DNA of 64,000 nt from Aegilops tauschii subsp. strangulata (lineage: Eukaryota; Streptophyta; Magnoliopsida; Poales; Poaceae). This document shows positions 1 to 64,000 of this stretch, piece by piece; the stretch's first letter is position 1; each line of letters starts with the position of its first letter. Below the pieces are notes generated by a model. The model had not been told where the DNA came from. It did no database searches and worked only from the letters and a program-made list of their open reading frames with translations. The stretch is from positions 501,836,544 to 501,900,543 of the forward strand of contig NC_053037.3 in the NCBI RefSeq assembly GCF_002575655.3. Direction: 5' to 3'. The translations under genes were made by a program, and so were the position numbers.

Positions 1-1793
1 GTCTGGTACACAGCATAGCATACTTCATAGAACCTATGACTGAGGCATAGGGAATGAATTTTCATTCTCATTCTATTTTCTTCAGTGGTCGTGCATTGAG
101 TCTGACTCAACTTCATACCATGCAACACAGGCAAGAACTCCTTCTTTGACTGTTCCATTTTGAACTACTTCAAAATTTTGTCAAGGTATGGACTCATTGG
201 AAAAACTTATCAAGCGCCTTGATCTATCTCTATAGATCTTGATGCTCAATATGTAAGCAGCTTCACCGAGGTCTTTCTTTGAAAAACTTCTTTCAAACAC
301 TCCTTTATGCTTTGCAGAAAAAATTCTACATTATTTTCGATCAACAATATGTCATTCACATATACTTATTAGAAATGCTGTAGTGCTCCCACTCACTTTC
401 TTGTAAATATAGGCTTGTCAGCAATTCTGTATAAACCATATGCTTTGATCACCTTATCAAAGCATATATTCCAACTCCGAGATGCTTGCACCAGTCCATA
501 GATGGATCGCTGGAGCTTGCACAATTTGTTAGCACCTTTAGGATTGACAAAACCTTCTTGTTGCATCATATACAACTCTTCTTTAATGAATCCATTAAGG
601 AATATAGTTTTGACATCCATTTGCCAAATTTCATAAAATGCAGCAATTGCAACATGATTCGGACATACTTTAAGCATTGATACGAGTGAGAAATTCTCAT
701 CGTAGTTAACACCTTGAACTTGTCGAAAACCTTTTGCGACAATTCGAGCTTTGTAGATAGTAACACTACTATCAGCGTCTGTCTTCCTCTTAAAGATCCA
801 TTTATTCTCAATAGCTCACCGATCAATGGGCAAGTCAATCAAAGTCCATACTTTGTTCTTATACATGGATCCCATCTAAGATTTTATGGCCTCAAGCCAT
901 TTCGCGGAATCTGGGCTCATCATCGCTTCCTCATAGTTTGTAGGTTCGCCATGGTCAAGTAACATGACTTCCAGAAAGGATTATCGTACCACTCTAGTGC
1001 GGACCATACTCTGGTTGACCTACGAGGTTCGGTAGTAACTTGATCTGAAGTTTCATGATCATCATCATTAGCTTCCTCACTAATTGGTGTAGGAATCACT
1101 AGAACTGATTTCTATGATGAACTACTTTCCAATTCGGGAGAAGGTACAATTACCTCATCAAGTTCTACATTCCTCCCACTCACTTCTTTCGAGAGAAACT
1201 CCTTCTCTAGAAAGGATCCACTCTTAGCAATGAATATCTTGCCTTCAGATCTGTGATAGAAGGTGTACCCAACAGTCTCCTTTGGGCATCCTATGAAGAC
1301 ACATTTCTCCGATTTGGGTTCGAGCTTATCAGGTTGAAGGTTTTTTACATAAGCATCGCAGCCCCAAACTTTAAGAAATGAAAACTTGGGTTTCTTGCCA
1401 AACCACAATTCATATGGTGTCGTCTCAACGGATTTAGATGGTGCCCTATTTAACGTGAATGCAGCTGTCTCTAATGCATAACCCCAAAACGATACTGGTA
1501 AATCAGTAAGAGACATCATAGATCGCACCATATCTAATAAAGTGTGGTTATGACGTTCGGACACACCATTACGCTGTGGTGTTCCAGGTGGCGTGAGTTG
1601 CGAAAATATTCTGCATTGTTTCAAATGAAGACCAAACTCGTAACTCAAATATTCGTCTTCGCGATCAGATCGTAGAAACCTTATTTTCTTGTTACGATGA
1701 TTTTCCACTTCACTCCGAAATTCTTTGAACTTTTCAAATGTTTCAGACTTATGTTTCATCAAGTAGATGTACCCATATCTGCTCAAATCATCT
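1..1793 (-). pseudogene. copia pol, reverse transcriptase and C-terminal integrase part
   Basis: Reading from 1793 down, 1786-1112 encodes about 224 residues of the integrase core: RSDRED with the second catalytic Asp, then TPPGTPQRNGVSER with the catalytic Glu. A linker follows, and then the reverse transcriptase from about 840 down, including WQMDVKT, LNGFIKEELYMMQ and KLQRSIYGL. The polymerase box at 362-351 reads YVND instead of the family's YVDD, so one catalytic Asp has become Asn. Frame changes and stops occur around 840-1110, near 365 and below 300. The reading continues past base 1. Insertion of the CACTA-like element at 1794 separates this part from the N-terminal integrase at 3317. 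It is not functional. Confidence 0.9.
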
Positions 1794-1832
1794 CACTAGT
1801 AGAAAATAGGGCTTTGGTTCAGGACTAATGTG

Positions 1833-1946
1833 AGCATTAGTCCCGGTTCGAGCGGCTAGGGCACCGTACAGGCATTAGTCCCGGTTCGAGCGGCTAGGGC
1901 ACCGTACAGGCATTAGTCCCGGTTCGAGCGGCTAGGGCACCGTACA
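1833..1946. repeat. Three tandem copies of a 38-bp subterminal unit
   Basis: The 38-bp unit beginning GCATTAGTCCCGG and ending CACCGTACAG occurs three times head to tail with no mismatch seen. A fourth partial copy starts at 1947 and diverges after GGTTC. It lies just inside the left terminal repeat of the CACTA-like element. Perfect identity implies recent slippage or unequal exchange. Confidence 0.9.
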
Positions 1947-2519
1947 GGCATTAGTCCCGGTTCAAATGGGACCTTTAGTCCCGGTTGGTACCACGAACCG
2001 GGACTAAAGGGTGCGATGCCCATTAGTACCGGTTCGTGGCACCAACCAGTACTAAAGGTTAGACCTTTAGTCCCGGTTCGAGCCACCAACCGGTACTAAT
2101 GGGGTTTGAGGCATTAGTACCGGTTCATGGCACGAACCGGTACTAAAGGTCCCATTTTCAAACTCTACCCCCCTTGTGGATCGCCTTTTCAGTTTTGTAA
2201 AAAGCAAAAGAAAATGATAAAAACTTAAAAAATTAAAATCCTTCCAGATGTAGTTATGTTACTACATGTACTAGTTAGGAAAATTTAAAAACTTAAATTT
2301 GGACATGTTTTGCAAAAAGTGTAGGGAAAATGTAAAACAGCTATAACTTTTGCATACGATGTCAGAAAAAACGTATAATATATCAAAATGTTCAGCACGA
2401 AAATTCGCATCCGATTTTGATGGCCTACGGCTTGTTTGCAAATTTTTAGAATCCTCAAATTCTAAAAGGAAAAAAAGTTATGCTCAAATTTCTGTTTTTT
2501 TTGAATTTTTGTTAAATCT

Positions 2520-2795
2520 GGTCAAACTACTTATTCAAGAAGTATTAGTGTTACTAAATAATTATTCAAGAATATTAGTGTTACTAAATAATTATTTCGG
2601 TTTTTTTGAATTTTGGTTAAATCTGGTCAAACAGTGGTCAAACAATGGTCAAACTAATTATTCAAGAAATATTAGTGTTACTAAATAATTATTTCATTTT
2701 TTTTTGAATTTTGGTCAAATATGGTCAAACTGTGGTCAAACTATGGTCAAACTACTTATTCAAGAAATATTAGTGTTACTAAATAATTATTGTTT
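2520..2795. repeat. AT-rich imperfect tandem array in the CACTA-like element
   Basis: Four blocks contain a shared phrase close to ATTAGTGTTACTAAATAATTATT (20-mer core TAGTGTTACTAAATAATTAT). Stretches of TGGTCAAAC repeated two to four times separate them. Spacing between blocks varies, so this is a degenerate tandem array. No coding sense is seen. Confidence 0.75.
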
Positions 2796-2929
2796 TTAGA
2801 ACAATAGTTTCAAACTCAAACAGTGAAATGTGTGACTTTATGCTCAAGCTAAATTCCTGAGGGTTAATAGGATTGACATTTTACTATTGTCAGGAAAACA
2901 ACAAGTGCAGACTTCGAAACGAGGGAGAA

Positions 2930-2996
2930 TAGAACCCGGAAGTTAAGCGTGGTCAGGCTGGAGTAGTGAGAGGATGGGTGACCGTCTGGGAAGTTA
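2930..2996 (+). other. 5S rRNA-like segment inside the CACTA-like element
   Basis: The stretch contains GAAGTTAAGCGTG followed about 20 bases later by AGGATGGGTGACC and CTGGGAAGT, in the order and near-spacing found in the 3' two thirds of plant 5S rRNA. Those blocks cover box A and box C of the internal RNA polymerase III promoter. The 5' third of the 5S gene is missing, and several positions between the blocks differ from plant 5S as I recall it. It is a fragment or derivative, not a functional 5S gene. Its boundaries are approximate. Confidence 0.65.
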
Positions 2997-3010
2997 GATG
3001 ATTTGGAATG

Positions 3011-3080
3011 ATGAGGGGTGATTAGAGATTAGAGGTTAAATTGAGCAGTGATGATGGGTGATTAGAGATTAGAGGTTAAA
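3011..3080. repeat. 30-bp direct duplication with 10-bp spacer
   Basis: A 30-bp unit beginning ATGAGGGGTGATTAGAGATT at 3011-3040 recurs at 3051-3080 with one mismatch. It directly follows the 5S-like segment. Confidence 0.85.
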
Positions 3081-3316
3081 ATAATTCAGAAATTTGAAAA
3101 AAAAATGCAAAAAAAAATTCAAAAAAATTCATAAAATTTCCTTTAGTACCGGTTGGTGTTACCAACTGGGACTAAAGGTCGACCTCCAGGCAGCGGCCAC
3201 GTGGAGGGCCTTTAGTCCCGGTTCGTGTAAGAACCAAGACTAAAGGGGGAGGCTTTAGTAACGACCCTCTAGTCCCGGTTCCAGAACCGGGACTAAAGGC
3301 CCTTTTTCTACTAGTG

Positions 3317-4325
3317 TCTGTGAAGGTCAGAAAATAACGATACCCGCCGCAAGATTCAACACTCATCGGATCGCATACATCAGTATGTATTATATCCAAT
3401 TAGTCAGTTGCTCGCTCCATTGTTCCGGAGAACGGAGTCTTAGTCATCTTGCCCATGAGGCATGGTTCGCAAGCATCAAGTGATTCATAACCAAGTGATT
3501 CCAAAAGCCCATTAGCATGGAGTTTCTTCATGCGCTTTACACCAATATGACCTAAACGGCAGTGCCACGAATATGTTGCACTATCATTATCAACTTTGCA
3601 TCTTCTGGCATCAATATTATGAATATGTGTATTACTACGATCGAGATTCAATAAACCATTCACCTTGGGTGTATGACCACAGAAGGTTTTATTCATGTGA
3701 TCAGAATAACAATTATTCTTTGACTTAAATGAATAACCGTATTGCAATAAACATGATCCAATCATATTATGCTTAACGCAAACACCAAATAACATTTATG
3801 TTAGGTTCAACACTAATCCCGAAGGTAAAGGGAGTGTGCGATGGTGATCTTATCAACCTTGGAATCACTTTCAACACACATCGTCACCTTGCCCTCAACT
3901 AGTCTTTGTTCATTTTGTAACTCCTGTTTTGAGTTACTAATCATAGCAACTGAACCAGTATCAAATACCCAGGGGCTACTATGAACACTAGTAAAGTACA
4001 CATCAATAACATGTATATCATATATACTTTTGTTCACTTTGCCATCCTTCTTATCCGCCAAGTATTTGGGGCTGTTCCGCTTCCAGTGACCATTTCCTTC
4101 GCAGTAGAAGCACTCAGTTTCAGGCTAGCTTTGGGCTTCTTCATGGGAGTGGCAACTTGCTTCCCATTCTTCTTGAAGTTCCCTTTCTTTCCCTTGCCCT
4201 TTTACTTGAAACTAGTGGTTTTGTCAACCATCAACATTTGATGCTTTTCTTGATTTCTACCTTCGTCGATTTCAGCATCACGAAGAGCTCAGGAATTGTT
4301 TTCGCCATCCCTTGCATACTATAGT
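3317..4325 (-). pseudogene. copia gag zinc knuckle, protease and N-terminal integrase
   Basis: Reading from 4325 down, the end of Gag is followed near 4110-4070 by a CCHC knuckle, CFYCEGNGHWKRNS, whose last Cys has become Ser. The protease motif WVFDTGSVAMI is at about 3970-3935. The integrase zinc domain (WHCRLGHIGVKRM...CEPCLMGK) lies at about 3560-3440, followed by the start of the core with IIHTDVC at about 3398-3378. The core is broken at 3317 by the CACTA-like insertion and continues at 1793. Frame changes separate the protease part (4061-3813) from the integrase part (3795-3400). The upstream part of gag is at 50589-51070, on the far side of the 46-kb insertion. Confidence 0.9.
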
Positions 4326-7300
4326 TGTAGCGACCCGACCTCATATGGTCAAGTCTCTGTGCTTAAGTGTCATCCCTGAATCGGTATGCTGACACACACA
4401 GTAGTCGAGGATTTATAACAGAGGTAAATCACATGTATAAAGTAACGTAAATACTATTACCTCAATTCCAAATAGCGGAAGTAACAACAAGGTTGTGGAT
4501 TCCCATCAACACCAACGGTGAAGTTGAGTGTAGAAATTGTAACCCTAACGTATCACTTACTCGTCGTAAGAATCCTGCAACATGAGACGTTGCAGCCATA
4601 TAGGTCAGTACATTGAATGTACTAGCAATTTCACACTGTAGAGCAATGCTGAATAATGACTATCACTACATGCATATTTGGCTGGTGGAGGCTCTAAGTT
4701 TAATTTTGCATAAAGCTAATTTTTCCCTACAACAAAGGAATAAATTTTATTTAACTACAAAGTTGGTTGAAAAATTATTGAGAAGGTTCCTCCAACTCAA
4801 TCCCAATTAAAAGTTAACAACCCAACAAATTAATTAAGTAATGTGATGATCAACATGATAATTGAAGATCCAAATACTCAAGATGTCCATAACCGGGGAC
4901 ACGGCTAACCATGATTAGTTTATACACTCTGCAGAGGTTTGCGCACTTTTCCCCACAAGACTCGATCTCCTCCGTTGTATTTCCCGCCCTACATGGTGTT
5001 TGAGAAATGGATGACCGAGACAAAGTCTTTCCGAAGAGGTCCCCTTAACCGATAGATAGGCTGGTACACCTACAATCCCCCTACATCTGCTAGCCCATCA
5101 TAGAAAGGTTTCCCACAACATACTGAACTATGCCAGAGCCCATAATGGCTTGTGGCTGCAACACGGAAGTTTCTAGCATGAATAATCTTATGATCCCTTT
5201 GAGCCTGGGTGGCATTCCATAGGGTGATCACACGGGTACTCCGGGATCCCCTTGGGCAAGCACTGGGTTCTCCAGGTGCCTGGGCAAACCACTGGGTGCT
5301 CCTGGGTGCCCCAACCAATCCACCTAGATGTGCATTAAAGTAGCCACCTTAAGTTTCCCTTAGTTACAAATAACTCTCACATCTTCCATTAAATCTCACA
5401 TACCAATCCATGTCTACGAGCATAGCAAGCAATATGAGCATAACGTAGTAACTCCCCAGGGTTTGATATAAGACAATAGGTTCTACCTCATCAACTACTT
5501 CCCAATACGCACATGTTACCAAATCCTACTCATGCAATGTTTGAGGGTTGAAACTAATGCATAAAACCTGGGTATGAAGAGTATGATTAAAGTGTGAACT
5601 TGCCTTGCACTGTTGATGTAGATGATTCGCACTCATAACTCTTGATAGATCTACTTGTCACACTCCGGTCAATCTATCGTAAGCAAGCAATAGTAACCAC
5701 ACATAAGCAATCAAGCAAAAGAATCGAAGAAAAGATCCCGAAAAACTTCGAAAACAAGCAATCAACTCTTGCAACATAAAACAATTTCTAACAGTAGCAA
5801 AATTAAATGAATTTGACCTTATCAGAAATTTTAGGTCAAGAGCTTCAATTTGCAAAAAGAATCAACTCAAACGGAGTTATAAAACTCAAGTTACGACCAA
5901 ACGAAGTTCAAATACAAATCTGTTTGAATTCAAATTTTAAATCCTTCAAAAATATGTTTAAGTTGTTTTACTTGATAGAGAGGATCGTAACAAAAAAGTG
6001 GGCGTTGCTTTGGTTGGATTTGGGTAAGCGAGCAAAAAGTTGTAGCCGTTTGAAAACCAGGGGCTAATCTGAAAATAATATATTCACGGATGGGTCCCTG
6101 GCCGAAATTAAAAAGAAATAGGAAAAATTCTACCGAACGAACGTTCGCTACAGAACGCTAATGAACGAATCCGTTCGATGTGAAGACCTAACTAGCGAAC
6201 GTTCTCTAAATAACTAGGTTAAATAAGAAAAACCTGGTTTAACCAAAAACCGAAAGCTGAAAAATAAACCGGATCGGACCGGGCGGTTTTACCGGTCCAC
6301 GGCGGGTTCGTCGGCGGCGGCGGCTTTCCGGCGGTAGCGGCGTCCTCCGGCGACGAGGGCGGCTGCGGCGGCGGGCGTGGTGCGGGGCGGCGGTGGATGC
6401 GGCGCGGGACTATAACGACAGCGAGGCGAGCAGGCGGCGGCGTGGTTCGAGTGGGACGGCCGCGCAGGCGGCGTCGGCGGGAAGTGTGGCGACGGCGTGG
6501 CGGTTACTGCGAGATGTGGTGGCGGTGAGGAAAGAGAGAGAGAGGGGGCAGCGGGGGCGGCGCTTATATAGGAGGGGAGGGGAGCAGCGGCGGCTTGGGG
6601 AAGGGGCTGAAGAGGCAGCGGCGCGAGTCCGGCGCGGACACGGCGTCCATGGCGGCGGCGATGTGTGTGGGAGCCGGAGACGGGGCGGTTGGGCCGGCTG
6701 GCAGGACTTCGGCCCAGCTAGCCCGAAGAGTTTTTTTTAAACAAAAACAAACAGTAAAATAAAATAAAATAAAATAGAATAAAATATAAAATATAGTATA
6801 GGCATATAATATATCAATATTTTCATAAAAAGATTTTATACAACATGAACATTTTTTTACCATCAAATAAAATCCACAAAAATTTAAATAAAACAAAGAG
6901 TGCTACTGATTTATTTAAAACCCAATAAAATCATTTTAAAAAATACCAAAATGATTTCAAATTTATTTTCTCCAATTTTCTTTGTAGGGAATCATTTTAC
7001 CCTATTTTCCATATATTTTCTTTTTGGAGAAAAATAATTTGAATAAAACCCGAATAACTACAAATTGAAAATGATTTGAAAATACCTTCAAAGGGACTTT
7101 TAAATTTGATTTCTTTTAAACTCCCAACTCATATTTCATATGGTTTGAAGAAGTCATATTATCTTCCCTCATGAAAATCATTGAGTTGCTTAGAGTTTCT
7201 GAATTTGAAATATTTCCAAATGGAATTAAAATATTTTCAAAACCCTTTTCATTTATTTAAATGGAAGAAGTCATGTCATCTTCTCTCCAGGGTTTTGTGG

Positions 7301-7488
7301 TGAAAAGAATTTGAATTCATAAATGCAAAATGAAAGTTTTGGGAAAGTCCTTTTATCCCTCTCATTTAACTTTCAAAAGTTTCAAATTTCACTCACTTTC
7401 ATTCAATCAATCACACAACAATCATGCAAACAATGAAAACTATTTATTTATTATAACATTCCAAAATTTAGAATTTTGGGATGTTACA
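4326..7488 (-). repeat. 3' LTR of the LARD-like element
   Basis: The 3163-bp LTR matches the scattered right-hand copy (37220-37322, 46242-46859, 48549-50588). It is the more complete copy: 5045-5448 exist only here because the right copy lost them. It contains a GC-rich block (about 6290-6720) next to a TATA-like box, followed on the minus strand by an AT-rich downstream part. Open frames in the GC-rich block are low-complexity Arg/Gly/Ala runs and are not taken as genes. Confidence 0.9.
6563..6570 (-). promoter_or_regulatory. TATA box of the LARD-like element LTR
   Basis: TATATAAG on the minus strand, followed by a GC-rich leader, is the likely LTR core promoter. The matching position in the other LTR copy (about 49664) reads TATTTAAG, a weakened box. 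Confidence 0.55.
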
Positions 7489-7911
7489 GACCTACCACCC
7501 TTAAAGTGAATCTCGTCCTCGAGATTCGGAGAGGCTAGCAAGAAATAGGTTAGATTTGGGGGTCTTCTCAAAATCCATCGATCGTCTCCGGGGTCTCGGG
7601 TGCTACCACCCTTAGAAGCATTGATACGGTTCCATTAAAACTCATATACTCCATCCTTATTCTTGATAGTGTCGGTCTTCTCAAATTCTCGGGAAAATTC
7701 CTACTCTGGCTCTTCTCGTACTGGCGTAACCTTTTCCTCAATTCTTCTGTCCTTCCATCTTAGTAAGGTTCTTCCATGACTGGGTCTTCTTAGCTGATAG
7801 GTCTGGCGCCAATACTAAACAACTATCGATATCTCATGGTGGTCATCAATTTATGGTTTCTCCTGCAGGAAATGGGTGTGGGCTTCATTCTCACCGAATG
7901 TCCTATGATTG
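7489..7911 (-). other. 3' internal end of the LARD-like element
   Basis: This 423-bp piece lies between the 3' LTR and the chromovirus insertion. On the minus strand it ends with a CGAGGACGAGATTC motif and a purine-rich run (GGGTGGTAGGTC) next to the LTR, a plausible polypurine tract. No open frame of interest is seen. The TSD GATTG at 7907-7911 marks the chromovirus junction. Confidence 0.7.
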
Positions 7912-10900
7912 TGTAACACCCCGGATGTAACTTTCTATATTTGTAACTCCAACTCTTGCCATTTTCGGCTATGTGTTATGATATTCCCTTCGTGGTCGGG
8001 TTTTGTCTTTCGTTTTGCATTTTTGTTCATGTCATGCATTTCATATCATGTCATCATGTGCATCTCATTTGCATACATGTTCGTCTCATGCATCCGAGCA
8101 TTTTCCCCGTTGTCCGTTTTGCAATCCGGCACTCCCACATGCACCAGCGCACCCCTCTTGTTTCTTTTCGTGAGCGGGTTTTAAACGTTCTCGGAATGGA
8201 CCGAGTCTTGACAAGTGGCCTTGGTACACTACCGGTAGACCACCTGTCAAGTTTCGTTCCATTTGGAGGTCGTTTGGTACACCAACGGTTAACCGGGTAA
8301 CCGCACAGTCCCTTTGTGTGTTGCAGAAAACCCCCCTCCAAACAGCCCAAAACCTCTCTAAGTCACCTCCATGCTCTAGGTCATTCGATCACGATCGTGT
8401 GGGCGAAAACTGTGCTCCATTTGGAGTCTCCTAGCTCCCTCTACCTATAAAAATACCTCCCCCCTCCAAAATCTCGGGCAAAAACCACCCTAACCCTAGC
8501 AAATCTCCCCGCCGCGGCCGGACACGTCCGCCTCCGGCCGGACGAAAGCCGTCGCCGCCCTCGCCCAACCGCAGCCTGCCACGTGGCGCCGCCCCGTTCC
8601 CGGCGCCGCCGGCCCGGCGAGCCCGAACTGGCCCCCGCGGCCCGTGCCCGTCGCCCGCGCCGGCCCCTCCGCCCCGCCCGCGCGCGCCGCCGCCGTTCGC
8701 CGCCGACTCGCCGGCGCCGCCGTGCCCCTCGCTGCCTCCGCCGCGGGAGCCCGCGCCCGCCGCCTCGCCGTCCATCGCCGCCGTCCGCCGCCTTCCCCTG
8801 CTCCGGTCGCCGCCCCGCCGTTCCCCTCCTCGTCCGCCGGCCGTCTCCCTCCTCTCCTCCGGCCGCCACTGCTCCGGCGAGCTCCGTCGCCCTAGCTCGA
8901 GCTCGGCCAGATCTCGATCCAGTCAGCGGTTGACTTTTCTCCCCTCTTGAAATTCTCTAAGTCCCATATTTTTCACATTATATGCTCCTGTTCATTGCAT
9001 CATATCTTTCTGCATATAGCTCTGTTTCGTGCGTGTAATATATCGAAATATTCGTCTCGTGATCACGCATATCCAGTGGCATGCTTGGTTTGCCAAGTTA
9101 CTGCCTTGTTCATCATTTTTCTTCCGGAGCACGCATATGCATCGCATACCACATCTCGCATATCATACTTGCATCATGTTGCTTGTGCATTTCCCGTGGT
9201 TGATTGTGGTTCCGTTTGCTTGTGTTCTTGTTGTGGGTAGAGCCGGGAGACGAGTTCGTGAACGAGGAACCTGTTGAGTATGCTTACGAGAATCAAGCTT
9301 TCGACAACTCTGAGAACCTTGCAAGCAAGATGACCATACCCTCGAAATCACTTCTATCTTTGCTTTGCTAGTTGTTCGTTCTTTTGCCATGCTGCGTTAC
9401 CTACCACTTGCTATATCATGCCTCCCATATTGCCATGTCAAGCCTCCAACCATCCTTTCCTAGCAAACCGTTGTTTGGCTAAGTTACCGCTTTTGCTCAG
9501 CCCTTCTTATAGCGTTGTTAGTTGCAGGTGAAGTTGAAGTTGGTTCCATGTTGGAACATGGATATGTTGGCATATCACAATATCTCTTATTTAATTAATG
9601 CATCTATATATTTGGTAAAGGGTGGAAGGCTCGGCCTTATGCCTGGTGTTTTGTTCCACTCTTGCCGCCCTAGTTTCCGTCATACCGGTATTATGTTCCT
9701 TGAGTTCGTGTTCCTTACGCGGTTGGGTGATTTATGGGACCCCCTTGACAGTTCGCCTTGAATAAAACTCCTCCAGCAAGGCCCAACCTTGGTTTTACCA
9801 TTTGCCACCTAAGCCTTTCCCCCCCGGGTTTTCGCGAGCCCGAGGGTCATCTTTGTTTAAACCCCCGGGCCAGTGCTCCTCCGAGTGTTGGTCCAAACTA
9901 GAGCACCGTGCGGGACCGTCCCTTGGCAACTTGGGTTACATTGGTACCTGTACGCTTAGCTTATCCGATGTGCCCTGAGAACGAGATATGTGCAGCTCCT
10001 ATCGGGATTTGTCGGCACAGCGGGTGGTCTTGCTGGTCTTGTTTTACCATTGTCGAAATGTCTCGTAAACCGGGATTCCGAGACTGATCGGGCCTTTCCG
10101 GGAGAAGGTTTATCCTTCGTTGACCGTGAGAGCTTATAATGGGCTAAGTTGGGACACCCCTGCAGGGTATTATCTTTCGAAAGCCGTGCCCGCGGTTATG
10201 AGGCAGATGGGAATTTGTTAATGTCCGGTTGTAGAGAACTTGTCACTCGACTTAATTAAAATAAATCAACCGTGCATGTAGCCGTGATGGTCTCTTCTCG
10301 GCGGAGTCCGGGAAGTGAACACGGTTTGAGTTATGCATGAACTTAAGTAGTTTCAGGACCACTTCTTGATCTTTTCTAGCTTCACGACCGTTGCGTTGCT
10401 TCTCTTCTCGCTCTCATTTGCGTATGTTAGCCACCATATGCTTAGTGCTTGCTGCAGCTCCTCCTCACTACACCATCCTTTCCTATAAGCTTAAATAGTC
10501 TTGATCTCGCAGGTGTGAGATTGCTGAGTCCTCGTGACTCACAGATTCTACCAAAACAGTTGCAGGTGCCGACGATGCCAGTGCAGACGACGCAACCGAG
10601 CTCAAGTGGGAGTTTGATGAGGAACGTGGTCGTTACTATGTGTCTTTTCCTGATGATTAGTAGTGGAGCCCAGTTGGGACGATCGGGGATCTAGCATTTG
10701 GGGTTATCTTATTTTCATTTGGATCTTGACCGTAGTCGGTCTATGTTTGGATTTTGGATGATGTATGAATTATATTTATGTATTGTGTGAAGTGGCGATT
10801 GTAAGCCAACTCTCTTTATCCCATTCTTGTTCATTACATGGGATTGTGTGAAGATGACCCTTCTTGCGACAAAACCACAACGCGGTTATGCCTCTAAGTC

Positions 10901-10944
10901 GTGCCTCGACACGTGGGAGATATAGCCGCATCGTGGGCGTTACA
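7912..10944 (+). repeat. 5' LTR of the chromovirus
   Basis: This copy is 3033 bp, against 4309 bp for the 3' copy. It has a TATA box near 8445, a telomere-like CCTAACCCTAGC motif near 8490 and a very GC-rich leader (8500-8920). Open frames in the GC-rich part are low complexity and are ignored. Compared with the 3' LTR it lacks about 1.2 kb at 9056-9071, where only eight bases are present. Confidence 0.93.
8445..8456 (+). promoter_or_regulatory. TATA box of the chromovirus LTR
   Basis: CTATAAAAATAC lies about 40 bp before an AACCCTAGC leader motif. It is conserved at 17129-17140 in the 3' LTR, so transcription probably starts near 8480. Confidence 0.6.
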
Positions 10945-10947
10945 AGT

Positions 10948-10961
10948 TGGTAATCAGAGCC
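10948..10961 (+). other. Primer-binding site, initiator Met tRNA type
   Basis: TGGTAATCAGAGCC starts three bases after the 5' LTR. It matches the iMet tRNA 3' end (TGGTATCAGAGCC) with one extra A, so it is slightly degraded. Confidence 0.8.
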
Positions 10962-12107
10962 ATCCCCGACTTAGGAGCCCCCTGCTTGATCGAATCGCTG
11001 GCATTGTTGAGTCTAGAACAAAAAAATGTTTTGAGTCTTAGGATTATATATCGGAGAGTAGGATTCTTTTTACTCCTCAGTCCCTTCGTCGCTCTGGTGA
11101 GGCCTCCTGACGTAGAAGTGTTGACTCTTCTCTCCTCAAATTTCACTAAATTTTTTTTAGGATCACGCGGGTATCTTGGAATCATTCCGATGGTTTTGTG
11201 ACGAGAACATTGTTCTTGGTGCCTCCTGACATTTAGGGGTTGTTGCAGTGTCCCGGGGAGTTGAGCTCCGAGGTGTTGTCGTCACAATTTTATCGTTGCA
11301 GTTCTGGAATACTTGAGTTTCGCCGACATCGAAATCTCTTTTTATGCAGTTGTTGGTGAGATCACCTCGACGCCACCCAGTACTAGGGCGGGAGTTCGGG
11401 AGTATTGCCATAACTCGTATAACGGATGCTTTTCGAAGGTTGAGGTACACGATTTCCGAAGGTTTCTTGGTTATGTGTTGACGGATGGATACAGCTGGAT
11501 CTAGGGATTGCTAGTTTGGGTGATATATTTTGTGTCCCCTGTGTCCCCTGTATCCCCAACACCAGATTGCATAACCAGAAAGTTTCGGGAGTTTATAGGT
11601 GGGATTCAAGTAGCTCCTAGGATATCTTTCCGACAGACGCATGATATGAGATTGGGGTTCGACGTCTAGTGGTCCGTCTTACGGTTGGTTTTACAGTGGT
11701 CTCGTAGTGTCTTAAAGAGTCCTTGGCTATGCTGACTCAGGGACGCTTCGTATGTCATGTGCACTGCCTTGTACATGATGGTGCTGTACGATCGAGCCCG
11801 TATGGGCCCCACCACGAAAACTTCGGATGAAATCTCTATCATATGTTTTTTCCGGCTTATTCTGCAAGCCAATACTTTGTTTTGTTTTGAATTGTGGTAT
11901 TCGAGTTGCTTCGAAGTCAAATGTTGATTCCATACATTTTTCTAAGTGGCATCTCAACTTAATGGAAGTGTGATGATTTACTATGGAATTCATTCGTTCA
12001 TCCTCGTTCGAATGTTTATTGTGAAGACTATATGTTGCAATTTCTATCCGTTGATTCAACTTGTCTATTTGTTTATGAAGATGCTAACGGATGTCACCCT
12101 CTTCAGG
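10962..12107 (+). other. Chromovirus untranslated leader
   Basis: About 1.1 kb between the primer-binding site and gag. Only short open frames of ordinary composition are present and none resembles a known family. This is the expected position of the RNA leader and packaging region. Confidence 0.7.
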
Positions 12108-13145
12108 ATGGCTTCGCCAACGCGTCAGAATCCGGAACGCAATGAAGGGAGTCAGGAGAACCCTCCGCCACCACCTCCGCCTCCAGAGGCATGGCAAGCT
12201 ATCATGGCAGCCACCAACGCCAATGCTCAGATGATTCTGCAACTCTTGCAAGAACGCACCCAAGGGCAAGGCAATCAAGGAAATCAAGGCCAAGGCAACA
12301 ATCAACCTCACTTCGCTACCCTCAACCAGTTTCTTGCAAATCAGCCCAAGTCTTTCAGCTACTGTGCCGAGGCCATAGATGCCGATGATTGGCTCGTGGA
12401 CATCAACAAGCATTTTGAATGTAGCAATGTCAGGCCTGAGGACTTTGTCAAGTTCACTTATTTTCAACTCAAGGATCAAGCTGCCGAGTGGTATCAACAA
12501 TACAAAGATTCCAGAGGAGGTCGTGTGATTACCTGGGATGATTTCCGCCGAGACTTCAAAGCTCACCACATTCCACAAAGTGTTGTTTAGAGTAAGCGTG
12601 AGGAGTTCCGCAATCTCAAGCAAGGCAGCATGTCCGTGTATCAATACAATACTTAGTTTCAGAAACTTGCTCGCTTCGCTAAGCAAGACGTTCCTGATGA
12701 AAAGAGCATGATCTATCAATTCAGAAGTGGCCTTAGAGAAGATCTGCAATTACCTCTCGTGCTTTTTGAGCCGATCAAGTATGATGATTTCTACAATATG
12801 GCTCTGAAGCAAGAGGCTGCTCAGCTCAAGTGTGAGGCTTCTAAGAAGAGAGTCAGGGACGCAGCTCAGTCTTCTTCTTCCTCACTAGTGGATGCTAAGC
12901 AACAGAAGTTCTGGTTGCCTCCTCCTCCTCCGTTTCGTAAGCCTTACCAGCAGAAGATCAAAGGTGGCCATGGATCTTCCCACTCTTCCAACTCTGGCTA
13001 TCAGAACAACTCTCAGAATCAAGCTCCAAAGTCGAATGCTCCTTATCATCGTCCACTCTCAGAGGTGACTTGCAACAAGTGTCAGTAGAAAGGTCACTAT
13101 GCTAACAAATGCTTCAACCAAAGGCGCCTTCCGCCTCCTCCTCCT
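12108..13145 (+). pseudogene. Chromovirus gag
   Basis: Translation starts at the ATG at 12108 (MASPTRQNPERN), before a Pro-rich run. It has the retrotransposon Gag core (FATLNQFLANQP, DDWLVDINKHFE, QLKDQAAEWYQQY, WDDFRRDFKAHH) and a C-terminal knuckle, [17 protein letters not shown], of CCHC type. Gag forms the particle in the cytoplasm and binds the genomic RNA. Three TAG codons interrupt it at 12588, near 12654 and at 13086. Each stands where relatives have Gln (CAG), and the frame is otherwise unbroken into pol. The copy cannot make full Gag without readthrough. Confidence 0.92.
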
Positions 13146-15128
13146 GTGAGATCTTCCAGCAATGCAGTGGTCAAGCATAATCCAAAGTCTACAAAGGTGA
13201 ACATGATGAATGCAGCTCAAGCGGAGGAATCTACTGATGTGATAATGGGTAATCTTCCTGTTAATGATATTCCTGCAAAAGTCTTATTTGACACTGGTGC
13301 ATCGCATTGTTTCATGTCAAGATCATTTGTTGCAAAGCATGATTTCATTTCGGAAATGTTGGAAAAACCCATGGGAGTTGTTTCTCCGGGCTCTTCTATG
13401 AGGGCTACCACAATGATTCCGGATGTTTCTATCAAGATGGGCAACTATAAATTTCTGTCTAAACCTTTTGTTCTTGGAGACTCTGATATTGATCTAATTC
13501 TCGGGATGGACTGGCTTTCTAAGCACAAGGCTCAACTTGATTGTGCTGCCAGGGAAATTCAATTGACACACTCTTCTGAGGATGTGAATATCTATGCCGC
13601 TCGTGATGAAACCATTCGGTTGTTTTCTCTCAATGAGAAGGGCGAATTGAATGCTATTTCTCAAATTCCAGTCGTTTGTGAGTATCAAGATGTCTTTCCA
13701 GAAGAGCTTCCGGGTATGCCTCCTCACCGGCCCATTGAGTTCGTTATCGATCTTGAGCCTGGCACTGAACCCGTTTGCAAGCGTCCCTACATGCTTGGAC
13801 CCAAGGAGCTGAAGGAATTGAAGAAACAACTCGATGAACAAGAGCGTCTGGGTTTGATCAGACCGAGTTCATCTCCATGGGGTTGTGGTGTTCTTTTTGT
13901 CCAGAAGAAGGATGGCACGGACCGACTTTGTGTCGACTACCGTCCATTGAACAAGAAGACAATCAAGAACAAGTATCCACTTCCCAACATCAATGAGCTA
14001 TTCGAGCAACTCAAAGGTGCTAAAGTATTCTCCAAGCTTGACCTCCGTATGGGTTATCATCAGATTCGCATTCGTGAAGAAGATATTCCCAAGACAGCAT
14101 TCAGAACAAGCTTTGGTTCTTATGAATATACTGTCATGTCTTTCGGCCTTGTCAATGCTCCTCCAACATTCTCTCGGATGATGAATTTCATCTTCAACCC
14201 ATATACCAATGAATTCGTCCTGGTGTATCTCAATGATATCTTGGTCTTCTCCAAGAATAAGAAGGATCATGCCAAACATTTGCGATTGGTGCTCGACAAG
14301 CTCAGAGAGTATCAATTCTATGCGAAGTTTTCCAAATGTGAGTTTTGGCTTGATTAAGTTCTTTACCTTGGTCATATCATCTCTGCCAAAGGCATCGCTG
14401 TTAATCCCGAGAAGGTGTCTGCAATTGTGAATTGGGAACCTCCTCAGAATGTCAAGCAGCTTCGTAGTTTTCTTGGTCTTGCAAGCTATTGCCGAAGATT
14501 CGTTGAGAATTTCTCTAAGATTGCAAAGCCTCTTTCCAACCTCCTCCAGAAGCATGTGAAGTATGCCTGGTCTCCTGAGCGTGACGTTGCTTTCAACACT
14601 CTCAAAGAGAAACTCGTCTCAGCTCTTGTCTTAACTCCTCCTGACGAATCCAAACCATTCGAAGTTTTCTGTGATGCTTCTCTTCAAGGTCTCGGTGCTG
14701 TGTTAATGCAAGAGAAGAAAGTTGTGGCCTATACCTCTTGTCAATTGAAGCCCAACGAAAAGAACTACCCCACTCACGATCTTGAGTTGGCGGCAGTTGT
14801 CCATGCATTAATAACATGGAGACATCTCTTGTTGGGAAGACAAGTGGACATTTTCACCAATCACAAGAGTCTCAAGTACATCTTCACTCAGCCCAACCTC
14901 AACCTCAGGCAAACTCGATGGGTCGAAATGATTCAAGAGTACAATCCGAGTGTTGAATATACTCCAGGCAAAGCCAATGTCATTGCAGATGCTTTGAGCA
15001 GGAAGGCTTATTGCAACAGCTTAATTCTCAAGCCATTTCAACCGGATCTTTGTGAAGCTTTCCGCAAGCTGAATCTCCAAGTTGTTCCTCAAGGCTTTCT
15101 TGCCAACCTCATAGTCTCTCCTACTTAG
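13146..15128 (+). pseudogene. Chromovirus pol: protease, reverse transcriptase and RNase H
   Basis: It is in the same frame as gag. The aspartic protease has [10 protein letters not shown] (about 13288) and ILGMDWL (about 13500). The reverse transcriptase has [18 protein letters not shown] (about 13900), [13 protein letters not shown] and the polymerase box VYLND at about 14224, where the family has YLDD, so the first catalytic Asp is Asn. RNase H has [16 protein letters not shown], then [12 protein letters not shown] near 14850 where the family has FTDHKSL, again Asp to Asn, and ADALSRK. Nonsense codons are TAA at 14355 and TAG at 15126, both at Gln positions. It copied element RNA into DNA when intact; this copy is inactive twice over. 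Confidence 0.93.
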
Positions 15129-16559
15129 GAAGATCAAATTCGTGAGGCACAACTCCTGGATACCATGGTGAAGAAGGTGAAACATGGTATCGACAAGGGT
15201 CTTTCCAAATACAAGTGCTATCGCATTGATGACAGAGACACTTTATTCTTCGAGGTCCGGATTGTGGTTCCTAAAGGTGATCTAAGGAAAGTCATTATGA
15301 ACGAGGCGCACAATTCTCTTCTTTCCATTCATCCTGGAAGTACGAAGATGTACCATGACCTCAAGCAGTCGTATTGGTGGACTCGAATGAAGCGAGAAAT
15401 CGCTCAATTCGTAAATGAATGTGATGTCTGTCGAAGGGTGAAAGCAGAACACCAACGACCAGCTGGTCTCCTCCAACCTCTTGCTATCCCAGAATGGAAG
15501 TTTGATCATATCGAAATGGACTTCGTGACTGGTTTTCCCAAGTCCAAGCGCGGAAATGATGCTATCTTTGTTGTCATCGACAAGCTTACTAAAGTGGCTC
15601 ATTTCCTTCCAATCAAAGAATCCATCACAGCAGCTCAGTTGGCAGAGCTATACACCTCCAGGATTTTCTCCTTGCACGGCATTCCACAATTGATTTCTTC
15701 AAATCGTGGAAGCATCTTCACTTCTATGTTCTGGGACTCCTTCCAGAAGGCCATGGGCACCAACATTCGCTTCAGCATAGCTTTCCATCCTCAAACTAGT
15801 GGCCAAGTCGAGCGAGTCAATCAAATTCTTGAAGATATGCTCAGGGCTTGTGTCATTTCCTTTGGCATGAAATGGGAAGATTGTCTCCCATATGCCGAAT
15901 TCTCCTACAACAACAGCTTCCAAGCGAGTTCGGGAAAGGCCCCATTCGAGATTCTCTATGGCAGAAAGTGCCGTACTCCTCTCAATTGGTCAGAGACTGG
16001 TGAACGCCAACTTCTTGGCAATGACTTAATCACAGAGGCTGAAGAAATGTGTAAAGTCATCCGTGAAAATCTCAAAGCTGCGCAATCGCGCCAGAAGAGT
16101 TACTATGATAGTAAGCACCGTGATGTGGCTTTCGAGATCGGAGACCATGTCTACCTCCACGTCTCTCCAATGAAAGGCACTCGTCGCTTCGGTATCAAAG
16201 GGAAGCTTGCCCCTAGATACGTGGGTCCTTTCAAGATCATTGGCAAAAGAGGCGACCTCGCCTATCAACTTGAGCTTCCCTCCAACTTCGCAAACGTGCA
16301 CGATGTGTTCCACGTGTCACAGCTTCGCAAGTGCTTCAAGACTCTTGAGCGTACCATCAACTTCGAAGAGATTGATCTCCAGGAAGATCTGTCTTATCAT
16401 GAGCACCCCGTTGCTATTCTTGAAGAAACTGAGCGCAAGACTCGCAACAAGTCAATCAAATTCCTGAAAGTGAAGTGGTCGCACCATTCCGACCGAGAAG
16501 CCACCTGGGAATGCGAGGACCATCTCCGTTCCAAATATCCGGAGTTCTTTCAGTCCTAG
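15129..16559 (+). pseudogene. Chromovirus integrase with chromodomain
   Basis: It continues in the gag-pol frame to the TAG at 16557. The zinc domain is H-x3-H (HNSLLSIH) then CDVC near 15420. The DDE core has MDFVTGF with the first Asp, then SSNRGSIFTS where the family has Asp in place of the Asn (about 15700), and GQVERVNQ with the Glu. A GPFKIIGKRG-type beta-barrel region follows, with FHVSQLRKC, and the C-terminal chromodomain has FLKVKWSHHSDREATWECED (about 16460-16520). In chromoviruses this domain guides insertion to particular chromatin. The region is fully open after the stop at 15126. The one catalytic Asp-to-Asn change predicts no strand transfer. Confidence 0.94.
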
Positions 16560-17755
16560 ATCTCGGGACGAGATCCTCTCGTAGTTATGGAGTGTTGTAA
16601 CACCCCGGATGTAACTTTCCATATTTGTAACTCTAACTCTTGCCATTTTCGGCTATGTGTTATGATATTCCCTTCGTGGTCGGGTTTTGTCTTTCGTTTT
16701 GCATTTTTGTTCATGTCATGTATTTCATATCACGTCGTCTTGTGCATCTCATTTGCATACGTGTTCGTCTCATGCATCCGAGCATTTTCCCCGTTGTCCG
16801 TTTTGCAATCTGGCACTCCCACATGCACCGGTGCACCCCTCTTGTTTCTTTTCGTGAGCGGGTGTTAAACGTTCTCGGAATGGACCGAGTCTTGACAAGT
16901 GGCCTTGGTACACTACCGGTAGACCACCTGTCAAGTTTCGTTCCATTTGGAGGTCGTTTGGTACTCCAACGGTTAACCGGGTAACCGCAAAGTCCCTTTG
17001 TGTGTTGCAGCAAAACCCCCTCCAAACAGCCCAAAACCTCTCTAAGTCACCTCCATGCTCTAGGTCGTTCGATCACGATCGTGTGGGCGAAAACCGTGCT
17101 CCATTTGGAGTCTCCTAGCTCCCTCTACCTATAAAAATACCCCCCTCCAAAATCTCGGGCAAAAACCACCCTAACCCTAGCAAATCTCCCCGCCGCGGCC
17201 GGACACGTCCGCCTCCGGCCGGACGAAAGCCGCCGCCGCCCTCGCCCAACCGCAGCCTGTCACGTGGCGCCGCCCCGTTCCCCACGCCGCCGGCCGGCGA
17301 GCCTGCGCCTGGCCCCGTGGCCCGTGCCCGCCGCCCGCGCCCGGCGCCTCCGCCCCGCCCGCGCGCGCCGCCGCCGTTCGCTGCCGTTCGCCGCCGACTC
17401 GCCGGCGCTGCCGTGCCCGTCGCTGCCTCCGCCGCGGGAGCCCGCGCCCGCCGCCTCGCCGTCCATCGCCGCCGTCCGCCGCCTTCCCCTACTCCGGTCG
17501 CCGCCCCGCCGTTCCCCTGCTCGTCCGCCGCCCGTCTCCCTCCTCTCCTCCGGCCGCCACTGCTCCGGCGAGCTCCGTCGCCCTAGCTCGAGCTCGGCCA
17601 GATCTAGATCTAGTCAGCGGTTGACTTTTCTCCCCTCTCGAAATTCTCTTAAGTCCCATATTTTTCACATTATATGCTCCTGTTCATTGCATCATATCTC
17701 TCTGCGTATAGCTCCGTTTCGTGCGTGTAATATATCAAAATGTTCGTCTCGTGAT

Positions 17756-18966
17756 GCTCTTCATTTTGTTACATTGTGCCATGTTCATTTGAGTCCATCT
17801 TGATGCCCAAAGCTCTGGTTCAAGAGTGCTATATGCTGTTACCTGCTGTTACTTATCAGAACTTGAGGATTTGTTATTTTTGTTGATATTGATGTGTGCA
17901 TCTTATGGGCATGAGCTCTACATGTGTTTTGATGTATGCCATGCCATCTTTACAGAGGTGTATGCCATGTAGTTTTGTGGTCTCTGTGGTGACTAGCACA
18001 AGCATGCAAACTAGGCTTCGTGATGTTTCTGATTTCAGGGACTTAGTAATTTTGCTAAGTCTGTGACCGCTGTTATTTTTTTGCCATGTATCCTTGTGGC
18101 TACAGTGAGATCCATGCACCTTTTGGTGATGTTCTGTAAGGCTGTTTTGTAGATATAGTTGTGCTCTATCCATCCATGCCCTTGTTTTAAATTATGGAGT
18201 ATCCTAGCATGTACTAATCTTTCTCTACTTTTGCTATAAAATATTCCTGGCAGATTGTTTACATGTTATTCGATTTTGCCAAGGTTGTTGTAGTTGATCC
18301 ATACATGCTATGTATTTTCTCTTGCCATGGATAGCTTCATAAACATGCTATCTTGCTGTAGGTATGCTTGTTTTGTCATGAATTGCTTTGTGATGAGTGC
18401 ATCAAGCTCACCAAGATGCCCTCATAATTCTGTTTTCTGCCATGCTCTGTTTTCTGCCAAGTCTGAAACCTGTTAACGGAACTTGCTATGCTTACATGGT
18501 TGCCATCATATCTTATGATCCTCTCTGGCTCACAGTCAGTAAGGGACTTTTGTTCTATGCTTTTAGTAGATTCATGCCATGCCTTGTTTTGCTATGTTAA
18601 CTTCCTGTAGCATGTTGGTTGCTTCCTCTGAACATTGCTACCTGATGCTGTTTCAGCCATGTCCAGTAATTCCACCAAGTCTGTGAACCTGACATCTTTT
18701 GCACTTTTGCCATGCTTGTTTGAACCTGTTATGTTGTGATCTAGCCATAGCTCAGTGTTCATTTTTTGTCAAGAATCTCCTGTAGATTACTGCCATATGC
18801 TTTGCTGCTACGTTGGAGTGCTGTAGCATAGTTTCTTGATGTATTCTAAGTGCTATCATGCTGTTAATCGCAGAATCGTGTCATTCTTGTTTTGCTTGCC
18901 ATTTGCAAACCATGCATCCGTTTCCGGTGATCTTTATATCGATTTCGACCGAAATCATCTAATCTT
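17756..18966 (+). other. 1.2-kb segment present only in the 3' LTR
   Basis: The 5' LTR has eight bases here. The segment is rich in loosely repeated CATGCTGTT, TTTGCCATG and CTGTAG phrases. I find no terminal inverted repeats, TSD, tail or coding sense at its edges. It is more likely original LTR sequence deleted from the 5' copy than a new insertion. It may contain other repeats I cannot recognise. Confidence 0.6.
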
Positions 18967-19058
18967 TCCAGTGGCATGCTTAGTTTGCCAAGTTACTGCC
19001 TTGTTCATCATTTTTCTTCCGGAGCACGCATATGCATCGCATACCACATCTCGCATAT

Positions 19059-19150
19059 CATACATGTTTTGCATCATGTTGCTTGTGCATGAGGTTCTCA
19101 TGCACAACGTAGGCAGTAAGCATGAGGCTTGCATCATGTTGCTTGTGCAA
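19059..19150 (+). repeat. Local duplication TTGCATCATGTTGCTTGTGC in the 3' LTR
   Basis: The 20-mer occurs twice here, about 60 bp apart, but only once in the 5' LTR (about 9169). One copy is a later tandem duplication with its intervening sequence. Confidence 0.75.
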
Positions 19151-20909
19151 TTCCCGTGGTTGATTGTGGTTCCGTTTGCTTGTGTTCTTGTTGTGGGTAG
19201 AGGCGGGAGACGAGTTCGTGAATGAGGAACCTGTTGAGTACGCTTACGAGGATCAAGCTTTCGACAACTCTGAGAACCTTGCAAGCAAGATGACCATACC
19301 CTTGAAATCACTTCTATCTTTGCTTTGCTAGTTGTTCGTTCTTTTGCCATGCTGCGTTACCTACCACTTGCTATATCATGCCTCCCATATTGCCATGTCA
19401 AGCCTCTAACCATCCTTTCCTAGCAAACCTTTGTTTGGCTAAGTTACCGCTTTTGCTCAGCCCTTCTTATAGCGTTGTTAGTTGCAGGTGAAGTTTAAGT
19501 TGGTTCCATGTTGGAACATGGATATGTTGGCATATCACAATATCTCTTATTTAATTAATGCATCTATATATTTGGTAAAGGGTGGAAGGCTCGGCCTTAT
19601 GCCTGGTGTTTTGTTCCACTCTTGCCGCCCTAGTTTCCGTCATACCGGTATTATGTTCCTTGAGTTCGCGTTCCTTACGCGGTTGTGTGATTTATGGGAC
19701 CCCCTTGACAGTTCGCCTTGAATAAAACTCCTCCAGCAAGGCCCAACCTTGGTTTTACCATTTGCCACCTAAGCCTTTTTCCCCCGGGTTTTCGCGAGCC
19801 CGAGGGTCATCTTTGTTTAAACCCCTGGGCCAGTGCTCCTCCGAGTGTTGGTCCAAACTAGAGCACCATGCGGGACCGTCCCTTGGCAACTTGGGTTACG
19901 TTGGTACCTGTACGCTTAGCTTATCCGGTGTGCCCTGAGAACGAGATATGTGCACCTCCTATCGGGATTTGTCGGCACAGCGGGTGGTCTTGCTGGTCTT
20001 GTTTTACCATTGTCGAAATGTCTTGTAAACCGGGATTCCGAGACTGATCGGGCCTTTCTGGGAGAAGGTTTATCCTTCGTTGACCGTGAGAGCTTATAAT
20101 GGGCTAAGTTGGGACACCCCTGCAGGGTATTATCTTTCGAAAGCCGTGCCCGCGGTTATGAGGCAGATGGGAATTTGTTAATGTCCGGTTGTAGAGAACT
20201 TGTCACTCGACTTAATTAAAATACATCAACCGTGCGTGTAGCCGTGATGGTCTCTTCTCGGCGGAGTCCAGGAAGTGAACACGGTTTGAGTTATGCATGA
20301 GCGTAAGTAGTTTCAGGAACACTTCTTGATCTTTTCTAGCTTCGCGACCATTGCGTTGCTTCTCTTCTCGCTCTCATTTGCGTATGTTAGCCACCATATG
20401 CTTAGTGCTTGCTGCAGATCCACCTCACTACACCATCGTTTCCTATAAGCTTAAATAGTCTTGATCTCGCGAGTGTGAGATTGCTGCGTCCTCGTGACTC
20501 ACAGATTCTACCAAAACAGTTGCAGGTGCTGACGATGCCAGTGCAGACGACGCAACCGAGCTCAAGTGGGAGTTCGATGAGGAACGTGGTCGTTACTATG
20601 TGTCTTTTCCTGATGATCAGTAGTGGAGCCCAGTTGGGACGATCGGGGATCTAGCATTTGGGTTTATCTTATTTTCATTTGGATCTTGACCGTAGTCGGT
20701 CTATGTGTGGATTTTGGATGATGTATGAATTATATTTATGTATTGTGTGAAGTGGCGATTGTAAGCCAACTCTCGTTATCCCATTCTTGTTCATTACATG
20801 GGATTGTGTGAAGATGACCCTTCTTGCGACAAAACCACAATGCGGTTATGCCTCTAAGTCGTGCCTCGACACGTGGGAGATATAGCCGCATCGTGGGCGT
20901 TACAGATTG

Positions 20910-21001
20910 GCAACAACTGCCTTGTACAAGGGAGGATAAATTGTCATACCATTCTAAGGTTTAAACAAGGTTTTGATCGTCGTCTCTCTACTATAGGTAA
21001 G
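20910..21001 (-). other. LARD-like element internal sliver between two insertions
   Basis: 92 bp of the host element survive between the chromovirus (TSD GATTG at 20905-20909) and the Tat-lineage element (TSD GTAAG at 20997-21001). Too short to assign a function. Confidence 0.8.
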
Positions 21002-21521
21002 TGTTGAGGATATAGATACTGGTGTAACCTGCCCGAGATGGGCCGGGTTACGTTGCGACAACTCTTCATTCAGAAGCCCAAGGACAGGTTAAGGATGGCG
21101 GTTTAGTAATAGGTCTAAGGCCCAGAGGCGACTTAAGGCCCGTAGTGGTAAACCGCCGTCGTGGCATGACTTGTAGTGTAAGGCAAGAATAGTTAAGAGT
21201 CCAAGCCGGACACAGTTTATGAGCCGGCCGGGACTCTGAGAGCTGCGGGGCGTTAACCTTTCTATATAAAGGGATGACCCGGCGGCGGTTTAGGACAAGT
21301 AAGATCAGATCGATAGCTAGGCAGGGCGGTTTAGCTCCTGGTCATCGAAACCCTAAGTAATTCCACCTCAACTGGAGTAGGCTTTTACCTTCAACGTAAG
21401 GGGTCGAACCAGTATAATCCTCATGTCCTTTGTCCCGTTTAAACCCTTTAAGCTTCCTAGCTGCGATGGCTCCACGACTAAGTCCTTGCACGAGGACATC
21501 TGCCGTGACAATTCCATGACA
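21002..21521 (+). repeat. 5' LTR of the Tat-lineage element
   Basis: Starts TGTTGAGGATATAGATACTG and ends CCATGACA. It has the same length as the 3' LTR with 11 substitutions and no indel. It contains repeated GGCGGTTTA phrases and a TATA box. Confidence 0.95.
21262..21271 (+). promoter_or_regulatory. TATA box of the Tat-lineage LTR
   Basis: CTATATAAAG is present in both LTRs (second copy about 33893-33902) and is placed centrally, as expected for U3/R. Confidence 0.7.
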
Positions 21522-21541
21522 GTTGACGCCCACCGTGGGGC
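21522..21541 (+). other. Presumed primer-binding site of the Tat-lineage element
   Basis: GTTGACGCCCACCGTGGGGC follows the LTR directly. It is not the Met or Asp tRNA type used by the other elements here. I cannot assign the primer tRNA. GCCC and GGGGC could pair as a small hairpin. Confidence 0.5.
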
Positions 21542-21607
21542 CAGCGCATGGTGGATTTGAGTTCTTGAAGGGCAGCTTCGAAGGGCTCAAGGGATACGCT
21601 GTGGGCC

Positions 21608-23812
21608 GGATGACCAGAAGTCGTCGCAGCAAGCTCTACATCAACGACGCAGGCTGGGGCCCGGACGCCGGCTCAATTGAGTACGGGTACCGGGTCCCCT
21701 TCGGCGGAATCCACGTTTTCATTGGCAAGATTGGCGAGCCGGGCCCTGAGCCAGACATCTGCACCGACCCGTCGAGACGGCTCAGCGTGCAAGACCCGCC
21801 CGGACTCTGCCAGCCTTGAAGCGTGCTTTCGTGGGATGTGTCCATGGAGAACTCTCTGAAGGATCTGGATCTGGCGAGGAGACGGCCACCCGCTCTGACG
21901 GTGAGTCGTCCACAGGTGAGACAGACTCGTTATATCAACTTCAAGATGGCAGTCTCAGGGGTTGTTTCGATGGCGACAGTATTCCGGACCCCTTTGAGCC
22001 GCCGAGCCGGGTCGGAATCTTCATGGCCGGCACACAACCTGTTCAAAGCTCCGCCGCTGGGGCAGGAGGCCCTGTGCACTCGCCGGCTCAGGTGCTGATG
22101 GATCTCACGGATAAGATGACGGCTCTGTTAACCGCTACGGTCGTCCCAGCTTATCAAGCTCAACATGATGCAGAGGTGGCACAGTTAAAGCTGGACATAG
22201 CGAGAGCCAAGGAAGATCTGGCAGCGGAAGGGATCAGGATGGCTGCAGAACGGGCGGCTCTTGACGCCCAGACTCAGCTGATTCAGGCGCAGTCTTTCCG
22301 GCTCACGATGGATCAGAACACATCCAATGAGATCATGAGAAGGAGGCATCAGAAGGCTCAATCTCGACTCCCTCCGGTTTACGATCCTCGAAACCTCTTC
22401 AACACGCCTGGTGCAAGGCCCAGTAACCCGCCAGAAATCACGGCACCCGGGGCTGGAACGCCGATTCAACCGCAAGTGATGGGGCCTCTTCGTGTGAACA
22501 CTGCCCCGCCTCAATACGTGCCTATACCACCGGGTCATTATGCCAACCCGTTGGAAAACATGATCACGCAGCGGCGCGACTGGCGGCTCTCCCAGTCGAG
22601 GGCGACTCTCCGACGGTGGTCGAAACCCGCCGGGTCGGAGAACTTCTTCAGACGGCTCTGGCGCAACAGGAGGCATATTCATATAGCCGGGACATGATTC
22701 ATTCAACCCCTCATCCAAACCGGAGCCCAAGTTATAGCAGACACATGGTTTCAGCCACCGGCTCAAGCAACGTCCCGCGCCGTGACTTGCCAGCTGGCCA
22801 CGGCCCGGCACATAATGGAGCCTTTAACGCGGTAGACCAAGACAGAGCACGACAAGAGGCGGAGCAGGTGGCTCAGCTAACAGCTTACCAGCCCCTCCTG
22901 GTTTATCGGACGACTTCTATCGAGGCGGGCGTACCTACGAGGACCGGAGGTGTCCCTTGTCTGGTGCCGGCTCTCCGTAATGAACGTCTGCCCAAGGATT
23001 TCAAAGGACCTAGGAAGGTACCTAATTACACGGCTGATTTACAACCCGGAGCATGGATCGAGAGCTACGAGATGGCTATGGAGTTGCTGGAGGTCAGCGA
23101 AGCGGCAATGGCCAAATACTTCACCATGATGTTGGATGGGACTGCCGACACTTGGTTGAAAGGACTGCCGCCTAATTCTATCGGGTCATGGGCAGAGCCA
23201 AAAGCCCGGTTCATCCAAAACTTCAAAGATACATGTAGGCAATCTATGTCAATTGTGGATTTGACTAACTGCAAGCAGCAAGAGGGCGAGTCTACAACCC
23301 ATTGGGTTCTCCGGGTCAAAGAGATAATACATTCATCTGATAAGATGGATGCCGGCTCTGCAGTCTTAATGTTGGAGCAAAATTGTCATTTTGCGCCCCT
23401 GAAGATGAAGCTCGGGCGGCTCAAGCGCGATTGCAATGATATGGGTACGCTGATGGCGGCTCTGGTCAAGTACGCCAACTCTGATAGTACCAAGGATCCT
23501 GCGTCTGATGATGAAAGGACAGGGAAGGGAAAGAAGAATGGCAACGACAAGGGCCCTCAGCATAACCCGGCGAACCAGGGAGGTAACAAACGTAAGGCTG
23601 ATGGTAGTATGGAGTTTGTGGCCAACACCAATGCGCAGGGTAACAACCACCGACGTAAGGGGAGACCACCTCCCCGAGCCGGCGGGCCAGGCCCGACTCT
23701 TGAGCAATTATTGAATGAGCCCTATCCAAGGCATGGCTCTAGGGAGAAGCCGGCCACTCATCTATGGAAAGACTGCACAATCATGAAAGCCTTCAAAAAT
23801 TCCAACGCTTTT
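21608..23812 (+). pseudogene. Tat-lineage gag
   Basis: A plausible start is the ATG at 21608 (MTRSRRSKLYIND). The reading shifts frame near 21820, near 22567 and near 23812, so at least three indels have occurred. The middle part has a long amphipathic stretch with AQLKLDIARAKEDLAAEG. The conserved core is at about 22980-23480: PKDFKGPRKVPNY, WIESYEMAMELL, YFTMMLDGTADTWLKGLP, FIQNFKDTCRQ and GESTTHWVLRVKEI. It is followed by a Lys/Asn-rich region and a Gly/Ser/Gln-rich tail. No clear CCHC knuckle is seen. Gag would build the particle; this copy is broken. Confidence 0.85.
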
Positions 23813-26604
23813 ATGGCAACAATGGGCAGGGCGGCGGCTCAGGCGCCGGCGGCTTTCATGGCCCGGGCGGCGGCTCTAATTCCAATTCTCAGAATCTTCA
23901 AGGAGGATTTAATCAACGATCTGGCCAGGGTAATCAGCAGCAGCAGCAGGGGGGATACCAGACCAATCCAAAGCAGCTCAATGGTGGACAGTATCATGTG
24001 TTTACTACCAGTCTGTGCAAGCGAGACCAGAAGCTTCATAAGAGGGCTGTAAATGCTGTTGAGCCGGCGGTTCCACGCTATTTAAGATGGTCTGAGCAGC
24101 GTATTGTATGTAGTAGGGACGATCACCCTCCCCGGGTTGATAATCCGGGTCACCTGGCCTTGGTGGTGGCTCCTCAGGTTGGGGGGTACAAATTCACTAA
24201 AGTGCTCATGGACGGAGGCAGTAGCATCAACATCCTCTATAATGAGACCTTCCGTCGTATGGGATTAACTGATAAAAACCTCAGCCAGTCTAACACTGTT
24301 TTCCATGGGGTGGTGCCCGGTAAGTCGGCGTATCCAGTCGGTAAGATCGAGCTGGAAGTAGCCTGTGGAGATGAGTACAACTACACGGCGGAAAAATTGA
24401 CTTTTGAGGTGGTTAAAATAAGAAGCCCGTACCATGCTTTATTTGGGCGGCCGGCTTACGCCAAGTTCATGGCACGACCGTGTTACGTGTATTTGCAGCT
24501 CAAGATGCCGAGTCACAATGGGACCATTACGGTTCATGGCAGCCGAAAGATAGCCTTGGAGTGTGAGGAAGGTGACGCTACTTACGCTGAATCTGTTTGT
24601 ACAACAGAGGAGTTCAAGTTTTACAAGGATAATGTTGACCTGGCAGATATGACGTCTTTGAAAAAGCCAACCACGGAGCATGAGCCGATAATGAAATTTA
24701 AGTCGGCCGATGAGACTAAACTTGTTGACTTTGTTCCAGGAGACTCATCTAAGCAGTTCAGCATCAGTGCCAATCTGGATCCGAAATAGGAAGGCGCGCT
24801 CATCGAGTTCATCCGTGAGAACAGGGACATCTTTGCATGGAAACCTTCTGACATGCCGGGTGTACCAAGAGAACTCGCTGAGCACACTCTCAATATTGAT
24901 CCGAAATTTAAGCCAGTCAGGCAATTCCTCCGGCGGTTTAATGAGGAGAGGCAGAAAGCCATTGGTGAGGAAGTAGCCCGGCTCTTGGCGGCCGGGTTTA
25001 TCGTTGAAGTCTTTCATCCAGAATGGTTAGCTAACCCGGTGCTCGTGCTCAAGAAGAATGGCACCTGGCGTATGTGTGTGGACTATACGGATTTAAACAA
25101 GGCTTGTCCGGTTGATCCATTTGCTCTCCCCCGTATTGATCAAATTATTGATGCTACGGCAGGTTGTGAGCGTTTGAGTTTTTTGGATGCTTACTCTGGA
25201 TACCATCAGATCAAAATGGCAGTTAAGGACCAAGAGAAGACGACGTTCATCACTCCCTTTGGAGCCTTCTGTTATGTGTCTATGCCTTTTGGGCTCAAGA
25301 GTGCACAGGCGACTTACCAGCGGTGCGTGCAGAATTGTCTCCACAATCAGATTGGGCGCAACATTCATGCTGATGTGGATGATATTGTGGTAAAATCCAG
25401 AGAGAAGGAAACCTTGGTAGATGATCTGAAAAAGACCTTTGATAATCTCCGGGTCTACAAGATGATGCTTAATCTGGTCAAGTGTGTTTTTGGTGTTCCT
25501 GCAGGCAAGCTCTTGGGTTTTCTGGTTTCTCACAGAGGCATCGAAGCTAACCCGGAGAAGATCAAGGCAATGACCTCTCTGGCTAAGCTGGCGTGCATAA
25601 ATGACGTCCAGCGTCTGGCGGGTCGCATCGCTGCTTTGAGTCGGTTTATAAGCCGGTTGGGCGAAAAAGCCATGCCACTATATCAGATGATGAAGAAAAC
25701 AGAATATTTTGTCTGGAATGACGCTGCTAATGCTGCTTTTGAGGATTTGAAAAGACAGCTAGCTGAGCCGCCAGTCCTTGCTGCTCCTATCAATAAGGAG
25801 CCCTTGTTGTTATATGTAGCCGCTAACACACGAGCCGTCAGTGTGGCTGTGGTGGTGGAGCGTAAGGAGGCGGGTAAGGAACATCCGGTTCAGCGGCCGG
25901 TTTACTACGTCAGTGAAGTACTTATTGAGTCTAAGCAACGGTATCCACATTGGCAGAAGCTTGTTTATGGGGTGTTCATGGCAAGCCGGAAGCTTAAGCA
26001 TTATTTCCAAGGCCACCCTATCACTGTGGTTAGTTCTGCTCCCCTAGGAGATATCATCCAAAACAGAGAAGCCACAGGAAGAGTTGCTAAGTGGGCCATA
26101 GGACTCGGGCCTCATGGTCTAAAGTACGTGCCACGCACTGCTATCAAATCTCAAGCATTGGTGGATTTCATCAACGATTGGACAGAGCTGCAGGTGCCTG
26201 AAGAGAAACCGGATAATACATACTGGACTATTCACTTCGACGGATCCAGGCAATTGGAGGGCTCGGGGGCTGGAGTCGTGTTAGCTTCCCCTCGAGGTGA
26301 CAAGTTTTGTTATGTACTACGGTTGATGTTTCCCTGTACTAACAACGCAGCTGAGTACGAGGCCTTGCTCCATGGTCTTCGGATGGCTAAGGAGATGAGC
26401 TTAAGCCGGGTAAGGTGCTTTGGCGACTCAGATTTGGTGGCCCAACAAGTATCAGGCAAGTGGGATTCCAAGGACCCCCTCATGGCGGCTTATTGCCGCG
26501 AAGTTGATGCCATTGCTGGACATTTTTAGGGTTACCAAGTAGAGCACATCAATCGCAAAAAGAACGAGGCGGCTGATGCATTAAGCCAGTTAGGCTCTCA
26601 GTGA
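23813..26604 (+). pseudogene. Tat-lineage protease, reverse transcriptase and dual RNase H
   Basis: The protease region has KVLMDGGSSINILY (about 24200). A TAG at 24787 (Gln position) separates it from the reverse transcriptase, which has VLKKNGTWRMCVDYTDLNKACP (about 25045), FLDAYSGYHQI and, near 25370, DVDDIVVKS where relatives have YVDD; both Asp remain but the Tyr is lost. The first RNase H is degenerate (LLLYVAANTRAVSVAVV, about 25805). A second archaeal-type RNase H follows, with IHFDGSRQLEGSGAGVVL (about 26230), NNAAEYEALLHGL and FGDSDLVAQQVSG, ending with ADALSQLGSQ. TAG at 26527 and TGA at about 26602 interrupt it. Dual RNase H is diagnostic of the Tat lineage. Confidence 0.9.
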
Positions 26605-27993
26605 AAGCCGGTGCCGCCTAATACTTTCTTGGATACTCTGCATAACCCTTCTGTCAAGTTACCTACAGAGGAAGACTTGGCTGTTCCTGACCCAGAAGCA
26701 CAGTTGGTGGCGGCTCTCCACATTATCCCAGATTGGACAGTGCCATACTTGGCTTATATGACTTGGGGAGAATTGCCTAAGGATGAAACTTTGGCCAGAC
26801 AAATAACCCGGCGGTCTAAGTCAATGATAATTGTCAATGGCGAGCTGCATCATCGCAGTGTCATTGGAGTTTTTCAGCGTTGTGTTTCCTTTGAGGAAGG
26901 TCAAGAAATTTTACGTGAGATTCACGAGGGGGATTGTGGCCATCATGCCGGCTCAAAATCCCTTGTGGCCAAGGCTTTTTCGTCATGGTTTTTATTGGCT
27001 GACGGCTCATGCTGATGCAGAGGACTTAGTCAGTAAATGTGATGGTTGTCAAAAGTTCTCAAGACGGGCTCACGTGCCAGCTCAAGAGTTGAGGATGATT
27101 CCAATCACTTGGCCGTTTGTAGTCTGGTGGCTTGATATGGTGGGGCCTTTCAAAAGGTCCAAGGATAAGAAGACCCACCTCTTGGTGGCGGTTGACAAGT
27201 TCACAAAGTGGGTAGAGGCAGAGCCAGTTAGTAAGTGTGACGCAGCCACGGTGGTCCAGTTCATGAAAAAGGTGATATTTCGCTTTGGTTTTCCACACAG
27301 CATTATAACTGACAATGGTACCAATCGGTCTAAAGGCACCATGGAGGAATTTTGTCAATGAGAGCATATTCGGCTTGATGTTTCATCAGTGGCTCACCCT
27401 CAATCCAATGGTCAAGCTGAGAGAGCCAATCAGGAATCTTGAAGGGCATCAAGCCCCGGCTTTTGGTCCCTTTGCAATGGGCGCCGGGTTGTTGGGTGGA
27501 GGAGTTACCCTCCGTATTATGGAGCATCAATACTACTCCTAACAGGTCTACGGGTTACACGCCTTTCTTCATGGTTTACGGAGCTGAGGCGGTCCTTCCT
27601 AGCGACATCCATCATGATTCGCCTCGAGTGGCGGCTTATGTCGAGGCGGATAATGAGCAAGCGCGTCAAGATGCTCTTGACTTGTTGGACGAACAGCGTG
27701 ACATAGCAGCAGCTTGCTCGGCGATTTACCAACAAGACTAGCGCCGCTATCACAGCCGCCGGGTTAAGTCCAGGGTCTTTCAGGAAGGTGATTTGGTGCT
27801 CCAGCTCATCCAGGATCAAACAGATGCACACAAGCTATCCCCACCTTGGGAAGGGCCCTTTATGGTCAGCAAGAACTTGCACAACGGGTCATACTACCTT
27901 ATCGATGTTCGGGAGCACAATGATTCACGTAAGTCGGAGGAGGAGACCCGCCGGCCGTGGAACATAGCTCAGCTTCGGCCTTATTACACTTGA
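26605..27993 (+). pseudogene. Tat-lineage integrase
   Basis: The zinc domain has IHEGDCGHHAGSKSL (about 26920) and CDGCQKF (about 27040), with a frameshift between them near 26985. The core has WWLDMVGPFKRS (first Asp, about 27130), SIITDNGTN (second Asp, about 27300) and, after another frameshift and a TGA near 27359, HPQSNGQAERANQ with the Glu (about 27395). The C-terminal part has VYGAEAVLPSD, a TAG near 27740, and WEGPFMVSKNL, ending with LRPYYT at 27990. All three acidic residues are visible, but the reading is broken at four or more places. Confidence 0.88.
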
Positions 27994-29095
27994 GCCACCG
28001 GCTCTCATAATGTACATATTTCTATAGCCATGTATATATTGTGATAAATAATAAAGCAGGACCTCTGTCCTTTTTTCCTCCAAAGGTAAATGTATCATTG
28101 TTATTTTCATCGTAATATTACATGGTCACTTGGAGGTTGATCCGGCTTATGATCGTATTCGAATCTAGCCGTTAAAAATATGATCACTTGGGGGCTTGCT
28201 GTTCAAACATAGGTCGTATTCGAACCAAAGAGAACATAGCTGTCGATACCCACTTGATTGGCATATTGCCGAGCTCATTGGGGAGTTTTTCTTGATCATA
28301 TTTGAATCATAGCTCAACCCCCTTTCGGAACCGACGTGGATCGTATTCGAATCGGCGTCGCTAAACAATTCTCAAGGTCATTTGGGGGCTTCCTGTTCAA
28401 ACATAGGTCATATTCGAACCAAAGAGAACATAGCTGTCGGTACCCTCTTGACCGGCAACGCCAAAGCCACTGGGGGCTATATGATCGCATTTGAATCTTA
28501 GCTTAACCCCTTTGGGACGGTTCTCTGTTCGTATTCGAATCAGAAGCCCCTAAATTTTTGAGATCTCTTGGTTTGCAAACCAGTTCTTTGATGATGTCAA
28601 AAGCATTCAAGGGTGGTTCCTATTCCACCGGCTTAACCTTGATTAATAATGTTGATAGCACATAATAAGCATTATATGTGCTGGTGAACCGGAGTTGAGT
28701 TCTCAACCTCATTATTCGGGTTACATAAACCGGAAGTGTATTTGAAGGCTCGCAGGTATGCTGTTATGGTTATCTCGAAGATATAATTGAGAGCCGGTTT
28801 ATTATGACTTTGATTCATATTCCGGGTTATATGTAAAATATATGACTCTCCATGCGGTAAGCCGCCCAGAGACTTGTGATTTGTTTTCTATGCAATACAA
28901 TTAAAGACAGCTCTTTAAACTTAAGGAAAGCAGAGGATCAAACATAACCCGGAAGAATATAAAAGGGCAGTTTAAATAGAGTTAAGCACTACACACGTGC
29001 ACGATGGCACGACAAAATTAAGTGTTCGTCCTACTCTATTACAGGACTCCCCGAGTCCAGTGAGGCATTGTTTTTGAGACATAACCATGAGCCGC
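27994..29095 (+). other. Non-coding region between pol and the antisense gene
   Basis: No gene is seen. The first half holds the motif array described separately (28151-28542). The second half has repeated CCGG-containing phrases (AACCCGG, AGCCGG) common across this element. Any 3' end of the antisense gene's transcript would fall here. Confidence 0.6.
28151..28542. repeat. Seven copies of a GATCRTATTYGAAYC-like motif, about 190-bp super-repeat
   Basis: Copies start at about 28151, 28212, 28294, 28339, 28406, 28483 and 28528. Spacing alternates, and the set repeats with a period near 187-195 bp; for example, the phrase CTGTTCAAACATAGGTC occurs near 28199 and 28393. Most copies contain the palindrome TTCGAA; two read TTTGAA. 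Confidence 0.8.
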
Positions 29096-30154
29096 CTAAG
29101 AAATCAAAGGTGCTTGTTGGGCTGAAGCTTCCGGCTCATCCCTCTCCGCTCCTCCGGCTGTTTCCATGTCCTGGAAGGTTGATGATTTCCAGTCAATGCC
29201 ACTCAAAGCTTCAAATTGAGCTTCATTATCAATTAACCCGGCCGGGTCAACTTCAGGGGCGAAGGTATGCTTATGAGTCGGAGGAATCAGGCTGACTGCT
29301 TCATAACGAGGTGTTGGGATCCTCTGATTCTCCACGTCATAGCCCGGTTGATATTTGGTAAGGTCTGTGTCATTACCAATCAAAGTGGCCACCGGGCGTA
29401 CGCTCTTCACACAAGCGGCGAAGTCTTTCTGGTCAAAGGGAGTGCCATCTTCCTTCAAGCTAGGATACCCAAGGGCGATGTCGGCGGGGTCTAGCTCTGG
29501 TAGAAACGCTTTGGCCCGGCTTAGGGCGGCTATGGCTCCGGCTCTTGCAGAAGCTCGTCTTAACTCTTGGAAGCGTTGAGGAAGCACGGGCCTGAGTACA
29601 TCCGCCAGATGAGTGGGAACTTTGTTTGACAGAGCCACAACGGCTAAGGAACATTGTGACCTGGTGTAAAGTTGTTCTACAAAGGTGTAAACCGCCTTCA
29701 GCTTGGTCAGCACGTTCTGGTTGAGATTGGAACTCCTGGGACCTGCATTACAAGGTCAGGTGAGCTGATGGCAATTGAGATACTTATGGGAAATGAACGA
29801 TGTAAACTAGTTAGAAACTTACAGAGTAACTTAGCAAAGATTGCGGAGACCATCTGAGATACATGGCGTTTTAAGCCGGATAGCTCGGCGTTTCTTTCAG
29901 TAAGAGTGGCCTCCGCTTGTTTGGCCCAGCTGAGCAAAGCAGTTTTTTCATCCGCCCAGGCTTTTCTTTCTGCTTCAAATTTCTTCTTCAGTTTCTCTTG
30001 TGCAGATACGCTGACTTAAAATTTGGACTTGGCCTTTTGGGTTTCACTTTCCTGAGTCTTCAGGCATTCTTTAGATCAGAGATTTCCGATTCAAATATCT
30101 TACAGGCGGCTTGTACAAATGCCGGTTACAGTTAGGGTGATTATAATGCAACAT

Positions 30155-30300
30155 TAAGTCCCAAGCACTTTGCAAGCAAAGACACTTGGCACTTGGGGGC
30201 TAATGTATGCTGAAAAGCTCTATTTACAGTGCCGGTTCATGAAAATAAGTCCCAAGCACTTTGTAGGCAAAGGTACTTGGCACTTGGGGGCTAATGCGTA
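30155..30300. repeat. 91-bp tandem duplication in intron 3 of the antisense gene
   Basis: TAAGTCCCAAGCACTTTG at 30155 recurs at 30246, each followed by CTTGGCACTTGGGGGCTAAT. CCCAAG and CTTGGG within each copy could pair. Confidence 0.75.
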
Positions 30301-31683
30301 AATTTGCTCAACTACTTGATTAAAATAAGGTAAGAACCGGGTCAACTATGCTGTTTAAGCCGGCCCTTGAGTGTTACCAGGTAAGCCGGTTTTCTTGAAG
30401 TGATTATTAAGCCGGTATTGAGTCTACAACATATTTCATCATAAGTAATAGACTTGGGGGCTGGCATGGTAAGGATAACTATGGAGTAAGCAAGAGAGTC
30501 ATACCTCAGACTTCTGCTGTATTTGCTTCACCATATCAATTTCCAGGTCCCGGCTGTTGTGCACTTGATTAATATAGCCAGAGACAATATCTCCAATGCT
30601 CAGATTAGCATAATTAGTGATGTCCAGCCTGGCCCTGCGGCGTTCCAGAAGTTCTTCCTTGGCGGAGCATCTAGCCAACACGGTGGGTCTTCCCGGTTCG
30701 ACAAACTCGGTCCGGGTGATTACAACGTCCGGATCATCTGGATGAGCCGGGCTGGGGATCTCCGGGTTATCAGAACCTTCCATAACTTGTTCATTAGATG
30801 GAGCAGTGGCGGTTTCAGGAGCTGGTGCAGACGGCGGCTCGTGAGCAGAAGCATCAGGTTCAGTCAGGACCGGCTCTTCGGCCGGCTTATTTTTCTTTGC
30901 CCTCTTGCTGGGCTTTACTTGTACACTGAAAGTCAAAGGGTTAGTGCAAAAACATGAGTAAGATAAGCACAAAATAAGCTAATCATCATTACCCGGGTGC
31001 GGTTTTGAAAGCCGGCAAGCTAGACTGCATTGAGTCACCGGAGTAAGGTGAAGTTCCCTGATAGTTTGAATCAGAATAATTGAGTGGTTGACGAGTGACG
31101 CCCGCCAAAGGATGAAAAGGATATAAGTCAGAGATAACCTTGGTCCGACGCTTCCTTGATGCTTCGGGTAAGCCGGAGGAGAGGTCTGCATCCTTGCTGG
31201 TCCGGGTCTGCCTCCGACTCTCATAAATCTGTCGCTTCAAAAGAAATTGAGGATCTTGATGAGCTAAAGGATGTGAAAATCTTACTTTCCGGGTTACTCT
31301 TCGGACTTTCAGTCTTGGCAAGGGCTCCGAGTCGGAGGAAATTATAGTTACCTCTTCAATCACTTCATGACTCGTTCCGGTGTCCTCCTGCTGATAATCC
31401 ATGTTAATAAGATGGTTAAAAAAGGAGCCTAAAGAGTCAAGGGCTACCTCTGACTCGGAGGTGTCTTCCAGGTGAAGCAGGTCCGAGGCGCTAGGTTTAC
31501 TCCCCTTCTTGCGGGGAGCGGCTTTCTTGGCGGCTTTTTAAACCTTTCTGGCTTTCTTAGCAGCTTCATGGTCATACTCGACCTTCCAGAATTTATCATT
31601 AGCCTGTAAAATACAACAAAGGTTTTTGAAGTTTAGACGAAATCGTTAAAATGGAAGGTGAGGTGTTTAGGTCAATAGTTTAC

Positions 31684-32586
31684 CGCTGGGGCCGGGTTAG
31701 CCTTGCAGAAAGGACTTAAGCCTGTCCTCCCGCAATCTGCCAGGCCCTCGTTCAGAAGAGAGTTGGTCATATCATCAATGATGTCCTGAGGTAAGTCGTC
31801 GGGACTGTGCCGAAGAGGATCATCCTTCCGGCCCGTGTAATCACACATTAAGCCGGGGCGGCGGCTTAAAGGAATCACCCGCCAGGCAATCCAGACCCGG
31901 ACCAGATCAATGCCATTTAGGCCGTTTCCCAGAAGAGCTTTGATTTTGTTGACGGTGGGAATAAGTGGTTGACGTTTAGCTTGAGATAATTTGTCTGGCA
32001 GGGGGTGATTTGACTCCAGACGCAGGGCACGAAAGCCGGGCAGAGGGTTCTCATCAGCCGGAGAAGTATCTTGGCAGTAGAACCATGTCTGGTTCCAATC
32101 TTTTGGGTGGCTTGGCGGCTCAGCATAAGGGAAGAGACAATCTCTCCGTCGTTGGATTGAGATTCCACCGAGTTCCAAGCTAGGCCCGTTGGCACATTCA
32201 TTCTCGCGGTTCAAATAAAATAACTCCCTAAAGAGTAGCAAGCTGTGCTCTTCTCCAAGGTACACCTCACAGAACACTTGGAAGTTACAAATGTTTGACA
32301 CGGAATTGGGTCCAATGTCTTGAGGTCGCAGGTCGAAAAAGTGCAGAACATCTCTGAAGAATTTTGAGCCGGGAGGAGCAAAGCCCCGGCTCATGTGATC
32401 AGCAAATATGACAACCTCTCCGTCCTTGGGTTGAGGTCTCTCTTCGGACGGGTCAGGAGCACGATAGGACATGACCTCTTTCTTGGGCAGGTAACCCATT
32501 TTTATGAAGTCAGCTAAGGTGCTATCAGTAACGTTGGATTTAACCCAGTTGCATGTAATGGGCGCCTTGGGAGCCTTGGGCGGCAT
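31684..32586 (-). CDS. Exon 1 of the antisense gene, PF04195-like domain
   Basis: About 301 codons from the ATG at 32586 without a stop up to a GT donor at 31683. It starts MPPKAPKAPITCNWVKSNVT. Typical blocks are VVIFADHMSRGFAPPGSKFF, FFDLRPQDIGPNSV, FQVFCEVYLGEE, FYCQDTSP and WRVIPLSRRPGLMCDYTGR. It is open along its full length, unlike gag-pol around it. If not spliced, the frame ends 12 bases further on. Confidence 0.82.
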
Positions 32587-33633
32587 TGTGAAGGATGGAA
32601 GCCTAGGACAAAATAAAATTTCTGGTTCAAATTTAAGCCGGAGGAAAATTTCGGTTCAGTATTTAAGGTGGCGGCTTATGAAGGGGCCTAATGATATATG
32701 GCCAATTGTGTCAGGTTATTTAAGCCGCTATGGATATCGTGAGCAATTAAGTTATTTGACTCTGTTATGGATGACCCGGAATATTCATGAAGCATCGCCT
32801 TTTTTAAGCCGGTGATATGAGCCGCCATAGCGAACAGATGCAATTTTTGCCTAAGTGTTGCACAAATAAGTTTCACAGATTGCAGTAATTATTTTGGATC
32901 AAACGGTCGTCCAGAAAGGAAAATTTTCTAGACCTAAAAACTGGCATAGAGAAGTTCATAAGTTCTAATGAGGTCTTTTTGCAAGCAAAAGGGATCTGCT
33001 AGTATTGGAAATGGGTGCGAAACCACTACCGCAGGAGTTCTGTGCTGTTTTTCGAATCAAAAGAAGTCGCGGTGGAAGAACTATAAAAGAACTGAGATGA
33101 ACTACGAAGAATATGGAGGAATGCGGAACCCTAATGCGGATCTGACGTTTGAGAAGAAGAGGACTTACAGTTGTAGGTGCACTGCGGAGAGTCGCCGCTG
33201 TTCTCTGGACTAGCTCTGGTTGATGCAGCGGCCGAGGCTGAGGAAGACGAGAGGCGCGGCGGCGGCGGCGGAGCTCGGGCTCTGAGGCGTTGGGAGGAGG
33301 AAGACGACGGAAAGGGAAGAGTGAGAGAGGACCCGGTTGGTCCTATTTATAAGGGACGACTGATGAGTGGGCGCGAGAAACGAGGAGGCTGAAGACATGA
33401 TTATCCAGCTACAGAGGCGCCTCGATTTTCGGGATAATTATTAAAGATAAGGATCCGTTGAGATACGTTGGGAAGAACATGGATTAATGGCGGATGATGT
33501 CACGGCGGATTACCAAGAATCCAGAGGATGACATCATGGCGGGTTATAACCTTCGCGCAAACAGAAGCCGGAAGATTTTCTCTTAAGGTATTGAAGATTG
33601 ACATGAACCGGTTCAAATCAATCTGGGGCCTAA
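32587..33633 (-). other. Putative 5' leader and promoter region of the antisense gene
   Basis: This region lies between the antisense start codon and the 3' LTR. Near 33175-33320 it turns GC-rich, like a grass 5' leader, just downstream of a minus-strand TATA box. No conserved protein is seen on either strand. Confidence 0.5.
33344..33351 (-). promoter_or_regulatory. TATA box upstream of the antisense gene
   Basis: CCTTATAAATAGGACC on the minus strand contains a consensus plant TATAAATA. Transcription starting about 30 bases downstream (about 33315) would enter the GC-rich leader and reach the antisense ATG at 32586. It lies inside the element, not in the LTR. Confidence 0.55.
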
Positions 33634-34153
33634 TGTTGAGGATATAGATACTGGTGTAACCCGCCCGAGATGGGCCGGGTTACGTTGCGACAGCTCTTCA
33701 TTCAGAAGCCCAAGGACAGGTTAAGGATGGCGGTTTAGTAATAGGTCTAAGGCCCAGAGGCGACTTAAGGCCCGTAGTGGTAAACCGCCGTTGTGGCATG
33801 ACTTGTAGTGTAAGGCAAGAATAGTTAAGAGTCCAAGCCGGACACAGTTTATGAGCCGGCCGGGACTCTGAGAGCTGCGGGGCGTTAACCTTTCTATATA
33901 AAGGGACGACCCGGTGGCGGTTTAGGACAAGTAAGATCAGATCGATAGCTAGGCAGGGCGGTTTAGCTCCTGGTCATCGAAACCCTAAGTAATTCCACCT
34001 CAACTGGAGTAGGCTTTTACCTTCAACGTAAGGGGCCGAACCAGTATAATCCTCGTGTCCTTTGTCCCGTTTAACCCCTTGAAGCTTCCTAGCTGCGATG
34101 GCTCCACGACTAAGTCCTTGCACGAGGACATCTGGCGTGACAATTCCACGACA
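33634..34153 (+). repeat. 3' LTR of the Tat-lineage element
   Basis: 520 bp, collinear with 21002-21521, followed by TSD GTAAG at 34154-34158. The preceding ATCTGGGGCCTAA is the likely polypurine tract. Confidence 0.95.
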
Positions 34154-34158
34154 GTAAG

Positions 34159-35080
34159 TCACTTAGATTTACCATCCCATATAGCAAGGCAAATAATAAG
34201 AGTAAGTCGGTATGGTGATCAATCCATCCCGGACCCAAATCATTACCTTGTATATGGTTTAGCGAGTCTCGCATTCTAACACTCGGTCATCCTCACAAGC
34301 ATTGCAGAATTTCTCTTGTCGATGAACCAATTTCAGAAAAATCCTTTATTCTGCAAGCCAAATCAAACATCCATCGTTCCTTCACATCTCTCAGGTTTTG
34401 CGTAAACTCCTATAAGATCGTGTGTTGCTAAAGTCGTAACTTCTTCCAGGGTTTTTCCTTTAGCAAGAGTGTGCTTGCTTCTTGGCAGGTCCTGGGGCCT
34501 GTGGGTTATGGCCCATCTCATCACTTGTAATCCTTGAACTCATCATCGGGGGCAACTGATTATTATTCCGACATCCAGCTTCCTAGCATTCTTAAATCTA
34601 TCCAATGGTACTGTCTCCCTTCCTTCTATTTGTACCAAACTAAGACGTGATTACTCAGACTCATCATGGAGTTAAAATTTCTCCATATTACCAACATTAT
34701 ACCTCCTTTATATCCAATAGTACTTCATCTCTTCATAATATTAGGGTATCCCACATATCGAGATAAAACTCGTACTTATTTTGTCCGAAGGCCACTCCGT
34801 GGAATATCTTTGTCTTTTCCAGGGGTCCCGTGTCCTCACAGGGTACTACCACCCTTGAAATGTGCAAGTTCATCCATAGACCATATTTCTCATATCCTCG
34901 AAAATGGTCAAAATCTTTCTTCATAGAGTAACAACTCATAAAAATCCAAATCAATACCAACAATGCTAACTTTATTGATTCTCAAATTACCATTATCTCC
35001 CGCATCTCCATTACATGCCTCAACTCAACACCTCAATATGAAGAAATGTGGCCACTACTACTGCTATATTTCTCATAGAC
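34159..35080 (-). other. LARD-like element internal region, no gene recognised
   Basis: It follows the knuckle region on the minus strand. Only short open frames occur and none matches protease, reverse transcriptase or integrase motifs. Confidence 0.6.
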
Positions 35081-37060
35081 TCAACTATTTAGCACAAGTC
35101 TCCTTCTCATTGGGACAATCTCTGGCAAAGTGCCTTGCTTCATTACAACGAAACATATTACTTCTGACAAGTCTCGAGGTTTTCTTTTTGGGTAACCGTT
35201 GAAGTAGTGCCCTGACTCCTTGCACCCGAAACAGGTGATATGACTCAGGTCCTTCCTGGAATCCAATCTATTTCTCTTCCTGGACTTTTCCGTTCCAATC
35301 AGGGCTACTATTTCCTATGGGTCATACTCTACTTCCTCTGTCGGGAATTCTACTAGATCCCCATTCAAAAAATTCTAGATGTGTCCTTCTTCCCCACATA
35401 AATAGCAAGACTTGGTGCAAGGTCTAATTGGTTCTTCTTTGGGTGTGTCCTCCACCTCTTCCTTCATCACATGTTCTCCTAAAATTTCCATGAGGGCTCA
35501 TTTCATTGCTTCTTTCTTCTCCTGGATGGTTCTTTGAACCATGGAGTAAATGTGACACTAAGCAGGGTAGTGGGTAGTCCCTTCACACAAGAAACAAGTA
35601 ATCTGACTAGTTGGGCATTCTTCAGCTGGGTGACTTTCTTCATAATTTGGGCATTCATCCTTGTGTTCTTTATGGTTGTGTCCTATTTCTTCACAAGGCT
35701 TGCAAGCACAAGGTTTCTTCATATCATTTCCATAAGGCTTCAACTTCTGGGACACAAGCCGAGACTTTAGCAGTCAACTTAAATTATTGCCATGTGGTTA
35801 CTCCCTGCCATCCATTGATGGTTTGGTACATCCTCCACCAAGCAGCAGCACCTCTTTCCAAGCACTGAAGAGCATGCTGGGTTATATCCTTTCCGGCTAT
35901 AGTGTTATTCTTTCATGTGATCTTCCATGTTCTGAATCCATCGGTCTGTCTCCAATTGACTTATCGGTCCTGGAAATTTGAGTTCATCTCCATTCATCCT
36001 CTATTGGTTCCAAGGGTTTTGGGGTGAGATAAGAGAGATAGAGAGGGATACACACAATACAAACAATAGTTTTGAAGAGACATATTTTATTTTGTGGCTG
36101 TTGGATAAACATCAAACAAATGACAGCTCACAATCGTCGCATCTAACGTAGGTATATAACAGGGGTTTGGTCTTCTAAAGGTCAATAAGACCTCAAAGTC
36201 GCCAAACTCTTCAAGTCCTGTTCATGTCTCCGATGGCTTCTTCCGATCGTGCTTGTCCTTCTCAAGTTCTTTTGCCAGATCATCTTTGTTGACGCGAAGT
36301 CTCTCATGACGTCCTTTAATATTCTGGAGTTGCGTTCCAAACTTCTGGGTTTTCAACATCCTTGGCATGAACCATGCCCTACTGTCCTTCAGTTCCTGAT
36401 GAATCTCTGGTATCTCAAGGTTTTGTTCCTCTAGTTTGGCTACTTCAGCTTTTGGTCCTGAGTTCTTCACGGAATGTTTTCTCATCAAATACGGCTTCCT
36501 GCAAATCCACCCTAAACTTCTTGATGTAATACTCCAGATCCTGGTGATACACCAACTAAGGTTAAAACTTCGTCTTTTGCTGGTAGGTGCTCCATTAGTC
36601 CTTTTGTCATCCGATCCTTCCGAAGAAATGCATGCTTAACTCAGCACAGTGACAATAGCATAAGCGGGCGATAACACCTTGGATAGCCGTGTTTCTGCCC
36701 TTGTCATTGCCATGAGCTATCATTCCATAGTTGATATCTTCTGCCTTAGGGTTTTCTTGACAAATACTTTGAGTTCTAATGCTCCATGTTCCGGTATTTC
36801 TCCGACACACCTTGATCTCGGGTATTGACAGCTTCAATAGTTAGACAAATTCCATAAGGGTAGCCTTCCTAATTCATACCAATCTGGAAATTCTTCAGAG
36901 CCTACACATTCTCCTAGTCTTCGGAGTCTTCAACCGTCGTAGTTTCCATTATTATAATGCTCGGTAAAATCCTCTTCATTCCGAAGTGGGCTTAGTTGTC
37001 TGATATCTTGTACTTCTTGGAGTGGTCTCATCAGTCGAATCTTCGCGTGGTCAAAGGGGA
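35081..37060 (-). pseudogene. Decayed multi-knuckle Gag of the LARD-like element
   Basis: Reading from 37060 down, short broken pieces give way to a charged coiled-coil-like stretch (36488-36222, with AEVAKLEEQNLEI and DDLAKELEKDKHDRKK). A run of CCHC-like knuckles follows: CPNYEESHPAEEC (about 35655, second Cys now Tyr), CFLCEGTTHYPA-stop-C (about 35597-35556), CYLCGEEGH (about 35410), CFGCKESGHYFNGY (about 35230, last Cys now Tyr) and, one base out of frame, FRCNEARHFARDC (about 35145). The TAG at 35557-35555 stands where a Gln would complete a perfect C-x2-C-x4-H-x4-C. Several knuckles suggest a nucleic-acid-binding Gag. No pol follows. Confidence 0.65.
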
Positions 37061-37203
37061 AAGGGTATAGTCTAACTAAAAGGGAATATTTGATAAAGCT
37101 CAGAAAAGAAGAGAGGTAAAAGATCTTTTTGAAAATAAAGTTTAGAGAAAAACTTTCCTATGGGCTTGCTAGTTTCTAGGGGTCACGTCCTACAGTCAAC
37201 ATG

Positions 37204-37216
37204 TGCTCTGATACCA
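37204..37216 (-). other. Primer-binding site of the LARD-like element, iMet type
   Basis: TGGTATCAGAGCA on the minus strand, three bases after the 5' LTR. It fixes the orientation of the 4326-50588 element. Confidence 0.85.
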
Positions 37217-37219
37217 TCT

Positions 37220-37322
37220 TGTACCGACCCGACCTCAGATGGTCAAGTCTCTGTGCTTAAGTGTCATCCCTGGATCGGTATGCTGACACACACAGTACTC
37301 CAGGATTTATAACAGAGGTAAA
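37220..37322 (-). repeat. 5' LTR of the LARD-like element, segment next to the primer site
   Basis: Matches 4326-4428 of the 3' LTR with 5 differences in 103 bases. It ends in GTAAA, the TSD of the element inserted at 37323. Confidence 0.93.
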
Positions 37323-40300
37323 TGATACGTCTCCGTCGTATCTATAATTTTTGATTGTTCCATGCCAATATTTTACAACTTTCATATACTTTTGGCAACT
37401 TTTTATACTATTTTTGGGACTAACATATTGATCCAATGCCCGGTGCCAGTTCCTGTTTGTTGCATGTTTTATGTTTCGCAGAAACCCCATATCAAACGGA
37501 GTCCAAACGGGATAAAAACGGACGGAGAATATTTTTGGAATATTTGTGATATCTGGGAAGAAGAATCAACACGAGACGGTGCCCGAGGGGGCCACAAGGC
37601 AGGGGGCGCGCCCCTGACCCTCGTGGGCACCCCGTAAGGCGGTTGCTGCTCTTCTTTTGCCGCAAGAAAGCTAATTTTCGGAAAAAAAATCGTGGTGAAG
37701 GTTTCAATCCAATCAGAGTTACGGATCTCCGGTTATAAAAGAAACGGTGAAAGGGTAGAATCCAGAACGCAGAAATAGAGAGAGACAGAGAGACATATCC
37801 AATCTCGAAGGGGTTCTCATCCCTCCCACGCCATGGAGACCATGGACCAGAGGGGAAACCCTTCTCCCATCTAGGGAGAAGGTCAAGGAAGAAGAAGAAG
37901 AAGGGGGATCTCTCCCCCTCGCTTCCGGTGGCGCCGGAACGCCGCCGGGGCCATCATCATCACCGCGATCTACACCAATGATGACCCACAAGTATAGGGG
38001 ATCTATCGTAGTGCTTTTGATAAGTAAGAGTGTCGAACCCAACGAGGAGCAGACGGAAATGATAAGCGGTTTTCAGCAAGGTATTCTCTGCAAGCACTGA
38101 AATTGTAGGTAACAGATAGTTTTGTGATAAGATAATTTGTAACGAGTAGCAAGTAACAAAAGTAAATAAAGTGCAGCAAGGTGGCCCAATCCTTTTTGTA
38201 GCAAAGGACAAGCCTGGACAATTTTTTATATGAAGGAAAATGCTCCCGAGGGCACATGGGAATTATCATCAAGCTAGTTTTCATCACGTTCATATGATTC
38301 GTGTTCGGTACTTTGATAATTTGATATGCGGGTGGACCGGTGCTTGGGTGCTGTCCTTACTTGGACAAGCATCCCACTTATGATTAACCCCTATTGCAAG
38401 CATCCGCAACTACAAAAGAAGTATTAAGATAAACCTAACCATAGCATGAAACAAGTGGATCCAAATCAGCCCCTTACGAAGCAACGCATAAACTAGGGTT
38501 TAAGCTTCTGTCAGTCTAGCAACCCATCATCTACTTATTACTTCCCAATGCCTTCCTCTAGGCCCAAATAATGGTGAAGTGTCATGTAGTCGACGTTCAC
38601 ATAACACCACTAGAGGAGAGACAACATACATCTCATCAAAATATCGAACGAATACCAAATTCATGACTACTAATAGCAAGACTTCTCCCATGTCCTCAGG
38701 AACAAACGTAATTACTCACAAAGCATATTCATGTTTATAATCAGAGGAGTATTAATATGCATAAAGGATCTGAACATATGATCTTCCACGAAATAAACCA
38801 ACTAGCATCAACTACAAGGAGTAATCAACACTACTAGCAACCTACAGGTACCAATCCCAGACTTGGAGACAAGAATTGGATACAAGAGATGAACTAGGGT
38901 TTGAGAGGAGATGGTGCTAGTGAAGATGTTGATGGAGATTGGACCCCTCCCGATGAGAGGAGCGTCGGTGATGGTGATGGCGATGATTTCCCCCTCCCTG
39001 AGGGAAGTGTCCCCGGCAGAACAGCTCTGCCGGAGCCCTAGATTGGTTCCGCCAAGGTTCCGCCTCGTGGCGGCGGAGTCTCGTCCCGAAAGCTTGCTTC
39101 TGATTTTTCTTCGGACGGAAGATTTTATATAGCAGAAGATGGGCACCGGAGGGCCAACAGGGGGCCCACGAGGCAGGGGGCGCGCCCAGGGGGGTAGGGC
39201 GCGCTCCCACCCTCGTGGCTAGGGTGTGGGCCCCCTCTGGTATTTCTTCCGCTCAATATTTTTTATTACTTCCAAAAACAACTTTCGTGGAGTTTCAGGA
39301 CTTTTGGAGTTGTGCAGAATAGGTCTCTAATATTTGCTCCTTTTCCAGCCTAGAATTCCAGCTGCCGGCATTCTCCCTCCTTATGTAAACCTTGTAAAAT
39401 AAGAGAGAATAGGCATAAGTATGGTGACATAATGTATAATAACAGCCCATAATGCAACAAATATCGATATAAAAGCATGATGCAAAATGGACGTATCAAC
39501 CAACACCACCGTCATCTTCATGAACATCTTCATCGCCTTCCCCCATCTATCTACAGTGGTCCACTCTCCCACAACCCGCTGTACCCTCTACTTGAACATG
39601 GTGCTTTATGCTTCATATTATTATCCAATGATGTGTTGCCATCCTATGATGTCTGAATAGATTTTCGTTGTCCTATCAGGTAATTGGTGAATTTCTATGA
39701 TTGGTTTAATTTGCTTGTGGTTATGTTGCTGTCCTTTGGTGCCCATCATATGAGTGCGCGCGTGGATCACACCATAGGGTTAGTTGTATGTTGATAGGAC
39801 TATCTATTGGAGGGCAAGAGTGACAGAAGCTTAAACCTAGCACATAAATTGATGCATATGGGATTGAAGGGGGACCAATATATCTTAATGCTATGGTTGG
39901 GTTTTACCTTAATGAACGTTAGTAGTTGCGGATGCTTGCTAATAGTTCCAATCATAAGTGCATAGAATTCCAAGTCAGGGATGACATGCTAGCAGTGGCC
40001 TCTCCCACATAAAACTTGCTATCGGTCTAGTAAAGTAGTCAATTGCTTAGGGACAATTTCGCAACTCCTACCACCACTTTTCCACACTCGCTATACTAAC
40101 TTTATTGCTTCTTTATCTAAACAGCCCCTAGATTTAATTTACGCTCTCTTTAGTATCTTGCAAACCTATCCAAAAACACCTACAAAGTACTTCTAGTTTC
40201 ATACTTGTTCTAGGTAAAGCGAACGTCAAGCGTGCATAGAGTTGTATCGGTGGTCGATATAACTTGAGGGAATATTTGTTCTACCTTTAGCTCCTCGTTG

Positions 40301-40362
40301 GGTTCGACACTCTTACTTATCGAAAGAGGCTACAATTGATCCCCTATACTTGTGGGTTATCA
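37323..40362 (+). repeat. 5' LTR of the pol-less element, containing a solo LTR
   Basis: 3040 bp, of which 37979-39498 are a reverse-oriented solo LTR of another family plus one copy of its TSD. The remainder matches the 3' LTR (44679-46241). Start TGATACGTCTCC, end TGTGGGTTATCA. TATA-like GGTTATAAAA at 37731-37740. Confidence 0.9.
37979..39498 (-). mobile_element. Solo LTR of a Fatima-like Athila element
   Basis: On the minus strand it starts TGATACGTCCATTTTGCATC and ends GTGGGTCATCA, 1520 bp. It is flanked by ACCAA at 37974-37978 and 39499-39503. It is the same family as the LTR at 54472-55974 read in reverse. No internal sequence remains, so the element was reduced to one LTR by recombination. 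It retains a minus-strand TATATAAAA box at 39131-39123. Confidence 0.92.
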
Positions 40363-40373
40363 AGACATTTTTC

Positions 40374-40391
40374 TGGCGCCGTTGCCGGGGA
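40374..40391 (+). other. Primer-binding site, Asp tRNA type
   Basis: TGGCGCCGTTGCCGGGGA lies 11 bases after the 5' LTR and matches the Asp tRNA 3' end used by Athila-lineage elements. Confidence 0.85.
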
Positions 40392-40485
40392 GTTATAGCG
40401 TGGGGTGAATATTCTCGTGTGTGCTTGTTTGCTTTATCACTAAGTAATTTTTATTTGCTGTTCTAAGTTGTTTTCTATCTTTAGT

Positions 40486-41827
40486 TATGGGTAGGAAACA
40501 CAAAATACAAAAAAAAATAGTTGTGCCTACTACACCAATGGTTGAAGAACCATTCAAAATCCTTCACACTCTTAAAGCTTTTTACTTGGATCATCTTTGA
40601 TCCCTTTGTGCTCGTGCTGAGACCCCAACTAGCTTAGTTGAGGGCAAATCTGTAGATGAGCATGCTTGTTATGTGCGACACCGCTTATCTCAAAAAGGGG
40701 AACTTCTACTGGATCAAATTCATCGTTTGCAGTGCTATGCTTGGAATTTATGTGAAATATATGATGTTACTTGTTGTTCTGAAAACCCTAAGAAACACCT
40801 TCCCTACCAATGTGAGTTTAGCGATAATCGAATCGTATCTTCGTATGCTAAGGGTGTTTATAATTACTATGATGTTCAACAAATTGAAGAATTTGTTGCT
40901 TTTAAGGGTGCTTATGAAATTGCTTCTTTGATCGAAAAGTATGATGCAACTCTTTAAAAATCTGAAAATTTTGCCATACTTCAATATTGTTATGATAATT
41001 ATGCTTCTAATGCCTATGTTAAACCATATATTGAGGACTCCTCCGCTGTCCAAGAAGAGACTAATATTTTGCAGGAGTCTATGGAAGAACAAATTAATGA
41101 AATTCTGAGCTCATTGGATGAAAAAGATGAGGAGGAGAGCGAAGAACAAAAGGAGGAAGAGCGGATTGATCACCCGTTCCCACCATCTAATGAGAGTAAC
41201 TCTTTATCCCATACATTGTTTAATTTCCCTTCGAATTTACCGAAGGATGAATGTTATGATGATTGTTATGATCCCGTTGATTCTTTTGAAATATCCCTTT
41301 TTGATGATGCTTGCTATGCTTGTGGCCAAGATGCCAATATGAATGATGCTTATGGAGATGAACTTGCTATAGTTCCTTATGTTAAACATGAAATTGTTGC
41401 TATTGCACCCACACATGATAGTCCTATTATCTTTTTGAATTCTCCCGACTACACTATATCGGAGAAGTTTGCCCTTATTAAGGATTATATTGATGGGTTG
41501 CCTTTTACCGTTGCACATGACGATTTTGATGAATATAATATGCATGTGCTTGCTGCTCCTACTTGCAATTATTATGAGAGAGGACCTATATCTCCACCTC
41601 TCTATGTTTCCCACATGATAAAATTGCAAGAAACTGTTTATACTATGGATTGGCCTTTACTATATGTGCATGAATTGTTCTTTTATGACATGCCGATGCA
41701 TAGGAAGAGAGTTAGACTTTGTCATTGCTTGATATTTGTTGCTTTGTGCTCACTACTAAATTACAAGTCATTGTTAATTAAAATTGGCTTTGATATACCT
41801 TGGGATCCGGGTGGATCCATTACTTGA
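40486..41827 (+). pseudogene. Unknown acidic ORF of the pol-less element
   Basis: A single frame runs from ATG 40486 (MGRKHKIQKKIVV) to the TGA at 41825, about 446 codons. Only a TGA near 40600 and a TAA at 40955 interrupt it. The N-terminal part has HRLSQKGELLLDQIHRLQC and EIASLIEKYDATL, probably helical. The middle is strongly acidic (DEKDEEESEEQKEEE, about 41120-41160), followed by a Cys/Asp/Tyr-rich stretch and a C-terminal part with TMDWPLLYVHELFFYDMPMH. I see no retroviral domain and cannot name it. Its position after the primer site is that of gag, but sequence support for Gag is lacking. Length and low stop density suggest it was translated until recently. Confidence 0.7.
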
Positions 41828-44678
41828 GCACTATATGCCTAGCTTAATGGCTTTAATGAAAGCGCTGCCAGGGAGACAACCCGGAAGTTTTAGAGAGTCA
41901 TTTATTTCTGTTGTGTGCTTTTATAAAGTTTAAAAATAAAAATAATGTGCCAAGGTTTGCCTTTAGGATGTTTTAGATTACTTGTTGGTTTGTGCGGTGC
42001 AGAACAGAAACTTTGGGTGTAGTGCGCGATTTTACATTTTTTACTGGAACGTCAAACGGTTCTGAAACTTTTTGCACTGTCTTTACATACAAATTTTTTA
42101 TTTTTCCTATTTTTGGAAGAAGTTTTGAAGTACCATAAGTATGGTGAATGTTCAGATTACTACAGACTGTCCTGTTTAAGACAGATTCTGTTTTTGATGC
42201 ATAGTTTGCTTGTTTTGACGAAACTATCGATTTATATCAGTGGATTAAGCCATGGAAAATTTATATTACAGTATCTACAATGCAAAAAAAAATATTAATT
42301 GGTTTGCAACAGTACTTAGAGTAGTGATTTGCTTTATTATACTAACGGATCTTACCGAGTTTTTTGTTGAGTTTTGTGTGGATGAAGTGTTCGAAGATCG
42401 AGGAGGTCTCGATGTGAGGAGAAGGAGGAGAGGCAAGAGCTCAAGCTTGGGGATGCCCAAGGCACCCCAAGTAAATATTCAATGATACTCAAGCGTCTAA
42501 GCTTGGGGATCCCCCGGAAGGCATCCCATCTTTCTTCAACAAATATCGGTATGTTTTCGGATTCGTTTCGTTCATGCGATATGTGCAGATCTTGGAGCGT
42601 CTTTTGCATTTAGTTTTCACTTTTCTTTTTGCATCATGCTGGTATGAGATAGTACTTGGTTGATTTATAGAATGCTCTTTGCACTTCACTTATATTCTTT
42701 GAGTATGGCTTTATAGAATGCTTCATGTGCTTCACTTATATCATTTGAAGTTTGGATTGCCTGTTTCTCTTCACATAGAATACCGCCATTTGTAGAATGC
42801 TCTTTTGCTTCACTTATATTTGTTAGAGCGTGGGCATATCTTTTGTAGAAAGAATTAAACTCTCTTTCTTCACTTATATCTATTTAGAGAGTTGACAGGA
42901 ATTGGTCATTCACATGGTTAGTCATAAAAACCTACATAAAACTTGTAGATCATTGAATATGATATGTTTGATTCCTTGCAATAGTTTTGCGATATAAAGA
43001 TGGTGATATTAAAGTCATGCTAGTGGGTAGTTGTGGATTGTAGAAATACTTGTGTTGAAGTTTGTGATTCCCGTAGCATGCACGTATGGTGAACCGTTAT
43101 GTAATGAAGTTGGAGCATGAGGTATTTATTGATTGTCTTCCTTATGAGTGGCGGTCGGGGACGAGCAATGGTCTTTTCCTACCAATCTATCCCCCTAGGA
43201 GCATGCACGTAGTACTTTGTTTTGATGACTAATAGATTTTTGCAATAAGTATGTGAGTTCTTTATGACTAATGTTGAGTCCATGGATTATACGCACTCTC
43301 ATCCTTCCATCATTGCTAGCCTCTTCGGTACCGTGTATTGCCCTTTCTCACCTCGAGAGTTGGTGCAAACTTCGCCGGTGCATCCAAACCCCGTGATACG
43401 ATACACTCTATCACACATAAGCCTCCTTATATCCTCCTCAAAACAGCCACCATACCTACCTATCATGGCATTTCCACAGCCATTCCGAGATATATTTCCA
43501 TGCAACTTCCATCATCATCATATACATGATTTGAGCATTTATTGTCATATTGCTTTGCATGATCGTAAGATAGCTAGCATGATGTTTTCATGGCTTGTCC
43601 ATTTTTTGATGTCATTGCTACGCTAGATCATTGCATATCCCGGTACACCGCCGGAGGCATTCATATAGAGTCATATCTTTGTTCTAGCATCGAGTTGTAA
43701 TATTGAGTTTTAAGTAAATAGAAGTGTGATGATCATCATTATTAGAGCATTGTCCCAGTGAGGAAAGGATGATGGAGACTATGATTCCCCCACAAGTCGG
43801 GATGAGACTCCGGACAAAAAAAGAAAAAAAAGAAAAAAAAGAGAAAGGCCAAAAAAAAGAGAAGGCCCAAAAAATGAGAGAAAAGGAGAGAAGGGACAAT
43901 GGTACTATCCTTTTACCACACTTGTGCTTCAGAGTAGCACCATGTTCTTCATATAGAGAGTCTCTTGAGTTATCACTTTCATATACTAGTGGGAATTTTC
44001 ATTATGGAACTTGGCTTTTATATTCCGATGATGGGCTTCCTCAAATGCCCGAGGTCTTCATGAGCAAGCAAGTTGGATGCACACCCACTTAGTTTCCAGT
44101 TTGAGCTTTCATACACTTATAGCTCTTAGTGCATCCATTGCATGGCAATCCCTACTCCTCACATTGACATCAATTGATGGGCATCTCCATAGCCCATTGA
44201 TTAGCCGCGTCGATGTGAGACTTTCTCCTTTTTGTCTTCTCCACACAACCTCCACCATCATATTCTATTCCACCTATAGTGCTATGTCCATGGCTCACGC
44301 TCATGTATTGCGTGAAAGTTTAAAAGGTTTGAGAACGTCAAAAGTATGAAACAATTGCTTGGCTTGTCATTGGGGTTGTGCATGATTTGAATATTTTGTG
44401 TGGTGAAGATGGAGCATAGCCAGACCATATGTTTTTTTAGGGATAACTTCCTTTGGCCATGTTATTTTGAAAAGACATGATTGCTTTATTAGTATGCTTG
44501 AAGTATTATTGTCTTAATGTCAAATGATAGACTATTGCTTTGAATCACTCATGTCTTAATATTCATGCCATGATTAGATTATGTGATCAACATTATGCTA
44601 GGTAGCATTCCACATCAAAAATTATTTTTTTTATCATTTACCTACTCGAGGATGAGCAGGAATTAAGCTTGGGGATGC
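41828..44678 (+). other. Long non-coding 3' region of the pol-less element
   Basis: About 2.85 kb with no convincing gene. It holds GCGCTGCCAGGGAGACAACC (41861-41880), three AAGCTTGGGGAT(G/C) copies (about 42444, 42500 and 44666), a tandem repeat at 42664-42895 and an A/G-only tract near 43797-43895. The last AAGCTTGGGGATGC abuts the 3' LTR and is probably the polypurine tract. Confidence 0.65.
42664..42895 (+). repeat. Four imperfect copies of TAGAATGCT...CTTCACTTATAT
   Basis: Units begin near 42667, 42713, 42793 and 42846, with 46-80 bp spacing and increasing divergence. They lie in the 3' non-coding region of the pol-less element. Confidence 0.7.
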
Positions 44679-46241
44679 TGATATATTATACAACTTTCAT
44701 ATACTTTTGGCAACTTTTTATACTATTTTTGGGACTAACATATTGATCCAGTGCCGAGTGCCAGTTCCTATTTGTTGCATGTCTTATGTTTCACAGAAAC
44801 CCCATATCAAACGGAGTCCAAACGGGATAAAAACGGACGGAGAATATTTTTGGAATATTTGTGATATCTGGGAAGAAGAATCAACACGAGACGGTGCCCG
44901 AGGGGGCCACGAGGCAGGGGGCGCGCCCCTGACCCCCGTGGGCACCCCGTAAGGCGGTTGCTACTCTTCATTTGCCACAAGAAAGCTAATTTCCGGAAAA
45001 AAAATCGTGGCAAAGGTTTCAATCCAATCGGAGTTACGGATCTACGGTTATAAAACAAATGGCGAAAGGGCAGAATCCAGAACGCAGAAACAGAGAGAGA
45101 CAGAGAGACATATCCAATCTCGGAGGGGCTCTCACCCCTCCCACTCCATGTAGACCATGGACCAGAGGGGAAACCCTTCTCCCATCTAGGGACAAGGTCA
45201 AGGAAGAAGAAGAAGAAGGGGGGCTTTCTCCCCCTCGCCTCCGGTGGCATTCTCCCTCCTTATGTAAACCTTGTAAAATAAGAGAGAATAGGCATAAGTA
45301 TGGTGACATAATGTATAATAACAGCCCATAATGCAAAAAATATCGATATAAAAGCATGATGCAAAATGGACGTATCAACCAACACCACCGTCATCTTCAT
45401 GAACATCTTCATCGCCTTCCCCCATCTATCTACAGTGGTCCACTCTCCCACAACCCGCTGTACCCTCTACTTGAACATGGTGCTTAATGCTTCATATTAT
45501 TATCCAATGATGTGTTGCCATCCTATGATGTCTGAGTAGATTTTCGTTGTCCTATCAGGTAATTGGTGAATTTCTATGATTGGTTTAATTTGCTTGTGGT
45601 TATGTTGCTGTCCTTTGGTGCTCATCATATGAGCGCATGCGTGGATCACACCATAGGGTTAGTTGTATGTTGATAGGACTATGTATTGGAGGGCAAGAGT
45701 GACAGAAGCTTCAATCTAGCATAGAAATTGATGCATACGGGATTGTAGGGGGACCAAGATATCTTAATGCTATGGTTGGGTTTTACCTTAATGAACGTTA
45801 GTAGTTGCGGATGCTTGCTAATAGTTCCAATCATAAGTGCATAGAATTCCAAGTCAGGGATGACATGCTAGCAGTGGCCTCTCCCACATAAAACTTGCTA
45901 TCGGTCTAGTAAAGTAGTCAATTGCTTAGGGAGAATTTCGCAACTCCTACCACCACTTTTCCACACTCGCTATACTAACTTTATTGCTTATTTATCAAAA
46001 CAACCCCTAGATTTTATTTACGCTCTCTTTATTATCTTGCAAACCTATCCAAAAACACCTACAAAGTACTTCTAGTTTCATACTTGTTGTAGGTAAAGCG
46101 AACGTCAAGCATGCGTAGAGTTGTATCGGTGGTCGATAGAACTTGAGGGAATATTTGTTCTACCTTTAGCTCCTCGTTGGGTTCGACACTCTTACTTATC
46201 GAAAGAGGCTACAATTGATCCCCTGTACTTGTGGGTTATCA
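44679..46241 (+). repeat. 3' LTR of the pol-less element
   Basis: 1563 bp. Relative to the 5' LTR it lacks about 41 bp near its start and 1437 bp corresponding to 37933-39369. The second deletion removed most of the carried solo LTR. Confidence 0.9.
45249..45377 (-). mobile_element. Remnant of the same solo LTR in the 3' LTR
   Basis: These 129 bp match 39370-39498 with one mismatch seen. They are followed by the same ACCAA and the same host LTR sequence. The left edge (GGTGGC then ATTCTCC) is a deletion junction with GGC in common to both sides. Confidence 0.9.
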
Positions 46242-46859
46242 GTAAATCACATGTATAAAGTAACGTAAATACTATTACCTCAATTCCAAATAGCAGAAGT
46301 AACAACAAGGTTGTGGACTCCCATCAACACCAACGGTGAAGTTGAGTGTAGAAATCGTAACCCTAACGTATCACTTACTCGTCGTAAGAATCCTGCAACA
46401 TGAGGCGTTGCAGCCATATAGGTCAGTACATTGAATGTACTAGCAATTTCACACTGTAGAGCAATGCTGAATAATGACTATCACTACATGCATATTTGGC
46501 TGGTGGAGGCTCTAAGTTTATTTTTGCATAAAGCTAATTTTTCCCTACAACAAAGGAATAAATTTTATTTAACTACAAAGTTGGTTGAAAAATTATTGAG
46601 AAGGTTCCTCCAAGTCAATCCCAATTAAAAGTTAACAACCCAACAAATTAATTAAGTAATGTGATGAGATCAACATGATAATTCAAGAACCAGATACTCA
46701 AGATGTCCATAACCGGGGACACGGCTAACCATGATTAGTTTATACACTCTGCAGAAGTTTGCACACTTTTCCCCACAAGACTCGATCTCCTCCGTTGTAT
46801 TTCCCGCACCACATGGTGTTTGAGAAAGGGATGACCGAGACACAGTCTTTCCGAAGAGG
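46242..46859 (-). repeat. 5' LTR of the LARD-like element, middle segment
   Basis: Matches the 3' LTR from about 4424 to 5044. It ends CCGAAGAGG at the junction with the truncated Athila-like element. Confidence 0.9.
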
Positions 46860-48548
46860 TCCCCGGCAACGGCGCCAGAAAAGAGCTTGATGTCTACTAC
46901 ACAACCTTCTTCTTGTAGACGTTGTTGGGCCTCCAAGTGCAGAGGTTTGTAGGATAGTAGCAACTTTCCCTCAAGTGGATGACCTAAGGTTTATCAATCC
47001 GTGGGAGGTGTAGGATGAAGGTGGTCTCTCTCGAACAACCCTGCAACCAAATAACAAAGAGTCTCTTGTGTCCCCAACACACCCAATACAATGGTAAATT
47101 GTATAGGTGCACTAGTTCGGCGAAGAGATGGTGATACAAGTGCAATATGGATGGTAGATATAGGTTCTTGTAATCTGAAAATATAAAAACAACAAGGTAA
47201 CTAATGATAAAAGTGAGCACAAACGGTATTGCAATGCTAGGAAACAAGGCCTAGGGTTCATACTTTCACTAGTGCAAGTTCTCTCAACAATAATAACATA
47301 ATTGGATCATATAACTATCCCCGAACATGCAACAAAGAGTCACTCCAAAGTCACTAAAAGCGGAGAACAAACGAAGAGATTATGGTAGGGTACGAAACCA
47401 CCTCAAAGTTATTCTTTCCAATCAATCTGTTGGGCTATTCCTATAAGTGTCACAAACAGCCCTAGAGTTCGTACTAGAATAACACCTTAAGACACAAATC
47501 AACCAAAACCCTAATGTCACCTAGATACTCCAATGTCACCTCAAGTATCCGTGGGTATGATTATACGATATGCATCACACAATCTCAAATTCATCTACTC
47601 AACCAACACATAGAACCTCAAAGAGTACCCCAAAGTTTCTACCGGACAGTCAAGAGGAAAACGTGTGCCAACCCCTATGCATAGGTTCATGGGCGGAACC
47701 CGCAAGTTGATCACCAAAACATACATCAAGTGAGTCACGTCATATCCCATTGTCACCACAGATATGCACGGCAAGACATACATCAAGTGTTCTCAAATCA
47801 TTAAAGACTAAATCCGATAAGATTACTTCAAAGGGAAAACTCAATCCATTACAAGAGAGTAGAGGGGGAGAAGGAACATAAGATCCAACTATAATAGCAA
47901 AGCTCGCGATACATCAAGATCGTGCCAAATCAAGAACACAAGAGAGAGAGAGATTAAACACATAGCCACTGGTACATACCCTCATCCCCAAGGGTGAACT
48001 ACTCCCTCCTCGTCATGAAGAGCGCCGGGATGATGAAGATGGCCACCGGTGAGGGTCCCCCCCGGAAGAGTGCCGGAACAGGGTCCCGATTGGTTTTTGG
48101 TGGCTACAGAGGCTTGCGGCGGCGGAACTCCAGATCTATTCTGTTCCCCGATTGTTTTAGGGTATATGGACATATATAGCAGGAAGAAGTACGTTAGGGG
48201 AGCCACGAGGGGCCCACGAGGGTGGAGGGTGCGCCCAAGGGGGTGGGCGCGCCCCCTACCTCGTGCCTTCCTCATTGCTTTCTTGACGTGGACTCGAAGT
48301 CTCCCGGGTTGCTTTCTTTCCAAAAATAACTTCTCCAAAAGGTTTCATTCCGTTTGGTCTCCATTTGATATTCCTTTTCTTGTAAACACTGAAACAAGGA
48401 AAAAAACAGGAACTGGCACTGGGCTCTGGGTCTATAGGTTAGTCCCAAAAATAATATAAAAGTGTTTAATAAAGCCCATAAACATCCAAAACAGATAATA
48501 TAATAGCATGGAACAATCAAAAATTATAGATACGTTGGAGACATATCA
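46860..48548 (-). mobile_element. Truncated Athila-like element: one LTR plus primer-binding site
   Basis: On the minus strand an LTR (48548-46888, 1661 bp) starts TGATATGTCTCC and ends GTAGTAGACATCA. Ten bases later comes TGGCGCCGTTGCCGGGGA (46877-46860), a perfect Asp tRNA primer-binding site. The sequence then switches directly to the host LTR. The rest of the element and about 400 bp of host LTR (equivalent of 5045-5448) are gone. The switch point TCCCC is common to both sides. A GC-rich stretch near 48040-48260 belongs to the LTR. Confidence 0.88.
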
Positions 48549-50588
48549 GTAACTCCCCAGGGTTTGATATAAGACAATAGGTTCTACCTCATCAACTACT
48601 TCCCAATACCCACATGTTACCAAATCCTACTCAGGCAAAGTTTGAGGGTTGAAACTAATGCATACAAACTGGGTATGAAGTGTATGATCAAAGTGCGAAC
48701 TTGCCTTGTATGGTTGACGTAGATGATTCGCACTCATAACTCCTGATAGATCTAGTTGTCACACTCCGGTCAATCTATCGTAAGCAAGCAATAGTAACCA
48801 CACATAAGCAATCAAGCAAAAGAATCGAAGAAAAGATCTTGGAAAACTTCGAAAACAAGCAATCAACTCTTGCAAAATTAAGCAATTTATAACAGTACCA
48901 AAATTAAGTGAATTTTGCCTTATCAGAAAGTTTAGGTCAAGAGCTTCAATTTGCAAAAAGAATCAACTCAAACGGAGTTATAAACCTCAAGTTACGATCA
49001 AACGAAGTTCAAATACAAATATGTTTGAATTCAAATTTTAATACCTTCAAAAATATGTTTAAGTTGTTTTACTGGATAGAGGGGATCGTAATGAAAAAGT
49101 GGGCGTTGGTTTCGTTGGATTTGGGTAAGCGGGCAAAAAGTTGTAGCCGTTTGAAAACCAGGGGCTAATTTGAAAATAATATATTCACGGATGGGTCCCT
49201 GACTGAAATTAAAAAGAAAAAGGAAAAATTCTACCGAACGAACGTTCGCTACAGAACGCTAAAGAACGAATCTGTTTGCTGTGAAGACGTAACCAGCGAA
49301 CGTTCTCTAAATAACTAGGTTGAATAAGAAAAATCGGGTTTAACCAAAAACCGAAAGCTGAAAAATAAACCGGATAGGACCAGGCGGTTTTACCGGTCCA
49401 CGGCGGGTTCGTCGTCGTCGGCGGTTTTCCAGCGGTAGCGGCGTGCTCCGGCGACGAGGGCGGCTGCGGCAGCGTGCGTGGCGCGGGGCGGCGGTGGATG
49501 CGGCGCGGGACTGCAGCGGCAGCGCGGCGAGCATGCGGCGGCGCGGCTCGAGTCGGACGGCGGCGCAGGCGGCGGCAGCGGGAAGTGTGGCGGCGGCACA
49601 GCGGTTACTGCGAGATGCGGCGGCGGCGTGAGGAGAGAGAGAGAGGGCAGCAGGGGCGGCGCTTAAATAGGAGGGGAGGGGACCAGCGGTGGCTTGGGGA
49701 AGGGGCTGAAGAGGCGGCAGCGCGAGTCCGACGCGGACACGGTGTCCATGGCGGCGGCAATGCGTGCGGGAGCCGGAGACGGGGCGGTTGGGCCGGCTGG
49801 CTGGGCTTCGGCGCAGCTAGCCCGAAGAGTTTTTTTAAACAAAAACAAACAGTAAAATAAAATAAAATCAAATAAAATCAAATAAAAAAAATGTAGTATA
49901 GGCATATAATATATCAAAATTTCCAGAAAAAGATTTATACAACATGAACATTTTTCTAGCATCAAATAAAATCCACAAAAATTTAAATAAAACAAAGAGT
50001 GCTACTGATTTATTTAAAACCCAATAAAATCATTAAAAAATACCAAAATGATTTCAAATTTATTTTCTCCAATTTTCCATTGTAGGGAATCATTTTACCC
50101 TATTTTCCATATATTTAACTTTTGGGGAAAAATAATTTGAATAAAACCCGAATACCTCCAAATTGAAAATGATTTCAAAATACCTTCAAAGGGACTTTCA
50201 AATTTGATTTCTTTTAAACTCCCAACTCATATTTCATATGGTTTCAAGAAGTCATATTATCTTCTCTCATGAAAACCATTGAGTTGCTTAGAGTTTCTGA
50301 ATTTGAAACATTTCCAAATGGAAGTCAAATATTTTAAAGAACCCTTTTCATTTATTTAAATGGAAGAAGTCATGTCATCTTCTCTCCAGGGTTTTTTGGT
50401 GAAAAGAATTTGAATTCATAAATTCAAAATGAAAGTTTTGGGAAAGTCCTTTTATTCCCTCTCATTTAACTTTCAAAAGTTTCAAATTTCACTCACTTTC
50501 AGTCAATCAATGACACAACAATCATACAAACAATGAAAACTATTTATTTATTATAACATTCCATTATTTAGAATTTTGGGATGTTACA
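48549..50588 (-). repeat. 5' LTR of the LARD-like element, U3 segment
   Basis: Matches 5449-7488, including the GC-rich block (49390-49800) and AT-rich tail. It ends with GGGATGTTACA and TSD ATAGT at 50589-50593. Confidence 0.92.
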
Positions 50589-51070
50589 ATAGTTCATCAC
50601 GAAGTTCCACTAACTTGGTGATAGTGACTAGAGAACTCTATCAATCACTATTTTATCTGGAAGATTAACCCCCACTTGATTCAAGCGATTGTAGTACTCA
50701 GACAATCTGAGCACATGCTCACTGGTTGAGCTATTCTCGTCCATCTTGTAGGCAAAGTACTATCAGAGGTTTCATACCTCTCGACACGGGCATGAGTATG
50801 AAATACCAATTTCAACTCTTAGAACATCTTATATGCTCCGTGGCGTTCAAAACGTTTTTGAAGTCCCATTTCTAAGACGTAAAGCATGGTGCACTAAACT
50901 ATTAAGTAGTCATCCTACCGAACTTTGTCAAACGTAATGTGTGCATCTGCTCCTGCAATAGGTCTGTCACTTAGCGGTGCATCAAGGACATAATTATTTT
51001 GTGCAGCAATGAGGATAATTCTCAGATCACGGACCTAGTCCGCATCATTGCTACTATCATCTTTCAACAT
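50589..51070 (-). pseudogene. copia gag, N-terminal part
   Basis: On the minus strand it begins MLKDDSSND at 51070 and includes RILIAAQNNYVL-like, QKRFERHGAYKMF and ELKLVFHTHARVERYE blocks of copia Gag, with several stops and at least one frame change. It breaks at 50589, where the LARD-like element inserted; reading resumes at 4325 with MQGMAKTIPELFVML. Confidence 0.85.
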
Positions 51071-52310
51071 AGTTTTTCTCTAGGAACATATCAAAAATAA
51101 ACGGGGAGCTACTTCGCGAGCTATTGATCTACAACATAGTTATGCAAATACTACCAGGGCTAAGTTCATGATAAATTAAAGTTCAATTTAATCATAATAC
51201 TTAAGAACTCCCACTTAGATAGACATCCCTCTAATCATCTAAGTGATCACGTGATCCATATCAACTAAACCATGTCCGATCATCACAAGAGATGGAGTAG
51301 TTTTCAATGGTGAACATCACTATGTTGATCATATCTACTGTATGATTCCCGCTCGACCTTTCGGTCTCAGTGTTCCGAGGCCATATCTGCATATGCTAGG
51401 CTCGTCAAGTTTAACTTGAGTATTCTGCGTGTGCAAAACTGGCTTGCACCCATTGTATGTGAACGTAGAGCTTATCACACCCGATCATCACGTGGTGTCT
51501 TGGCACGACGAACTGTCGCAACGGTGCATACTCAGGGAGAACACTTGTACCTTGAAATTTAGTGAGAGATCATCTTATAATGCTACCGTCATACTAAGTA
51601 AAATAAGATGCATAAAGGATAAACATCGCATGCAATCAATCTAAGTGATATGATACGGCCATCATCATCATCTTGTGCCTTTGATCTCCATCTCCAAAGC
51701 ACCGTCATGATCACCATCGTCACCGGCTTGACACCTTGATCTCCATCGAAGCATCGTTGTCGTCTCGCCAACTATTGCTATTACGACTATCGCTACCGCT
51801 TAGTGATAAAGTAAAGCAATTACATGGCGAATGCATTTCATACAATAAAGCGACAACCATATGGCTCCTGCCAGTTGCCGATAACTGTTACAAAACATGA
51901 TCATCTCATACAACAATTTATATATTATCACGTCTTGACCATATCACATCACAACATGCCCTGCAAAAACAAGTTGGACATCCTATACCGGCTTAGCAAG
52001 AACTGTTCTTACCTACGCATAAAAACCACAACGATTTTTCGTCAAGTTTGCTGTTTTAACCTTCAACAAGGACCGGGCGTAGTCATACTCGATTCAACTA
52101 AAGTTGGAGAAACAGACACTCACTAGCCACCTCTGTGCGAAGCACGTCGGTAGAATTAGTCTCGCGTAAGCGTACGCGTAATGTCGGTCTGAGCCGCTTC
52201 ATCCAACAATACCGCCGAATCAAAGTATGACATGCTGGTAACCAGTATGACTATTATCGCCCACAACTCTTTGTGTTCTACTCGTGCATATAACATCTAC
52301 GCATAGACCT
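51071..52310 (-). other. Untranslated leader of the outer copia element
   Basis: About 1.2 kb between primer-binding site and gag. No gene is seen. A long leader is usual for Angela/BARE-type elements. Confidence 0.7.
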
Positions 52311-52323
52311 GGCTCGGATGCCA
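52311..52323 (-). other. Primer-binding site of the outer copia, diverged iMet type
   Basis: TGGCATCCGAGCC on the minus strand next to the LTR. It differs at two positions from TGGTATCAGAGCC. Confidence 0.8.
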
Positions 52324-52324
52324 C

Positions 52325-54056
52325 TGTTGGGAAACGCAGTAATTTCAAAAAAATTCCTGTGCACACGCAAGATCCATCTAGGTGATGCATAGAAATGAGC
52401 GGGAAGAGTGTGTCCACGTACCCTCGTAGACCGAAAGCGGAAGCGTTAAGTAACGCGGTTGATGTAGTCGAACGTCTTCGCGATCCAACCAATCAAGTAC
52501 CGAACGCACGGCACCTCCGCGATCTACACACGTTCAGCTTGGTGACGTCCCTCGTACTCTTGATCTAGATAAGGACGAGGGAGAGTTTCGTCAGCACGAC
52601 GGTTTGGTGACGGTGATGATGAAGTTACCGATGCAGGGCTTCGCCTAAGCACTACAACGATATGACCGAGGTGGAAATCTGTGGAGGGGGCACCGCACAC
52701 GGCTAAGACAACTGTCAACTTGTGTGTCTATGGTGTGCCCCCTCCCCCGTATATAAAGGAGTGGAGGAGGGGAGGGCCGGCCCTCTCTATGGCGCACCCC
52801 AAGGGGAATCCTACTCCTATTAGGAGTAGGTTTCCCCCATACCTAGTTGGAGTAGGAGAAGAAGGAAGGAGGAGGAGGGGAGAAGGAAGGAGGGGGGCGC
52901 CGCCCCCTCCTAGTCCAATCCGGACCAGCCCATGCAGGGGCGCGCGGCCACCCCTTCAGGCCCTTCTCTCCTTTCCCGTATGGCCCATTAAGGCCCACTA
53001 CTTCCTCCAGCGAATTCCCGTAACTCTCCGGTACTCCAAAAAATACCCGAACCACTCAGAACCTTTCCGATGTCCGAATATAGCCTTCCAATATATCGAT
53101 CTTTACGTCTTGACCATTTCGAGACTCCTCGTCATGTCTGTGATCTCATCCGAGACTCCGAATAAACTTCGGTACATCAAATCACATAACTCATAATACA
53201 AATCATCATTGAACGTTAAGCGTGCGGACCCTACGGGTTTGAGAACTATGTAGACATCTCTGAGACACATCTCCGGTCATTAGCCAATAGCGGAACCTGG
53301 ATGCTCATATTGGTTCCTACATATTCTATGAAGATCTTTATCGGTCAAACCGCATAACAACATACATTGTTCCCTTTGTCATCCGTATGTTACTTGCCCG
53401 AGATTCGATCGTCGGTATCTCAATACCTAGTTCAATCTCGGTACCGGCAATTCTCTTTACTCGTTCCGTAATGCATCATCCCGTAACTAACTCATTAGTC
53501 ACATTGCTTGCAAGGCTTATAGTGATGTGTATTACCGAGAGGGCCCAGAGATACCACTCTGACAATCGGAGTAACAAATCCTAATCTCGATCTATGCCAA
53601 CTCAACAAACACCATCGGAAACACCTGTAGAGCATCTTTATAATCACCCAGTTACGTTGTGACATTTGATAGCACACTAAGTGTTCCTTCGGTATTCGGG
53701 AGTTGCATAATCTCATAGTCATAGGAACATGTATAAGTTATGAAGAGAGCAATAGCAATAAACTAAACGATCATAGTGGTAAGCTAACGGATGGGTCAAG
53801 TCAATGACATCATTCCCTAATGATGTGATCCCATTAATCAAATGACAACTCGTGTCTATGGCTAGGAAACTTAACCATCTTTGATCAATGAGCTAGTCAA
53901 GTAGAGGCATACTAGTGAAACTCTGTTTGTCTATGTATTCACACATGTACTAAGTTTCCGGTTAATACAAATCTAGCATGAATAATAAACATTTATCATG
54001 ATATAAGGAAATATAAATAACAACTTTATTATTGCCTCTAGGGCATATTTCCTTCA
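52325..54056 (-). repeat. 5' LTR of the outer copia element
   Basis: 1732 bp. On the minus strand it starts TGAAGGAAATATGCCC and ends GCGTTTCCCAACA. The family usually starts TGTTGG, so the outer terminus has changed. A minus-strand CTTTATATA box at 52758-52750 is the likely promoter. The expected TSD copy on this side is GTGCT (54057-54061); the partner lies beyond the window. Confidence 0.9.
52750..52758 (-). promoter_or_regulatory. TATA box of the outer copia LTR
   Basis: CTTTATATA on the minus strand, followed by an acidic-leader type GC-rich region. It is placed in mid-LTR as in BARE/Angela elements. Confidence 0.5.
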
Positions 54057-54378
54057 GTGCTCTCACAGGACAAGTGGAGAGGAAGAACTGGCACGATAGG
54101 GTTATCACCCTCATCGGTGACTGCCCCCTGCTAAGAATAACCAGACTTCTAGCGTACCACTGCCCTGGCTCCTCAAGTACCAGAGCAAGTGCCCGGAAGG
54201 TGCCGAACCCCGGGTGGTGGAGCAGTACGCCAAGGCCTACCTGTGGTATCTTCTCACAGAGGTAGTGTTTCCAGACTGCTCTGGAGACACTGCCCTATGG
54301 ATGTATCTTGACTTCCTAAAGGAATGGGATGCGGGATACACCTGGGGGGCCGTTGGCCTCGCCTACCTATATTATTCA
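54057..54378 (+). pseudogene. Plant mobile domain (MAIN-like) gene fragment
   Basis: Two readings in different frames carry blocks typical of plant mobile domain proteins: ALTGQVERKNWHDRVITLIG (about 54059-54120), then, after a frame change near 54165, RVVEQYAKAYLWYLL, VVFPDCSGDTALWMYL and WDAGYTWGAVGLAYLYY (about 54210-54375). A GT donor (GTAAGT, 54379) ends the exon. The 5' side is cut by the copia insertion at 54056 and the 3' side by an Athila insertion at 54472. Such domains occur in host genes of the MAIN/MAIL family and in some transposons, so the origin is open. The frame change makes this copy non-functional. Confidence 0.72.
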
Positions 54379-54471
54379 GTAAGTGAATATCACTTTGTTT
54401 CAAATATCATGGACGTGGGCTGCTTTAGATTATGTCATCTTATCATCTATACTTGTTTTGTAGCTTGACGA
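54379..54471 (+). other. Probable intron start of the plant mobile domain gene
   Basis: It begins GTAAGTGAATATC and turns AT-rich. It is interrupted by the Athila LTR at 54472, with TSD candidate GACGA at 54467-54471. Confidence 0.55.
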
Positions 54472-55974
54472 TGATACGTCCATTTTGCATCATGCTTTTA
54501 TATCGATACTTATTGCATTATGGGCTGTATTTACACATTATGTCACAATACTTATGCCTTTTCTGTCTTATTTTACATGGTTTACGTGAAGAGGGAGAAT
54601 GCCAGCAGCTGGAATTCTGGGCTCGAAAAGGAGCAAATATTAGAGACCTATTCTGCACAACTCCAAAAGTCCTGAAACTCCATGAAAGTCAGTTTTGGAA
54701 TATATTAAAAATATCAAGCGAAGAAAGGACCAGAGGGGGGCCACCCACCGTCCACGAGGGTGGAGGGCGCGCCCCGTGCCTCGTGGGCCACCTGGCAGCC
54801 CCTAGATGCCCATCTTCTGGTCTAAGGTGTCTTCTGCCCTAGAAAAAATCATAAGGAAGATTTCGGGACGAAGCGCCTCCGTCACGAGGCGGAACCTGGC
54901 GAAGCCAATCTAGGGCTCCGGTGGAGCTGTTCTGCCGGGGAAACATCCCTCCGGGAGGGGGAAATCGTCACCATCGTCATCACCATCGATCTTCTCATCG
55001 GGAGGGGGTCAATCTTCATCAACATCTTCACCAGCACCATCTCGTCTCAAACCCTAGTTCATCTCTTGTATCTGATCTTTGTCTGAAAACTTCAGATTGG
55101 TACTTGTGGGTTGCTAGTAGTGTTGATTACTCTTTGTAGTTGATGCTAGTTGGATTATTCGGTGGATGATCATATGTTCAGATCCTTTATGCATATTAAT
55201 ACCCCTCTGATTATGAACATGAATATGATTCATGAGTAGTTACGTTAGTTCCTGACGACATGGGAGAAGTCTTGTTATAAGTAGTCATGTGAATTTGGTA
55301 TTCGTTCGATATTTTTATGAGATGTATGTTGTCTTTCCTCTAGTGGTGTTATGTGAACGTCGACTACATGAAACTTCACCATTGTTTGGGCCTAGAGGAA
55401 GGGATTGGGAAGTAATAAATAGATGATGGGTTGCTAGAGTGACAGAAGCTTAAACCCTAGTTTATGCGTTGCTTCGTAAGGGGCTGATTTGGATCCACAT
55501 GTTTCATGCTATGGTTAGGTTTACCTTAATTCTTCTTTCGTAGTTGCGGATGCTTGCGAGAGGGGTTAATCATAAGTGGGATGCTTGTCCAAGGAAGGGC
55601 AGTACCCAAGCACCGGTCCACCCACATATCAAATTATCAAAGTAACGAACGCGAATCATATGAGCATGATGAAAACTAGCTTGACGATAATTCCCATGTG
55701 TCCTCAGGAGCGTTTTCCTTTACGTAAGAGTTTGTCCAGGCTTGTCCTTTGCTACCAAAAGGATTGGGCCACCTTGCTCCACCTTATTTACTTTTGTTAC
55801 TTGTTACTCGCTACAAATTACCTTATCACAAAACTATCTGTTACCGATAATTTCAGTGCTTGCCGAGAATACCTTACTGAAAACTTCTTATCATTTCCTT
55901 CTACTCCTCGTTGGGTTCGACACTCTTACTTGTCGAAAGGACTACTATAGATCCCCTATACTTGTGGGTCATCA
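54472..55974 (+). repeat. 5' LTR of the Fatima-like element
   Basis: 1503 bp, TGATACGTCCATTTTGCATC to TTGTGGGTCATCA. It is the same family as the solo LTR at 37979-39498. The TATATAAAA box of the solo copy corresponds here to CCTAGAAAAAATC near 54838-54850, so the promoter appears lost. Confidence 0.92.
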
Positions 55975-55985
55975 AGACTCTTTTC

Positions 55986-56003
55986 TGGCGCTGTTGCCGA
56001 GGA
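55986..56003 (+). other. Primer-binding site of the Fatima-like element, Asp tRNA type
   Basis: TGGCGCTGTTGCCGAGGA differs from the Asp type at two positions, one C to T and one G to A. Confidence 0.8.
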
Positions 56004-56065
56004 GTGAAGCGCCTTTGGTAAGGAAAAATTTATAGTGTGTTGAAATTTACGGTCACTTTGTTACT

Positions 56066-57778
56066 ATGGAAAATAATCCTTTGAGGGGCTTGTTCGGGGT
56101 ATCTTCACCCCGAACAATAGAGCAAAGACTTGCTCCTCAACCTACTGAACCTACTAAAAATGTTTACATTGAAATTCCTTCGGGTATGATAGAGAAACTG
56201 CTAGCTAATCCTTTTACAGGAGATGGAACGTTACATCCCGATATGCACCTAATCTATGTGGATGAAGTTTGTGGATTATTTAAGCTTGCAGGTATGCCCG
56301 AGGATGTTATCAAGAAGAAGGTCTTCCCTTTATCTTTGAAGGGAAAGGCTTTGACATGGTTTAGGCTATCTGATGATATTGGATCATGGAATTATAGCCA
56401 ACTGAAATTGGAATTTCAAAAGACGTTTTATCCTATGCATCTGGTTCATCGTGATCGTAATTATATATATAATTTTTGGCCTCGCGAAGGAGAAAGTATC
56501 GCTCAAGCTTGGGAGTGGCTTAAGTCAATGTTATATTCATGACCCAATCATAAGCTCTCAAGAGAAATTATTATTCAAATTTTTTATGCTCGGCTTTCTC
56601 TCAATAATCGCTCCATGCTCGATACTTCTTGTACTGGTTCTTTTATGATGAAGACTATTGAATTCAGATGGGATTTATTGGAAAGAATTAAATGCAACCT
56701 TGAAGATTGGGAACCCGACGAAGGTAGGGAGTCAGGTATAACATCTAAGTTTGATTGTGTTAAATCTTTTATGGATACCGATGTTTTTCGTGAATTTAGC
56801 ACTAAATATGGACTTGACTCTGAGATAGTAGCTTCCTTGTGTGAATCATTTGCTAGTCATGTTGATCTCCCTAAGGAGAAGTGGTTTAAATATCATCCTC
56901 CCATTGAAGTAAAAGTAGTTGAACCTATTAAAGTTGAAGAAAAGACTATCACTTATAATGTTGATCCTATTGTTCCTACCGCTTATATTGAGAAACCACC
57001 TTTCCCTGCTAGAATAAAGGATCATGCTAAAGCTTCAACTGTGGGTCGTAAGAGTAATGCTAGAACATCAATACCGTCTGAGCAAATTAAAGTTGAACCT
57101 AGTATTGCTATGGTTAAGGATCTTTTGGTCGATAATATTGATGGGCATGTTATTTATTTCTGTAATGAAGCTGCTAGAATTGCTAGACCCGATACTAAAA
57201 ATAAACATAGACCTGTTGTAGGCATGCTTGTTATTTCTGTTAAAATAAGAGAACATTTTTATCATGGCTTATGTGATATGGGTGCTTGTGCGAGTGCAGT
57301 ACCTCATTCCTTATACAAAGAAATTATGCATGATACTGCACCTGCTGAGATAGAGGACATATATGTTACAATTAAGCTTGCCAATAGAGATACTATTTCA
57401 CCAATTGGGATTGTTAGAGATGTTGAAGTATTGTGTGGGAAAGTTAAATATCCTACTTATTTTCTTGTTCTTGGTTCTCCCCAAGATGACTTTTGTCCCA
57501 TTATATTTGGAAGACCCTTCTTGAATACTGTTAATGCTAGGATAGACTACGAAAATTATATTGTTACTGTTGGTTTAGGAGATATGTCTCATGATTTTAA
57601 TGTTGCTAAATTTCGTAGACAACCTCATGATAAAGAATTGCCTAGTAAAGATGAAATTATTGGTCTTGCTTCTATTGTCGTGCCTCCTAATGATCCTTTA
57701 CAGCAATATTTACGAGACCATGAAAATGATATGTTTATGAATGAAAGAAGGGAACTAGATGAAGTATTCTTTAAATAG
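56066..57778 (+). pseudogene. Athila gag and protease
   Basis: Starts MENNPLRGLFGV at 56066. The Gag core is at about 56160-56540 (FPLSLKGKALTWFRL, LKLEFQKTFYP). A TGA at 56540 interrupts it and the same frame continues. A charged linker leads to the protease region, with YHGLCDMGACASAVP near 57260 and CPIIFGRPFLNTVNARIDY near 57500. The part ends at a TAG (57776) standing at a Gln position before the reverse transcriptase. Two stops and no indel. Confidence 0.88.
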
Positions 57779-58870
57779 GGACCTATTTTGAAACACAACT
57801 TGCCTGTTGAAATTCTAGGGGATCCTCCTCCACCCAAGGGTGATCCCGTGTTTGAGCTTAAACCATTACCTGATACTCTTGAATATGCTTGTCTTGATCA
57901 AAATAAGATATATCCTGTTATTATTAGTGCTACCCTTTCAGAGCAGGAAGAAGAGAAATTATTGAAAACTCTGAAGAAGCACCGTGCTGCTATTGGATAT
58001 ACTCTTGATGATCTTAAGGGCATTAGTCCCACTCTATGCCAGCACAAAATAAAGTTGGAGAAAGACGCTAAACCGGTTGTTGATCACCAACGATGATTAA
58101 ATCCTAAGATGAAAGAAGTGGTAAGAAATGAAATACTAAAGCTTCTGGAAGCAGGTATAATTTATCCCATTGCTGATAGTCAGTGGGTAAGTCCTTTCCA
58201 TTGTGTCCCTATGAAGGGAGGTATTACTGTTGTTCCCAATGATAAAGATGAATTGATCCCACAAAGAATTGTTACAGGTTATAGAATGGTAATTGATTTC
58301 CGCAAATTGAATAAAGCTACTAGAAAAGATCATTACCCTTTAACTTTTATTGATCAAATGCTAGAAAGATTATCCAAACATACACATTTTTGCTTTCTAG
58401 ACGGTTATTCTGGTTTCTCTCTAATACCCGTGTCAAAAGAGCATCAAGAAAAGACCACTTTTACTTGCCCTTTCTGTACCTTTGCTTATAGACATATGCC
58501 TTTTGGTTTATGTAATGCACCTGCTTCCTTTCAAAGATGTATGACTTCTACATTCTCTGACTTTTGTGAAAAGATTGTTGAGGTTTTCATGGATGATTTC
58601 TCCATGTATGGAACTTCTTTTGATGATTTCTTAAGCAACCTTGACTGAGTTTTGCAGAGATGTGAAGAAACTAATCTTGTCTTGAATTGGGAGAAGTGCC
58701 ACTTTATGGTTAATGAAGGTATTGTCTTGGGGCATAAATTTCCGAAAGAGGTATTGAAGTTGATAAAGCTAAAGTTGATGCTATTGAAAAGATGCCGTGT
58801 CCTAAGGACATTAAAGGTATAAGAAGTTTCCTTGGTCATGCCGGTTTTTATAGGAGGTTCATTAAAGACT
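57779..58870 (+). pseudogene. Athila reverse transcriptase
   Basis: Same frame as gag to about 58735. Blocks: EEKLLKTLKKHRAAIGYTLD, then TGA at 58094 (Arg position, CGA to TGA), LLEAGIIYPIADSQWVSPFH, VIDFRKLNKATRKDHYPL, CFLDGYSGFSLIPVSKEH, MPFGLCNAPASFQRCM and the intact polymerase box VFMDDFSMYG near 58590. A second CGA-to-TGA stop is at 58646. A one-base frameshift near 58738 moves the reading to another frame, with IRSFLGHAGFYRRFIKDF. Confidence 0.9.
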
Positions 58871-59436
58871 TCTAAAAAAATTCTAGGCCCCTGACTAATC
58901 TCTTACAAAAAGATGTTTCTTTTGTCTTTGATGATGATTGTGTAAAAGCATTTGAAATACTTAAGAACGCCTTGATTTTTGCACCTATTGTTCAGCCACC
59001 TGATTGGAATTTACCCTTTGAAATTATTTGTGATGCTAGTGATTATGCTATAGGTGCTGTTCTAGGACAAAGAGTTGATAATAAATTAAATGTTATCCAA
59101 TATGCTAGCAAAACTCTAGACAGTGCCCAGAGAAATTATGCTACTACTGAAAAAGAATTTTTAGCAGTTGTATTTGCTTGTGATAAGTTCAGACCTTATA
59201 TTGTTGATTCTAAAGTAACTGTTCACACTGATCATGCTGCTATTAAATATCTTATGGAAAAGAAAGCCAAACCTAGACTTATTAGATGGGTTCTCTTGCT
59301 ACAAGAATTTGATTTGCATATTATTGATAGAAAGGGAGCTGAGAACCCCATTGCAGACAACTTGTCTAGGTTAATGTTCTTGATGACCCGCTACCTATTG
59401 ATGATAGCTTCCCTGATGAACAATGAACTGTCATAA
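58871..59436 (+). pseudogene. Athila RNase H
   Basis: After a TAA near 58875, RNase H has [18 protein letters not shown] (about 59010), [19 protein letters not shown] and [12 protein letters not shown], ending with PIADNLSRL (about 59370). All acidic residues expected of this domain are visible. The frame is then lost near 59385. Confidence 0.88.
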
Positions 59437-60775
59437 ATGCTTCTCGTACTGCTCCATGGTATGCTGATTATGCCCATTACATTGTTGCTAAATTTATACC
59501 ACCTCGTTTCACATACCAGCAAAAGAAAAAGTTTTTCTATGATTTAAGATATTACTTCTGGGATGAACCGCACCTTTATAAAGAAGGAGTAGATGGTGTT
59601 ATTCGACGTTGTGTACCTGAGCATGAACAGGAACAGATCCTACGCAAGTGTCACTCCGAGGCTTATGGAGGACACCATGCTGGAGATAGAACTGCGCATA
59701 AGGTATTGCAATCCGGTTTTTATTGGCCTAATCTTTTTAAAGATGCCCGTAAGTTTGTCTTGTCTTGTGATGAATGTCAAAGAATTGGTAATATTAGTAG
59801 ACGTCAAGAAATGCCTATGAACTATTCACTTGTTATTGAACCATTTGATGTTTGGGGCTTTGATTATATGGGACCGTTTCCTTCCTCTAATGGGTATACC
59901 CATATTTTAGTTGCTGTTGATTACGTTACTAAGTGGGTAGAAGCTATTCCAACTAGTAGTGCTGATCATAACACCTCTATTAAGATGCTTAAAGAAGTTA
60001 TTTTTTCAGAGGTTTGGAGTCCCTAGATACTTAATGACTGATGGTGGTTCACATTTTATTCATGGTGCTTTTCGTAAAATGCTTGCTAAGTACGATGTTA
60101 ATTATAGAATTGCATCTCCATACCATCCACAATCTAGTGGTCAAGTAGGACTAAGTAATAGGGAGATTAAATTAATTTTTTAAAAGATTATTAATAGATC
60201 TAGAAAGAATTTGTCCAAAAAACTTGATGATGCATGATGGGCCTATAGAACTGCATATAGAAATCCTATGGGTATGTCTTCGTATAAAATGGTTTATGGA
60301 AAAGCATGTCACTTACCTCTCGAACTAGAACATAAGGCATATTGGGCCATTAAAGAGCTCAATTATGATTTCAAACTTGCCGGTGAGAAGAGACTATTTG
60401 ACATTAGCTCACTTGATGAGTGGAGAACCCAGGACCATGAGAATGCCAAACTGTTTAAAGAAAAAGTTAAAAGATGGCTTGACAAAAGGATAGAAAAGCG
60501 TGAGTTTAATGCAGGTGATTATGTTCTGCTATACAACTCTCATTTAAGATTTTTTGCAGGAAAACTTCTCTCTAATCGAGGAGGTCTATCGTTCCGGTGC
60601 CATAAAAATCAAGAACTTCGAAGGCACAAATCCAAAGGTGGTGAACGGTCAAAGAATCAAACATTATATCTCAGGTAATCCAATAAATGTTGAAACTAAT
60701 GTTATTGAAACCGTAACCCCGGAGGAATACATAAGGGACACTTTCCAGAATGTTTCAGACTCCGAAAAGGAATAG
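59437..60775 (+). pseudogene. Athila integrase
   Basis: Zinc domain: GGHHAG near 59670 and CDECQRIGN near 59770. Core: WGFDYMGPFPSSNG (first Asp, about 59850) and LMTDGGSHFIHGAF (second Asp, about 60035). Then SSGQVGLSNREIK near 60135, where relatives have GQVELSNREIK; the catalytic Glu is Gly. The C-terminal part has YKMVYGKACHLPLELEHKAYW (about 60285). Frame changes near 59700, 60010 and 60570 and stops near 60182 and 60235 break it. It ends near 60773. Confidence 0.88.
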
Positions 60776-61082
60776 GTATGTGGTACGGTAAGTAAACCGA
60801 GTCCAAAATAGTTCTAATAGCAATTTTTCTCCGTTTTGGAATATTTAAGAAAATAGGAAAATAAGAAGTAGTCCGAAAGGGACACGAGGCATCCACGAGG
60901 GTGGAGGACGCGCCCTACCCCCTTGGCGCGCCCTCTACCTCGTGGGCACCTCGTGTGCCCTCCGGACTCTGTTTTCTTGCTCGATACTTCTTTTGGTCGG
61001 TAAAAATTCGTTATATAATCTCCTGAAGGTTCTGACCACCGTACCTTGCAAATATCCTCTGATTTTGTTTCGAGTTGTTTTT
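60776..61082 (+). other. Spacer between Athila pol and the downstream ORF
   Basis: No gene is seen. It includes GAGGGTGGAGGACGCGCCC-type phrases similar to those in Athila LTRs of this window. It ends with the pyrimidine-rich TTTTTCTGACAG (61079-61090), a candidate splice acceptor. Confidence 0.5.
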
Positions 61083-61526
61083 CTGACAGATCTAGATCAC
61101 CATGACGTCTTCAAGCTCCCCAAGGACAAATTCTTCGAAAAGGTCATCAACCCCTACCTCACGGAGGTGCTGCAACACCCTCAAACCATTGAGATGCGTG
61201 AGGGGGTGCTGCACATCCGTGATGTTGAGGGACCAAGGAGGACCGGAAGCGTGGAGACAAGACTCGAAGCAATGGAGCAGCAAGTTTTCAAGTGCCAGGG
61301 GATGGTGGAACGCGGAGTCGACGCCAACCACATGATGATCGCGGAGTTCACCACCAACAACAAGTTGGATGCCAAGAACATTGGGGAGGCCATCTTCAAG
61401 CTTCACGAGAAAATCGAGCACCTCAAAGCCCAGATCTATGACCTGCAAAACCAAAACTGTCAGTATGAATATAGATTCAAGAGGATGAGTTTGGCTGCAT
61501 ATTTGAGGATCCCGGAGACTCGATAA
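61083..61526 (+). CDS. Coiled-coil ORF downstream of Athila pol (env position)
   Basis: An open frame of about 148 codons after a candidate splice acceptor at 61090, ending TGA-free up to the TAA at 61524. It contains FKLPKDKFFEKVINPYLTEV, VETRLEAMEQQVFKC, GEAIFKLHEKIEHLKAQIYDL and YRFKRMSLAAYLRIPETR, a heptad-like pattern of hydrophobic residues suggesting a coiled coil. No signal peptide or membrane segment is visible, so although it occupies the place of the env-like gene of Athila elements, evidence for an envelope protein is lacking. No ATG of its own is seen in this frame near the acceptor, so a spliced leader would have to supply it. Function unknown. Confidence 0.55.
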   Translation: MTDLDHHDVFKLPKDKFFEKVINPYLTEVLQHPQTIEMREGVLHIRDVEGPRRTGSVETRLEAMEQQVFKCQGMVERGVDANHMMIAEFTTNNKLDAKNIGEAIFKLHEKIEHLKAQIYDLQNQNCQYEYRFKRMSLAAYLRIPETR

Positions 61527-62268
61527 TCTTTCTATGATGGCGAGCCTATGCCTTGGAAGATGTGTGACACGACTTCATCAACAACTCCATCATCACCACC
61601 TCCGAAGAAGCAGAACTAAGCATCGGGTATGGGCACTCCCCTTGGCAACAACCAAGCTTGGGGGCGGTGCCCCGGTATCGTATCACCATCACACTTCTAT
61701 ATTTACCATTTTTCTTAGTTCGATCCTTTTGGTAATATCTTGATCTAGTAGAATAAAGTTTTAGTATGATCTAGTTTTGAGTTTTGCTTTATGATCCTTC
61801 TATGTAATCGAGTCTGTGAGATATATATAATAAATATTAGTTTTGAGTCGAGGGCTTTGCTATCTTGCTATGATCCTGGAAGATAAAAAGAAAAAATAAA
61901 AAGAAATAAAGAGATCTTATGGAGAGTAATGACTTCACATATAAAGAGTATGATGAATAAAAGTTGTTGAGAGTTGACAAACATAGTTTTAGTCATCGTT
62001 GCAATTAATAGGAAGTAATAAAGAAAGAGAGGTTTTCACATATAAATATACTATCTTGGACATCTTTTATGATTTTGAGCACTCATTAAGATATGACATG
62101 CTAAAAAGTTGATGTTGGACACGGAAGACAACGTAATGGGTTACGTTTTCTTACATCCAAAATAAATTATATCGTCATGGATCATCCAACATGTTGAGCT
62201 TGCCTTTCCCCCTCATGCTAGCCAAATTCTTTGCACCAAGTAGAGATGCTACTTGTGCTTCCTATAAG
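61527..62268 (+). other. Athila 3' untranslated region up to the copia insertion
   Basis: About 740 bp, AT-rich, with an AAGCTTGGGGGCGG phrase near 61652 like that of the pol-less element. No gene is seen. The 3' LTR is not reached. Confidence 0.6.
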
Positions 62269-63596
62269 TGCATCTAGTGCCACCCCTAGTTGGTTTTGGA
62301 GTAATGACGACAAACCTGGTTGAGGGACTAATGTGTTTGTGAGAATGGTAGGATAACACAGGTAGTAGTCCCTCATTGATTCGGTTTACCTACCGGAGAT
62401 CACCCCTAAAAATGTATGAAGACATTGAAGACAATGGTGGTATGTGAAGGTATTCACATTGAAGACTATGACAAGACAAGGCATTGCGTGAAGACTATGG
62501 AGCGCGAAGACTTAGTTGTTTCGTTGTTTCCTTTTCTTCTTTGTTGAGTCGTAGGAACCACCGTACTGTTAAGTGGGGTCCCAGTGAACAAAGTCAGAGT
62601 GACTGAAGTGATGCTCAACCAAATCCTATGTCTTCGAGCGAAGACAATGAGACCAAATCTTATCCAGAGCTGGATGAGTCAGCTTTACTTGTAGCCCAAG
62701 TCAAGCTGCTGCATGTGTTTGAAATCTGACCGTTGGAACATGTGTCAGTTCCTTAGTGAACCAGGGTCATTTCGGACAAATTAGGCCGGGTTGCCTGGTG
62801 GCTATAAATAGCCCACCCTACACCATAAATTGGTGGCTGCTCAGAGTTAGTGCACTGCTTTTGTCGTTTGAGAGCGACCCACCTCCGAAGCTTTTGAGAG
62901 AGAGAAATCCTTCCGAGGAAAAAGCCCAAACACCCAGAGCCAAAGAGTGTTAGGCATCACTAAAGTCTTTCTGTCCGCGTGACCTGAAGACTTGTTACAC
63001 TTGAGGACTGTGAATCCTCCAGCCGGTTAGGCGCCGCGTTCTGAGCATCCAAGAGTCATTGTGGATCGCCGGTGAACGTAGTCTGTGAAGGTTTGGAAGT
63101 CTACCTTGAAGACTTACCAGAGTGATTGGGCGAGGACTGGGTGTCCTTAGCTCAAGGGGAATAAGGTGAAGACGTGGTCTTCTGAGTTGAATCTCAGCCT
63201 CCCTAACCAGACGTACAGTTGTCACAGCAACTGGAACTGGTCCAACAAATCCTGTGTCCTCAACAAGTGACTGGTTCTATCCTCTCCCTCTCTTTACTTA
63301 CAGTTTATCTTCATGAAGTCATTGCTTGCTTACACTACCTGTTTGACTTCACTGTGTGACTACTATCATAGTTTGGATTCATACTATCTTCCATCCTGAT
63401 CTTTACTACCTAGCTGCTATTAGTCTTCGTGCTTTCACTTCATTGCATACTTGACTATGGCTTGCTTCGTGTAGTCTACCTTCCGCTGCATATCAATAGG
63501 TTCATTTCTATTGTTTGTCTTCGAAAATCTCATGTTTTGAAGACGTTCATAAAAATCGCCTATTCACACTCCTCTAGTCGATAACTAGCACTTTCA
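62269..63596 (+). repeat. 5' LTR of the second copia element
   Basis: Ends AACTAGCACTTTCA immediately before the primer site. It contains repeated GAAGACT phrases (62415-62510) and a TATA box at 62802. Short open frames inside it are not taken as genes. Confidence 0.75.
62802..62810 (+). promoter_or_regulatory. TATA box of the second copia LTR
   Basis: GGCTATAAATAGCCC is a consensus plant TATA box in mid-LTR. It is also a short palindrome (GGCTAT/ATAGCC). Confidence 0.65.
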
Positions 63597-63598
63597 AT

Positions 63599-63610
63599 TG
63601 GTATCAGAGC
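63599..63610 (+). other. Primer-binding site of the second copia, iMet type
   Basis: TGGTATCAGAGC, a perfect match to the iMet tRNA end, two bases after the LTR. Confidence 0.88.
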
Positions 63611-63662
63611 AAGGTACTTCCTTGTTCTGTGTCATTCGGTTTAACCACCTGGAGTTTTAGCT

Positions 63663-64000
63663 ATGTCGGCTGCAGGGATAATCAAAATCTCCGCTACTTG
63701 CCCCGTCTTCGATGGAACTGAATATCCCTACTGGAAGAATAAGATGCGCATGCATCTTGAAGCCATTGATGTCGACCTCTGGTATGTCGTCAAGAATGGC
63801 ATTCCCAAGACTGGTGAAGGTGTCACCCCTGCTGATGTCAAGACGTTCATTCAACTAGATTCTACTGCCAAGAACATCATCTGTGGTCATCTGACCAAAG
63901 GACAGTATGGCCGTGTGAGTGCTCTGGAAACGTCAAAGCTAGTCTGGGACTAGCTCTCCAAGGTCAACGAAGGCGTCTCAACCCAGAGAGATCAAAGGAT
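63663..64000 (+). pseudogene. copia gag start, second element
   Basis: Starts MSAAGIIKISATCPVFDGT at 63663, with YPYWKNKMRMHLEAIDVDLW typical of copia Gag N-termini. A TAG at 63951 stands where VWDWLSKV would require Trp. The frame continues (LSKVNEGVSTQRDQR) to the window end. With its stop this copy is probably inactive. Confidence 0.82.

Follow-up and report, generated by a model that had tools for sequence, protein, structure and literature searches.

A decayed Retand-type retrotransposon of Aegilops tauschii from a family that probably carries a spliced, multi-exon antisense gene

Introduction

Antisense open reading frames (ORFs) encoding a TRP28 domain (PF04195) are a known hallmark of Retand retrotransposons, and the cited part of a recent survey records them in 97% of Retand clusters and gives the region between pol and the 3' LTR as about 2.9-6.6 kb in these elements (Vicient 2025, PMC11963269). 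In maize Grande, gene23 has been reported to possess its own promoter and to encode a nuclear protein (Gomez-Orte 2013, as described in PMC7264820), and the Retand survey also names HBZ, the antisense gene of HTLV-1 (PMC11963269). Plant LTR retrotransposons are generally without introns, Ogre and EVADE being the exceptions in the relevant part of a review of December 2025 (PMC12786077).

The window analysed here is a stretch of 64,000 nucleotides from Ae. tauschii subsp. strangulata (contig NC_053037.3). We consider it likely, from sequence comparison, that the retrotransposon at 21002-34153 in this window is a decayed Retand-type copy (Ty3/gypsy, Tat clade) of a family with a real, spliced, protein-coding antisense gene in the interval between pol and the 3' LTR.

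Results and discussion

The retrotransposon (21002-34153, plus strand) is a full-length, wheat-type element, whose LTRs (21002-21521 and 33634-34153) have TG...CA ends and are flanked on both sides by the 5-bp target duplication GTAAG (20997-21001 and 34154-34158). Pfam searches identified gag, RT/RNase H and an integrase core. The LTR measures 520 bp, the internal region 12112 bp and the distance from pol to the 3' LTR 5892 bp, the last counted from 27741, where the final ORF assigned to pol stops. These sizes are close to those of the clusters Triticum aestivum 10 (528; 11,996; 5,828) and Aegilops umbellulata 1 (504; 12,140; 5,663) in the survey data cited (PMC11963269). RT was scored with Pfam RVT_1, and assignment to Retand relies on the antisense TRP28 ORF (31684-32586, minus strand), the long region between pol and the 3' LTR, and the LTRs with their target duplication, all of which are present.

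The first-pass annotation of this DNA had proposed five coding blocks antisense to the element, and long stop-free blocks of 327, 219, 182 and 159 codons do occupy those sites on the minus strand. Simulation with 2000 order-2 Markov sequences gave no block longer than 260 codons and no total for the four longest blocks above 645 codons, whereas the four longest here add up to 887. Coding exon 1 (31684-32586) runs for 301 codons from an ATG at 32586 and contains the TRP28 domain, matching PF04195 with E = 4.1e-17. It is followed by intron 1 (31604-31683; 80 bp, acceptor ranked first of 317), coding exon 2 (30993-31603), intron 2 (30926-30992; 67 bp) and coding exon 3 (30505-30925), which ends in ...QQKSE. 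Introns 1 and 2 are just as had been claimed, with GT-AG ends and matching codon phase. The limits of intron 3 and exon 4 are approximate: intron 3 (30111-30504) has the donor GAG/GTATGA, ranked second of 210, and leads to coding exon 4 (29835-30110), which encodes coiled coil and ends at the family boundary ...AIFG. Coding exon 5 (29096-29742) comprises 214 whole codons encoding a conserved C-terminal region, with its stop at 29098-29096. For intron 4, the interval of 29822-29743 proposed at first does preserve codon phase, but its donor was misplaced relative to the family, in which the donor lies 12 nt further upstream, giving an intron of 29743-29834. This copy lacks a GT at 29834; the next in-phase GTAAGT after that site is at 29822.

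The joined protein aligned to an Ae. tauschii protein (P0001) and a wheat protein (P0002) with 99% coverage and 79% identity. Relatives were taken from 120 of the 136 matches, and joins were counted in 85 database proteins among the matches listed, using separate, independent flanks of 16 residues and scoring only proteins with both flanks; a few proteins were themselves the source of flanks and so necessarily score as exact, and P0047 and P0064, omitted from alignment A2, are included in the counts. Join 1 was exact in 75 of 76 scored proteins, join 2 in 45 of 46, join 3 in 39 of 43 and join 4 in 26 of 32, and all four were exact in 10 of the 85 proteins and in the contig ORF P0040. A motif count for join 1 was concordant, with 73 of the 85 proteins spliced, none of them unspliced and the motif absent from 12, and the exon 4-exon 5 join reads ...AIFG/PRSS in most relatives covering the site. 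Some models depart from these joins: at join 4, P0042, P0043, P0045, P0046 and P0050 have an insert of 25 residues and P0014 is shorter by 8; at join 3, P0006, P0018 and P0021 are shorter by 9 residues and P0037 is longer by 4; and at join 2, P0041 is shorter by one. The same joins are found in independent relatives, with GT-AG at introns 1 and 2. Judged by the family boundaries, one end of intron 3 and one end of intron 4 are altered in this copy.

Contig ORFs gave a view of the same boundary from the unspliced side. Valine stands directly after exon 1 in 40 of the 44 contig ORFs among the matches listed (VS in 24, VR in 10, VN in 4, VT in 1 and V at the very end in 1) and is followed by an unconserved tail, as expected if an unspliced GTN donor (GTRAGT-like) were read through. 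Two of the 44 are already spliced: P0040 is a single open frame on a 4258-bp contig with all four joins, and P0110 a single open frame on a 1444-bp contig with joins 1 and 2. Both look cDNA-derived, though an origin as processed genomic copies is conceivable. The exact joins in relatives, the conserved donor in contigs and these two spliced ORFs together support the proposal of a protein-coding gene that is spliced and runs antisense to the genomic RNA.

Exitrons are exonic introns, that is, in-frame GT-AG segments within a coding exon that are kept or removed and are conserved as protein. Exon 2, which the first-pass annotation treated as one block, contains three in-frame GT..AG segments on the minus strand: X1 (31391-31447, 57 nt), X2 (31229-31351, 123 nt) and X3 (31058-31138, 81 nt). 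Across the 85 models, X1 was removed in 47, kept in 6 and not assessable in 32; the corresponding figures were 18, 23 and 44 for X2, the donor of which is the best-scoring of the 210, and 26, 16 and 43 for X3. P0110 retains X2 but has neither X1 nor X3, and P0040 apparently lacks all three. Absent from some models, the segments are nevertheless conserved as protein, and in this they resemble exitrons; they differ in lying inside a transposon accessory gene and in that both forms are known here from gene models and contig ORFs. X1, X2 and X3 appear exitron-like and the gene apparently alternatively spliced.

Upstream of the coding region, a TATA box, TATAAATA (33344-33351, minus strand), precedes the ATG by 765 bp, in agreement with the distance of about 760 bp first given; it had been placed inside the 3' LTR, but belongs to the internal region, at a distance of 283 bp from that LTR. 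A probable leader (5'UTR) intron of 566 bp is predicted at 32603-33168 (minus strand; donor ranked 8th of 210, acceptor 2nd of 317). It is missing from the earlier annotation. Five ATGs lie between the start codon and the presumed start of transcription, and every one of them falls inside this candidate intron. The TATA box, the C-rich leader, the leader-intron signals and the Grande precedent make it plausible that the antisense gene has its own promoter, for which TATAAATA is the candidate. On the minus strand, AATAAA-like hexamers with starts at 28803 and 28716 may serve as polyadenylation signals.

The antisense gene in this copy is, by its sequence, a pseudogene. Exon 2 has a stop codon (31540-31538), exon 4 a frame break and a stop, the acceptor of intron 3 is altered and off the family boundary, and intron 4 lacks its donor at the family position. 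With lesions of its own in exons 2 and 4 and introns 3 and 4, beside a gag-pol that comprises several plus-strand ORFs, the gene cannot be called less decayed than gag-pol, as had been suggested.

From its sequence the family protein has a TRP28 domain at its N terminus and the conserved region at its C terminus, as well as a basic stretch and a long coiled coil. The predicted structure of P0001 places the coiled coil at residues 525-647, with pLDDT mostly 70-94; fold comparison found no fold relatives of the protein. The basic stretch, which follows join 1 in P0001, P0040 and P0005, is only suggestive of a nuclear protein. We envisage that transcription by RNA polymerase II would begin at about 33320, directed by the internal TATA box, that splicing would remove the leader intron together with the coding introns from the antisense RNA, which would end near 28800-28700, and that a protein of roughly 860-940 aa would enter the nucleus, self-associate via its coiled coil and act on DNA, RNA or the integration complex of the element itself. 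Such a protein may have a regulatory role.

The gene shares with the Retand antisense ORFs its position between pol and the 3' LTR, its orientation and its TRP28 domain, and differs from the ORFs as described in the cited part of the survey, which were at least 600 bp and considered without exon-intron structure, in that the ORFs here appear as exons of one gene (PMC11963269). Grande gene23, compared by its description in PMC7264820, is likewise an accessory gene that lies antisense in the 3' part of the internal region. As in Ogre and EVADE, the RNA of a plant LTR element would be spliced, but as these are described there it is an intron of the sense RNA that is partly spliced, whereas here several introns belong to an antisense gene (PMC12786077, PMC6317226). 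Our search of open-licence literature found, among the papers listed and judging by title, abstract or passage, no description of introns in this antisense gene. The gene family itself is known; its multi-exon, apparently alternatively spliced structure of at least five coding pieces appears undescribed. HBZ of HTLV-1 is spliced. As a retroelement antisense gene that is transcribed from the 3' side and encodes a nuclear regulator, it resembles the gene described here by analogy only.

Among other explanations, the one that survives best, though we think it unlikely, is that the antisense RNA rather than the protein matters, pairing with genomic RNA and feeding small-RNA silencing or tuning copy number, with the reading frame secondary. 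Antisense transcripts of LTR elements are indeed discussed as silencing triggers in the passages cited (PMC7264820, PMC12786077). However, the coding frames and protein sequence of the exons remain conserved at identities as low as about 35%, in contrast to the unconserved tail beyond the exon 1 donor, and a frame kept across four introns would be unneeded for a pure RNA function. RNA and protein roles are compatible with each other.

That the multi-exon structure is a gene-prediction artefact laid over separate antisense ORFs seems very improbable. The 85 database proteins, many of them partial, do come from annotation pipelines, which supply most of the joins and can share errors, and joins 3 and 4 differ in several models; yet the same joins occur in the single-frame contig ORFs P0040 and P0110, and the donor codon keeps its place in 40 of the 44 contig ORFs, which we assume were called without a splicing model. 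Capture of a host gene by the retrotransposon or a recent ancestor is hardly credible either: the intron-rich layout, TATA box and leader resemble a host gene, and some homologues bear host-gene names, but antisense TRP28 ORFs occur throughout nearly all Retand clusters of both monocots and eudicots, and in the survey as cited its author did not find TRP28 similarity outside transposable elements (PMC11963269). Equally doubtful is a neutral passenger, once functional in the lineage and now merely carried, which would suit the pseudogene in this copy but not the full-length open models in Aegilops and wheat or the relatives at about 50% identity that retain both frame and joins.

Implications

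With a spliced, protein-coding antisense gene as the preferred reading, several consequences follow for Retand elements. Because the antisense TRP28 survey is a count of ORFs, the exons of a single spliced gene can appear there as separate or missing ORFs, and the full protein, with its coiled coil and conserved C-terminal region, would be the right object for testing TRP28 protein function. Some transposon genes of this family carry host-gene names in wheat annotation, which calls for caution. More tentatively, and with the odds in our view somewhat against it, Triticeae Retand elements may produce several isoforms of a nuclear regulator from each element through regulated removal of the three conserved exonic introns. 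The antisense gene would also account for the survival of introns in a retroelement that is copied by reverse transcription: many introns persist because their splice signals work only in the antisense RNA, and the reverse-transcribed genomic RNA therefore keeps them. If this is true, antisense placement lets an LTR element maintain an intron-rich gene whose introns are invisible in its genomic RNA.

Structure of the host element and its antisense gene

The window contains a complete Retand-type LTR retrotransposon, with 520-bp LTRs at 21002-21521 (5') and 33634-34153 (3') that were 97.9% identical by BLAST, and GTAAG flanks both ends of the element. The LTRs differed at 11 of 522 aligned bases (K2P 0.0214), giving an age of about 0.8 My at a substitution rate of 1.3e-8. 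Among six plus-strand ORFs, Pfam placed gag, reverse transcriptase with RNase H, and an integrase core in one ORF each, the other three having no Pfam match. Between the last pol ORF taken (ending at 27741) and the 3' LTR lie 5892 bp that contain long minus-strand ORFs. Elsewhere in the window, three further long repeat pairs, 88-94% identical (5447-7488/48548-50588, 9072-10953/18967-20913 and 37979-39498/55974-54472), are probably additional and nested transposable elements.

The longest minus-strand stop-free run (327 codons) exceeded the maximum of 260 obtained from 2000 simulated order-2 Markov sequences, and the four longest together reached 887 codons, where the simulations gave 645 at most. 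Coding exon 1 (32586-31684, minus strand) matched the PF04195 profile with an E value of 4.1e-17, in agreement with the first-pass annotation, and the GT-AG borders and matching phase which that annotation had proposed for introns 1 and 2 were borne out in the window sequence. The intron 3 donor, starting at 30504 on the minus strand, ranked second of 210 donors under a simple matrix. Because the acceptor of intron 3 is altered in the window copy at the boundary used by relatives, the exon 3/4 border was placed via those relatives. The donor proposed earlier for intron 4 had to be revised: the relatives' donor lies 12 nt before it, AIFG directly followed by PRSS, or a like sequence, being the exact form of this join, and the window copy has no GT at that position. 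Exon 4 of this copy carries one frame break and one stop, and coding exon 5, with its stop at 29098-29096 (minus strand), is open over 214 whole codons. The full antisense protein is beyond the coding ability of the window copy.

CTTGGGGGCT occurred four times on the plus strand of the 64-kb window (30192, 30283, 30453 and 28187) and not at all on the minus strand, three copies lying in intron 3 and one beyond the point where the antisense gene presumably ends (its 3' side). Two of the four run on as CTAATG, resembling the polypurine tract/3' LTR junction at 33624, and the copies may be secondary polypurine tracts. Two copies fall within a 51-nt direct repeat in intron 3 (30155-30205/30246-30296, 92% identical), whose units gave -17.6 and -15.5 kcal/mol as single folds without a shuffle control. 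An 80-nt direct repeat (28184-28263/28378-28457, 91% identical) lies past the presumed 3' end.

Exon joins in related proteins

The joined translation, in which the stop and the damage were written as X, matched 47 proteins in a first search, and P0001 (Aegilops tauschii) and P0002 (wheat) showed 79% identity over 99% of its length. Two more searches raised the relatives to at least 129 proteins; among the matches listed, 85 were taken as gene models (entries from ncbi, uniref or nr) and 44 as contig ORFs (source types ena, jgi, lgn or src). For each protein, the 16 residues before and the 16 after each join were located independently. Among the 85 models listed, those with both flanks were exact in 75/76 cases at join 1 (exon 1/2), 45/46 at join 2, 39/43 at join 3 and 26/32 at join 4, while models without one or both flanks, often partial proteins, stand outside these counts. 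The exceptions were P0039 at join 1 (flanks distant and in the wrong order), P0041 at join 2 (-1), P0006, P0018 and P0021 (-9) and P0037 (+4) at join 3, and P0042, P0043, P0045, P0046 and P0050 (+25) and P0014 (-8) at join 4. All four joins were exact in at least 10 models and in the contig ORF P0040.

Host names such as unc-89, SETD2 or WASH complex subunit 2-like are attached to P0043, P0045, P0057, P0114 and other transposon-gene relatives. P0047 (Triticum dicoccoides, PAIR1-like) matches antisense exon 5 by its N-terminus only, and is perhaps a chimeric model or element read-through into a host gene.

The 44 contig ORFs among the matches listed offered a natural control at join 1, spliced and unspliced states both being seen across them. 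In 40 of these 44, a V directly followed the conserved exon 1 end (VS 24, VR 10, VN 4, VT 1, V as last residue 1), which is what GTRAGT-like donors would encode, and the tail beyond it was unconserved. Intron 1 was open in frame in five of the 40 (P0086, P0092, P0095, P0105 and P0126), in which recognisable exon 2 resumed 26-30 residues past exon 1. P0040 (845 aa; contig 4258 bp), exact at joins 1-4, and P0110 (377 aa; contig 1444 bp), exact at joins 1 and 2, ran from exon 1 directly into exon 2; P0110 ended just beyond join 3 with the residues IGRAHV, presumably read-through into an Illumina adapter. Judged by their sequences, the simplest reading of these two contigs would be assembled cDNA. 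The last two contig ORFs had an L after join 1 (P0101) or no clear exon 1 end (P0125).

Alternative segments within exon 2

Three minus-strand segments of coding exon 2, X1 (31447-31391, 57 nt), X2 (31351-31229, 123 nt) and X3 (31138-31058, 81 nt), were absent from many models, yet are open, in frame and GT/AG-bordered in the window. The donor of X2 scored highest in the region (rank 1 of 210), and the borders of X1 were weaker: its donor ranked 25th and its acceptor 56th, or third when the next AG is taken. X1 spans 57 nt, or 60 nt if it runs to that AG, which is close to the minimum size of plant introns. Among the 85 models listed, removal outnumbered retention for X1 (47 against 6) and X3 (26 against 16) but not for X2 (18 against 23), the remaining models not being assessable by our rule. 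For the 33 models among the matches listed that were assessable for all three together, 14 lacked every segment, 14 lacked only X1, three kept only X2, one kept only X1 and one kept X1 and X2. P0042, P0043, P0045 and P0046 kept different segments and have contigs of equal size; two are numbered as isoforms X6 and X7 and the other two as X4 and X8. P0110 kept X2 and was missing X1 and X3; in P0040 all three were missing by eye, the automatic rule having scored X3 alone.

Conservation with distant relatives was higher in X1-X3 (X1 14/19 and X2 26/41 identical in P0042, X3 16/28 in P0043) than in parts of the surrounding exon 2, neighbouring stretches of which were identical at 16/47, 4/13 and 15/29 in P0042; the end of exon 2 (12/22) was similar to X3. 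The counterparts in P0061 were poorly conserved (3/19, 9/36 and 5/16). The exitron reading of X1-X3 is likely, though tentative.

Leader and transcript ends

The candidate promoter motif TATAAATA (33351-33344, minus strand) is followed by C-rich leader sequence. Splice-site ranks point to a candidate leader intron of 566 bp, its donor at 33168 standing eighth of 210 and its acceptor at 32603 second of 317. Five ATGs (32959, 32947, 32828, 32795 and 32788) lie between the presumed transcript start and the start codon, and every one of them falls within this candidate intron. No relative confirmed this candidate intron, the N-terminal extensions of nine proteins being uninformative. The transcript may end near one of two AATAAA-like hexamers (28803 and 28716).

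Discussion

Retand antisense TRP28 (PF04195) ORFs are already known, and DNA binding is predicted for TRP28, according to the available text of one study (PMC11963269). The available part of a 2020 review (PMC7264820) urges that antisense and spliced transcripts be given attention and reports an own promoter and nuclear localisation for Grande gene23; a term search of that part did not return the word intron. Introns are described as generally lacking in plant LTR elements in the accessible text of a 2025 review (PMC12786077). A Nanopore study of triticale seed, available in part, describes gag-coding retrotransposon RNAs with introns (PMC7765848), and a term search of that part gave no hit for either Retand or transposase. 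Spliced models of the antisense gene are already public in databases; the spliced structure as such was not found in print in the open-licence literature searched. In blackgrass circular DNA, PF04195 tops the domain counts listed (416 and 361; tables 2 and 3 in the available part of PMC10606437), a pattern that would be compatible with recent movement of elements carrying a TRP28 gene.

The AlphaFold2 model of P0001 was confident only for a long helix at about 525-647, taken from the model as a putative coiled coil. The exon 1 domain gave a usable predicted structure, for which there was no convincing structural match, and a basic stretch follows join 1 in P0001, P0040 and P0005. The coding capacity and splicing of the antisense gene are well supported, and we infer its promoter and the localisation and action of its product: the antisense mRNA, once spliced, would yield an element-encoded nuclear factor. 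In the genomic RNA the antisense introns read CT...AC and so stay in place until reverse transcription; their antisense placement thus explains why they persist. Under a stricter count the models agreed less well at joins 3 and 4, after which we slightly lowered our estimate for regulated isoforms. We hold it as a serious but tentative possibility that the product of the Retand antisense gene of the Triticeae is diversified by regulated removal of X1-X3 into several isoforms of a nuclear regulator.
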